Origin: Deltaproteobacteria bacterium
GTDB lineage: Bacteria; Desulfobacterota; Desulfobulbia; Desulfobulbales; Desulfurivibrionaceae
NCBI GenBank assembly: GCA_026388695.1
Contig: JAPLJH010000009.1
Location: 1 to 45,020, forward strand
Reading direction: 5' to 3'
Length of the DNA stretch: 45,020 nt
Part shown: one piece after another, positions 1 through 45,020 of the stretch
Layout: every line of letters starts with the position of its first letter
Position numbering within the stretch: position 1 is the stretch's first letter
Position numbers and translations under genes: made by a program
The notes under the pieces: model-generated
The model's database searches: none
What the model was told of the DNA's origin: nothing
The model's input: only the letters and a program-made list of their open reading frames with translations

Positions 1-1
1 G

Positions 2-367
2 GAGTCCCGCTTCGGCACCTACCTGCGGCAGATGGGCCCCGGCCCAGCCCTCGGGGTATTTCAGATGGAACCAGCCACCGAACGAGACATCTGGGACAAC
101 TTCCTGCGCTACCACCCGGAACTGGTGCTGGTGATCACGGCCACCACCGGAGCCACCGGACCAGGCCCGCATCTGCGCTGGAACCTGGCCTACCAGATAG
201 CCATGGCTAGGGTGCATTACCTGAGAAAAAAGCAGCCCATGGGCGGCGCTGACGATATTGCCGGGATGGCCGCCTACTGGAAGCAACATTACAACACCCC
301 GCTTGGCAAAGGCACGGTGGATGAGTTCACGGCCAATTATCGGCGCTATGTGCTGGGCCAGCAATAA
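2..367 (+). CDS. Phage lysozyme-fold protein, 5' partial
   Basis: The frame is open from the first codon of the window, so the N-terminus lies upstream. The visible part begins with Glu-Ser and continues to ALGVFQMEPAT. This ES...GxFQxEP pattern resembles the catalytic Glu and the following G-x-x-Q motif of lysozyme and soluble-transglycosylase folds. I infer a phage cell-wall hydrolase or endolysin-type protein, possibly with the catalytic Glu as the first visible residue. It is followed at once by a holin-like gene and spanins, the usual order of a lysis cassette. It could instead be an uncharacterised phage structural protein with this fold. The stop codon TAA overlaps the AAGGAG ribosome-binding site of the next gene. 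Confidence 0.6.
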   Translation, partial: ESRFGTYLRQMGPGPALGVFQMEPATERDIWDNFLRYHPELVLVITATTGATGPGPHLRWNLAYQIAMARVHYLRKKQPMGGADDIAGMAAYWKQHYNTPLGKGTVDEFTANYRRYVLGQQ

Positions 368-377
368 GGAGTCAGAC

Positions 378-635
378 ATGTGGGCCGCAATCAAAAAACT
401 CGCCCATGACTGTTGCACAGGGATCGACGGTACAACCTATGATCCAGCTCGGGTGGTCGGCTATGGCAGCGCGGCAATGTTGGTTTCGACATTCGCCTTT
501 GCCTTGGTGGTCCATGCGATCAATGGCCAGTTCGACGCTCAAGCCTCGGGAATCGGGGCCGCTGCCCTGTTGGGTGGTGTTGCTGCTGTCGGCGGTGGCG
601 TTGCCCTAAAATCAAAAACGGAGCCAGCACAATGA
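378..635 (+). CDS. Small membrane protein, holin-like
   Basis: An 85-residue protein with two hydrophobic stretches, about residues 29-48 (VGYGSAAMLVSTFAFALVV) and 57-76 (ASGIGAAALLGGVAAVGGG), and a short charged C-terminus (KSKTEPAQ). The start is fixed by AAGGAG at 366-371, six bases upstream of ATG 378; an upstream in-frame ATG at 258 lies inside the preceding gene and is rejected. Small size, two transmembrane segments and a position between a lysozyme-like gene and the Rz gene suggest a holin or holin-like protein that opens the inner membrane for lysis. There is no sequence motif that proves this. Its stop overlaps the next start. Confidence 0.6.
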   Translation: MWAAIKKLAHDCCTGIDGTTYDPARVVGYGSAAMLVSTFAFALVVHAINGQFDAQASGIGAAALLGGVAAVGGGVALKSKTEPAQ

Positions 636-1123
636 TGATCTTGCTGAAATACTGGAAACCGATTGCTGTACTGGTTGTCGCCCTGGCCCTGCTATCCATC
701 GGTTGGTTCAGTGGCGCATCCCATGTCCAGGCCAAATGGGACGCAGAGCATGCGGCCATTGCCCTGTCCGCTGCCAAGCAAGCGCAGCACCAGGCCGAGG
801 CCACGGTCAAGGTGGTCACCGAGTATGTGGATAAAATCAAGGTGGTCCACGACAAGGGCGCCACCATCATCAAGGAGGTGCCAGTCTATGTTCCCGCGAG
901 CGCTGATGCTGATTGCGATATTCATTTCGGCTTTGTCCGGCTGCACGACGCTGCCGCAACCAACACCATTCCCAACCCCGCCGGAGCTGCTGATGCGGCC
1001 CCCGCAGGCGTTGCACTGTCTGCCGTCGCCGGGACCGTCGCAGAAAATTATGGAGCATGCCACGCAAACGCACAGCAACTAATCGCGCTACAGGGTTGGA
1101 TTGCCGCCATGGGTCACAACTGA
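632..1123 (+). CDS. Rz: Rz-like inner-membrane spanin
   Basis: A 163-residue protein with one N-terminal transmembrane segment (about residues 10-28, PIAVLVVALALLSIGWFSG). An Ala/Gln/Lys-rich region follows that should form a periplasmic coiled coil (AAIALSAAKQAQHQAEATVK), then a variable C-terminus. This is the layout of phage i-spanins, which with a lipoprotein partner span the periplasm and disrupt the outer membrane at the end of lysis. The assignment is strengthened by an Rz1-like lipoprotein encoded inside it in another frame. The start overlaps the holin-like stop (ATGA); ATG 635 is an alternative start one codon on. The stop overlaps the next gene as ATGA, so the four lysis-region genes are tightly coupled. 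Confidence 0.75.
   Translation: MMILLKYWKPIAVLVVALALLSIGWFSGASHVQAKWDAEHAAIALSAAKQAQHQAEATVKVVTEYVDKIKVVHDKGATIIKEVPVYVPASADADCDIHFGFVRLHDAAATNTIPNPAGAADAAPAGVALSAVAGTVAENYGACHANAQQLIALQGWIAAMGHN
888..1082 (+). CDS. Rz1: Rz1-like outer-membrane spanin, nested in Rz
   Basis: A 64-residue ORF lying wholly inside Rz in a different frame. ATG 888 is preceded by AAGGAGG at 872-878, a near-perfect ribosome-binding site with suitable spacing, inside the Rz coding sequence. The product has a positively charged start, a hydrophobic stretch (LMLIAIFISAL) and a lipobox LSGC with Cys19 as the probable lipidated residue. The mature part is proline-rich (TLPQPTPFPTPPELL). Short, proline-rich lipoproteins embedded in Rz are the classic o-spanin Rz1. 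It should be anchored in the inner leaflet of the outer membrane and bind the tip of Rz. Automated annotation usually misses such nested genes. Confidence 0.85.
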   Translation: MFPRALMLIAIFISALSGCTTLPQPTPFPTPPELLMRPPQALHCLPSPGPSQKIMEHATQTHSN

Positions 1124-1347
1124 TGGCTGACGAAGTCGAACTGGCCTCCAAGTACGAATCACTGGAGCGGATCAACGGGATATCTCAGGCCGCAAGGAAT
1201 ATGCACAAACGCAGCCTTGTCTCCCTCACCCATTGTCTGGAGTGCGGCGAAGAGATCCCGAAAAAACGCCGCCAAGCAGAGCCAGGATGTGAACTGTGCG
1301 TGAAGTGCAAGGCGTGGAAGGAAAAAGGCGGCGCTTTCTGGCCGTAG
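1123..1347 (+). CDS. TraR/DksA-type C4 zinc-finger protein
   Basis: A 74-residue protein starting at ATG 1123, overlapping the Rz stop as ATGA. The upstream in-frame start at 1057 lies inside Rz and is less likely. The C-terminal half holds a four-cysteine zinc finger (HCLECGEEIP then GCELCVKCKAW), the signature of small phage and plasmid TraR/DksA proteins. Those proteins can enter the RNA polymerase secondary channel and change transcription in a ppGpp-like way. The N-terminal helix (ADEVELASKYESLERI) replaces the long coiled coil of chromosomal DksA. As the last prophage gene before the tRNA it may be a late or lysogenic-conversion gene. Confidence 0.75.
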   Translation: MADEVELASKYESLERINGISQAARNMHKRSLVSLTHCLECGEEIPKKRRQAEPGCELCVKCKAWKEKGGAFWP

Positions 1348-1381
1348 ACACCGCCAAAAAGCGTAGACACTTCGTAGACAC
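1343..1381. repeat. Three copies of CGTAGACAC
   Basis: The 9-base word CGTAGACAC occurs at 1343-1351, 1362-1370 and 1373-1381, in direct orientation at spacings of 19 and 11 bases. It lies between the last prophage gene and the tRNA-Thr terminator. Clustered short direct repeats next to a tRNA attachment site could be integrase arm-type or excisionase binding sites. That is inference from position only. Confidence 0.5.
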
Positions 1382-1388
1382 TTTTTGT

Positions 1389-1423
1389 TAAAAAAAGGGT
1401 TTCCGAATAGACCGGAAACCCTT
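1389..1423 (-). terminator. Rho-independent terminator of tRNA-Thr
   Basis: A perfect 11-base inverted repeat (AAGGGTTTCCG at 1395-1405, CGGAAACCCTT at 1413-1423) with a 7-base loop. Read on the minus strand it is followed by seven T residues. It lies eight bases beyond the CCA end of the tRNA gene and should end its transcript. On the plus strand no T-run follows, so it does not obviously stop prophage transcription. Confidence 0.8.
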
Positions 1424-1430
1424 GCTACAC

Positions 1431-1506
<76 letters not shown>

Positions 1507-1646
1507 GTTATACCTTGCAGGATAACGATATTTTTCGTACGTTAAACGATGCCTTGCATCTATCAACTTTACTCAAAAGTGTCAAGCCCTTCCCTTACAC
1601 CAAGCAGCAAAATACCTAAAATTTCACCCCAGGTCGGCTGGCAACA

Positions 1647-3017
1647 ATGAAAAACAACCGCCCAGTGTCCATTCTTGTCGTCGATGATGACAAAACCCAT
1701 CGCATCATGCTGAAAACCATGCTGAAACAATGGGGCTGGCAGATAGAAGAAGCGGATGACGGGACAAGCGCCATCGAGGCTGTCCACAACACGCCTTTTG
1801 ATGCTATCCTCATGGATGTCCGCATGACCAAACTGGATGGCATTGAAGCCCTGCGGCAGATTCATGCGTACAATCCAGCCATTCCCGTGGTTATCATGAC
1901 AGCCTACTCTTCGGTAGATGCAGCCGTGGAAGCTATCAAGATCGGAGCCCACGACTACCTGACCAAACCTCTTGATTTCGACCGGCTCAAGCTCACCATG
2001 ACCCATGCCCTGGAGCACCGACAAGTTCAGGAAAACAAAGATTTTTCCCGCAACAATAAAATCCCAGCCATGAACACAAGGGGAATTATCGGCAGTTCAC
2101 GGCCGATGCGTGAACTTATGGAAATGGTCTCCTACGTCGCGCCAACCGAAGCAACCGTTCTTATTTCCGGAGAATCCGGCACGGGCAAGGAATTGATCGC
2201 CGCAGCCCTACACCACAACAGCGCCAGAAAAAATGGCCCCTTTATCAAGGTCAACTGTGCGGCCCTGGTTGAAAATCTCCTGGAATCGGAACTGTTCGGT
2301 CATGAAAAAGGCGCTTTTACCGGAGCTGATCGGCGGCGGGAAGGGAGATTTGTCCAGGCCAATGGCGGCACCATATTTCTTGACGAAATAAGCGAAACCT
2401 CACCGGGCATGCAGGCAAAACTCCTTCGAGTCTTACAGGAACACGAGGTCCAACGGGTTGGGGGGCAGGAAACCCTTGCCGTTGACGTGCGCGTTCTGGC
2501 CGCCAGCAACCGTAAACTTGAAGAAGAGGTCGCCCAAGGTGCTTTCCGGGAGGATTTGTACTACCGACTCAACGTAGTGCCTCTGCACATCCCCCCACTC
2601 AAAGACCGCCGAGAGGATATTCCAACTCTTGCCGAATACTTTGTGGAAAAATTTGCCAAGAAAAACAACCGGCAGGTCTCAGGCATTACGCCACGCTGTA
2701 TGACTCTCCTTCTCAACTACCCTTGGCCCGGAAACGTGCGAGAACTTGAAAACGCCATCGAACGTGGGATTATCCTCATGCGCGGCGACTACCTCGATGA
2801 AGATAGCCTGCCCATTCCGGTGCAGCGTTTCGCCATGAAAAACGAGAACCCATCTGCCTCGACCACGGCTCCCCCTGGCTCGCTTGAAGAGGCGGAACAG
2901 CTCGTCATCAAAAACATCCTGGCGGAAACGGGCGGCAACAAAAGTGAAGCATCCCGTCGCCTGAACATCACCCGCAAAACCCTGCTCAGCAAAATGCACA
3001 AGTATGGGCTAACTTAA
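1647..3017 (+). CDS. Sigma-54-dependent response regulator, NtrC/AtoC type
   Basis: A full-length 456-residue bacterial enhancer-binding protein. An N-terminal receiver domain has the acidic pair D13/D14 and the phospho-acceptor D57 in LMDVRM. A central AAA+ domain has Walker A GESGTGKE (175-182) and the sigma-54 contact loop GAFTGA (222-227). A C-terminal Fis-type helix-turn-helix lies around residues 415-456 (GGNKSEASRRLNITRKTLLSKM). Phosphorylation by a partner histidine kinase should trigger oligomerisation and ATP-driven opening of sigma-54 promoters. No kinase gene is adjacent: upstream is the tRNA and prophage and downstream is a convergent gene. The regulator is therefore an orphan here. 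Its targets are unknown. Confidence 0.95.
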   Translation: MKNNRPVSILVVDDDKTHRIMLKTMLKQWGWQIEEADDGTSAIEAVHNTPFDAILMDVRMTKLDGIEALRQIHAYNPAIPVVIMTAYSSVDAAVEAIKIGAHDYLTKPLDFDRLKLTMTHALEHRQVQENKDFSRNNKIPAMNTRGIIGSSRPMRELMEMVSYVAPTEATVLISGESGTGKELIAAALHHNSARKNGPFIKVNCAALVENLLESELFGHEKGAFTGADRRREGRFVQANGGTIFLDEISETSPGMQAKLLRVLQEHEVQRVGGQETLAVDVRVLAASNRKLEEEVAQGAFREDLYYRLNVVPLHIPPLKDRREDIPTLAEYFVEKFAKKNNRQVSGITPRCMTLLLNYPWPGNVRELENAIERGIILMRGDYLDEDSLPIPVQRFAMKNENPSASTTAPPGSLEEAEQLVIKNILAETGGNKSEASRRLNITRKTLLSKMHKYGLT

Positions 3018-3028
3018 AGAGCTTCCGC

Positions 3029-4027
3029 TTATAGGGTCCATTCCCGAAAAATTTCATCGGCAAGAGGCTCCGCAACCAGACACCGCTCTTCTCCCCCAGA
3101 GGCAAACAACACTGTCGCACCAGCCAACTCCCCGACCATTTTTTTCCCGAAGCGCACCACAAGCCCGGCTGCCGCAGCAAAGTCATCCGGATGCTCCGAA
3201 TGTAAAACCCCCATTGGCCCGGACCGCTCCGGCATATGCACCAAAAAATCAGCCGGGTCATGCAGCGTCTCAAGCCGCACATTCTCCGCTTCATCACGCC
3301 CCAGAACAAGCCAGCCGCCATGGGGCAGCTGAAAATGGCGACCAAAGAGGAGCAAACGGATATCATTGAGCCTGACCGTGGGATAGCGGCCATAATACCA
3401 GGCGATCCTTTTTGCCTGGTCCGGCTCGGTAAGAACACAGCCTCCAGCAGGCCGGGGATAGTCTTTGATGCCAAAATGTTCGGCCAGCTGTATCTGCGGC
3501 TGTCTCCCCCTGCCGTTGAAATCAAGGAGAAACTCACGATCCACCAGCCCATCACGCTCGGCAACAGTCGGCTCCTGTGTTTTGGCGCACAATGGCCGCA
3601 GGAGAATGCCCGTACAACCGCTGTCCCGCTCAATAATCCGCAGGGTATCACGGCGCTGTGACATTGGCCGTTGTCCGATCACCTCGCCGGTAATCAGAAA
3701 AGAAGCGGAGAATTCCGGCATCAGTATTTTTGCCGCCCGGAGCAGGAGTATCTTGCAATCGATGCAGGGGTTGAAATTCTTGCCGTACCCATGGGGAGGA
3801 TTGCGCAGCATGGTAAAGTAGGGTTCACTCACATCCCGAAGAACAACCTCAATCCCGTAACTATCCCTGACCATCTGGGCATATTCCTGCTCCCTAGCCA
3901 GGAGTTCATAGCCAAAAAAGGGAGTGACAAACTTGACCGCCTGCACCGCAATCCCTTGCGCCGCCACGACCCGACAGGCAAGAATACTGTCCAGCCCGCC
4001 GGAAAAAAGAGCCAGGGCACGGGTCAT
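3029..4027 (-). CDS. PP-loop ATPase, MnmA/ThiI-like tRNA thiolase homologue
   Basis: A 332-residue protein with an N-terminal PP-loop SGGLDS (residues 9-14), which binds ATP and adenylates a substrate. A downstream CxxC (C88 and C91 in NPCIDC) and the conserved stretch GQRPMSQRRD follow. These features place it with the tRNA sulfuration enzymes related to MnmA (2-thiouridine-34) and ThiI (4-thiouridine-8). It is not a standard MnmA, and I cannot choose the modified nucleoside from sequence. The CxxC may hold persulfide or a Fe-S cluster. Its start overlaps the recN stop as ATGA, so it is probably translated from the recN transcript. Confidence 0.75.
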   Translation of the reverse strand: MTRALALFSGGLDSILACRVVAAQGIAVQAVKFVTPFFGYELLAREQEYAQMVRDSYGIEVVLRDVSEPYFTMLRNPPHGYGKNFNPCIDCKILLLRAAKILMPEFSASFLITGEVIGQRPMSQRRDTLRIIERDSGCTGILLRPLCAKTQEPTVAERDGLVDREFLLDFNGRGRQPQIQLAEHFGIKDYPRPAGGCVLTEPDQAKRIAWYYGRYPTVRLNDIRLLLFGRHFQLPHGGWLVLGRDEAENVRLETLHDPADFLVHMPERSGPMGVLHSEHPDDFAAAAGLVVRFGKKMVGELAGATVLFASGGEERCLVAEPLADEIFREWTL

Positions 4028-5700
4028 AAAGCTGCCTTCCTCTCCATGAGCGTGCGCACATAGGCCAGGGTCTGTTCGCTGACCGAATCTCCATCCAGCA
4101 TCCGGGCAAGTTCCTGCTCACGCTTTTCGACGGACAGCGGAATAATGGAGGTTTGGGTGCGGGCATCGACCACGGATTTTTGCACCAGAAAATGCTCATC
4201 AGCCAGGCAGGCAATCTGCGGGAGGTGGGTGATGCAAAAAACCTGATGATGCCCGGCCAGCTCCCGGATCTTCCTGGCCACCGCCTCTGCCGCTATGCCG
4301 CTGATCCCGGCATCGATCTCATCGAAAATAACCGTATCGACCTGATCCTTTTGGGCCAGAATCGTCTTTAAAGCCAGCATCAACCGTGACAACTCGCCGC
4401 CCGAGGCAACCTTGGCCAGAGGCCTTGGCTCCTCGCCCTGATTGGCGGAAAACATGAATTCCGGGCGATCCCAACCAAGCCTGGAGATGGTCCCCAGTTC
4501 CTGGCCCGGCTCTCCATTAAAATATATCTCGAAAACCGCCTGCTCAAAGCAGAGAGAAGCCAGCGATGCACGAATCTTACCGGCCAGCTCCTGAGCCGCA
4601 GCCAGACGGGCCTTGGAAAGCAAGGCCGCCGCCTCGCCCAGGGCAGCTTCGCTCTGACGCACTTCTTTTTCCAAAGAGGCCAACCGCTCATCCAACGCCT
4701 CGATTTCCGCAAGCTCCTGCTTCGCCTCCTGGCCAAAGGCAATGACCGCGTCAAGCTCACCGCCATATTTTCTTTTGAGCCGCTGCAACAGATCAAGACG
4801 CGCCGTTACCACATCGAGACGCGCCGGATCACTGGCAAGGGTCTCCACATAGTTGCGGATTGCTTGAACATGGTCTTCCAGTTGAAAACAATTCCCGGCC
4901 ACCTCTTCGGCAAGCCCGGCAAGGCTGGGATCGAAAGCAGCCATCTGGACCAGATTTTTGCGCACCAGAGAGAGGGGGGTATTGACCGCCTCCGCCAGAA
5001 GATGCCAGCTTTTTTTCCCAAGGCCGATCAAGTCATCGGAGGCCCGCAACCTGTCACGCTCAAAAATCAGGGCCACGTCTTCCTCTGGACTGGCCGCAGC
5101 CTCCTCGATCTCCCTGGCCTGAAAGGTAAGAAAATCCCGACGCTGCTCCTTGTCCCGCTCCTTGGCCACAAGCGCCTGGTATAATTCCTTGGCTTCCCGC
5201 CATTTGTCATAGCACTGGGAAACGATGAGTCGCTGCGGCCAGAGACCGCCGACCGCATCAATGCAATCAAGATGGCTGCGGGGCTGTAGCAGTTGCTGGT
5301 GATCATGCTGACTGGCAACGCTGAGCAGATTTTCCATCACCTCGCCCACCGCCTTTGCCGTGGCCAGACTGCCGTTCATGAAATAGCGACTGGAACCTTT
5401 CAGGGAAATAATCCGCTTGACCACCAGTTCTGCCTCGGGTTCACATCCCATTTCCGCCAGTTTTTCCAGGATGAGCCCATGTTGGGGATCGAGTTCAAAA
5501 AGGGCCTCAACCGTTGCCATCTCTGCCCCGCTTCTGATCCAGGTAGTTGCGGCTTTTCCCCCTCCCAACAGGTGAATGGCCTGCAAGATGATGGATTTCC
5601 CGGCCCCGGTCTCTCCGGTAAGCACCGTGAGCCCCTCGGCAAAAGAAACATGCAGTTTCTCGATGAGGGCAAGATTGGTGATGATGAGTTCCTTCAGCAT
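4024..5700 (-). CDS. recN: DNA repair protein RecN
   Basis: A 558-residue SMC-like ATPase of normal RecN length. Walker A is GETGAGKS (29-36). Central coiled-coil regions are rich in Glu, Ala and Leu. The C-terminal half has the ABC signature (VASGGELSRLMLALK) and Walker B (VIFDEIDAGISG). RecN acts early in double-strand break repair by recombination, holding DNA ends or sister chromosomes together. The next gene overlaps its stop by four bases. ATG 5700 encodes MLKELIITNLALI, the typical RecN N-terminus, so the start is secure. Confidence 0.97.
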   Translation of the reverse strand: MLKELIITNLALIEKLHVSFAEGLTVLTGETGAGKSIILQAIHLLGGGKAATTWIRSGAEMATVEALFELDPQHGLILEKLAEMGCEPEAELVVKRIISLKGSSRYFMNGSLATAKAVGEVMENLLSVASQHDHQQLLQPRSHLDCIDAVGGLWPQRLIVSQCYDKWREAKELYQALVAKERDKEQRRDFLTFQAREIEEAAASPEEDVALIFERDRLRASDDLIGLGKKSWHLLAEAVNTPLSLVRKNLVQMAAFDPSLAGLAEEVAGNCFQLEDHVQAIRNYVETLASDPARLDVVTARLDLLQRLKRKYGGELDAVIAFGQEAKQELAEIEALDERLASLEKEVRQSEAALGEAAALLSKARLAAAQELAGKIRASLASLCFEQAVFEIYFNGEPGQELGTISRLGWDRPEFMFSANQGEEPRPLAKVASGGELSRLMLALKTILAQKDQVDTVIFDEIDAGISGIAAEAVARKIRELAGHHQVFCITHLPQIACLADEHFLVQKSVVDARTQTSIIPLSVEKREQELARMLDGDSVSEQTLAYVRTLMERKAAL

Positions 5701-5752
5701 ATGGCTCTCTATACAAGATTATCTGGAGATTGCAAGGGTTGACCTGCCCCGC

Positions 5753-5869
5753 ATGGAAGAGCGGAACAAATGGTGGCGCAAACGAACGATCATCACTATA
5801 GTAATCGCACTAATTGGAGCTGGATTCATACAAATCCCTTATCGCATACTATCTGAATATTGCACATGA
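5753..5869 (+). CDS. Possible 38-residue membrane peptide
   Basis: A short ORF of 38 codons with a charged N-terminus (MEERNKWWRKR), one hydrophobic segment (TIITIVIALIGAGFIQI) and a short tail. Its stop overlaps the start of the M48 protease gene as ATGA. That start has no recognisable ribosome-binding site of its own, so translational coupling from this peptide would explain how the protease is translated. The peptide itself also lacks a good ribosome-binding site. It is unrecognised and could be chance. Confidence 0.3.
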   Translation: MEERNKWWRKRTIITIVIALIGAGFIQIPYRILSEYCT

Positions 5870-7296
5870 ATCACACCAAAACCTACCAACGCCTCACCAT
5901 ATACATCCTCTGCGCTGTTTTTTTGCTCGGCAATCTGCCCCTGGCTGGTTTTTCTCCACCCCCGGCCCAGGCTTTCAGCGTTGGCGAGGAACGGGAGGTT
6001 GGCGAAAAGCTCCTGTCCATTATCCGCAAAGAATTTACCCTTCTTGATGATCCTGATCTTACCGAATATGTAACAAATCTCGGGCGACAAACCCTACAGC
6101 TCGCCGGTCCACAATTCTTTGATTATCATTTTTTCATCATCGACAACAAGGAATTCAACGCCTTCGCCGCCCCGTCAGGCCTGATTTTTTTCCATTCAGG
6201 CCTCATTGATCTGTGCGATACCGAAGGCGAACTGGTCAGCGTCCTCGCCCACGAAATCGGCCATGCCGCCAGCCGTCATATCGCAGACCGGATCAGCAAA
6301 TCAGGCAAACTCAATGCCAGCACCACCGCCCTGATGCTGGCAGGACTGCTCCTCGGCGGCGGGGGGGCTCTTGGGCAAGCCGTTGTTACCGGCTCCATGG
6401 CTGGCGGCATGACCGCAAACCTTAAATTTAGCCGCGAGGACGAAGAAGAAGCGGATCGCTTGGCCTACAAATGGATGAAAGAAGAAAAACGCGACCCGGC
6501 GGATATGGTAAGCATGCTCAAAAAAATGCGCAGGGTTAGCCGTTATCACCGAAAACAGGTTCCCACCTATCTCCTCACCCATCCCGAACCAGAAAGCAGA
6601 ATCGGCTATATCGAGGATATTATCCTACAGGATCCACAGAAAAAAAGCCAAACTCAGGATGAGTTCGCCTACCAGAGGTTCAAATACCGGGTACAGGCCC
6701 TTACCCGGGATACGCAGTCGATCCTGCCTATCCTGAAAAACAAGGCAGAAGAACCAGCCATCCTGCAAAATGATCCCATGGTTTTTTTCGGCCTCTCCCA
6801 AGTCTATCTGGCAAACCGTGATTTCCTAAAAGCCGAAGAGTCTCTCCAAAAAGTCATAAGCCGTTTTCCAGACAGACACATCCTCAAAACAGATCTTGGC
6901 AGGATAAAACTTGAGGCGGGGGAGACAAAAAAAGCCCTGGAAATATTCCAGGAAATAAAGAAGCTAGATCCTTCCGAGGCGTACAACACCTACTATCTGG
7001 CCAAGGCCTTGCAACAGAATGGAGAGCCGGCGCAAGCGGTTATCATCTATGAAAACCTAACCGAACGCATGCCAACCTACGCAAAACTCTATCAGGAGAT
7101 CGGGAAAATCCGTGCCGCCCTTGGCAACAAGGCCCTTGGCCACTACAATCTCGCCCTGTATCAATATTATGAAGGATCAAGTCTCCAAGCCCGCTACCAC
7201 ATCGAACAGGCACTTAAAGGCCTCCCCGAAAAAGACCCCCTCTTCGCCAAGATACAAGATCTCAGAAATAAAATCGTCCGAATCGACAAGATGTGA
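5866..7296 (+). CDS. Exported M48 metalloprotease with TPR repeats, BepA-like
   Basis: A 476-residue protein with an N-terminal signal peptide (TIYILCAVFLLGNLPLAG). The zinc-protease motif is LAHEIGHAASRH, with HE at about 129-130 and the second His at 133. The downstream acidic motif EDEEEADRLA supplies the third zinc ligand. The C-terminal half is built of TPR helices (for example LSQVYLANRDFLKAEESLQKV). This is the layout of BepA/YfgC, which degrades stalled outer-membrane proteins and assists LptD assembly in the periplasm. I chose ATG 5866; the in-frame TTG at 5860 would add only two residues. It converges with the HDOD gene. Confidence 0.9.
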   Translation: MNHTKTYQRLTIYILCAVFLLGNLPLAGFSPPPAQAFSVGEEREVGEKLLSIIRKEFTLLDDPDLTEYVTNLGRQTLQLAGPQFFDYHFFIIDNKEFNAFAAPSGLIFFHSGLIDLCDTEGELVSVLAHEIGHAASRHIADRISKSGKLNASTTALMLAGLLLGGGGALGQAVVTGSMAGGMTANLKFSREDEEEADRLAYKWMKEEKRDPADMVSMLKKMRRVSRYHRKQVPTYLLTHPEPESRIGYIEDIILQDPQKKSQTQDEFAYQRFKYRVQALTRDTQSILPILKNKAEEPAILQNDPMVFFGLSQVYLANRDFLKAEESLQKVISRFPDRHILKTDLGRIKLEAGETKKALEIFQEIKKLDPSEAYNTYYLAKALQQNGEPAQAVIIYENLTERMPTYAKLYQEIGKIRAALGNKALGHYNLALYQYYEGSSLQARYHIEQALKGLPEKDPLFAKIQDLRNKIVRIDKM

Positions 7297-7348
7297 AAGC
7301 GGAAAAACAGACCTGCTGAGCGCTGGAGATGGCAAAAACTGTGCGATG

Positions 7349-8920
7349 CTATTGCTTGCGGCTGCGAAGTTTACGGATCGCCATCACCGCAAAATCTCGA
7401 AACAATCGGGTTGCCTTGATCCGGTTTGAATCAAGTTTTGGCCTGCCCTTTTTCCGATCAAGGTAGATCATGCCGATGGGCTTATCATCAAGGCAGATTG
7501 GAAAAAGATACACCGTCCGGTCTTTCACAAAGAATTTAAGACTTTCAGGAAAGGCATCCGGAGTGTTGGGAGGGATGGCCATGTCCTTGCATGCCTTGAG
7601 AGCCTTGGGGATAATGTAACCACTCGGGGCGAGATCGTGTTCGAATCGAGCGATTCCGGCCGGGTCGATATCGCCCAAACCAAACCGGCCGACCAACACC
7701 CGGCGAGTTGGTTGCACGCTGATCACGGCGAGAAGTACCCTGTCGAAGCCAATACCCCGATAAAGACCCTCCAACAGATTGATATAAAAATCATTGAGGT
7801 TGAATGGCCCCATGAGCGTTTCGGTAATATCATGGATAAAGTCGTTAATGGATTTATCCTGACTGATCGGCAGCTCATCTAGCTCCTGAATACCATCCTC
7901 TGCCTCCTCAGTTTCTTTTCCCCTTTCGCCTGAATCACCCTTTGACTCCGTCTCCTGAACCTTTTTCTTCTTCTTTTTCGCGGCCGACTCAGGATCCTTA
8001 ATAGCCTCTTCAATGCCCCGCAGACGGCTGCGAATCTTCAATTTGGAAAGCCCATATCGGATGGATTCGGAAATGTCTTCGGAGGCCTCCACACTCTTGT
8101 TGACCATCTCAAGGGCTTCTTCCTTGTTAATGGACAACAGCTCGCCATACTGACCGACAAGAGCGTCTATTTCCTTTTCCTCACAGATGTATCCGACAAG
8201 TTTATTGGAAAAATTCGCAATGCTTTTCAGATAGCCAAGGGTGTCATAGCTGTTTTTTGGCTCAGCAGGGTCCGGGTCCATGGAGGCGCTGACTTTATCG
8301 GACAAATTCCAGAAAGTGGCGACCTCTGCCCCTATCCTGTCAAAGGTCAAATCCTCAAGCACCTGCCGGGTGGCTGAATCTTCGGCCATGCCGCCAGCCA
8401 CCTTCTGTTCGATTTCCCGATAGACTTCCGGCAGGTAGATACAGACAATAATCTTGCCGAGATCATGGAGAAGAGCGCAGATAAAGGCCTCCTCGGGCAC
8501 GATATTGATGTTTTTCTCGACAGCCAGGTCGCGGGCCTGCATGGCGCTTAAAAAAGACCGGGTCAGTATCTTGCTGATCCCTTCTTTTTCAACGCCGGTT
8601 TTAAGAAAATCCTCAAACAGGGCAATGGCAGTGGCAAGATCACGGACAGCATCAAAACCAAGAATAGTGACCGCCTTGGATATGGAATTAACCGGACGGC
8701 CGAGGGAGTAATAGGCCGAGTTGACCACCTGGAGAACTTTATTGGTGAGGGAATAATCTTTCAGGATAACCTTGGAGAGCTCGTACGCGGCGCTGCGACT
8801 GCTGTGGGTGAGGGAAATCAGCTCCTGGACATTATGGGACATGGCCGGGAGCTCGCCCATGTTCATTTTTGTAAATATTTCAGCAAGTTTTCCGCTTGAC
8901 GGCGGTGAGGTCTCAGTCAT
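7349..8920 (-). CDS. HDOD-domain signalling protein with GAF-like C-terminus
   Basis: A 523-residue cytoplasmic protein. Residues about 15-220 form an HDOD domain (ELPAMSHNVQELISL, then ALLHDLGKIIV), the HD-fold relative found in many regulatory proteins of Desulfobacterota. A highly charged linker at about 310-350 (AAKKKKKKVQETESKGD) joins it to a C-terminal region (about 355-520) with a GAF-like pattern (LYRGIGFDRVLLAVI, YLFPICLDDKPIGMIYLDR). HDOD proteins usually act as signalling or scaffold modules rather than proven nucleotide hydrolases. The gene is divergent from the FHA/kinase set across a 309-base AT-rich gap, so a regulatory link is possible but unproven. Confidence 0.85.
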   Translation of the reverse strand: MTETSPPSSGKLAEIFTKMNMGELPAMSHNVQELISLTHSSRSAAYELSKVILKDYSLTNKVLQVVNSAYYSLGRPVNSISKAVTILGFDAVRDLATAIALFEDFLKTGVEKEGISKILTRSFLSAMQARDLAVEKNINIVPEEAFICALLHDLGKIIVCIYLPEVYREIEQKVAGGMAEDSATRQVLEDLTFDRIGAEVATFWNLSDKVSASMDPDPAEPKNSYDTLGYLKSIANFSNKLVGYICEEKEIDALVGQYGELLSINKEEALEMVNKSVEASEDISESIRYGLSKLKIRSRLRGIEEAIKDPESAAKKKKKKVQETESKGDSGERGKETEEAEDGIQELDELPISQDKSINDFIHDITETLMGPFNLNDFYINLLEGLYRGIGFDRVLLAVISVQPTRRVLVGRFGLGDIDPAGIARFEHDLAPSGYIIPKALKACKDMAIPPNTPDAFPESLKFFVKDRTVYLFPICLDDKPIGMIYLDRKKGRPKLDSNRIKATRLFRDFAVMAIRKLRSRKQ

Positions 8921-9229
8921 ATGTTTCTATAACCACCCATAATTCGAACAACCCATCCCCCCGCATCACTAACTCTTAAGGTACCACTATAATTATACAA
9001 TATTTATAAAAAAATTCTAAAGGTGTAACGTTTTTTTATTACACCCTTATGTGATATATGATACGTTCATAACAGGCAAGTTAATTTCATGCAACTTTCT
9101 GATATAGTGTAACAAATAGTTTTTTAAAAACGTTTTGCCAGACATAGAGAACATCTCTTTGTCATCTTTCTGCACATGCAGATTCAGGCAAACGACTGAC
9201 AATAAAATGAAGTCCCCCGGAAAAGGACA
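8921..9229. other. AT-rich divergent intergenic region
   Basis: A 309-base gap between the divergent HDOD and FHA genes, markedly richer in A and T than its surroundings. It must hold both promoters. A perfect TATAAT hexamer is present on the minus strand (8992-8997) toward the HDOD gene, without a good -35 box. GTGTAAC occurs twice (9023-9029 and 9106-9112), and the first copy is half of an inverted repeat listed separately. No ORF or RNA gene was recognised. Confidence 0.5.
9022..9045. promoter_or_regulatory. Operator-like inverted repeat GGTGTAA/TTACACC
   Basis: A perfect 7-base inverted repeat (9022-9028 and 9039-9045) separated by a T-rich spacer of ten bases. It lies about 25 bases upstream of the minus-strand TATAAT and 185 bases before the FHA start. 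The half-site recurs at 9106-9112. Two half-sites about one helical turn or more apart suit a dimeric transcription factor. As a terminator it is unlikely, because the T-run lies in the loop and no gene ends here. Confidence 0.35.
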
Positions 9230-9979
9230 ATGATGCAGGACGGAACGATCAATCTTGAGGATTACACCAAATCAGATTGGACCATTATGCTCAATGACCG
9301 GGTTATCACCACTTTTACCACCCATGAAGGCAGTAAGCTCATTATTGGCCGCAGCCCCGATGCAGATGTGGTCATCGACAACACCGCCATATCCAGACAC
9401 CACTCATCTATTGAACTCCGCGATGGCCGCCATTATCTGGCAGATATGAAAAGTACCAACGGCACCACCGTAAATGGAAAAAAAATTGTTTCCAAGGTTC
9501 CGGTAACAGAAAAAGACGTTATTTTCATCGGGAAATTTCGCTTGATCCAGGCGGCAGCGAATGAACAACATGCTTCGTCATCCTACGCCACGGCCATGGA
9601 TATTGATGACGAAGCAACTGTTTTTGTCAGTTCACCCCGACAACAGGTCGCAGCCCAACCCAGCCAGTCCAAATCTCCTTCCACAAATGAGATTTACCGA
9701 CTCACCGTACTTGAAGGCAACGCCTTGCCAACCATGCTCTCTCTTGACGGGAAGAGCAGTGTGAAACTCGGCAAAGACCCTTCCTGCGACATGATCATTC
9801 CCGGCTGGCTGGTCGGCAAAACCCAGTGCTACGTGGTGAGCAAAAAAGATAGATATTACATCGTGCCCCAGCGTTCGTGGACAAACACCCGCCTCAACGA
9901 TGTCATCATCAAAGAAGAACGCCTCTTACGCAAAGGCGATATGATTCAGATCAAGAGCGTAAAAATCAGGTTCAATTAA
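9230..9979 (+). CDS. Double FHA-domain protein
   Basis: A 249-residue protein with two forkhead-associated domains. The first (about residues 35-110) keeps the phosphothreonine-binding residues: IGRSPDADVVID with R41, ISRHH with S55 and STNGT at 75-79. The second (about 160-249) has the fold signature (KLGKDPSCDMII...TNTRLND) but lacks the Ser-x-x-His element, so it may not bind phosphopeptide. ATG 9230 follows AAGGA; ATG 9233 is an alternative. The kinase gene starts eight bases after the stop. The protein probably recognises the kinase's autophosphorylated form or its substrates. Confidence 0.9.
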   Translation: MMQDGTINLEDYTKSDWTIMLNDRVITTFTTHEGSKLIIGRSPDADVVIDNTAISRHHSSIELRDGRHYLADMKSTNGTTVNGKKIVSKVPVTEKDVIFIGKFRLIQAAANEQHASSSYATAMDIDDEATVFVSSPRQQVAAQPSQSKSPSTNEIYRLTVLEGNALPTMLSLDGKSSVKLGKDPSCDMIIPGWLVGKTQCYVVSKKDRYYIVPQRSWTNTRLNDVIIKEERLLRKGDMIQIKSVKIRFN

Positions 9980-9987
9980 TCACCCGG

Positions 9988-12426
9988 ATGCTTTCCAAAC
10001 TCTTTGATCAAATAGACAAGTGGAAAAAAGGCGCCTCCCCCGGCATCCCAGGTGAAGCATCCACCAAAGCCCGCCAGCCTTCCCTCTCTCCTGAAATTCC
10101 TCAGGTACCTACCTGGGCTCCTGGAGATACCATTCTTAACCGTTATCATATCGAACAGGTTATGTCGGGATCCATGGGGAACGTTTACATCTCCGAGCAT
10201 CTCGGTTGGAAAATAAAGGTCGCGATCAAAGCTCCCCGGCCTGAAGTCCTTGCCGACCGTGAAGGCATGCGCCGGATACTCAAAGAAGCCAACAGCTGGG
10301 TCAGGATGGGCATGCATCCCAACGTCGCTTCCTGTTTTTATGTTCTTGGCATCAACAAGATCCCCCATCTTTTCATCGAATTTGTCGATGGCGGGAATCT
10401 TTCCGACTGGATCAAGGCCGGTCGCTGCAGAAACCTCCGCACCGCCCTCTCTCTTGCCATTCAATTCTGTCACGGCATGGAATTTACCCACCAACGGGGC
10501 ATTATCCATCGCGATATCAAACCCCAAAATATTCTGATCACCAAAAACTCCTTGTTAAAAATAACCGATTTCGGCATTCTCCTTGCCCATGGGGATACAG
10601 AAAAAGGCGACGGCCAGGTTCCTGATGTTGACCCGACAGATCATGAAGCCACCATCGGTTTTCGGGGAACCCTCGGCTACGCATCCCCAGAACAACTACG
10701 CAACGCCCACACGGTTGACCTGCGGACGGATATCTTCTCATTTGGCCTGTGTCTCTGGGTTATGCTCTGCGGCAAGAAGCCATTTACCAACAATACCTTA
10801 GAACATAAAATACCCGCCCCGACTCCGGCTGCACCGGACATCAAATTTTCCGCAGGGCTCAAAGCTATTTTACGCAAAAGCGTTGCCTACAATCCCGACG
10901 ACCGCTATCAAAATTTTGCCGAGATGCGGGAAGCCCTGAACGGGGCTTACACTGCGGCCTTTAACACCTCCTGCCCCTACGCGGAGCTCAGCAATATCGA
11001 TCTCAGGGCAGACGGCCTTAACAACAGAGCTGTCTCCCTCTTTGAACTGGGAGAAAGCAAAGAGGCTGCCGCCTGTCTTAACAAGACCCTTGACGTCAAT
11101 GAAATGCTCCCCGAAGCGGTTTATAATATGATTCTGCTCAACTGGCGCTCGGGAACAAAAGCAGGGAAAATTATCCGGCAGATTGAAACAGCCAAAAAAC
11201 GTGGCGCCACAACGCCTTGGCTCACCGAGATGGAGGCTGCGGTCAAACGCAGCATGGTGGCTGACAACGTCGAGCTTGAAAAGCAGCAATTTCCAGAATT
11301 CCGCCTGTGTACCCCAAAAAACTCCCTGGAAATTTTCCGCGAAGGGCAACTCCATTTCTCTGTGCAGCGCAACATCCTCGACCACTTGGACAATAAACGC
11401 TATGGCCCATGCCATGACATCCTGATGACGGCATGGAAAAACAGCAGCTACAAAAAAGACAAAGTTTTCAATATGGTCTATCATCGACTGTTGTTGGTCG
11501 GCAAAAAAAAGAAAGTGCTGGGAGTCCAGCGTTTTCTGACTTTGAACGGTGATGAAGGGCCGACAACACATCTGGCCCATATCCCGAATACAAAGAAATT
11601 TGTTGCCGCCGGCCCCAAGGGAAAAATAATCCTTCACGACCTGGGTGCCTCCTCACAGCATGGCCTTGTCTTGGGGAAAGACGGCAGTGCTATTTCCGCG
11701 CTGGCTATCTGTCCCCGGAGTAATTTTATCGCCGTAGGCGCACAGGATGGAACCGTCTGCCTTTTTTCCACAAAAACCGGTACCCTGGAATCAAGGGAGC
11801 CTGCCCATAATGGCCCGGTGCATGCTTTAGCCTTCAACGAAGATGGCCGCTACCTTGCATCCGGCGGCGCAGACGGCATCATGAAAATACGCAAACTCGG
11901 CACCGGCCCGGAAATGTCCACCTCAATCAAGGAAGGCGGCTCTGTCCGCGCCATTACCTATACGACTAGTGGTTTAAATCTGGTAACCGGGAGCGAAGAC
12001 GGCTCTGTCCGCTTCTGGGACACAAACGGCAAAGAATGCACGCGAATCATTGAAGCCCATGCCATGCCGGTTATCGCCCTGGCAAATTCATCTGATGGCC
12101 AGCGCTTTGTTTCCGCTGGCACCGACCGTCACCTCAAAGTATGGGAGCACAAGACCGGACGCTGCCTCAAATCGATCAAAGCCCATGATGAAACCATTTC
12201 TTCCGCTTTGTTTCTCCAGGACAACCAAACCCTGATCTCCGGCTGCGAAGATGACATCATCAAACTTTGGGACAGTAACAGTGGGGAATGCCTTGCCATT
12301 CTTGACGGCAGAGGCGATGGCATTTACAGCCTTGCCCATGGACCAAAGCCCCACACCTTTCTTGCCGGGAGAAAAGACGGGGCTATTGTTTTTTGGATGG
12401 TAATCTACCAACTTGATTTTGAGTAA
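9988..12426 (+). CDS. Ser/Thr protein kinase with C-terminal WD40 propeller
   Basis: An 812-residue protein. The Hanks-type kinase domain (about 50-310) has a glycine loop GSMGNVY (61-67), Lys81 in VAIK, Glu100, catalytic HRDIKPQN (174-181) and DFG (194-196), so it should be active. A helical TPR-like stretch (NRAVSLFELGESKEAAACL) follows. Seven WD40-type repeats from about residue 520 to the end (for example VHALAFNEDGRYLASGG, SVRFWD, HLKVWE, IIKLWD) probably form a closed propeller for partner binding. There is no transmembrane segment. The start at 9988 is chosen because the longer frame overlaps the FHA gene. It lies between an FHA protein and a PP2C phosphatase, so the three should form one circuit. 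Confidence 0.93.
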   Translation: MLSKLFDQIDKWKKGASPGIPGEASTKARQPSLSPEIPQVPTWAPGDTILNRYHIEQVMSGSMGNVYISEHLGWKIKVAIKAPRPEVLADREGMRRILKEANSWVRMGMHPNVASCFYVLGINKIPHLFIEFVDGGNLSDWIKAGRCRNLRTALSLAIQFCHGMEFTHQRGIIHRDIKPQNILITKNSLLKITDFGILLAHGDTEKGDGQVPDVDPTDHEATIGFRGTLGYASPEQLRNAHTVDLRTDIFSFGLCLWVMLCGKKPFTNNTLEHKIPAPTPAAPDIKFSAGLKAILRKSVAYNPDDRYQNFAEMREALNGAYTAAFNTSCPYAELSNIDLRADGLNNRAVSLFELGESKEAAACLNKTLDVNEMLPEAVYNMILLNWRSGTKAGKIIRQIETAKKRGATTPWLTEMEAAVKRSMVADNVELEKQQFPEFRLCTPKNSLEIFREGQLHFSVQRNILDHLDNKRYGPCHDILMTAWKNSSYKKDKVFNMVYHRLLLVGKKKKVLGVQRFLTLNGDEGPTTHLAHIPNTKKFVAAGPKGKIILHDLGASSQHGLVLGKDGSAISALAICPRSNFIAVGAQDGTVCLFSTKTGTLESREPAHNGPVHALAFNEDGRYLASGGADGIMKIRKLGTGPEMSTSIKEGGSVRAITYTTSGLNLVTGSEDGSVRFWDTNGKECTRIIEAHAMPVIALANSSDGQRFVSAGTDRHLKVWEHKTGRCLKSIKAHDETISSALFLQDNQTLISGCEDDIIKLWDSNSGECLAILDGRGDGIYSLAHGPKPHTFLAGRKDGAIVFWMVIYQLDFE

Positions 12427-12457
12427 TTTCCCCGGCCGGGAATGCAACAGGACATTC

Positions 12458-13225
12458 ATGATGTTCAGTTTTTTCAAAAAAATCTGCAAAAGTAAGCCCC
12501 GAGCCATTTCTTTTTATGGACGCACGGACACCGGAATGGTCCGCGACCATAACGAAGACAGCTTTTGCTCTCTGCGCAACCGGCGTCTTTTCGTAGTTGC
12601 CGATGGCATGGGTGGCCATAATGCGGGCGAGGTCGCCAGCAGCCTGGCCATCGAATCCCTGCTCGAATTCCTCTCGGAAGAAAAAATCAAGGAAATCCAC
12701 GGCAACGACGCTGAAATCCACCAGAGTATGCTGGCGGCCTTCAGCCATGCCAATCAGGCCGTAATGGCCAAAGCCGCCAGTGACGAGACCATGCTGGGCA
12801 TGGGCTGCACCATGGTCGCCTGCCTTCTTGACGAAAATCGCCTCCACACCTGCCACGTCGGGGATGCGCGCTGTTACCTCGCCGAAAAAGGCAGCCTGGA
12901 ACAGATCACCACCGATCATACCACGGTAGCATACATCCACAGAACCGATGCCAACAACAAGGATATCCAGGTCCCGCGCCATGTGGTAACGAGAGCCATC
13001 GGCTTCCATACCCTTGAGGGGCCGGAATACCACAAAAATATTTTGCGGCCCGGAAGCAGGGTGCTTCTCTGTTCCGACGGCCTATGGAACATGGTTGACC
13101 ACACCCGGATTGAGCAAATCCTCCTCAATTCTTCCACCCCGGAAAAAGCCAGCGAAACTCTGGTCACGGCAGCCAATGAGCAAGGCGGGCGCGACAACAT
13201 CACTGCCCTGGTAATCTTTTATTAA
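12458..13225 (+). CDS. PP2C-family Ser/Thr phosphatase
   Basis: A 255-residue phosphatase with the PP2C/PPM metal-binding motifs: RDHNEDS (D34), ADGMGGH (D49 and following Gly), HVGDARCYL, CSDGLWNM and GGRDNITALVI near the C-terminus. It should remove phosphate from the kinase upstream and from its substrates, acting as the off-switch. ATG 12458 is preceded by AGGA; ATG 12461 is one codon on. The stop of the kinase lies 31 bases upstream and the next gene starts 11 bases downstream, so all belong to one apparent operon. Confidence 0.95.
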   Translation: MMFSFFKKICKSKPRAISFYGRTDTGMVRDHNEDSFCSLRNRRLFVVADGMGGHNAGEVASSLAIESLLEFLSEEKIKEIHGNDAEIHQSMLAAFSHANQAVMAKAASDETMLGMGCTMVACLLDENRLHTCHVGDARCYLAEKGSLEQITTDHTTVAYIHRTDANNKDIQVPRHVVTRAIGFHTLEGPEYHKNILRPGSRVLLCSDGLWNMVDHTRIEQILLNSSTPEKASETLVTAANEQGGRDNITALVIFY

Positions 13226-13236
13226 CGCGAGAGACA

Positions 13237-13827
13237 ATGTCTGCCCAGCACAACAACCAGAATACCCTTGAAAACATCGCCGCCGACCTCACGGCCCTGG
13301 CCAATGATCTTGCCCAGGGAAAACTCCGGGTTGGCAATCGACTTGTCGCCATAGGAAACCCACTGTTCATCAAAACCAAGCAGAAGATCACGGGCGACAC
13401 CGCATATTTCACCCTGTCTTTTCAAGTGCCTCTCAGGGATTCGGATAGGGAGGACTTGCTGACGGCCAGCCAGAAAGATATCCCGGAAAAACCGTACCAG
13501 GACAAGCATGACAAGGGGTTGCGATTGCAGGGGCGACCACCGGAGGGGAAAAAAATAAAAAAAGAGATTACCCGCCTCTGGAAAAGCGTTTTCAAAAATC
13601 TTGAACAGGGCCAGGCTCCCACTCCTGCCGAAGAAAAATCCCTTATTTCCGCCTTTGAGAACTATACCGCCTTCACAGAACCGGCCTGGCATGAAGACTG
13701 GCTTACATGTTTCACGATCCTGCGGGAGGCCTTGATCTGTGCCCGCAATGGCGATATGTCCAAAGCTCTGGAACATGCCGCCGAAGTGAACGCCCTCACC
13801 AAGACCTGCCACAAAAAACATAAATAG
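13237..13827 (+). CDS. XXXCH-type protein of unknown function
   Basis: A 196-residue protein. The first part (TLENIAADLTALANDLAQG KLRVGNRLV) resembles small amphi-Trp-type domains. The last 45 residues are helical and end in TKTCHKKHK, the terminal Cys-His pattern that gives the XXXCH domain its name. From memory, XXXCH and amphi-Trp domains occur in sulfate reducers, some in the so-called GAK gene set, with no proven function. The single Cys-His recalls a haem or metal site but lacks the first Cys of CxxCH. It sits between the PP2C phosphatase and a DUF3786 gene, nine bases from the latter, so a role in the kinase circuit is possible. Confidence 0.65.
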   Translation: MSAQHNNQNTLENIAADLTALANDLAQGKLRVGNRLVAIGNPLFIKTKQKITGDTAYFTLSFQVPLRDSDREDLLTASQKDIPEKPYQDKHDKGLRLQGRPPEGKKIKKEITRLWKSVFKNLEQGQAPTPAEEKSLISAFENYTAFTEPAWHEDWLTCFTILREALICARNGDMSKALEHAAEVNALTKTCHKKHK

Positions 13828-13835
13828 CCGTTTCC

Positions 13836-14639
13836 ATGAACCCCTACGAGATTGTCAAACGAACCCCAAAGACCAACTGCGCCCAATGCGGCTACCCAAC
13901 CTGCCTTGCCTTTTCCGCGGCTGTCGCCAAAAGTGGCGAGGACTTTGGCAAATGCCCTTATCTCGACACCTCCGGCCTGGATGTTGCACAAAAACAAGGC
14001 CCTGCTGCTCTTGAGGAACTTTCCGGTCAACGCGATCTTACCCTTATAGAACACCTTAAAGAGAAAATCTCCGCCCTAGATTTCACCCGTATTGCCGCCC
14101 CCTTGGGCGCCACCCTCTGTGGCGAAGACGACCAAACCCTGTCGTTTCCGTTTCTTGCCCAGGAAGTGCTCCTGAGCAAGCAAGGAATTCTCCTGAACGG
14201 CTGTACACCCGATGACCCTAGGGACCAAATCCTGATCTACAATTACATCCACTCCCAAGGCGGTGCCGATCCTGCCTTGGACTGGATCGGGCTGGAAACC
14301 CTACCCAACTCGATTTCGAAAGTAATAACCCTTGCCACCTATTGCGAAAACCGATTGGCGGAACTCTTCACGCATCTTCCTGTCGAAACCATCAGCTCGG
14401 CGTGCAACCGGTTAGGAGGCATTGCGCGCCCAACGCCATCCGCCACGCTCGGCTGCATCATCCCGGTCCTGCCCAAGATTCCGCAATATCTTGTCTACTG
14501 GCAGGAAGAACCCGAAGACGGGTTTCCCGCCAAGGTCAAGATCCTGTTTGATCGCCAGGTTATGAATTTTCTCGACCTGGAATCCCTGATCTTTTCGGCG
14601 GAACGTTTGACAGAACGCCTTGCCGTCCTGCTGGCCTAA
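13836..14639 (+). CDS. DUF3786 protein with N-terminal Fe-S motif
   Basis: A 267-residue protein. The N-terminus carries the cysteine pattern NCAQCGYPTCLAF...GKCPYL, closely resembling the [4Fe-4S] motif of the CdhE/AcsC corrinoid Fe-S protein subunit and RnfB-type proteins. The rest matches the DUF3786 family (ILLNGCTPDDPRDQILIYNYI), which is common in Desulfobacterota and methanogens and often annotated as Fe-S cluster protein. Its biochemical role is not known; a redox or corrinoid-related function is inference. No ribosome-binding site is obvious at ATG 13836, which suggests coupling to the gene nine bases upstream. Confidence 0.8.
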   Translation: MNPYEIVKRTPKTNCAQCGYPTCLAFSAAVAKSGEDFGKCPYLDTSGLDVAQKQGPAALEELSGQRDLTLIEHLKEKISALDFTRIAAPLGATLCGEDDQTLSFPFLAQEVLLSKQGILLNGCTPDDPRDQILIYNYIHSQGGADPALDWIGLETLPNSISKVITLATYCENRLAELFTHLPVETISSACNRLGGIARPTPSATLGCIIPVLPKIPQYLVYWQEEPEDGFPAKVKILFDRQVMNFLDLESLIFSAERLTERLAVLLA

Positions 14640-14762
14640 AAAGCCGGAGCGTTTGCACCCTACTTGGCCGCATGATCTGCTGATGACTTTCCTGTAAATT
14701 CCTGGCATACTATTTTCTTGAAATCGATTTTCCCATCCTCTCCACCAGCCAGATAAAGAATC

Positions 14763-16091
14763 ATGGCCCGACAACCCGCCACCCACACCGCCCCCTTGGC
14801 AGAACGCCTGCGTCCGCAAACGATAGATGATTTTGTCGGGCAAAAACAGCTGCTGGGCGAGGACAAGCTCCTTAGTCGGCTCATCCACCAGAGATACCTG
14901 CCCTCCCTTGTCCTCTGGGGCCCGCCCGGCACCGGTAAAACCACCCTGGCCCGGATTCTTGCCCAAACAACCGGGGCTGATTTTTCTTTCTTTTCCGCAG
15001 TTCTGTCCGGGGTCAAGGAGATTCGGGAAATAGTGGCCCAGGCCCAGGCGGCCAAGGAAGAACGCAACACCGCCACCATTGTCTTTGTAGATGAAATCCA
15101 TCGCTTCAACAAAAGCCAGCAGGACGCCTTTCTCCCCCACGTGGAAAGCGGCCTGTTGACCCTGATCGGCGCGACCACCGAGAATCCCTCGTTCCACGTT
15201 ATCGCGCCCCTTCTCTCCCGCTGCCGGGTTCTGGTCCTTGACCCCTTGAGCCCGGACGACTTACAGACCATTCTCCAACGGGCCATCACCGACAAGGACC
15301 AGGGGCTGGGCTCCTGGCAGATATCTCTTGCGCCGGAGGCTGCCGCCCACCTGGCCAGGATTGCCGACGGCGACGCGCGCAGCCTGCTGAACAGCTTGGA
15401 AATCGCCGCCAATCTCGCCGAACCGGATGCCACGGGCACGCGGCAGATAACCCTGGCCACGGTGGAAGAAGCCATCCAGCGCAAAAGCCTGCGCTATGAT
15501 GCGGATGGCGAGGAGCATTACAATCTGATTTCGGCCTTGCACAAAAGCCTGCGGGACAGCGATCCAGACGGAGCCCTGTACTGGCTGTGCCGGATGCTCG
15601 CCGCCGGGGAGGAACCCCTGTATGTGCTCCGCCGCCTGATCCGTTTTGCCTCGGAGGACATCGGCAACGCGGACCCGCAGGCCCTCATGGTTGCCATAAA
15701 CGCCAGGAACTCGTATCAGACCCTAGGCAGCCCGGAGGGAGAACTGGCCCTTGCCCAGGCCGTCACCTATCTTGCCACCGCCCCCAAGAGCAATGCCGTC
15801 TATGCCGCCTACAACACCGTGATGCAGGAGATCAGACGCACAGGCAGCCTGCCGGTGCCGCTCCATCTCCGCAACGCGCCAACTGCGTTGATGAAGGACC
15901 TCGGCTATGGCCAGGGCTATCAGTATGCCCACGATGATTCCCATGCCCTGGTGGATCAGCACCATTTACCGGCTGAACTTAAGGGAAAAACCTATTATCA
16001 GCCAACCAATCGAGGATATGAAGCGGTTATCCGGGATCGGCTGGGCAAATGGCGACAGCTGCTGCGGGATCGCAAAAAACAATCCGCCTGA
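14763..16091 (+). CDS. rarA: Replication-associated recombination protein A (AAA+ ATPase)
   Basis: A 442-residue AAA+ ATPase of normal RarA/MgsA length. Walker A is GPPGTGKT (53-60), Walker B VFVDEIHRFNK (from 107), sensor 1 IGATTENPS, and a C-terminal tetramerisation region ends in YYQPTNRGYE. RarA clears or restarts stalled replication forks and interacts with clamp loader and SSB. It follows DUF3786 after a 123-base gap and precedes the cytochrome by 34 bases. Confidence 0.96.
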   Translation: MARQPATHTAPLAERLRPQTIDDFVGQKQLLGEDKLLSRLIHQRYLPSLVLWGPPGTGKTTLARILAQTTGADFSFFSAVLSGVKEIREIVAQAQAAKEERNTATIVFVDEIHRFNKSQQDAFLPHVESGLLTLIGATTENPSFHVIAPLLSRCRVLVLDPLSPDDLQTILQRAITDKDQGLGSWQISLAPEAAAHLARIADGDARSLLNSLEIAANLAEPDATGTRQITLATVEEAIQRKSLRYDADGEEHYNLISALHKSLRDSDPDGALYWLCRMLAAGEEPLYVLRRLIRFASEDIGNADPQALMVAINARNSYQTLGSPEGELALAQAVTYLATAPKSNAVYAAYNTVMQEIRRTGSLPVPLHLRNAPTALMKDLGYGQGYQYAHDDSHALVDQHHLPAELKGKTYYQPTNRGYEAVIRDRLGKWRQLLRDRKKQSA

Positions 16092-16125
16092 TCCTTTTTC
16101 AGGCAACTATTTAGATCAGGAGCAC

Positions 16126-17778
16126 ATGACCACCATGAACAAACAGGCCACCTTTCTGCTGCTTTCCTTTCTTGCCCTGTTCAGCATAACCGCACCCGCA
16201 TCAGGGGCCTTGGAAAAAGGGAAGGGCAACGCCAGCCAACCCACAGAAGCGCTGCACGATCTAACCATCTTTTTTTCCAATGATGTAAGGGGAGAAACCG
16301 AGCCCTGCGGCTGAAAAAGCAATCAGTTGGGCGGTCTGCCCAAGAAAGCAGAGCAGCTTGAAGCCGTCCGGGGAAAAAAATCCGCAGTGCTTGCCCTTGA
16401 CAGCGGGGCCCTGCTTTTTAAGGATGAAAAGTTGCCGCAAGATCAACGCGAGCAGCTCACTGTTACGGCGCAGGGAATCACCGCAGCATACAGTAAGATG
16501 TCCTTTGCCGCCGTTGGCTTGGCCAGACAGGATCTCGCGGCAGGCCTGCCATTCCTCCTTGCTGTCCAGAAAAAATCAAACTTCCCCTGGCTGAGCGCCA
16601 ACCTGCTCAACCGCACCGAACGAAAAACCTGGTTCAAACCACACACCCTGATCACGGCAGGAGGTATGCGCATCGCGATCATCGGCCTCACCGGCCAAGG
16701 CCCCGACTCTCTCCTTACCGAAAAAGATAACGCGGTCATTGCCCCCTGGGAAGAGGTGTTACCCAAGGAAATCGCCCAGCTGCGTAGCCGGGCCGAGATG
16801 ATTATTCTACTTTCCAGCTTTCCTGCGGCAATAAACCGGAAAATTGCGGAGACCCATCCGGAGATCCACCTGATTCTCCAAGGCGGGAGCAACCAAGGCA
16901 ACATCCCCCCGGAGCGGGTCAACAACACCCTGATCACCCAGGTGGAAGGTCAGGGCAAATCAGTGGGTATTCTGGAAGTACATTGGAGCGCACAGAGCAA
17001 GAGATGGGAAGACCCCGGCTCGGAAAATCTGCTGGCAGACAAAAAAAACGAAATGGACCGCCTGGGATGGCAGATCAACCGGTACCGTCGACAAGGCGAG
17101 CCGGAACAGGCTTTCAAAAACCAACCCGAGGTTCTTGAAGTCTATAACGATATGCTGGCAAGACAACGACTGTTGGAAGAAGAGATTGTCCGTCTCACCG
17201 CCACGCAGAACGCACGGGAGGCGAGCCGCAAACGACTCTCCTCATACCGCAACCAATTTGAGGCCATGCGTAAGGACCTTCCGGACAACCCGGCGGTCCG
17301 GGCCATTGTCGATGCAACCACCAGCGAGGTGAACCGGATCGGCAAGGCTGCGGTAAAAGCGAGAATTTCAGGGATTACCGGCCAGCCCCAAGAAGGGCCC
17401 ACAGGAAATTACGCCGGCAGCACCGCCTGCACCAGCTGTCATGCCCCGCAGTTTGCAAAATGGCGCGGCACCCAGCATGCCACGGCCTATGACACCTTGG
17501 AGGCAAAGGGGCAGCAGTTCAATGTGCAGTGTCTTCCCTGCCACATCACCGGACCTGCCGCCCAGACAGGACAGGAAATGCTCGCCCTTGCCCATGACCT
17601 GCGCCAGGTCGGCTGCGAATCCTGCCATGGCCCAGGCCGTGCCCATGCCCTTCAGCCAGCGGCGGCCAAAGCTGGCCAGCCGACCATGGCCACCTGCCAG
17701 CGCTGCCACAGCGGCGAGCATGACGACAGATTCAACTTCAGCGAGGCGCTCTCCCGCCTGCGCTGCGGCGCCGACTGA
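16126..17778 (+). CDS. Probable selenoprotein: degenerate 5'-nucleotidase-like domain fused to a tetrahaem cytochrome
   Basis: One 550-residue frame if the TGA at 16312-16314 is read as selenocysteine (residue 63). A signal peptide (QATFLLLSFLALFSITAPASG) is followed by VRGETEPCG-Sec-KSNQLGGL. From memory, homologues in related bacteria have EPCGC-x-x-x-QLGGL, so Sec replaces a conserved Cys. The next ~300 residues follow the calcineurin-like 5'-nucleotidase pattern (VLALDSG, FPWLSANLLN, GGMRIAIIGLTG) but lack the His-rich metal-binding motifs. A coiled-coil region follows. Four CxxCH haem sites (Cys 435, 469, 497, 524) form a cytochrome c554-like end. It should be a periplasmic redox protein. 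A start at ATG 16135 is also possible. Without recoding, the gene would be a short secreted peptide plus an ORF lacking an export signal, which a cytochrome c needs. Confidence 0.85.
16315..16343 (+). promoter_or_regulatory. SECIS-like hairpin downstream of in-frame TGA
   Basis: Twelve bases after the TGA, TTGGGC (16327-16332) pairs perfectly with GCCCAA (16338-16343) around the loop GGTCT (16333-16337). The loop starts with GG, and GGTCTGC is the same as the top of the E. coli fdhF SECIS as I recall it. The distance from TGA to loop (18 bases) is within the usual bacterial range. SelB binds such hairpins to deliver Sec-tRNA. The coding sequence also keeps the conserved QLGGL here, so part of the stem may reflect protein conservation. 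Confidence 0.75.
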
Positions 17779-17794
17779 ACAGAGGACATAAAAA

Positions 17795-17822
17795 AGGCCA
17801 GGAGACAAGTGTCTCCTGGCCG
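17795..17822 (-). terminator. Rho-independent terminator of dnaK
   Basis: A perfect 12-base inverted repeat, GGCCAGGAGACA (17796-17807) and TGTCTCCTGGCC (17810-17821). On the minus strand it is followed by six T residues. It lies just beyond the dnaK stop and ends the grpE-dnaK transcript. It may also slow transcripts coming from the convergent cytochrome gene, but no plus-strand T-run is present. Confidence 0.85.
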
Positions 17823-17845
17823 AAAATCACTGCACTCCGCGGTGG

Positions 17846-19756
17846 TTATTTCACTTCTTCAAAATCCGCATCCACCACGTCATCGTCATCCTTCTTTGCC
17901 CCACCGGCCTGACCGGCAGCGCCTTCCGCGCCTTCCGCAGCCTTATCCTTGGTGGCCTGGGCATACATCATCTCCGCCAGCTTATGGGAGGCCTGGGTCA
18001 AAGACTCAAGCCCTTTCTTGATCGCCTCCACATCCTCGGACTCCATGAGCTTCTTGAGGCTGTCGATCTCGGTCTGAACCTTGCCCTTGGTCTCGCTGTC
18101 AACCTTGTCGCCCAGATCCTTCATGCTCTTTTCCGTGGCATAGATCATGGAATCCGCCTGATTCTTGGTTTCAACCAGCTCCTTGCGCTTGCGGTCCTCG
18201 TCGGCATGGGCCTCGGCATCCTTCTGCATCCGCTTGATCTCTTCCTCAGAAAGCCCGCTGGAGGCGGTAATCCGGATGGATTGCTCCTTGCCGGTGCCCA
18301 TATCCTTGGCGGAAACATGGAGAATGCCGTTGGCGTCGAGATCAAAGGTAACCTCGATCTGCGGCACCCCGCGCGGGGCCGGGGGAAGATCTGTCAACTC
18401 AAACCGCCCGATGGTCTTGTTGTTTGCCGCCATCTCGCGCTCACCCTGAAGCACATGGATGGAAACTGCGGGCTGGCTGTCCGCCGCCGTTGAGAACACC
18501 TGACTTTTCTTGGTCGGGATGGTGGTGTTCTTCTCGATGAGCTTGGTCATCACCCCACCCAGGGTCTCAATACCCAGAGACAACGGAGTAACGTCGAGGA
18601 GCAGCACATCCTTGACATCGCCCTTGAGCACCCCGCCCTGTACTGCGGCACCGATGGCCACAACCTCATCCGGGTTCACGCCCTTATGGGGATCCTTACC
18701 GAAGATCTCCTTAACCTTTTCCTGCACCTTAGGCATCCGGGTCATGCCGCCGACCAAGATCACCTCGTCGATATCCGCCGCACTGATCCCTGCATCCTTC
18801 AGGGCAATCTGACAGGGTTTAACCGTGCGCTCGATCAGATCCTCCACCAGGCTTTCCAGCTTGGCGCGGGAGAGCTTCATCTGCAGATGCTTGGGGCCGG
18901 AGGCATCCGCCGTGATAAAGGGCAGGTTGATGTCGGTCTCCATGGTGGTGGAAAGCTCCATCTTCGCCTTTTCCGCCTCTTCCCGCAGACGCTGCAAGGC
19001 CATATTGTCGGTACGCAGATCAATCCCCTGATCCCGCTTGAACTCATCGGCAATCCAGTTAACGATGCGCATGTCGAAATCTTCGCCGCCGAGAAAGGTA
19101 TCGCCGTTGGTGGATTTCACCTCGAACACGCCATCGCCGATCTCCAACACCGAAACATCAAAGGTGCCACCGCCCAGATCGAACACCGCAATCTTTTCCT
19201 CGCCTTTTTTGTCCAAGCCGTAGGCCAGGGCTGCGGCGGTAGGCTCGTTGATGATCCGCTGCACATTGAGACCCGCAATCCGACCCGCGTCCTTGGTGGC
19301 CTGACGCTGGGAATCGTTGAAATACGCGGGCACGGTGATGACCGCCTCGGTGACTTCCTCGCCAAGATATTCCTCCGCGGTCTGCTTCATCTTGGTAAGG
19401 ATCATGGCAGAAATCTCGGCAGGGGTCATAACCTTGCTGTCAACCTCAACTGCTGCGTCACCGTCCTTACCGTTGACGATCTGAAACGGGCTGATCTCGA
19501 TGCTCTTTTTCACTTCCGCATCGATGAACTTACGCCCGATAAGCCGCTTGATCGCATGCAATGTGCGGGTTGGATTAGTAACCGCCTGCCGCTTGGCAAC
19601 CTGACCCACCAGCCGTTCTCCGCTGTTTGAAAAAGCCACCACCGAAGGCGTTGTTCTGTTGCCTTCCACATTGGCGATAACCTTGGGCTCGCCGCCTTCC
19701 ATCACCGCGACACATGAGTTTGTCGTTCCTAAATCAATACCAATAATTTTTCCCAT
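17846..19756 (-). CDS. dnaK: Chaperone protein DnaK (Hsp70)
   Basis: A full-length 636-residue Hsp70. It has the N-terminal ATPase signature [18 protein letters not shown], the phosphate-loop regions [17 protein letters not shown]-like (here [15 protein letters not shown]) and [14 protein letters not shown], the substrate-binding domain and the usual acidic tail ending DADFEEVK. With GrpE (upstream, 39 bases away) and a DnaJ not in this window it folds and refolds cytoplasmic proteins in an ATP cycle. A strong ribosome-binding site AAGGAG precedes ATG 19756. DnaJ is not adjacent. Confidence 0.98.
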
Positions 19757-19795
19757 CTCAAATTCTCCTTAATATAACGGGATGAACCATCCTAA

Positions 19796-20341
19796 TTATT
19801 CTGCAACATTACCCTTTGAAACAACGACCTTGGCCGCCCGGATAAGTCTATCCTTAAACATGTACCCTTTCTGATATTCCTGCAAAATTTGATTTTCCGG
19901 CACGTCCGCGCTGGCTTCCATGGCCACGGCTTCATGGAAATTCGGATCAAAGAGTTGCCCCTCGCCTGCCAGAGGTTTTACCCCAAATTTTTCCAGGGTA
20001 TTAAGCAGGCCTTTGCAGGTCATTTCCACCCCGGCCAGGAGGGTCCCAGCATCAGGGGAACACTTGCACTGGTCAACGGCACGTTCGAGGTTGTCGAGAG
20101 AAGGAAGAATCTCCCGGAGGATGGTTTCTTCCGCATACTTGAGTGCTGTTTCCCGCTCTCGCTGCATTCTTTTTTTGAAATTATCCTGCTCCGCCGCCAT
20201 GCGCAGCAGCTTGTCCTCCAGCTCCAGATTCCTTTCCAAGGCTTTTGCCAACAGAACGGAGACATCTTCCGCCTCGGCCTGCTCTTTCCCAGAGCTGTCC
20301 TGCTCAAGGCCTTCTTCTGTTTTTTCTTCTTGCTCAGCCAC
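19796..20341 (-). CDS. grpE: Nucleotide exchange factor GrpE
   Basis: A 181-residue GrpE. An acidic N-terminus leads into a long coiled coil (LAKALERNLELEDKLLRMAAEQDNFKKR, residues about 40-90) and the C-terminal beta-domain signature (FDPNFHEAVAMEAS...ILQEYQKGYMFKDRLIRAAKV). It dimerises and releases ADP from DnaK. I chose a GTG start at 20341 because AAAGGAGAT sits just upstream with good spacing; the longer frame to 20449 adds a non-conserved stretch without such a site. It is the first gene of the grpE-dnaK operon. Confidence 0.95.
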   Translation of the reverse strand: MAEQEEKTEEGLEQDSSGKEQAEAEDVSVLLAKALERNLELEDKLLRMAAEQDNFKKRMQRERETALKYAEETILREILPSLDNLERAVDQCKCSPDAGTLLAGVEMTCKGLLNTLEKFGVKPLAGEGQLFDPNFHEAVAMEASADVPENQILQEYQKGYMFKDRLIRAAKVVVSKGNVAE

Positions 20342-20691
20342 CCGTATCTCCTTTCCCGCGCAACAAACCCTTTGGGGATGTGCGAATCGAACTGTATCCC
20401 TTTGCAATAACTTGATTTTTCCAAACAATTTCAGGTTGGTGTCCAACAATAAGTATGCTCTTTTTCATTGTCAAGACAACAGGCGGGATTTGTCGATTGC
20501 CAAAAAAGTCGGCCCGACAACACATTCCTTGCGGCAACTCTCTGTTTTTGCGTATTTACAATGCAACGTTATCCCGTAATCCCACAACGGCATGATCCCG
20601 TGCGTGAAAAAAATTTTAGACATTTACGAATTCACCGATAATGACAGTAGCCGCTATTCACCAATATCTTGCAACCTCAGGACCAATACCA
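20342..20691. other. Divergent intergenic region before grpE
   Basis: About 350 bases between grpE (minus) and the carbonic-anhydrase-like gene (plus). Apart from the grpE promoter listed separately I see no CIRCE element and no clear sigma-32 box. No ORF or RNA gene was recognised. Confidence 0.4.
20446..20474 (-). promoter_or_regulatory. Sigma-70-type promoter for grpE-dnaK
   Basis: On the minus strand a perfect -35 box TTGACA (20474-20469) is separated by 17 bases from TATTGT (20451-20446), four of six matches to the -10 consensus. Transcription would start about 95 bases before the grpE GTG. The -35 region reads CTTGAC, near the sigma-32 core, but the CCCCAT-type -10 is missing. Confidence 0.5.
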
Positions 20692-21546
20692 ATGCGACTC
20701 GGAATAGTTATCCCCCTCTCTTTATGTGTCGCCCTAATTCCCTTGGCCAGCAGCGCGGATATGCTCCCGATCAAAAAACTCCGGGCAGGGCTGCCCCCCT
20801 ATGCCGTGACAGAAAAGATCGCCCGGCACAACGATCAGATTGTGGCCAGCAGGCCTGTAGACGAACCACTGCGGATACCAGGCACCCCGCACATGATCTG
20901 GTTGGCTGATTGCGATGCCCGCGTGCAGCCGACCCTGTTCTATCCTGATCCGGTTGACACGATCTATACGGTCAGAAATCCCGGCAATCAACTCTCGCTG
21001 TCCACCGGTGCGATTGACTACGGGGTCAACGCGCTCCTCGCTCCTGTTCTGCTCATCACCGGCAATACCAACAGCGACAGCCTCCGGCTTTTTGCAAAAG
21101 GGTATAGCCACCTAGGACCTGACCTGCGTCATGACCTGGACGGACTGCGCATTGCCCTGGGGGAAAACTCAGCAGCCGGTGGGGTTGGGGCACAGACAGA
21201 GCCGATACTAGTGGAAAAGAATGTTGATTTTCAGGTAGCCACAGCCATGAAACGGTATGAGCAAAGAATAGAAAGCGGCAGGCTGGTGGTGATCGGGGCT
21301 GTTATCGACCTGAACAACCAGTACGGACGCGGACTCAATCGCCTGATCATCATCAACATCAATGGGGAAACCGAGCCGGAAAGATTGCGGGTCATGCACC
21401 ATCTCGCCAGGCTGGACAAACGGTTGCTTGGCCTGGTTGGCCGCAAACCATGGGAAGAGGCAAACCAGGAGACCACATCTCCCATCACCCCGAACAAGCC
21501 AAGACACAAGAAACCCACCAAAAAGGGAAGCGCCAGAAAAAAATAA
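20692..21546 (+). CDS. Exported zinc-less beta-carbonic-anhydrase-like protein
   Basis: A 284-residue protein with a signal peptide (LGIVIPLSLCVALIPLASSA). The core follows beta-carbonic anhydrase: LADCDARV aligns with CSDSRV, VRNPGN with RNAGN, and LLITGNTNSDS with the IVxGHSDCGA motif. The Asp-Arg pair (D75, R77) is kept. The three zinc positions are not: Cys becomes Asp73 (with Cys74 shifted by one), His becomes Asn125 and Cys becomes Ser128. It is therefore unlikely to hydrate CO2 in the usual way and may be a binding or structural relative. The C-terminus is Lys/Arg-rich (RHKKPTKKGSARKK). ATG 20692 is preferred over 20641 because it follows AGGA and begins the signal peptide. Confidence 0.65.
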   Translation: MRLGIVIPLSLCVALIPLASSADMLPIKKLRAGLPPYAVTEKIARHNDQIVASRPVDEPLRIPGTPHMIWLADCDARVQPTLFYPDPVDTIYTVRNPGNQLSLSTGAIDYGVNALLAPVLLITGNTNSDSLRLFAKGYSHLGPDLRHDLDGLRIALGENSAAGGVGAQTEPILVEKNVDFQVATAMKRYEQRIESGRLVVIGAVIDLNNQYGRGLNRLIIININGETEPERLRVMHHLARLDKRLLGLVGRKPWEEANQETTSPITPNKPRHKKPTKKGSARKK

Positions 21547-21591
21547 CGCCAAAATCTTTCGCTGTGCATATTCCCACCATGACCTAAACAC

Positions 21592-21632
21592 AAAAAAACC
21601 CCCGGACGGAAATCCCGTCCGGGGGTTTTCAA
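21592..21632. terminator. Bidirectional rho-independent terminator
   Basis: An 11-base perfect stem (CCCCCGGACGG 21599-21609, CCGTCCGGGGG 21615-21625) is flanked by seven A on the left and four T on the right. It can end transcripts from the carbonic-anhydrase-like gene on the plus strand. It can also end those from ppaC on the minus strand, where the T-run is longer. Confidence 0.9.
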
Positions 21633-21656
21633 AAACCGACCTAGATATTCAGCGCC

Positions 21657-22586
21657 TTAGCAGCCAAAAACCTTCTGCAACGGCGGAACGGTCTGTTTCT
21701 TGCGGCTCATCATGCCGCCTATCCACATGGAGTTGCCTGCGATCTTGCCGCCGAATGCCTGCTCAATAAGTGCGGGCTCGTCGGAAACAACCAGCAGGTC
21801 GGTCCCCTCTTTCACAACATCGGTGAGCATAAACAGTACAGAGTGACGGCCATCCTTTTTGAGATCCTCAAGGGCCTTGTACAGGTCAGCGCGAATTCCG
21901 GCAACCTGATCCAAGGTGGCGAGCTCGAGCTGGCCGATGCCGACCTTCTTGCCGTTCATGTCGAAATCCTTGTAGTCACGGAAAACGAGATCCTTCATGG
22001 GGATACCGTCAATGGAAGACTTGGCCTTCAACATCTCCATGAAAAGCGCATCGGTGTCGGCAACGCCGGCGATGGTTTTCAGGGCGGCAACCGCAGCCTT
22101 GTCAGGAGCGGTGCAGGTGGGGGATTTGAAGTTCACGGTGTCGCTCAGGATGGCGGAGAGCATGGCGCCGGCGATGTCCTTGGGCAGGGCAACGTTGTTG
22201 TTCTTGAACATTTCGTACAGCACGGTGCAGGTGCAGCCGACCGGCTGAGCGTTGAACACGATGGGGTTGTTGGTGGTGATGTCGCCGATCTTGTGGTGAT
22301 CGACAATGGCGACAACCTCGGCGTCCTTGATGTTTGCCGGAGCCTGACCGATATCGCTGAAATCGACCAAGGCAACTTTCTTGCCCGCAGCGTCCATCAT
22401 GGTCTGGGGCGCGGCAAGGCCGAAGTTCTTGAGAACGGTGGTGCTCTCGGGATTCAGCTTGGCTGCCTCAATCTGCATGCAGGCAATGGCATCGGTGCCG
22501 GTTGCCTTCAGATAATGGGCGTAAGCAATGGCCGCAGCAACGGAATCGGTATCGGGATTTGAATGGCCAACAACACAAACTGACAT
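21657..22586 (-). CDS. ppaC: Manganese-dependent inorganic pyrophosphatase (family II)
   Basis: A 309-residue DHH-family pyrophosphatase of standard length. Metal ligands are visible in GHSNPDTDS (H8, D12, D14) and VDHHKIGD, and the C-terminal substrate loop SRKKQTVPPL is present. It hydrolyses pyrophosphate to phosphate in the cytoplasm, pulling biosynthetic reactions and, in sulfate reducers, sulfate activation by ATP sulfurylase. There are no inserted CBS domains, so it is the unregulated form. A strong ribosome-binding site (AAGGAGG) precedes ATG 22586. Confidence 0.97.
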   Translation of the reverse strand: MSVCVVGHSNPDTDSVAAAIAYAHYLKATGTDAIACMQIEAAKLNPESTTVLKNFGLAAPQTMMDAAGKKVALVDFSDIGQAPANIKDAEVVAIVDHHKIGDITTNNPIVFNAQPVGCTCTVLYEMFKNNNVALPKDIAGAMLSAILSDTVNFKSPTCTAPDKAAVAALKTIAGVADTDALFMEMLKAKSSIDGIPMKDLVFRDYKDFDMNGKKVGIGQLELATLDQVAGIRADLYKALEDLKKDGRHSVLFMLTDVVKEGTDLLVVSDEPALIEQAFGGKIAGNSMWIGGMMSRKKQTVPPLQKVFGC

Positions 22587-22948
22587 GGTGATCCTCCTTA
22601 AAAAATTTTTATTGAATCAAAAACATCCTGTTATGATTCCGGAACAAAGACCTTTCTGAAATCATAAAAAATATGCGCACTTCCTTCGGAATGCTCAACA
22701 CCGTATTACAACTAAAACGCGCAAAGAATAGTGCTATTGGAATAGAGAGTCAAGAGGAAAGACGCGTCAGACAGCGACAATCATCCCGCACACCACACAA
22801 AGATTTAAGGCCCCGATATTACATGATAATTCCAACAAACTCCGACCAGCCCTGGTTTTATCTTGCCCCACAACCCCTTTTTATGTAACAATTCTACAGA
22901 GACTGAATTTCCCTAAAGGCAAACCCTGTCAACCGTTGAGCGTACCCC
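22587..22948. other. Intergenic region, no gene recognised
   Basis: About 360 bases between divergent ppaC and the CheY-like gene. It holds the ppaC ribosome-binding site and presumably both promoters. A 71-codon frame at 22673-22888 has no ribosome-binding site, no recognisable motif and unusual composition, and I do not call it. Confidence 0.4.
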
Positions 22949-23410
22949 ATGAAGGATAAAGAAGAGGCACAAGAGGCGGCTACAACTCCCAAAGCCCCCA
23001 AACGCCCCAAAGTCTTGGTCGCAGAGGATAACCCCGTGGTGCGTAAGGGGTTGAATAATTTTCTGGTCAAATGGGGCTACGAACCCATCGAGGCGGATAA
23101 TGGCGACACCGCCTGGAACACCCTAGAAAATGACGCCACCATAGCCTTGGCCATTCTGGACTGGAACATCCCAGGCCTCAGCGGCATGCAGGTTTGCCAA
23201 CGTATTCGAATGCGCACGGATGGACCGTACGTGTACACGGTCATCTTCAGCGCCCGCAGCTCCATTGAGGAGCAAGTCCTTGCTCTAGAAGGCGGGGCTG
23301 ACGACTATCTGGTCAAACCAGCCAAGCCCTCGTTGCTCCGGGCAAGACTCGGGGTTGGCCTGCGGATTCTGGCTTTACTGGCTGCCCCCAAGGCCGGGCC
23401 CACCAAATAA
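22949..23410 (+). CDS. Single-domain response regulator (CheY-like)
   Basis: A 153-residue protein made of an Ala/Lys/Pro-rich leader (about 20 residues) and one receiver domain. The acidic pocket is E26/D27 (VAEDN), the phospho-acceptor is D71 (AILDWNIPG), and the conserved Lys lies in DDYLVKPAKPS. There is no output domain, so it probably works by protein contact, as in a phosphorelay or chemotaxis-type switch. No kinase is adjacent. The phosphatase gph follows 24 bases downstream and may share the transcript. Confidence 0.9.
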   Translation: MKDKEEAQEAATTPKAPKRPKVLVAEDNPVVRKGLNNFLVKWGYEPIEADNGDTAWNTLENDATIALAILDWNIPGLSGMQVCQRIRMRTDGPYVYTVIFSARSSIEEQVLALEGGADDYLVKPAKPSLLRARLGVGLRILALLAAPKAGPTK

Positions 23411-23434
23411 GCCGAAACAACCATCCCTACCTCC

Positions 23435-24100
23435 ATGACTCCCCGCAAATGTGTGCTTTTTGATTTGGACGGCACACTCGTTGACAGCCTCGCCGATTTG
23501 GCGGATTCGATGAATCGTGTCCTGACCCGCCAGGGGTTCTCTCCCCATCCAATACAGGCCTACCGCTATTTTGTCGGAAACGGGATCACCAAGCTGGTCC
23601 AACGCGCCCTGCCTGCGGAGGCCCAGCAACAGGATATTATCCAGGATTGTGTCCAAAAAATGCGCCAGGAATACGCCATGCACTGGGCTGACACAACACG
23701 TCCCTATCCCGGCATTGCCGAATTGCTCGATACCCTCGCAATCCGGGGGATACAGATGGCAATCCTCTCGAACAAACCCGACGAATTAACCCAGGAAGTT
23801 GTCAGGACGCTTCTGCCGGATTGGGATTTTGCCACAATTGCAGGAGCCAGGGAAACAATTCCCAAAAAGCCTGACCCTGCCGGAGCATTGCGCATCGCCA
23901 ATCTGCTACATCTTGAACCGGCAGATTTTCTCTATCTGGGTGACACCAACACCGACATGCAAACAGCACGGGGAGCCCGGATGTTTGCCATTGGGGCGCT
24001 TTGGGGTTTTCGCACCGCAGGCGAGCTGAAAGAACATGGAGCCCAAGCCTTGCTTACCGTGCCGATGGAGCTGTGCCCACTACTGGACCACACTCCGTAA
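23435..24100 (+). CDS. gph: HAD-family phosphatase, phosphoglycolate-phosphatase-like
   Basis: A 221-residue haloacid-dehalogenase hydrolase. Motif I is DLDGTLVDS with nucleophile D10 and acid/base D12, motif II is ILSNKPDE, the conserved Lys lies in IPKKPDPAG, and motif III is YLGDTNTDMQTARGA. The cap region (LPAEAQQQDIIQDCVQKM) fits the Gph subfamily, which removes phosphate from 2-phosphoglycolate, for example after DNA repair. Substrate choice within this family is loose, so the exact substrate is uncertain. Confidence 0.85.
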   Translation: MTPRKCVLFDLDGTLVDSLADLADSMNRVLTRQGFSPHPIQAYRYFVGNGITKLVQRALPAEAQQQDIIQDCVQKMRQEYAMHWADTTRPYPGIAELLDTLAIRGIQMAILSNKPDELTQEVVRTLLPDWDFATIAGARETIPKKPDPAGALRIANLLHLEPADFLYLGDTNTDMQTARGARMFAIGALWGFRTAGELKEHGAQALLTVPMELCPLLDHTP

Positions 24101-24178
24101 TCGAACGAACATAGCAAGATTCTGCCCGGCACAAGGTCGCCGCACAGGCTACCCAGAAAACAGAGCCCCACCAACCCG

Positions 24179-24607
24179 CTAGGCGCTGAGCCGCTCGGCC
24201 TCTTTTACCTTTCGGATCTCGCAGGCCATCTGGAACGCCTTTTCCTTCCCGTTTTTATTCACGGAAACGGAAGTCTTGCCCTGTTTACCAACGCGATTCA
24301 CCCAACTCACTTCATACCGGTTCAGCTTCTCGTTAAACCGGACGCCCACAACACCGGTGGTGGTGTTGCTCACTGTGACAAGATGTTTGTCGGTTCGGAT
24401 TTTTCCGATCTTTTTTTCCATGGTATCCCGCCAGGTAAGGGCTGCCAGCAGGCTAGAATAGCGCCCGCCGCATTTACCATCGGAAAAAAATTTAGAATGC
24501 GTTGTCCCTTGAAAACGAACCCGCACATACCAGCCGTGCGTCCGCTTGTCTTCCTGATCGATCCGCGCCACATCCTTGTGTTTTTCAAGTATAACCTTCT
24601 TTGCCAT
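24179..24607 (-). CDS. Tandem AP2-like DNA-binding domain protein
   Basis: A 142-residue basic protein containing two AP2/ERF-like beta-sheet domains. The first (about residues 12-70) reads HGWYVRVRFQG...KFFSDGKCGG...LLAALTWRD. The second (about 85-140) reads TGVVGVRFNEKLNRYEVSW...KAFQMACEIRKVKE. AP2 domains bind DNA and in bacteria are found alone or in mobile homing endonucleases; no nuclease domain is present here. ATG 24607 follows GAGGTGAG with good spacing; a GTG two codons upstream is possible. It stands alone, convergent with gph, next to a 680-base gap. Confidence 0.75.
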   Translation of the reverse strand: MAKKVILEKHKDVARIDQEDKRTHGWYVRVRFQGTTHSKFFSDGKCGGRYSSLLAALTWRDTMEKKIGKIRTDKHLVTVSNTTTGVVGVRFNEKLNRYEVSWVNRVGKQGKTSVSVNKNGKEKAFQMACEIRKVKEAERLSA

Positions 24608-25287
24608 GTCCACTCACCTCGCACAGGTTCAAAACCACTGAAAATGCCATGCCCAACGGTCCCATTGGCAACACGGCCCCCCCTGCGCCAAACACCATTT
24701 CTTTCACACATGCATCAATAATTAAGAACGAAGAAACAACAGGATTCTTCGATGAAGGATTTATCTATATCCAATTAAGAATCTTTTTGCAAGTCGCAGC
24801 AAGCTGCTGTTTTTAAGTGCTGTCTGTGCCAGACTACCACAAAAAAACACAGGCTGCAGGTATATACACCTAGTTCCATACTGAAAAATTCAATACCAAC
24901 GAGCCCTACAAATTAGCACCAACCACATGCAACTAACTGAAAAAACAACAAAATACGATGCCTACGCGCACAAACACAACCTAACAATAAATACTGTTCT
25001 GCCATCTCTCCCCGGAAGCCATAGCCCCACACATTCAACCGCCGGCTAATTGCAATTTCCCTCACAATCTCATTTTTCCCAATATCCAGGATACTGACAT
25101 ATGTCAGCGGTTGACTTCTTCTCATCCCCACCATGATCTGGTATATAAGGACCTCTTGGGGATCAGCGACCGAATGCACATAAAGACATCCCAGCCCGAT
25201 AATCCTGGAATTATGGCGAACCAATACTTACAGCCCCGCGTACTTACCGCCACCGACCCTTTCCTTCAAACAAACACAGGCAGGCCC
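24608..25287. other. 680-base AT-rich intergenic region
   Basis: The largest non-coding stretch of the window, between the AP2 gene and mazG. It is richer in A and T than the flanks, and A-rich in its middle. I see a weak hairpin GCAG-CAAG-CTGC followed by TTTTT at about 24796-24814 and no RNA gene. A 103-codon minus-strand frame (24913-25224) has no recognisable domain. A foreign or decayed segment is possible but not demonstrable. Confidence 0.4.
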
Positions 25288-26097
25288 ATGACACCCACTG
25301 CGGAAAAATTCCTTGACCTCCTTGAGATTATTAGCCGTCTTCGAGCCCCAGACGGCTGCCCCTGGGATAAAAAACAGACCCCTCAGACCTTTAAGCAGTA
25401 TCTTGTCGAGGAAACCCACGAACTGCTGGAAGCAATCAACGACGACAACCCCAGCCACATCTGCGAGGAACTGGGAGATCTCCTTTTTCAGGTTATTTTC
25501 CTCAACAACCTCTACCAGGAAAAAAATCTCTTCGCCCTTTGTGATGTCATTGACTCCATTTCCGCCAAAATGATCCGCCGTCACCCCCATGTGTTCGGCA
25601 GTGAAACCGTAGACTCGGAACAGGCGCTTCGCCAGCAGTGGCAGACGATAAAAAACCAAGAAAACGAGCAGAAGGAACAGCCCCGGCATTTCCTGGACTC
25701 CATCCCCAAAAGCCTGCCAGCCCTGCGCAGGGCGCAACGGGTCGCAGACCGGGTGGCCAGGGAGGGCTTTGACTGGCCGAATCTTTCCGGGGCATTAGGC
25801 AAAGTGAGCGAAGAATTTCAGGAACTACAGGATACCTTTGCCCATGGGACGCGTGAACAGATCAAAGAGGAGTTCGGCGACCTCCTCTTTGCCCTCGCGG
25901 TTGTGGCGAGGAAGGCGGATATCGACGGCGAAGACGCCCTGCATGAGGCAACGCACAAATTCACGGTCCGCTTTCGTATACTTGAAAAAAATATAACCAA
26001 CCAGGGAAAGCAGATGGGTGAGTTTGACACCGGTACGCTCCTGGCACTCTGGCAACAGGCCAAAAGCGAGCCGGAATCATCTCCAGAAAACAATTGA
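25288..26097 (+). CDS. mazG: Nucleoside triphosphate pyrophosphohydrolase MazG
   Basis: A 269-residue protein with two MazG domains. The N-terminal one has DGCPWDKKQTPQTFKQYLVEE and EELGDLLFQVIF; the C-terminal one has VSEEFQELQD and EEFGDLLFALAVV. The E-x-x-E and E-x-x-D metal-binding pairs are visible in both. It hydrolyses NTPs, including damaged ones, to NMP and pyrophosphate. I place the start at ATG 25288 (MTPTAEKFLDLLEI); the frame extends to 25111 without conservation. The rpsF promoter overlaps its stop codon. Confidence 0.93.
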   Translation: MTPTAEKFLDLLEIISRLRAPDGCPWDKKQTPQTFKQYLVEETHELLEAINDDNPSHICEELGDLLFQVIFLNNLYQEKNLFALCDVIDSISAKMIRRHPHVFGSETVDSEQALRQQWQTIKNQENEQKEQPRHFLDSIPKSLPALRRAQRVADRVAREGFDWPNLSGALGKVSEEFQELQDTFAHGTREQIKEEFGDLLFALAVVARKADIDGEDALHEATHKFTVRFRILEKNITNQGKQMGEFDTGTLLALWQQAKSEPESSPENN

Positions 26098-26122
26098 CAA
26101 ACACAAGGTTAGTTGCTATCAA
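26094..26122 (+). promoter_or_regulatory. Sigma-70 promoter of the rpsF operon
   Basis: A perfect -35 box TTGACA (26094-26099) is separated by 17 bases from TATCAA (26117-26122), four of six matches. It overlaps the mazG stop codon and lies about 95 bases before rpsF, leaving a T-rich leader. It should drive rpsF, rpsR, the yybS-like gene, rplI and perhaps dnaB. Confidence 0.6.
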
Positions 26123-26218
26123 TCGCGATTGTTTTTTTACTGTTTTTTTCCCACATACCTCTTTGCTCTTCGCATGAAACGCAAAAAGCAAGGGCCACAT
26201 GACCACAAGGAGGAATCA

Positions 26219-26587
26219 ATGCGCAGGTACGAGACAATTGTTATTGTCAGGCCGGGGGCCGGAGAAACGGAATTCTCTTCGCTTTCCGACAAGGTAACTG
26301 GAACCATCGAAAGTTTCGGCGGACTCATCGTGAGAACCGACCGGTGGGGCCTGAAGAAATTGGCCTACCCCATCAAGAAAGAAGCCCAGGGCGATTTCCT
26401 CTATATCGAATATGCCGGGCTGCCTGATGGCGTCAAGGAAATGGAACGACTCATCCGCATCGATGATCGGGTTCTAAAATTCATGACGGTAAAGACCCAG
26501 GAGGTCTTCATCCCGGATGCCCCCAAGGCAGAAGAGCCAGCAGAGCCGGAAACCAGCCCTGTAGTTGCAGACGAAGCCTCTGAATAG
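26219..26587 (+). CDS. rpsF: 30S ribosomal protein S6
   Basis: A 122-residue S6 with the typical start [12 protein letters not shown], the core [19 protein letters not shown] and [13 protein letters not shown], and an acidic tail ([18 protein letters not shown]). It binds 16S rRNA in the platform together with S18, which is encoded next. AAGGAGG stands just before ATG 26219; the longer frame upstream is not conserved. Confidence 0.97.
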
Positions 26588-26643
26588 TTTTTGCGCCTGT
26601 CGCGTTAACTATACATATATCGAACCAACAAAGAGGAAAGACC

Positions 26644-26886
26644 ATGGTTATCAAGAAAAAGAAAATCTTCAACCGTCGCAAGGTCTGTCGTTTCTGCACG
26701 GACAAGAGCCTGATGATTGACTATAAGGATGTCAAAACCCTTCGCAATTTTGTGACGGAACGTGGCAAAATTATACCCCGGCGCATCTATGGCAACTGCG
26801 CCCATCACCAGAGGCAGCTCACCGAGGCAATCAAGCGTGCGCGCCAGATTGCGCTGTTGCCTTATGCTGGCCAGGCCCACCAGTAA
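26644..26886 (+). CDS. rpsR: 30S ribosomal protein S18
   Basis: An 80-residue S18 with the conserved [10 protein letters not shown], the RNA-binding [22 protein letters not shown] and the C-terminal ARQIALLPY. The Cys-x-x-Cys and the later Cys-His-His (NCAHHQR) mark the zinc-binding (C+) form. It pairs with S6 on the small subunit. GAGGAAAG precedes ATG 26644. Confidence 0.98.
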
Positions 26887-26907
26887 AACAGGAACCAGCC
26901 AGGAATC

Positions 26908-27885
26908 GTGTTTTTACGCATAGGAACCAGCAGGCAAACAGAGACCATCGGGGCTATCGCTGTCACGGCCCTCATTTTCACGGTACCGGCAGCTTTTGTC
27001 GGCCTCGAGTGGCTCCATTGCCTGATGCCTTTGCCGGCCTACTATTTCCTGAGCGTTTACGGGCAAAAACGGGGGGCAGTCATTATTGCCTGGGCCCTTG
27101 GCATTGCAGCCGGCATGACTTTCTGGACCGGAACTCTGCCGGGCCTGTTTTTCTCACTGACCCTCCTACCCATTGGCTTTATCCTTGCCAGGGCAGACAG
27201 GGAAAATGAATCGGCCCAGCGGGCCGGAATACAGAGCGTTGGCTATCTCGTCCTTATCTGGCTCGTCGCGGGTTGGCTGATCGGCATGGCAAGCAACAGC
27301 AATCCGTATTTTGACCTGCGACAAAGCCTGGACAAGGGATTCGAGGCAACCTTTGCGCTGTACCGGGATTCAGGACATTTCCCGGCCGGTGATCTTGAAG
27401 CAATCAAAGGCTTCATCACACAGCTCAGAGAACAGGTGGCACGGCTTTTCCCGGCCTTGCTCCTCGTCTCAATCATCTGCACCGTCTGGCTGAACACCGT
27501 AGTCGGCCAATGGCTACTGAGAAAAAAAGACCACTCCCGGACAGACCGGGAAGATTTAAAAAAATGGCGGCTCCCGGAATTGCTGGTCTGGCTGGTAATA
27601 ATGGCAGGCATCGCACTTCTTGTCCCCGATGAAAAGCTCAACACCCTGGGCTTGAATGTGGGCTTGGTGCTCCTGGTTCTTTATCTCTCGCAAGGCCTGG
27701 CGGTTGTTTCGAGTCTGATGCAGAAATGGTCGCTGCCCCTGACGATCAGAATTATAACTTACAGCCTGCTGTTCTTGCAGGTTTACGGCATCGGCTTTGT
27801 CGCAGTGCTTGGCCTGGCTGATGTCTGGGTTGATTTCAGGAAGCCACGGCTTAAAAAAGATGTGGATGACACCTCGGTGTCTTAA
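26908..27885 (+). CDS. YybS-like membrane protein (DUF2232)
   Basis: A 325-residue integral membrane protein with about eight hydrophobic segments (for example IGAIAVTALIFTVPAAFV, LLVSIICTVWLNTVVG, LLVWLVIMAGIALLV). Sequence pattern and position between rpsR and rplI match the DUF2232/YybS family, which is found at this place in Firmicutes and Desulfobacterota. The function is unknown. The start is GTG 26908, preceded by AGGA. It is probably part of the ribosomal-protein transcript. Confidence 0.8.
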   Translation: MFLRIGTSRQTETIGAIAVTALIFTVPAAFVGLEWLHCLMPLPAYYFLSVYGQKRGAVIIAWALGIAAGMTFWTGTLPGLFFSLTLLPIGFILARADRENESAQRAGIQSVGYLVLIWLVAGWLIGMASNSNPYFDLRQSLDKGFEATFALYRDSGHFPAGDLEAIKGFITQLREQVARLFPALLLVSIICTVWLNTVVGQWLLRKKDHSRTDREDLKKWRLPELLVWLVIMAGIALLVPDEKLNTLGLNVGLVLLVLYLSQGLAVVSSLMQKWSLPLTIRIITYSLLFLQVYGIGFVAVLGLADVWVDFRKPRLKKDVDDTSVS

Positions 27886-27983
27886 ATACAGAAACACACT
27901 ATGAAACTGGAGGCCTTTTCAGGGTCTGCATTTTTCAGAAATAATGAATCCCGGCACAACCAGGATTCAACCGGAGGTACAAC

Positions 27984-28436
27984 ATGGAACTCATTTTAAA
28001 AGAAACCATTGACACTCTTGGCGAGGAAGGCGATGTTGTTAAAGTGAAGGACGGCTACGGTCGCAACTTCCTGATCCCCCGTCGTCTTGCCGTACTTGCC
28101 ACCAAGGCAAACCTGACCACTCTGGAAAGGGAAAAAGCCGCCATTGTGGCAAGAAAGAAAGATCAGCGTGACGAGGCAGAAGCCTTGGCCAAGAAGGTGG
28201 CAGGCGCCACAGTGGTCATTGCCCATCGTTCCGGGGATGACAACAAACTCTTTGGTTCCGTCACCTCCGCTGACATTGCGGAGAAGCTTGCCGCGCTGGG
28301 CATTGAGATCGACAAGAAAAAGATCGTTCTTGACGAACCCATCAAGACCCTGGGCGTCACCATGGTGCCGGTGAAGATCGGCTACCAGATTTCTGCGGAA
28401 ATCACCGTGGAGATCGTCCCCCTGGCCGCGGAATAA
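27984..28436 (+). CDS. rplI: 50S ribosomal protein L9
   Basis: A 150-residue L9 with the signature N-terminal domain MELILKETIDTLGEEGDVVKVKDGYGRNFLIPR, a long connecting helix and the C-terminal domain (KLFGSVTSADIAEKL, PIKTLGV). It binds 23S rRNA near the L1 stalk and helps keep reading frame. CGGAGG precedes ATG 27984. Confidence 0.98.
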   Translation: MELILKETIDTLGEEGDVVKVKDGYGRNFLIPRRLAVLATKANLTTLEREKAAIVARKKDQRDEAEALAKKVAGATVVIAHRSGDDNKLFGSVTSADIAEKLAALGIEIDKKKIVLDEPIKTLGVTMVPVKIGYQISAEITVEIVPLAAE

Positions 28437-28532
28437 TTCTAAAGTCCACAAGCAGAGGACGGACCTGGCCCGGCGTGTACGCCGCAGAATCCGCCCCCCT
28501 GCTTTGACCTTGGAATACGCAGGATAACCGAG

Positions 28533-28554
28533 TGGGGGCAGAAACCTGCCCCCA
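28533..28554. repeat. Inverted repeat TGGGGGCAG/CTGCCCCCA
   Basis: A perfect 9-base stem (28533-28541 and 28546-28554) with loop AAAC, 24 bases before the dnaB start. No T-run follows, so it is not a standard intrinsic terminator. A smaller hairpin GGCG-TGTA-CGCC lies upstream at about 28472. These may shape the rplI-dnaB mRNA or limit readthrough into dnaB. Confidence 0.5.
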
Positions 28555-28577
28555 TCCATTACAGCCGACGATACTCC

Positions 28578-29945
28578 ATGGAATCTGGACCAGGCCCTTC
28601 CACCACCCACCGTCTGCCCCCGCAGAATCTTGAAGCCGAGCAATGCGTTCTCGGCTCCATCATGCTGCAACAGGGAGCCATGCCCAGGGCGGCTGAGATT
28701 CTCACCGAAGAAGATTTTTACCGCGACGCCCACAAACACATCTTTTCCGCCATGATCACCCTGTTTGACCGTGGCGAACCCCTTGATCTCATCACCATCT
28801 CCAACCTGCTGAAAGACAACAACCGATTTGAGGCGATCGGCGGCCCCACCTACCTCGCCACCCTCACCGACATCGTACCGGTCGCCGCAAACATTGCCTA
28901 TTACGCCAAAATAGTGCGGGAAAAAGCCATCCTCCGTAAGCTGATCCAGACCGGCACCGAGATCGCTGGTCGCTGCTACGAGGAACAGGATGATATCGAC
29001 GGCCTCCTTGATGACGTGGAAACCACCGTCTTTGAGATCTCCCGGGCCAAGAGCGGCCAGTCCTACCACTCGCTCAAGACCGTCATTTCCAGCACCTTCA
29101 AGTACATCGAACAGCTCTACGAACGCAAGGAACACATCACAGGCGTTCCCACCGAATATCACGATTTCGACAAGATGACCGCAGGCTTGCAACGCTCCGA
29201 CCTCATCATCCTGGCCGGCCGTCCCAGTATGGGCAAAACAGCCCTGGCCATCAACATGGTCCAGAACGCCGCCCTGCTTCACAAGGTACCGGTGGCGGTG
29301 TTCAGCCTGGAGATGTCCAAGGAACAGTTGGGCATGCGTATGCTCTGTTCCATCAGCCGGGTTGACGCCCAGCGCCTGCGGACCGGCCACCTCAAGGAGC
29401 AGGATTGGCCCAAGCTTACCCGGGCAGTGGGCATGCTCTCAGAAGCCCCCATCTATATCGACGACACCCCGGCCATCACGGTTCTTGAGATGCGGGCCAA
29501 GTGCCGACGCCTAAAAACCGAACACAACATCGGCATGGTGGTGGTGGATTACCTGCAATTGATGCGGGGCAAATCAAACTCCCAGTCCCGCGAACAAGAA
29601 ATCAGTGACATTTCCCGCTCACTCAAGGCCATGGCCAAAGAGCTCAGCATCCCGGTTATGGCTCTTTCCCAGCTGAACCGCAGCCTGGAAAGCCGCCCCA
29701 ACAAAAGGCCACAGCTTTCCGACCTGCGTGAGTCGGGCGCCATCGAGCAGGATGCCGATTTGATCATCTTCATCTATCGAGATGAGGTCTACAACAAAGC
29801 GGAAGACAACCCGAGAAAAGGCATTGCCGAGGTCATCATCGGCAAGCAACGTAATGGCCCGACCGGCACCGTGGAGCTGGCCTTTCTTGACCGCTTCACC
29901 TCCTTTGAGAACCTTGCCCAGCATAATTTTCCATCAACCGAATAA
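28578..29945 (+). CDS. dnaB: Replicative DNA helicase DnaB
   Basis: A 455-residue DnaB. The N-terminal primase-binding domain (NLEAEQCVLGSIMLQ, EDFYRDAHKHIFSAM) is followed by the RecA-like motor with Walker A GRPSMGKTA, Walker B VVVDYLQLM and the arginine-finger region (SDLRESGAIEQDADLIIFIYR). It forms the hexamer that unwinds the fork on the lagging strand. No intein is present. It follows rplI as in many bacteria. Confidence 0.98.
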   Translation: MESGPGPSTTHRLPPQNLEAEQCVLGSIMLQQGAMPRAAEILTEEDFYRDAHKHIFSAMITLFDRGEPLDLITISNLLKDNNRFEAIGGPTYLATLTDIVPVAANIAYYAKIVREKAILRKLIQTGTEIAGRCYEEQDDIDGLLDDVETTVFEISRAKSGQSYHSLKTVISSTFKYIEQLYERKEHITGVPTEYHDFDKMTAGLQRSDLIILAGRPSMGKTALAINMVQNAALLHKVPVAVFSLEMSKEQLGMRMLCSISRVDAQRLRTGHLKEQDWPKLTRAVGMLSEAPIYIDDTPAITVLEMRAKCRRLKTEHNIGMVVVDYLQLMRGKSNSQSREQEISDISRSLKAMAKELSIPVMALSQLNRSLESRPNKRPQLSDLRESGAIEQDADLIIFIYRDEVYNKAEDNPRKGIAEVIIGKQRNGPTGTVELAFLDRFTSFENLAQHNFPSTE

Positions 29946-30034
29946 CTGAACAGGGCTGAGAACGGACTGCTAGCCGCCCAAAAAAATCATGGCGCAACAC
30001 CCGTGCCTCAGCGCTGAACCCCCGGATCGCGAAT

Positions 30035-32509
30035 ATGAAATACGATTTCAAGGCCATTGAAGAAAAATGGCGCAGCCACTGGCTTGACAACTCCACCTAC
30101 ACCGCAACCGAAGATCCCACCCGCCCCAAATACTATCTCCTGGAGATGTTCCCCTACCCCTCTGGCCGCATCCACATGGGGCATGTCCGCAACTACACCA
30201 TCGGCGACGTGGTGGCCCGCTACAAACGGATGAAGGGCTTCAACGTCCTGCACCCCATGGGCTGGGACGCCTTCGGCCTGCCCGCCGAAAATGCGGCGAT
30301 CAAGCACGATACCCATCCGGCCAAATGGACCTACGAAAATATCGACTACATGAAGCAACAGTTGCAACGCATGGGCTTCAGCTACGACTGGGACCGCGAA
30401 CTCGCCACCTGCAACGATAAATACTACCGCTGGGAACAGCTGCTGTTCATCAAGATGTACGAAAAGGGGTTGGTCTACCAGAAGGTAACCACGGTCAACT
30501 GGTGCGAGACCTGCCAGACGGTGCTGGCCAACGAGCAGGTCATTGACGGCGCCTGCTGGCGTTGCGACAATGCCGTGCTCCCCCGGGAGATGAACAGCTG
30601 GTTTTTTAAGATCACCGACTACGCCGAGGAGCTGCTTGCCGGTTGCGACACGCTCACGGGCTGGCCGGAAAAAGTCCTCACCATGCAGCGCAACTGGATC
30701 GGCAAGAGCGTGGGCGCCGAGGTGAATTTCCCCCTTGAAAACTCCGACAAAGCCCTCACCATCTTCACCACCCGACCGGATACCATCTTTGGCGCGACCT
30801 TTATGTCCATCGCCCCGGAACACCCATTGGCCCTCACCTTGAGCGCAGGCACTCCCCAAGAGGCGGCGATCAAGGAGTTCGTTGCCCGGATCAAGATCGA
30901 AAAACAGCGGCAGAAACCGGAAGACGAGCCGGAAAAAGAGGGGGTCTTCACCGGCGGCTACTGCCTCAACCCCTTCACCGGTGAGCGTTTGCCGGTATAT
31001 GTGGCCAATTTCGTGCTCATGGAATACGGAACCGGCGCGGTGATGGCAGTCCCTGCCCATGACCAGCGTGACTTCGAGTTCGCCCGGAAATACGGGATTG
31101 AGATCAAGGCCGTCATCCAGCCCGAAGGCGAGCCGTTAGACCCAGCCGCCATGACCGAGGCCCACGAAGGCCCAGGCACCCTGGTCGCCTCCGGGGAGTT
31201 CACCGGCCTGCCTTCCGACCAGGCCAAGACCGCCATCACTGCGGCGGCCACGGAAAAAGGCTTCGGCTGCCAGCGCACCACCTTCCGCCTGCGCGACTGG
31301 GGCATCTCCCGCCAGCGCTACTGGGGCGCACCAATCCCCATGCTCCACTGCGCCCATTGCGGCGTGGTGCCGGTGCCGGAAAAAGACCTGCCCATCAGCC
31401 TGCCCACCGATGTCCAGTTTGACAAATCCGGCAAATCGCCCCTGCACACTCTGGAAAGCTTCTACCAAACCACCTGCCCTCTCTGCCACGGCCCGGCCCG
31501 GCGCGAAACCGACACCATGGACACCTTTGTCGAGTCCTCCTGGTATTTTGCCCGCTACGTCTCCCCCCGCTGCACCGACGGGGTCCTGGATAAAACCAAG
31601 GCCGATTACTGGCTGCCGGTGGATCAGTACATCGGCGGGGTGGAACATGCCATCCTCCACTTGCTCTATTCCCGTTTTTTCACCAAGGTCCTGCGCGATC
31701 TCGGTTATCTATCCATCGACGAACCCTTCACCAACCTGCTCACCCAGGGCATGGTCATCAAAGACGGCACCAAGATGTCCAAATCCAAGGGCAACGTGGT
31801 GGACCCCAACGATCTGGTGGAAAAATACGGGGCTGACACGGTCCGCCTCTTCAGCCTGTTCGCCGCCCCGCCAGAGCGTGATTTGGAGTGGAGCGATCAG
31901 GGGGTGGAAGGAGCCTACCGTTTTTTAAACCGGGTGCACCGTCTGGTTGATGAAAATATCAGCGTCTTTGCCAAGCCTGCCACTGGCTTGCCGCAGGAGA
32001 TGAATACGGCCAGTGCCGCCCTGCACCGGAAAACCCATCAGACCATCCGCAAATTCGGGGCCGACATCGAGGCGAAGTTCCATTTCAACACCGCCATCAG
32101 CTCGGTGATGGAGCTTACCAACACCCTGTACAGCCTTGCCGCCGATGAGTCCGGAGAAGCCCCTGATCCTGCGGTGATCCGCGAGGCCATCGAGGCGATG
32201 CTTGCCCTGCTCTCCCCCATGGTCCCGCATCTGTGCGCCGAACTTTGGGAGATGACAAAACACCCCACCCCCCTTGCCGAAGTGCTCTGGCCGGAGTACG
32301 ATGACGAAGCGGTCCGGGAGGAGGCGATCACCATCGTAATCCAGGTAAAAGGCAAGGTCCGCAGCCAGCTCCAGGTTGCTCTGGGCACCAGCGATTCCGA
32401 GCTTGAAACAATGGCCCTGGCCGATGAAAAGGTGCAAAAATTTCTGGAAGGCCAACCGGTGCGCAAGGTGATTGTCGTGCCGAATAAACTGATCAACATC
32501 GTAATTTAG
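30035..32509 (+). CDS. leuS: Leucyl-tRNA synthetase
   Basis: An 824-residue class I synthetase. The HIGH-type motif is HMGH (47-50), the KMSKS motif is at 580-584. A CP1 editing domain ([13 protein letters not shown], and [15 protein letters not shown]) should remove misacylated tRNA-Leu. A zinc-type insertion with Cys pairs (CETCQ...CWRC) is seen near 155-180, and another at about 440-490. It charges tRNA-Leu with leucine. The following lipoprotein lptE is its usual neighbour. Confidence 0.98.
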
Positions 32510-32561
32510 AAGCCGTTAATAAAATATTTTGTACAATTCTGGACGTTTTTTTACGGCTTCT
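32508..32561. repeat. Long-loop inverted repeat AGAAGCCGT/ACGGCTTCT
   Basis: A perfect 9-base inverted repeat (32508-32516 and 32553-32561) separated by 36 AT-rich bases, just after leuS. The right arm is preceded by seven T. It does not have the geometry of a good intrinsic terminator on the plus strand. It could be a processing or termination signal between leuS and lptE. Confidence 0.4.
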
Positions 32562-32645
32562 TATGCCGGTTTATCCAGACAAAATACGCAGATTGTTTTT
32601 TTAACAACGGCTTAGCGTGCTGCCAGACACTTACGGGACCAGACC

Positions 32646-33188
32646 ATGAAGATTCTTAACCTGAAAAACCTGAGCCTGCTCCTTGTCCTGCTAATTATCG
32701 CCGGATGCGGCTACCACAACCCCAACATGCTGCCGCCGGACAAACAGGGCAAAGTTCTCAAACTCCATGTTCCCATCTGGCCCAACCCGACCAATGAAAT
32801 CAGACTTGCCTCCGACATCAACAATGCCCTGCAAGACTGGCTCGGCCAGAGCAAACAGTTCACCCTGGTGAACAGCTCCGGGGAAGCCGATTATGTTTTG
32901 AACGGTAAAATAAACGCGGTGAGTTATACCGGCCGGGCCTATGACGCCAAAGACCGAGCCCAAGCACTTATTGCCACCCTGAGCGTTAGCTACAGCGTCA
33001 CCGACACCAGTAACGGCAAGACGGCCTGGCAGTCCAACTTCGCCCTTTCAGAATCCTATTCCCTCCAGACCGATGCCCACAAAAAACAAGCAGTGGAAAC
33101 CCTGGTGGACAATCTGGGCGAGGAAATATACATCCGCCTGTACAATGCCCTCTCCCGGTATGAGAAAAACAAAGGCCGGGAGAAGTGA
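32646..33188 (+). CDS. lptE: LPS-assembly lipoprotein LptE-like
   Basis: A 180-residue lipoprotein with a short signal (LSLLLVLLIIAG) and lipobox IAGC, giving lipidated Cys near residue 21. It continues GYHNPNMLPP, and the body has the alternating strands of LptE (SSGEADYVLNGKINAVSYT, LIATLSVSYSVTD). LptE plugs the LptD barrel that inserts lipopolysaccharide in the outer membrane. Sequence similarity in this family is low, so the call leans on its position after leuS, the GxGY lipoprotein start and the length. Confidence 0.75.
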   Translation: MKILNLKNLSLLLVLLIIAGCGYHNPNMLPPDKQGKVLKLHVPIWPNPTNEIRLASDINNALQDWLGQSKQFTLVNSSGEADYVLNGKINAVSYTGRAYDAKDRAQALIATLSVSYSVTDTSNGKTAWQSNFALSESYSLQTDAHKKQAVETLVDNLGEEIYIRLYNALSRYEKNKGREK

Positions 33189-33311
33189 GAGCCTCGGCTA
33201 TCGACAAATTATGATTCGCAATATCCCGCAAGCAACAGTATATAGAAAAATTTCGTAACCATATTTGCTCCGGCAATCCCATCACCACAGAACCAGACCC
33301 TGGAGGTCCCC

Positions 33312-35306
33312 ATGCCATCACGCAGAGAACTTGCCAATGCCATCCGCGCCCTGAGCATGGATGCCATCCAGAAAGCCAAATCAGGCCATCCCGGCGCACC
33401 CATGGGCATGGCCGACATTGCCGAAGTCCTGTGGAACGACTTTCTCAGCCATAATCCCGTCAATCCCAAATGGGCCAACCGCGACCGCTTTGTTCTCAGC
33501 AACGGCCACGGCTCCATGCTGCTGTACTCACTGCTCCACCTCAGCGGCTACGACCTGCCCATTGAGGAGATCAAAAATTTCCGCCAGCTGCACGCCAAAA
33601 CCCCGGGCCACCCGGAATACGGCTACGCCCCGGGCATCGAGACCACCACCGGCCCCCTGGGCCAGGGGATCGCCAACGCGGTGGGCATGGCCATAGCGGA
33701 AAGGACTCTGGCAGGCCAGTTCAACCGGCCAGGCCACGCGGTTATCGACCATCACACCTATGTGTTTCTGGGCGACGGCTGCATGATGGAGGGCATCTCC
33801 CACGAAGCCTGCTCCCTGGCCGGCACCCTGGGGCTGGGCAAGCTCACCGCTCTCTACGATGATAACGGCATCTCCATCGACGGCGAGGTGCAGGGCTGGT
33901 TCACCGACAACACCCCCATGCGCTTTCGCGCCTATGGCTGGCATGTTATCGAGGCTGTGGACGGCCATGACGGCGAGGCAATCAAAAAAGCCATTGCCGA
34001 GGCAAAGGCCGTAACGGACAAACCCACGCTCATCTGCTGCAAAACCGTGATCGGCTGGGGCTCCCCCAACAAGCAGGGCAAGGAAGACTGCCACGGCGCC
34101 CCCCTGGGTGACGCGGAGATCGCCCTGGTTCGCGAGACCATCGGCTGGCCCCACCCGGCCTTTGAGGTCCCGGCTGAGATCTATGCCGGTTGGAACGCGA
34201 AAGACAAGGGCGCGGCCAGAGAAGCCGAATGGAACACCCGCCTGACCGCCTACAAAGCCGCCCACCCGGAGCTTGCCGCCGAGCTTGAGCGCAGACTTTC
34301 CGGCCAACTCCCGGCAGACTGGCAGACAAAGGCCGGAGCCTACATCGACGGCATCAACGCCAAGGCGGAAAAGGTCGCCACCCGCAAGGCCTCCCAGAAC
34401 TGCCTCAACGGCTACGGCCCAATGCTGCCGGAATTCCTCGGCGGCTCAGCCGACCTGGCGTGCAGCAATCTGACCCTCTGGTCCGGCTGCAAGGGCATCA
34501 ACACGGATGCAGGCGGCAACTACATCTATTACGGGGTCCGCGAATTCGGCATGTGTGCCATTGCCAACGGCATTTCCCTACACGCCGGCTTCATCCCCTA
34601 CACCGCGACATTCTTGATCTTTTCCGAATACGCCCGCAACGCCCTGCGCATGGCAGCGCTCATGAAGCAGCGCTCCATATACGTCTTTACCCACGACTCC
34701 ATAGGACTCGGCGAAGACGGCCCCACCCACCAGCCCATCGAGCAGGCAGCGACGCTCAGGATGATCCCGAACATGGGTGTCTGGCGGCCCTGCGACGCAG
34801 TAGAAACGGCAATGGCCTGGAAGATCGCCATTGAGCGCAGCACCGGCCCCACCTGTCTGCTGCTCTCCCGACAGAACCTGCCCCACCAGCCGCGCACTGC
34901 GGAACAGCTGGCCAACATCGCCAAGGGCGGCTATGTCCTGCTTGATTGCGGCTGCGGCACCCCGGACGCCATCCTCATCGCCACCGGCTCCGAGGTCGAG
35001 CTTGCCGTGGCGGCGGCTGCGGAGCTTAAAGCCAAGGGCAAAAAAATCCGCGTGGTCTCCATGCCCAGCACCGATTGTTTCGAGGCCCAGAGCAAGGAAT
35101 ACCAGCAATCCGTGCTGCCGGATGCGGTCCAGGCCAGGGTCGCCATCGAGGCCGGAGTTACCGGCGGCTGGTACCGCTATGTCGGCACCAAGGGCAAGGT
35201 CATCGGCCTCGACCGCTTTGGCGAATCCGCCCCGGCGGAGCAGTTGTTCCCCTACTTCGGCTTTACCACCGAAAATGTGATCAAAGCCGTCGAAGAAGTT
35301 TTATAA
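33312..35306 (+). CDS. tkt: Transketolase
   Basis: A full-length 664-residue transketolase. Thiamine-diphosphate binding is shown by [18 protein letters not shown] and the later DDNGISIDG. The pyrimidine domain has [18 protein letters not shown], with the substrate-binding His. N-terminal [12 protein letters not shown] and [14 protein letters not shown] are typical. It moves two-carbon units between sugar phosphates in the non-oxidative pentose phosphate pathway. GGAGG lies just before ATG 33312. A strong terminator follows. Confidence 0.98.
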
Positions 35307-35319
35307 GCCGTCTACGCCA

Positions 35320-35382
35320 GGAGCAAGGTTACAGACACCAGGAAAAACCATCCTGCCCTGTAATCTTGCTCCTTTTATTTTG
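35320..35382 (+). terminator. Rho-independent terminator of tkt
   Basis: GGAGCAAGGTTACAG (35320-35334) pairs with CTGTAATCTTGCTCC (35358-35372) through 15 positions with one G-U pair. The 23-base loop can form its own small hairpin (CAGG/CCTG). TTTTATTTT follows at once. This ends the tkt transcript, so the next gene probably has its own promoter. Confidence 0.85.
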
Positions 35383-35393
35383 AGCCTCCCACC

Positions 35394-36341
35394 ATGTTTT
35401 CCATCGGCACCCTCCACATCGACAACCCCTTTATCCTCGCGCCATTGGCCGGTTACAGCGACCTCGCTTTCCGTCTCCAGTGCCGGGAACATGGCGCCGC
35501 GCTCTGTTTTTCTGAGATGATCAGCTGCCACGGCCTCCATTACCGGCAGCAGAACACCCTGGACTTGCTCAGAACCGTACCGACTGAGCGTCCCGTGGCC
35601 ATGCAGCTTTTTGGCAGTGAGCCGGAGATCATGGGTGAAGCGGCGACCATCCTTTCTGAATACCCCATTGACTGCATCGACATCAACATGGGCTGCCCGG
35701 CAAGAAAGGTCATCAAAAAAGGGGCGGGCTGTTATCTCATGAAACTCCCCGTTTTGGCTGCAAAGATTATTCGGGCTGTGGTGCAAGGTTCTTCTCTGCC
35801 GGTGACGGTCAAATTCCGCTCCGGCTGGGACCACAAGGCCATTACCGCCTGCGACTTCGCTAAAATGGCCGAAGACAACGGGGCAGCCGCAATCACGGTC
35901 CATGCCCGGACCTGGAGCGACGGCTTCAGCGGCACTGCCGACTGGCAAATCATCAGCCAGGTGAAACAGTCGGTTACCATCCCGGTGATCGGCAACGGCG
36001 ATGTCCAATCCCACGCTGATGGATTGCGGATGCTGGCGGAAACCGGCTGCGACGGGGTAATGATCGGCCGGGCCGCCCTGGGTGCGCCCTGGATCTTCTC
36101 CGCCGATGCACCGGAAAACCCCTCCCTTGTCTTCCGACTCGCGGCCTTGAACCGCCACCTGGCCCTCATCGCAGAGCACCAGCCCGACACCCCGCCGTCC
36201 CAAATCAAAAACCACGCGGGCCGGTATTTCAAGGGGGTGGTGGGCGGGGCGGAAATCAGGCGACAGATATTCAACCAGACCTCCTATGCTGGCCTGCGGG
36301 AACTCATTGATGCTTTCGCCAATCCCACCGCAATAGCATAA
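35394..36341 (+). CDS. tRNA-dihydrouridine synthase, DusB-like
   Basis: A 315-residue FMN-dependent TIM-barrel enzyme. The N-terminus NPFILAPLAGYSDLAFR binds FMN, the catalytic Cys101 lies in DINMGCPARKV, and the FMN-phosphate site is in VIGNGDV and DGVMIGRAALGAPW. It reduces uridine to dihydrouridine in tRNA. The MGCPARKV motif resembles DusB, but I leave the subfamily open. It begins only 12 bases after the T-run of the tkt terminator and precedes the pilus cluster. Confidence 0.93.
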   Translation: MFSIGTLHIDNPFILAPLAGYSDLAFRLQCREHGAALCFSEMISCHGLHYRQQNTLDLLRTVPTERPVAMQLFGSEPEIMGEAATILSEYPIDCIDINMGCPARKVIKKGAGCYLMKLPVLAAKIIRAVVQGSSLPVTVKFRSGWDHKAITACDFAKMAEDNGAAAITVHARTWSDGFSGTADWQIISQVKQSVTIPVIGNGDVQSHADGLRMLAETGCDGVMIGRAALGAPWIFSADAPENPSLVFRLAALNRHLALIAEHQPDTPPSQIKNHAGRYFKGVVGGAEIRRQIFNQTSYAGLRELIDAFANPTAIA

Positions 36342-36469
36342 TATTCCGAGCTTCTTGCCCCAGCCTTACGTTGACGTAGCCAAGTCGTTTAGGTACACTG
36401 GCGTCAATCAAGCATCGACAGACCACGGATGCGCCATGGCTTGCCAGAAGATGCCGGAACCACACATAC

Positions 36470-39400
36470 ATGAACACACCGTCCCCCAGCACCAATCCTG
36501 AACGCTGCTCTCCTCCTCTGAGGCCCAGAAAATTGTTGGGCGGACTGCTACTGTTCGCCATTACCCTGTTGTTTGCCCAATCGTCCTTTGCTGCTGTCGC
36601 CTTTCGCGCTGCCACCTCCGCCAGCGCCAGTGGTGGAGTTTCCGTTATCACCCATGTGGCCACCGGCTCCACAGCCAATGCGGCAAATGGCGATGTCACA
36701 CCAACCTTGCCTGCCGGTATTCAGTCCGGTGATTTGTTGCTTTGCCTGGTGGAATCCCATGACACAGTGCAGCCCAGTGCCCCATCGGGATGGTCTTCCG
36801 TTTATTCCCTTACGGGCACAGCCCATCGCGCTTCGCTGTTTTACAAGATCGCCAACACACCGGAATCAAACCCCCTTATTACCCACAGCGGCGGGAATAG
36901 CATTATCGCCCAATGCTCGGCCTTCCGTGGGATAAATCAGGCCATCCCCTTTGACGTGGTCTACACCAACACCAATGCCCAATACACAGCCTCAGGCTTA
37001 CAGATCAACACCGGAACCCTGACCACCCTTACTCAAGGAAGCCTGCCGCTTTTTGCCGCCCACATCAACAACAATCCAAGCAACCTGTCAGTGACAACCA
37101 CCGGCGGGTTAACTTGGTCGCAGTCCTTTTATTCGCGGACCGGTAGTGGATTAGACTCAGGAATAGGTCTTTTTTACGCAGCCCAACCAGCACCTGGAGC
37201 CATCGGGCCATTACAAGCCACAGCCAACAACCAGCCAGGAGAAAGCCACGGCGTACTGCTGGCTCTCAGGCCTGCCGCGCCAAATACCCTGACCATCAGC
37301 ACACCAACAGGGACGATTACCAACGATGCAATGATCGCCACCATCGCCATCCGGCCATGCAGCAACACCAGCGGCGGGGCCTGCACCACCACTCTTACCG
37401 CACCTGCCGGATGGACTCAGGTGCGGGGAATCGACACCCCTACCGGCGGTGGCACAGGCGGCTACGGCAGCCGTCACTTCGTATACCGCCGCACCGGCAC
37501 AGCTCCAGAGCCAGCAAACTATACCTGGAGCATAGGCGGAAACCCGGCTCACGCTGGCGCGGTAGGCGGTATTCTGAGCTTTTCGGGAGTGGACCCCACC
37601 AATCCTGTTGTTGCCGAGGCCGGACAAACAACAGCAAACGCCTACACCCACACCGCCCCGAGCATCGACACCGGCACGGTCACCGGCACCATGCTGGTCA
37701 GCTCCCACTCTTCAAACTCTTCCGGAACCTGGACGCCGCCACCGCCTCCTCCCACTGGAATGACAGAAAGAATCGACATTCCCTCCCTCGCGGTTCCAGA
37801 CGTTCTGGGCATTTCCATCGAGACCAACACCGAATTACGTACAGCATCGGGAGTAACCGGCACACGCACAGCAACCATTTCCAATCCGCCGACCAGCGAT
37901 ACCGGCGCAGCTCACATGCTGGCCTTACGACCCACCATTATCGCTGCACTGGACCACTTCACTCTCACCGTCGGCGGCTCTGCCTCCACCTGCACCCCGC
38001 AAACAGTGACCATTACCGCTTATGACGCATCAAACATCATACTTAAAAGCTACACAGGCACAGTAAGCATCACTACCTCCACCAATCATGGCGACTGGTC
38101 GGACACGGTCATGCCCACCACTCTCAACAATGGAACCATCGATGATGGCGCGGCAACCTACGCCTTTGTCGGCGGTGACTCTGGCACTAAAGAACTCCAA
38201 CTGACCAATGATCATGCGGACAATCTGACCATCACCGTTCAGGACGGCACCGCAACTGCCACCTCGGCTACAGTGACCTTCAGCGATAATGCCTTCGTCA
38301 TCACCCCCACCACATCAACAGGCGGCGTGGCCAACAGCACCGAACTCGTAGCCGGACGGAATCACAATTTCAAGATCGAGATGTGGCGAAAAAATCCAGG
38401 GGGGAATTGCAACATTGCCTCAGGCTACAATGGAACAAAAAATCTCGATGGCTGGATTACCCGCGATACGCTGGACCCTAATGGCACCGCACCCACCATT
38501 GGAGCAGTAAGCCTGCCTTCCAGCGCACCAGCGGTGAGTGCCGCTTCGAACAACCTTACCAATATTAACTTCACCAATGGCACGGCAACTATCACCATAT
38601 CCACAACCGATGTGGGCAAGTACATGCTCAATCTACGCGACGACACCCGCTCCTTTGCTGGGGCAACGAATATTGGCGGAGCCTCGGATGTCCTCATCGT
38701 CCGGCCCTTTGGCCTTGGCTTTACGAACATCAACAAAAGCGGCACCAGTAATCCCGGCGGCACAGCCTCCAGCGGCAATGCCTTTGTGGCTGCGGGAGAC
38801 ACCTTCTCCGCCACAGTCGGCGGCTATCTCTGGGCCTTAGCCGATGACACGCTCAACGACGGCATCCCGGATGCCGGAGCAACCATTACCGACAACGGCC
38901 TGACCCCAAGTTTTGCTTATAGCACGGCACTTGTGTCGGCGATCCACACGCCAGCAAGCGGATCAAGCGGGACACTCAGCGGCACCACCACAATTCCCCA
39001 AGCAAATTTTTCAGGCGGCAAAACAACGATAAGCGATCTCGCTTGGAATCAGGTGGGCAGCCTGTATCTGGATGCCACCACTACAAGCTACCTTGGCGTT
39101 GTCGGAGTGAACGTAACTGGCCGCAGTTCGTCCATTGGCCGGGTCTATCCCCATCATTTCTCCGTGGCTTCCAGCAGCGTCACCGCAGCCTGCAACGGCT
39201 TCACCTACATGGACCAGCCTAAGCTACAAATTGCCTATACCCTGCAAGCCGAAAAACTTGGCAACGGAGTAACCAGCAACTACGATAACAACACGCTTGG
39301 CTATACCCTGGTTGCCACGCCTGCATTGGCGGCGGAAAACAACAATGCAGGCGTCAATCTCGCCAGCCGCATTATTACCAGCAGCAGCCCAAAATGGACG

Positions 39401-40144
39401 ACCGGACAGTATATTTTTAACGATTCAAGCGCCAAATTCGTACGCGCCACCCCACCCGCCCCCGATGGGCCCTATGACATCTTGCAACTCGGAGTAAACA
39501 CCAGCGGCGGCGATGCGGTCTTAATCCAAAATCTGGACATGCGCGCTACCACAACAGGCAACTGCACAACCATCCCCAACTGCGATGCCAAACAACTCGG
39601 GACCGCCACAAAAATGCGCTATGGGAGATTACGACCGCTCAACGCCTATGGCCCGGAAACAGGGACCATCATCATGCCGGTACACATGGAGTACTACACT
39701 GGCACAGCCTTCGTCCGCAATGTATTGGACAATAATTGCACTACCCTCTCATCTCCGGCTGACTGTACAGTTGGGACAGGCAACTACACACTCTTCAATA
39801 CCGTAGGAAGCACTCCGGCCTGCACGATTGTCATCGGCACTGGTACTGCCACAACCACTCTCTCGGTTATTAAGACCCAATCCACCGACCTAAGTCCAGG
39901 CATTGCCAAGGAGGGCATCGCCAAACTGTCTTTCACCCCGACAACTCCCCCAGCTCCACCGGCGGGGAAAACCAATACTGGTTATGCCGACCTGACCGCG
40001 CTGATCACTTCTTCCCTGCCCTGGCTGCTCTACGAATGGGACGGCCTGCACACCACTTACAATGAAAACCCCGCCGGTCGAGCCAACTTCGGCATCTATC
40101 GCGGCAACGACCGAATCATCAACTGGCGGGAGATCATTCGCTGA
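36470..40144 (+). CDS. MshQ-like large surface protein (DUF6701)
   Basis: A 1224-residue secreted protein. A signal peptide (LLGGLLLFAITLLFAQSSFA) is followed by two related beta-domains: one around residues 70-260 (GDLLLCLVESHD...SLFYKIANT) and one around 270-480 (CTTTLTAPAGWTQV...HFVYRRTG). Ig-like repeats follow (FTLTVGGSASTCTPQTVTITAYD). The C-terminal third (FSVASSSVTAACNGFTYMDQP to the end PWLLYEWDG...FGIYRGNDRIINWREI) is the DUF6701/MshQ region. MshQ is the largest protein of MSHA pilus loci and probably sits at the pilus base or tip or acts as an adhesin. Here it is the first gene of the pilus set, whereas it is last in Vibrio-type loci. No clear ribosome-binding site precedes ATG 36470. 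Confidence 0.8.
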   Translation: MNTPSPSTNPERCSPPLRPRKLLGGLLLFAITLLFAQSSFAAVAFRAATSASASGGVSVITHVATGSTANAANGDVTPTLPAGIQSGDLLLCLVESHDTVQPSAPSGWSSVYSLTGTAHRASLFYKIANTPESNPLITHSGGNSIIAQCSAFRGINQAIPFDVVYTNTNAQYTASGLQINTGTLTTLTQGSLPLFAAHINNNPSNLSVTTTGGLTWSQSFYSRTGSGLDSGIGLFYAAQPAPGAIGPLQATANNQPGESHGVLLALRPAAPNTLTISTPTGTITNDAMIATIAIRPCSNTSGGACTTTLTAPAGWTQVRGIDTPTGGGTGGYGSRHFVYRRTGTAPEPANYTWSIGGNPAHAGAVGGILSFSGVDPTNPVVAEAGQTTANAYTHTAPSIDTGTVTGTMLVSSHSSNSSGTWTPPPPPPTGMTERIDIPSLAVPDVLGISIETNTELRTASGVTGTRTATISNPPTSDTGAAHMLALRPTIIAALDHFTLTVGGSASTCTPQTVTITAYDASNIILKSYTGTVSITTSTNHGDWSDTVMPTTLNNGTIDDGAATYAFVGGDSGTKELQLTNDHADNLTITVQDGTATATSATVTFSDNAFVITPTTSTGGVANSTELVAGRNHNFKIEMWRKNPGGNCNIASGYNGTKNLDGWITRDTLDPNGTAPTIGAVSLPSSAPAVSAASNNLTNINFTNGTATITISTTDVGKYMLNLRDDTRSFAGATNIGGASDVLIVRPFGLGFTNINKSGTSNPGGTASSGNAFVAAGDTFSATVGGYLWALADDTLNDGIPDAGATITDNGLTPSFAYSTALVSAIHTPASGSSGTLSGTTTIPQANFSGGKTTISDLAWNQVGSLYLDATTTSYLGVVGVNVTGRSSSIGRVYPHHFSVASSSVTAACNGFTYMDQPKLQIAYTLQAEKLGNGVTSNYDNNTLGYTLVATPALAAENNNAGVNLASRIITSSSPKWTTGQYIFNDSSAKFVRATPPAPDGPYDILQLGVNTSGGDAVLIQNLDMRATTTGNCTTIPNCDAKQLGTATKMRYGRLRPLNAYGPETGTIIMPVHMEYYTGTAFVRNVLDNNCTTLSSPADCTVGTGNYTLFNTVGSTPACTIVIGTGTATTTLSVIKTQSTDLSPGIAKEGIAKLSFTPTTPPAPPAGKTNTGYADLTALITSSLPWLLYEWDGLHTTYNENPAGRANFGIYRGNDRIINWREIIR

Positions 40145-40147
40145 GCC

Positions 40148-40678
40148 ATGACCATGATCCCTTGCCCATACAGAACAAGCCGACAACACGGCTTCACCCT
40201 GATCGAACTGGTCATGATCATTGTCATTCTCGGCATCTTGTCCGCCGTGGCCTATGAGCGTTGGCCCGTGGGCATGGAGGAAGCGGCGGCGGTAAAGGAA
40301 TTCAAGCGAGCGGTGCGCTATGCTCAGCACAAGGCCATGACCCGGCAGTTCACCACTGCGGCGGCAGCTTGGGGGATAACCGTTTCAGCAAACCGCTATA
40401 CTGTCCAACGGAAGAACGCCAACTGCCTGCTTCCTGCCGATGCCGCAGACCGAGATAAATGCGCGGAAGAAACATACCAAACCCGGGCGCTGAATGACAA
40501 AAGCAACACTTCCATCACCGGCCCCACCCTCTCGGTCTGGTTCAATGGCCTGGGAGAACCCATCGATCCGGCGGGCGCCCCCTTATTACCACCCTTACCA
40601 GATATAACTTTTACCATCAAAGCGGATGGCAGCGGCACGCCCATCAATGTCCATCTGCGCACCGGATATGTGGAGTAG
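40148..40678 (+). CDS. Minor pilin, GspH/MshC-like
   Basis: A 176-residue prepilin with a class III signal peptide: a leader ending in Gly, then FTLIELVMIIVILGILSAVAY with Glu5 for assembly. The globular part has the paired Cys (NCLLPADAADRDKC) of minor pilins. The start lies three bases after the MshQ-like stop, so the two are coupled. The leader should be removed and the new N-terminus methylated by a prepilin peptidase not in this window. MshC is suggested by position before an MshD-like gene. Confidence 0.85.
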   Translation: MTMIPCPYRTSRQHGFTLIELVMIIVILGILSAVAYERWPVGMEEAAAVKEFKRAVRYAQHKAMTRQFTTAAAAWGITVSANRYTVQRKNANCLLPADAADRDKCAEETYQTRALNDKSNTSITGPTLSVWFNGLGEPIDPAGAPLLPPLPDITFTIKADGSGTPINVHLRTGYVE

Positions 40679-40679
40679 C

Positions 40680-41309
40680 ATGAAACACGACGCATACACA
40701 CCTGCCGCGAACCGCGGCTTCACCCTGATCGAGATTGTCATCACCATCGTCATTCTCGGCGCGGTTGCCGGAATCCTAGTGCCGTTCTTCAACGCCATCG
40801 TCCACAGCCCCGATCCGGTGATCCGGGAACGGGCCATCTCCCTGGGACAGGCCATGATGGATGAGATCATGGCTAAACGCTGGGATGAAAATACCCCCAT
40901 GGGTGGAGGACCAATTTGCACAGGAGAAAGCCCCACCTTGGTGGCAAGACCAAAGCTCATCGATCCCACCTGTGCCATAACCGCAACACTACAACCGGCA
41001 CCGCCGCCCGCACACTTCATCCCGGAAGAAGCTACCCGCCAAGACTACGATGATGTGGACGATTACGATGGGTTGAGCGAGCCAGTGGCCGGAAAATTCT
41101 ATGACCAGAACGGTAATCCATTTACTTTACCCCTCGGGTATACACGAACAGTATCGGTGCGCTATATTTCCAGCAATGCCAACCCCATCGACCAGAACAC
41201 CACAGCAGCATCCCCAGGAACCACCACCGACACTAAACGGGTGGTAGTGACTATCACCTCGCCCCTCGGGGAGGTTTTTAATTTTGTGGCCGTAGCCTGC
41301 AATATCTAG
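40680..41309 (+). CDS. Minor pilin, MshD-like
   Basis: A 209-residue prepilin with cleavage site NRG/FTLIEIVITIVILGAVAGI. MshD traits are the conserved LGQAMMDEIMAKRW after the helix and the YDDVDDYDGLSE stretch. The start ATG 40680 is preceded by GGAG and overlaps the end of the previous gene closely (two bases apart); the longer frame from 40626 lies inside that gene. It is predicted to join the pilus-tip or initiation complex of minor pilins. Confidence 0.85.
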   Translation: MKHDAYTPAANRGFTLIEIVITIVILGAVAGILVPFFNAIVHSPDPVIRERAISLGQAMMDEIMAKRWDENTPMGGGPICTGESPTLVARPKLIDPTCAITATLQPAPPPAHFIPEEATRQDYDDVDDYDGLSEPVAGKFYDQNGNPFTLPLGYTRTVSVRYISSNANPIDQNTTAASPGTTTDTKRVVVTITSPLGEVFNFVAVACNI

Positions 41310-41325
41310 GATAAGAACAACGACC

Positions 41326-42162
41326 ATGACCCAACGCGAAAAAAGAAAAAACGGCTTCACCCTAATCGAGTTGATCATCGTCATCGTGCTACTCGGCATC
41401 GTCGGCGCCATGGGGGCCGGGTTCATCAGCTCGGCGTTCAAGGGCTTCTTTGACACCGATGCCCGCATGGAGATGTACGAGGAAGGAAAGACTGCCTTGG
41501 TGCGGATGGAACGGGAGATACATATTGCGGTACCCAATGCGGTTGATGTCTCAATCGCCGGAGACACTATCAGCTTCGGGGTAATTGATGAAACCGCCAT
41601 GACCGGGGTCTTTGGCCAGTACATGGAAGAGCATCCCACCGACACAAAGACCATCACCGACCAGACCGCTCCGTTGCCGGTCATCAACCCACAATATCCT
41701 ATTTTACATACCCTGATTTCGATCTACAACACAACATGGGAAGACTTTGCCGTTACTGCTAACAACCGGGTCTACAACATCATCACCCCCGCAATTCCCC
41801 CCCTTGATCCCAAGACCATGACTCTGGACCGTAATATCGGTCCGGCCTCGCCGTATGGCCGCTATTACGCCGTCCGTCCCGAGGCGGTGCGCTTCTCCGT
41901 GGCCAACGGAGTTCTGTCCCGGTCCACGGCTACAGTGACGGCAGGAAGCAATCTCGGTGGTTTTGGTGGCGCACAAACATTGGCCCAACATGTCCAACAG
42001 GCAATAGACCCAATAACAAGTAACCCAATCCACTATTTCACCTACGAACCCGGAACCTCAGCCCGGAACAGCGTGGTGGTCATCCATTTCGCTATCCACC
42101 GAACCGAGACCGACGAAACCGTAAACTTCCACAAGGAGATACAGATCCGCAATGTGCCCTGA
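41326..42162 (+). CDS. Minor pilin, MshO-like
   Basis: A 278-residue prepilin with cleavage site KNG/FTLIELIIVIVLLGIVGAMGAGFI. The following FDTDARMEMYEEGKTALVRMEREI matches MshO/PilW-type minor pilins. The C-terminus is beta-rich (VVVIHFAIHRTETDETVNFHKE). Its end overlaps the start of the next gene by 11 bases. Position and size fit MshO. Confidence 0.85.
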   Translation: MTQREKRKNGFTLIELIIVIVLLGIVGAMGAGFISSAFKGFFDTDARMEMYEEGKTALVRMEREIHIAVPNAVDVSIAGDTISFGVIDETAMTGVFGQYMEEHPTDTKTITDQTAPLPVINPQYPILHTLISIYNTTWEDFAVTANNRVYNIITPAIPPLDPKTMTLDRNIGPASPYGRYYAVRPEAVRFSVANGVLSRSTATVTAGSNLGGFGGAQTLAQHVQQAIDPITSNPIHYFTYEPGTSARNSVVVIHFAIHRTETDETVNFHKEIQIRNVP

Positions 42163-42568
42163 GTATCTCGCCCCCCTTGCCAACCGGCGCGGCATCGCCC
42201 TGATCACTGCGGTGTTCGCCATTGTCATCCTCGCCCTGTTTGGGCTATTGATCGCCCGGTACACCGTGACCACCCAGATGTCGTCGGCAGAGGACTATCT
42301 CTGGGCTCAGGCCCTGTACAGCGCCGAGTCCACCATGCGACTGAATATCCTTCGCAACGATGGCGGAGGAAAGGCGGGGGGAGTAACTCCCCTTCCAGCA
42401 CTGCTGCATCCAACCGTGGGTCAGATCCCAACAACAATTGTCGTCGACGACTTCACCCTTACAACTAAACCGGCAACCATCCAGGTCCAAGCCCAATACG
42501 GCACAAATGTCAGCCCTACAAATGTCAGCCGTACGGTGGAAGCGAAGTATCTCCTGTCTCAGCCATAA
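42152..42568 (+). CDS. MshP/PilX-like minor pilin
   Basis: A 138-residue protein with a short leader ending ANRRG, then IALITAVFAIVILALFGLL. It lacks the Phe1 and Glu5 of normal pilins (Thr in the Glu5 position), as MshP and PilX-type proteins often do. The conserved WAQALYSAESTMRLNIL follows. AAGGAG lies upstream within mshO-like. It is the last gene of the minor pilin block; a 324-base gap follows. Confidence 0.8.
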   Translation: MCPEYLAPLANRRGIALITAVFAIVILALFGLLIARYTVTTQMSSAEDYLWAQALYSAESTMRLNILRNDGGGKAGGVTPLPALLHPTVGQIPTTIVVDDFTLTTKPATIQVQAQYGTNVSPTNVSRTVEAKYLLSQP

Positions 42569-42892
42569 TTCCCCCTTTTTCGCTTCTCTCTCCTACCCCC
42601 TTCCCAGAAAAATACCGAGTCCTCCGTATTGCCAGTAGTTTTTCGCCATGATAATTACTCCCAAATCGCTCCTAACCATTTAAAAATATTGTTTTTTTAT
42701 TGAAAAAAAATCCATACCCCACCCCATTCGCCCAGGAAAACCATGGTTTTGTGTTATTTTTTCCTAATAAAACAATATGTTATTTCTTTGATGTCAGAAA
42801 AATATATGCTACAAAGAGATGATTTCTTTGTAAAAAGTCGACGGGAAGCGATGTTGTACCTGAACAGACACCATGGAACAGGAGGTTTTCCA
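42569..42892. other. AT-rich leader region before the pilin gene
   Basis: A 324-base stretch that is far more AT-rich than its neighbours (runs of T and A around 42680-42790). It should contain the promoter of the pilin gene and a long untranslated leader. I find no clear sigma-54 or sigma-70 box. An in-frame ATG at 42743 would extend the pilin upstream, but that extension has no pilin character. Confidence 0.45.
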
Positions 42893-43489
42893 TTGCTTAG
42901 GCTTAACGACAAAGGCTTTACCCTCATCGAGCTCATCATCGTCATCATTCTCCTCGGGCTCATTTCCGCCACGGCGATCCCCTACTATCTCAACATCCAA
43001 AAAGAAGCGAAGATCGCCGTGGTCAAAGGCGAGCTTGCCGCCATCCGGGGCGGGCTGGAACTGGCCCACGCCAAGATACTAGCCTCCTCGATCAACACCG
43101 GACCCGACGGCACTAATCCGGACTGGCCCACCCTGGAAGAGCTGCAATTCAACGAGCTGCGCCTCAGCACCCGCCCTGCCGCCTTAAAGGGCCTGCGCAT
43201 CGTCCGCAGCGATTTTTACTCCACCGAACAGAACAAGGCCCTACCGCTCTGCAACCTGCCGGACCAGACTGCGGGCATGTCCGCCAGCCCATCCGGCGTT
43301 TCCGCAAAGGCCATGGCCGATGTGCTGATAAACCCCAGACGGGCGGATGAATCCACCGGCTGGGCCTACTATCCGGGCAATGAGCGCGACACCAATGGCC
43401 GGGGGGTTGACGCCATCTTCTATGTGAACGATGACCGGCCACTCACCGACAATGTGGATTCCGCCGACAGACGACCTTCTGAGTGGTAA
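42893..43489 (+). CDS. Type IV pilin, MshA/MshB-like, TTG start
   Basis: A 198-residue prepilin. I place the start at TTG 42893, because AGGAGG (42880-42885) lies seven bases upstream and gives a seven-residue leader M-LRLNDKG before FTLIELIIVIILLGLISATAIPYY. The longer frame from 42743 would give an implausible 57-residue leader. The long N-terminal helix continues with KEAKIAVVKGELAAIRGGLELA. The mature domain has no clear C-terminal disulfide loop. It is probably the major or second pilin of the cluster; its AT-rich leader suggests separate, higher expression. Confidence 0.85.
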   Translation: MLRLNDKGFTLIELIIVIILLGLISATAIPYYLNIQKEAKIAVVKGELAAIRGGLELAHAKILASSINTGPDGTNPDWPTLEELQFNELRLSTRPAALKGLRIVRSDFYSTEQNKALPLCNLPDQTAGMSASPSGVSAKAMADVLINPRRADESTGWAYYPGNERDTNGRGVDAIFYVNDDRPLTDNVDSADRRPSEW

Positions 43490-43496
43490 GGGACGC

Positions 43497-44168
43497 GTGA
43501 GCAGACTCTACAACACCCTGGAAAAGATCCGCATCGGTGAACCGGGCGGCTTTTCCAAAAAGAAACCAGCTCCTGCCAAGGGCCTTGGCCCAAACGTGGA
43601 CCCGAGCAAGAAGCGCCGGATTGTTCTGCTGGGAGCCTCTGCCCTGCTGGCTTTGGCCCTGGTCATCTTTTTTAGCGGACCAAGGCACAAGGATGCCAAG
43701 CCGCCGGTCGCCACTGACGCTGCTGCTCCGGCGCGGATATCGGATCAGCCCGCAGAGCCAGCCCCCCAATCCGTTAACTCCCAGACGCTGCCTCAGACGC
43801 CCCCGGCTTCGCCCATAGCAGCACCGACAGGAACAGGCGCCGAACTGTACCAGCAGCTCAATAACACGGGTATTGCCCTGATTCAGGAGAATCAGCACTG
43901 GCGGGGAATCTACTTGCTCGAACAGGCCCGCAAGCAACAGCCGGAAAGGCCGGAGGCCCTGATCAACATGGCGGTGGCCCTGGCGGAACTGGGGCTGCGC
44001 GCCCCGGCCAAAAGGCTTTTCAGCGAGGCCCACGCCCTGGCGCCAAACCACCCCCTGCTCCGCCAGAACCTCGACCTCCTGGGGCAGGCGGATTTTTTTG
44101 ACTCCCAATGGCTCTCTTCCCTGACCGCAGGCCAGATCCAGCCTGGGCAGGCAACGAAACCGCAATGA
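43497..44168 (+). CDS. Membrane-anchored TPR protein, MshN-like
   Basis: A 223-residue protein beginning at GTG 43497, preceded by AAGGGA and seven bases after the pilin stop. A cytoplasmic basic N-terminus (KKKPAPAK) is followed by one transmembrane segment (about residues 42-60, RIVLLGASALLALALVIFF). A Pro/Ala-rich linker leads to TPR helices (LYQQLNNTGIALIQENQHW, EALINMAVALAELGLRAPAKRLF). This layout matches MshN of MSHA loci, a biogenesis protein of unknown detail. It could also be another TPR pilus-assembly factor. Confidence 0.65.
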   Translation: MSRLYNTLEKIRIGEPGGFSKKKPAPAKGLGPNVDPSKKRRIVLLGASALLALALVIFFSGPRHKDAKPPVATDAAAPARISDQPAEPAPQSVNSQTLPQTPPASPIAAPTGTGAELYQQLNNTGIALIQENQHWRGIYLLEQARKQQPERPEALINMAVALAELGLRAPAKRLFSEAHALAPNHPLLRQNLDLLGQADFFDSQWLSSLTAGQIQPGQATKPQ

Positions 44169-44193
44169 CCAAGCGAACGGAACCATCCTTTTT

Positions 44194-45020
44194 ATGAAGC
44201 TGCCCTTCAGCACCAGAAGATATCTCGCCCTTACCGGCGACAGCGAAAGCACCATGCTGGCAGAGGTTTCCAAGACTCCGTCCGGCGCGGCCCAACTGCA
44301 TATCCTTGCCCAAACCGACAGCGCCATCACCGCAGATGTCACCATCCCCCGGTTGCTCGCCGGGGTGGGCAATCTCCATGGCCTGGTCTCCCTGTCCCTG
44401 CCCCTGGCCTTTTTTGAAGTGATCACCACCAGCATCCCGGTGATGCCCGATGGCGCGGTGGGCAAGGCCCTGCCCTACCATCTGGCCAAGGCCCTGCACC
44501 GGCCGCTCAACGAGTTTATCTACGACTGGCAGATCACGGGCCGCTTCAAGGATCGGCTCCAGGTGACGGTCTACCTGTTTCCCGCCGCGGTGTTTCATAA
44601 AATCCGCCGAGAATTCATCAGAAAATAGATCGAGCTCTCATTCTTTGAACCGGACGTCTTCGCAGCCTTCGCCTTTCTTTTCCAGGAAAAGATGCTGCCG
44701 GCAAACGAGGCCAGCCTCTGCGTGCTCCTCTGGCAAGACAGCATCTCCCTGGCCGTGTACGAAAAAGGCAAACTCCCCCTCATCCGCACGGTAAAAGCCG
44801 CGCAGCCGCAGGGAGAAATCAGCCTGCAACAGCCGTTGGACATTGAGCTGCCATCCTCCACGGAATTGCCGGAGCTGACCGACGATCTGCTCATTCTCGA
44901 CGAAGACCAGCCCAACTCCGACGAGCACATCGACACCGCCTCCATTCTTGCCGATTTCTCGGTGCTGACCTCCAAGGAGGCCGCCCGGCCAGGGACAGGT
45001 TCCGCGTCCTCAACCAATAC
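44194..45020 (+). pseudogene. PilM/MshI-like gene with in-frame TAG
   Basis: The frame from ATG 44194 gives 144 residues (LPFSTRRYLALTGDSES...FLLAVGVG-like core, ending KIRREFIRK) and stops at TAG 44626-44628. The same frame then stays open to the end of the window. It continues IELSFFEPDVFAAFAFL...LCVLLWQDSISLAVYEKG, which looks like the rest of an actin-like PilM/MshI inner-membrane platform protein. I infer one gene interrupted by an amber stop. Alternatives are two adjacent genes (next ATG 44689), an assembly error, or readthrough. Other genes here end in TAG (rpsF, leuS), so general reassignment is unlikely. The 3' end is outside the window. Confidence 0.5.

Follow-up and report, generated by a model that had tools for sequence, protein, structure and literature searches.

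A probable selenocysteine codon in an UshA-like protein with four haem-binding motifs, a member of the known family NF041198

The gene at positions 16126-17778 of the window (by which we mean the whole stretch of 45,020 nucleotides analysed here, from contig JAPLJH010000009.1 of assembly GCA_026388695.1) very probably encodes a selenocysteine (Sec) containing member of the known protein family NF041198, its codon 63, a TGA, being decoded as Sec if the comparison of sequences is a reliable guide. The frame, which like all its parts lies on the forward strand, comprises 550 codons plus a stop (TGA, 17776-17778), and in translation its sole internal stop is the TGA at 16312-16314. An AGGAG at 16118-16122 is likely the ribosome-binding site, and the N-terminus (about residues 1-27, 16126-16206) is a hydrophobic stretch that, judged by eye, resembles a signal peptide. 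Read as Sec, the TGA completes a Cys61-Gly62-Sec63 (CGU) motif, with NDVRGETEPCG before it and KSNQLGGL after it, so that the local motif reads EPCG-U-KSNQLGGL, exactly as given in the first-pass annotation of this DNA. There follow the remainder of an UshA-like, metallophosphoesterase-related part (16258-17010, limits approximate, placed by profile matches and alignments), in which most metal ligands are replaced, then a linker, and then a cytochrome c554-like tetrahaem part (17404-17742, limits again approximate). The latter has four CXXCH sites in the translation, CTSCH (17428-17442), CLPCH (17530-17544), CESCH (17614-17628) and CQRCH (17695-17709), which start at residues 435, 469, 497 and 524. 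The same annotation had placed a signal peptide in the first half of the gene and the haem sites in the second, and this is the arrangement that we see.

The protein matches NF041198, named "UshA-like (seleno)protein" (UshA_like_PCGU), with 623.9 bits against a cut-off of 275, over residues 37-539. Because this match spans positions 15-519 of the 519 in the model, the model includes the haem part, and the UshA-like and multihaem parts fall within a single match, which bears out the earlier view that the two halves form one gene. The PCGU/PCGC motif of the family is present (EPCG-TGA-KSNQLGGL), and we found no feature that distinguishes the window protein from the family. The gene cannot, however, be called a new selenoprotein, as had been claimed, since NF041198 is a model of the entire fusion and already bears the name "(seleno)protein"; nor is it correct that no Sec form had been described. 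As far as the accessible parts of these papers go, an UshA-like CxU selenoprotein was tabled in the 2008 GOS survey with 76 Sec sequences and 92 Cys homologues (PMC2398784), appears in the table of a 2022 review (PMC9312934), and is listed under NF041198 in a 2026 review (PMC13188914). What we present is therefore the correct reading of a gene of a known family, and the claim of a discovery fails because that family is already catalogued. A limited literature search found no remark on the haem part of the UshA-like selenoprotein in the accessible parts of these three papers, and the words "cytochrome" and "heme" are absent from the first of them (PMC2398784).

Two other families deserve mention. 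NF049981, UshA-like (seleno)protein family 2 (model of 262 positions), has a related UshA-like part, but it matches the window protein with 40.2 bits, below its cut-off of 140, and its motif is CxxU according to the accessible part of the 2026 review (PMC13188914). ExtKL, which the same part of that review gives as a multihaem cytochrome selenoprotein (NF040886), is likewise a multihaem cytochrome family with Sec members; it is not among the NCBIfam matches of the window protein at E values up to 1.

Evidence for decoding comes from relatives. We searched 146 genomes (the genome of the window itself plus relatives from the level of genus to that of order) with the NF041198 profile and obtained matches in 145 of them, 125 being above the family cut-off; among the listed matches above this cut-off most have exactly one TGA, and about a dozen have none. 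From 74 loci and the window we kept 57 distinct sites, that is, sites differing in the 60 nucleotides from the codon onward, and here the codon is TGA in 45, TGC in 11 and TGT in one. (Four of these rows are weak: among the Cys rows, the alignment of L070 at the site is doubtful and L075 is gapped next to it; among the Sec rows, L073 is part of a gene and L072, like L070 and L075, scores under the family cut-off.) The first-pass annotation had placed Cys in homologues at this column, and 12 of the 57 aligned sites do carry a Cys codon. All seven relatives taken from genome contigs (65-99% identity) have TGA at the site. For five of these, dN/dS relative to the window gene is 0.14-0.20 over the UshA-like sequence downstream of the TGA and 0.08-0.26 over the haem part. 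By this comparison, the gene is under purifying selection, with low dN/dS also beyond the TGA.

That a sequencing or assembly error turned a Cys codon into TGA can practically be dismissed, for although the window comes from a fragmented assembly (114 contigs), the same TGA is found in many other assemblies, including the one-contig genome G019. It is also highly improbable that the TGA is a true stop, whether in a decaying pseudogene or between two separate genes: there is, admittedly, a stop codon in the frame, and three loci (L098, L100 and L108) have additional stops, or the frame breaks, close to the haem part, but the TGA recurs at the majority of sites, in numerous families of the order, and is followed by sequence with low dN/dS. 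In these three loci the haem part is severed by a stop codon, sits at a greater distance or is read in a different frame, which may reflect decay, real splitting or assembly error.

A SECIS-like hairpin (TTGGGC, a GGTCT loop, GCCCAA) lies at 16327-16343, 12 nucleotides 3' of the TGA. These 17 nucleotides fold into a 6-bp stem with a GGUCU loop at -9.1 kcal/mol, a loop that we take to resemble that of E. coli fdhF. The energy alone is weak evidence, because its z is -1.48 and 19 of 200 shuffles fold equally well; among 20,000 synonymous recodings drawn from the codon usage of the gene, a stem of 6 of 6 pairs arose here in 2.8%, and the stem together with the GGTCT loop in 0.2%. At least five of the six pairs are kept in 44 of the 45 Sec forms versus 4 of the 12 Cys forms (Fisher p 2.5e-6, relatedness ignored), or in 4 of 10 Cys forms when the weak rows L070 and L075 are left out, and the GGTCT loop is found in 41/45 versus 3/12 (p 1.4e-5, relatedness again ignored). 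The sole Sec exception is L091, where a one-base shift gives a stem of seven pairs closed by a loop of six bases. The outer pair of the stem in Sec forms is U-A in 26, C-G in 8, a C/A mismatch in 10 and an A/G mismatch in one, and the two glycines are encoded GGC-GGT in 41 of 45. Since the LGGL residues are present in both sets, the difference between Sec and Cys forms is largely one of codon choice. The energy of 48-nucleotide folds does not tell the two sets apart, Sec forms having a mean of -10.9 kcal/mol, no stronger than the -11.4 kcal/mol of Cys forms. Two Cys forms, L061 and L064, have the complete six-pair stem, with one G-U pair in L064, as well as the GGTCT loop, and L023 and L066 have five pairs; the hairpin in L061 and L064 is likely a relic of a recent change from Sec to Cys. 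The hairpin follows the TGA at a fixed spacing, and the first-pass annotation was right to propose a SECIS-like element here.

A search for selA, selB, selC and selD in the same genome had been set beforehand as a check, and all four were found, each over its cut-off: selA with 617 bits, tRNA-Sec with 72.5 bits (gathering score 47), selD with 374 bits, and selB in two copies (L009 and L010, each on a contig of its own, with nearly equal scores of 366.9 and 365.4 bits), a pair that possibly reflects two strains binned together. The selD gene (L056) has one in-frame TGA and probably encodes a selenoprotein itself, to judge from its sequence. The TGA/Cys column, the hairpin and the machinery thus agree with the first-pass annotation in its central claim, that of a selenocysteine codon.

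The reverse situation is seen in genus g47, all three sampled genomes of which (G105, G139 and G141) have only the Cys form among the matches listed. In none of the three did we find selA, or selB over its cut-off, and their tRNA-Sec scores are 45.9-47.1 bits, with G105 just above the gathering score of 47, versus 70.6-74.6 bits in ten other genomes scored. Each of the seven remaining full-length Cys rows is from a genome in which a TGA copy is present too (G043, G052, G060, G073, G081, G096 and G107, of which G081 and G107 are the genomes of L061 and L064, so that each of these has a Sec copy as well); in both G052 and G060 this TGA copy is without the haem part. A tree built from 51 proteins of full length, 41 of them Sec and 10 Cys forms (with the site column masked and six rows shorter than 500 residues left out) requires at least three Sec/Cys switches, a number as low being reached in none of 500 shuffles (a quick search, on a tree with several long branches), and one of the switches falls in genus g47.

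The agreement between gene form and machinery is not perfect: fourteen genomes gave no selA match, and ten of these carry the TGA form, which looked like a counter-example. We examined six of these ten (G005, G087, G101 and G130 being outside this sample), and all six have selB over its cut-off and a tRNA-Sec above 70 bits. In G070 it is plausible that selA was missed because the stretch beside the gene that accompanies it in relatives is outside the sequence searched, and in G120, equally plausibly, because that accompanying gene sits at a contig end. The near-complete genome G063, with a TGA form, gave neither selA nor its accompanying gene at a good score, with selB and tRNA-Sec both present. 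G052 has selA, and its selB is split in two, neither half reaching the cut-off.

We now turn to the UshA-like part, the label "5'-nucleotidase" that it had received being right about ancestry and wrong, in our opinion, about function. Kinship is clear in a PDB search with a profile of 32 family members, which found the nucleotidases 3ivd (E 4.2e-16) and 1ush (E 1.7e-14). The UshA 5'-nucleotidase profile, on the other hand, gives the window protein 33.7 bits and does not reach its cut-off of 600, and the SoxB profile gives 31.7 bits, likewise short of its cut-off of 550. Alignment to 1ush and 3ivd shows that the first metal Asp is kept and that NDHHG has become NDVRG, GNHE has become ARQD and GHxH has become GGSN; at these positions lie residues that we take to be metal ligands in UshA, and the window protein does not have the two-metal ligand set of that enzyme. 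The label misleads because most of the phosphoesterase metal ligands are replaced. The window protein thus shares with UshA (COG0737) its N-terminal sequence kinship, and differs from it in the replaced ligands, in the Sec/Cys motif and in the added haem part. Across the 32 rows the invariant positions are P60, C61, G62, Cys/Sec63, Q67, G69, G70 and the four haem sites. Among remote members, the spacing is CxxU in L101, L104 and L107, and the Cys partner is absent in L072, L103 and L109; the latter suggests that Sec is more important than its Cys partner. An AlphaFold2 model from an alignment of eight rows (A2) has a pLDDT of 39.4 and a pTM of 0.26.

Could the protein still be a nucleotidase or another phosphoesterase, its selenol aiding metal binding or playing a structural role? 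We consider this decidedly unlikely. Besides the PDB kinship, it may be argued in favour of such a role that the Cys forms L062 and L067 keep the DAGD aspartate, and that the 2008 survey, in its accessible part, counts the UshA-like family as one of three major ones in which no Cys-based redox motif is conserved (PMC2398784). Against this stand the very low score with the UshA profile and the replacement of GNHE and GHxH in the window protein.

The haem part matches PF13435, the cytochrome c554 family, with 50.7 bits (gathering cut-off 20.8), and in the PDB an uncharacterised multihaem protein, 6i5b (E 3.3e-26), and cytochrome c554 itself, 1bvb (E 1.2e-16), with weaker matches to MccA (E 3e-4) and NrfB (E 4e-4). 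It resembles cytochrome c554, which differs in having no UshA-like part. All 51 full-length rows have the four CXXCH sites; the haem part is absent in L071, L072 and L074 (379-428 residues), two of which pass the NF041198 cut-off.

We also looked for hints to function in 34 neighbourhoods (24 Sec and 10 Cys loci; three of the Sec loci, L006, L043 and L045, have short flanks). A gene for an AAA+ ATPase of the rarA/mgsA type (14763-16091, forward strand; PF12002 MgsA_C, 230.3 bits) lies upstream in the window, as it does in 23 of 24 Sec loci and in none of the 10 Cys loci. Downstream, 18 of 24 Sec loci and again none of the Cys loci have a gene that, from its sequence, we take to encode a manganese-dependent pyrophosphatase. 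These being housekeeping genes, all they show is that the position of the Sec locus is conserved, and we rejected the neighbourhood as a clue to function. Elsewhere, the window encodes a small AP2-domain protein (24179-24613, reverse strand; 37 bits, cut-off 33.3) whose cluster occurs in 9 of the 34 neighbourhoods, a protein kinase fused to WD40 repeats (9877-12426, forward strand) whose cluster occurs in 8, and a DUF6701 protein of 1224 residues (36470-40144, forward strand).

How might such a protein work? Going by the comparison, SelB, guided by the hairpin, would deliver Sec-tRNA, and translation would pass codon 63. The signal-like N-terminus and the CXXCH sites suggest that the product would then be exported and four c-type haems attached. 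Cys61 and Sec63 could form a redox pair, or Sec63 could act as an attacking selenol, and electrons would move into or out of the tetrahaem part; where a member has no haems, a separate partner would be needed. Since most metal ligands have been lost and Cys-Gly-Sec directly follows the loop in which UshA carries its first ones, the scaffold may well have become a selenol/thiol redox site that trades electrons with the tetrahaem part, a mechanism to which we give about even odds; the job of the protein would perhaps be an electron-transfer reaction outside the cell membrane. This redox reading is our own, because the 2008 survey, in its accessible part, sets the UshA-like family apart from Cys-based redox families (PMC2398784). 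Several things count against it: the near neighbours are housekeeping genes and give no hint to function, several relatives are without the haem part, and the Cys partner is missing in the three remote members named above.

A narrower version would make the protein a SoxB-like sulfur enzyme, whose Sec or Cys binds sulfane sulfur and whose haems take the electrons. SoxB thiosulfohydrolase is a distant relative, of which Sec and a haem part are, to our knowledge, not features. The weak SoxB matches (43.1 bits in L063 and 49.8 bits in L071, besides that of the window protein) and the resemblance of the haem part to c554 and, weakly, to MccA and NrfB speak for this version; these matches are, however, far under the SoxB cut-off, and no sulfur gene was found among the ten window genes scanned, nor by eye among the recurrent neighbours. 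We consider it unlikely, and a reduced-sulfur compound as substrate is a doubtful guess drawn from the SoxB kinship and the haem relatives.

Returning to the broader redox reading, the complete picture of a phosphoesterase scaffold stripped of its metals and remade as a periplasmic selenol redox enzyme with four haems, in which Sec gives way to Cys when the machinery is lost, is quite conceivable, and we put it forward tentatively. We know of no characterised example of a phosphoesterase scaffold remade as a haem-wired selenol redox enzyme. For the family, the present analysis indicates that this probable selenoenzyme is common in one bacterial order, shows that a genus without the Sec machinery carries Cys in place of Sec, corrects the nucleotidase label and focuses the question of function on the chemistry of the CGU site.
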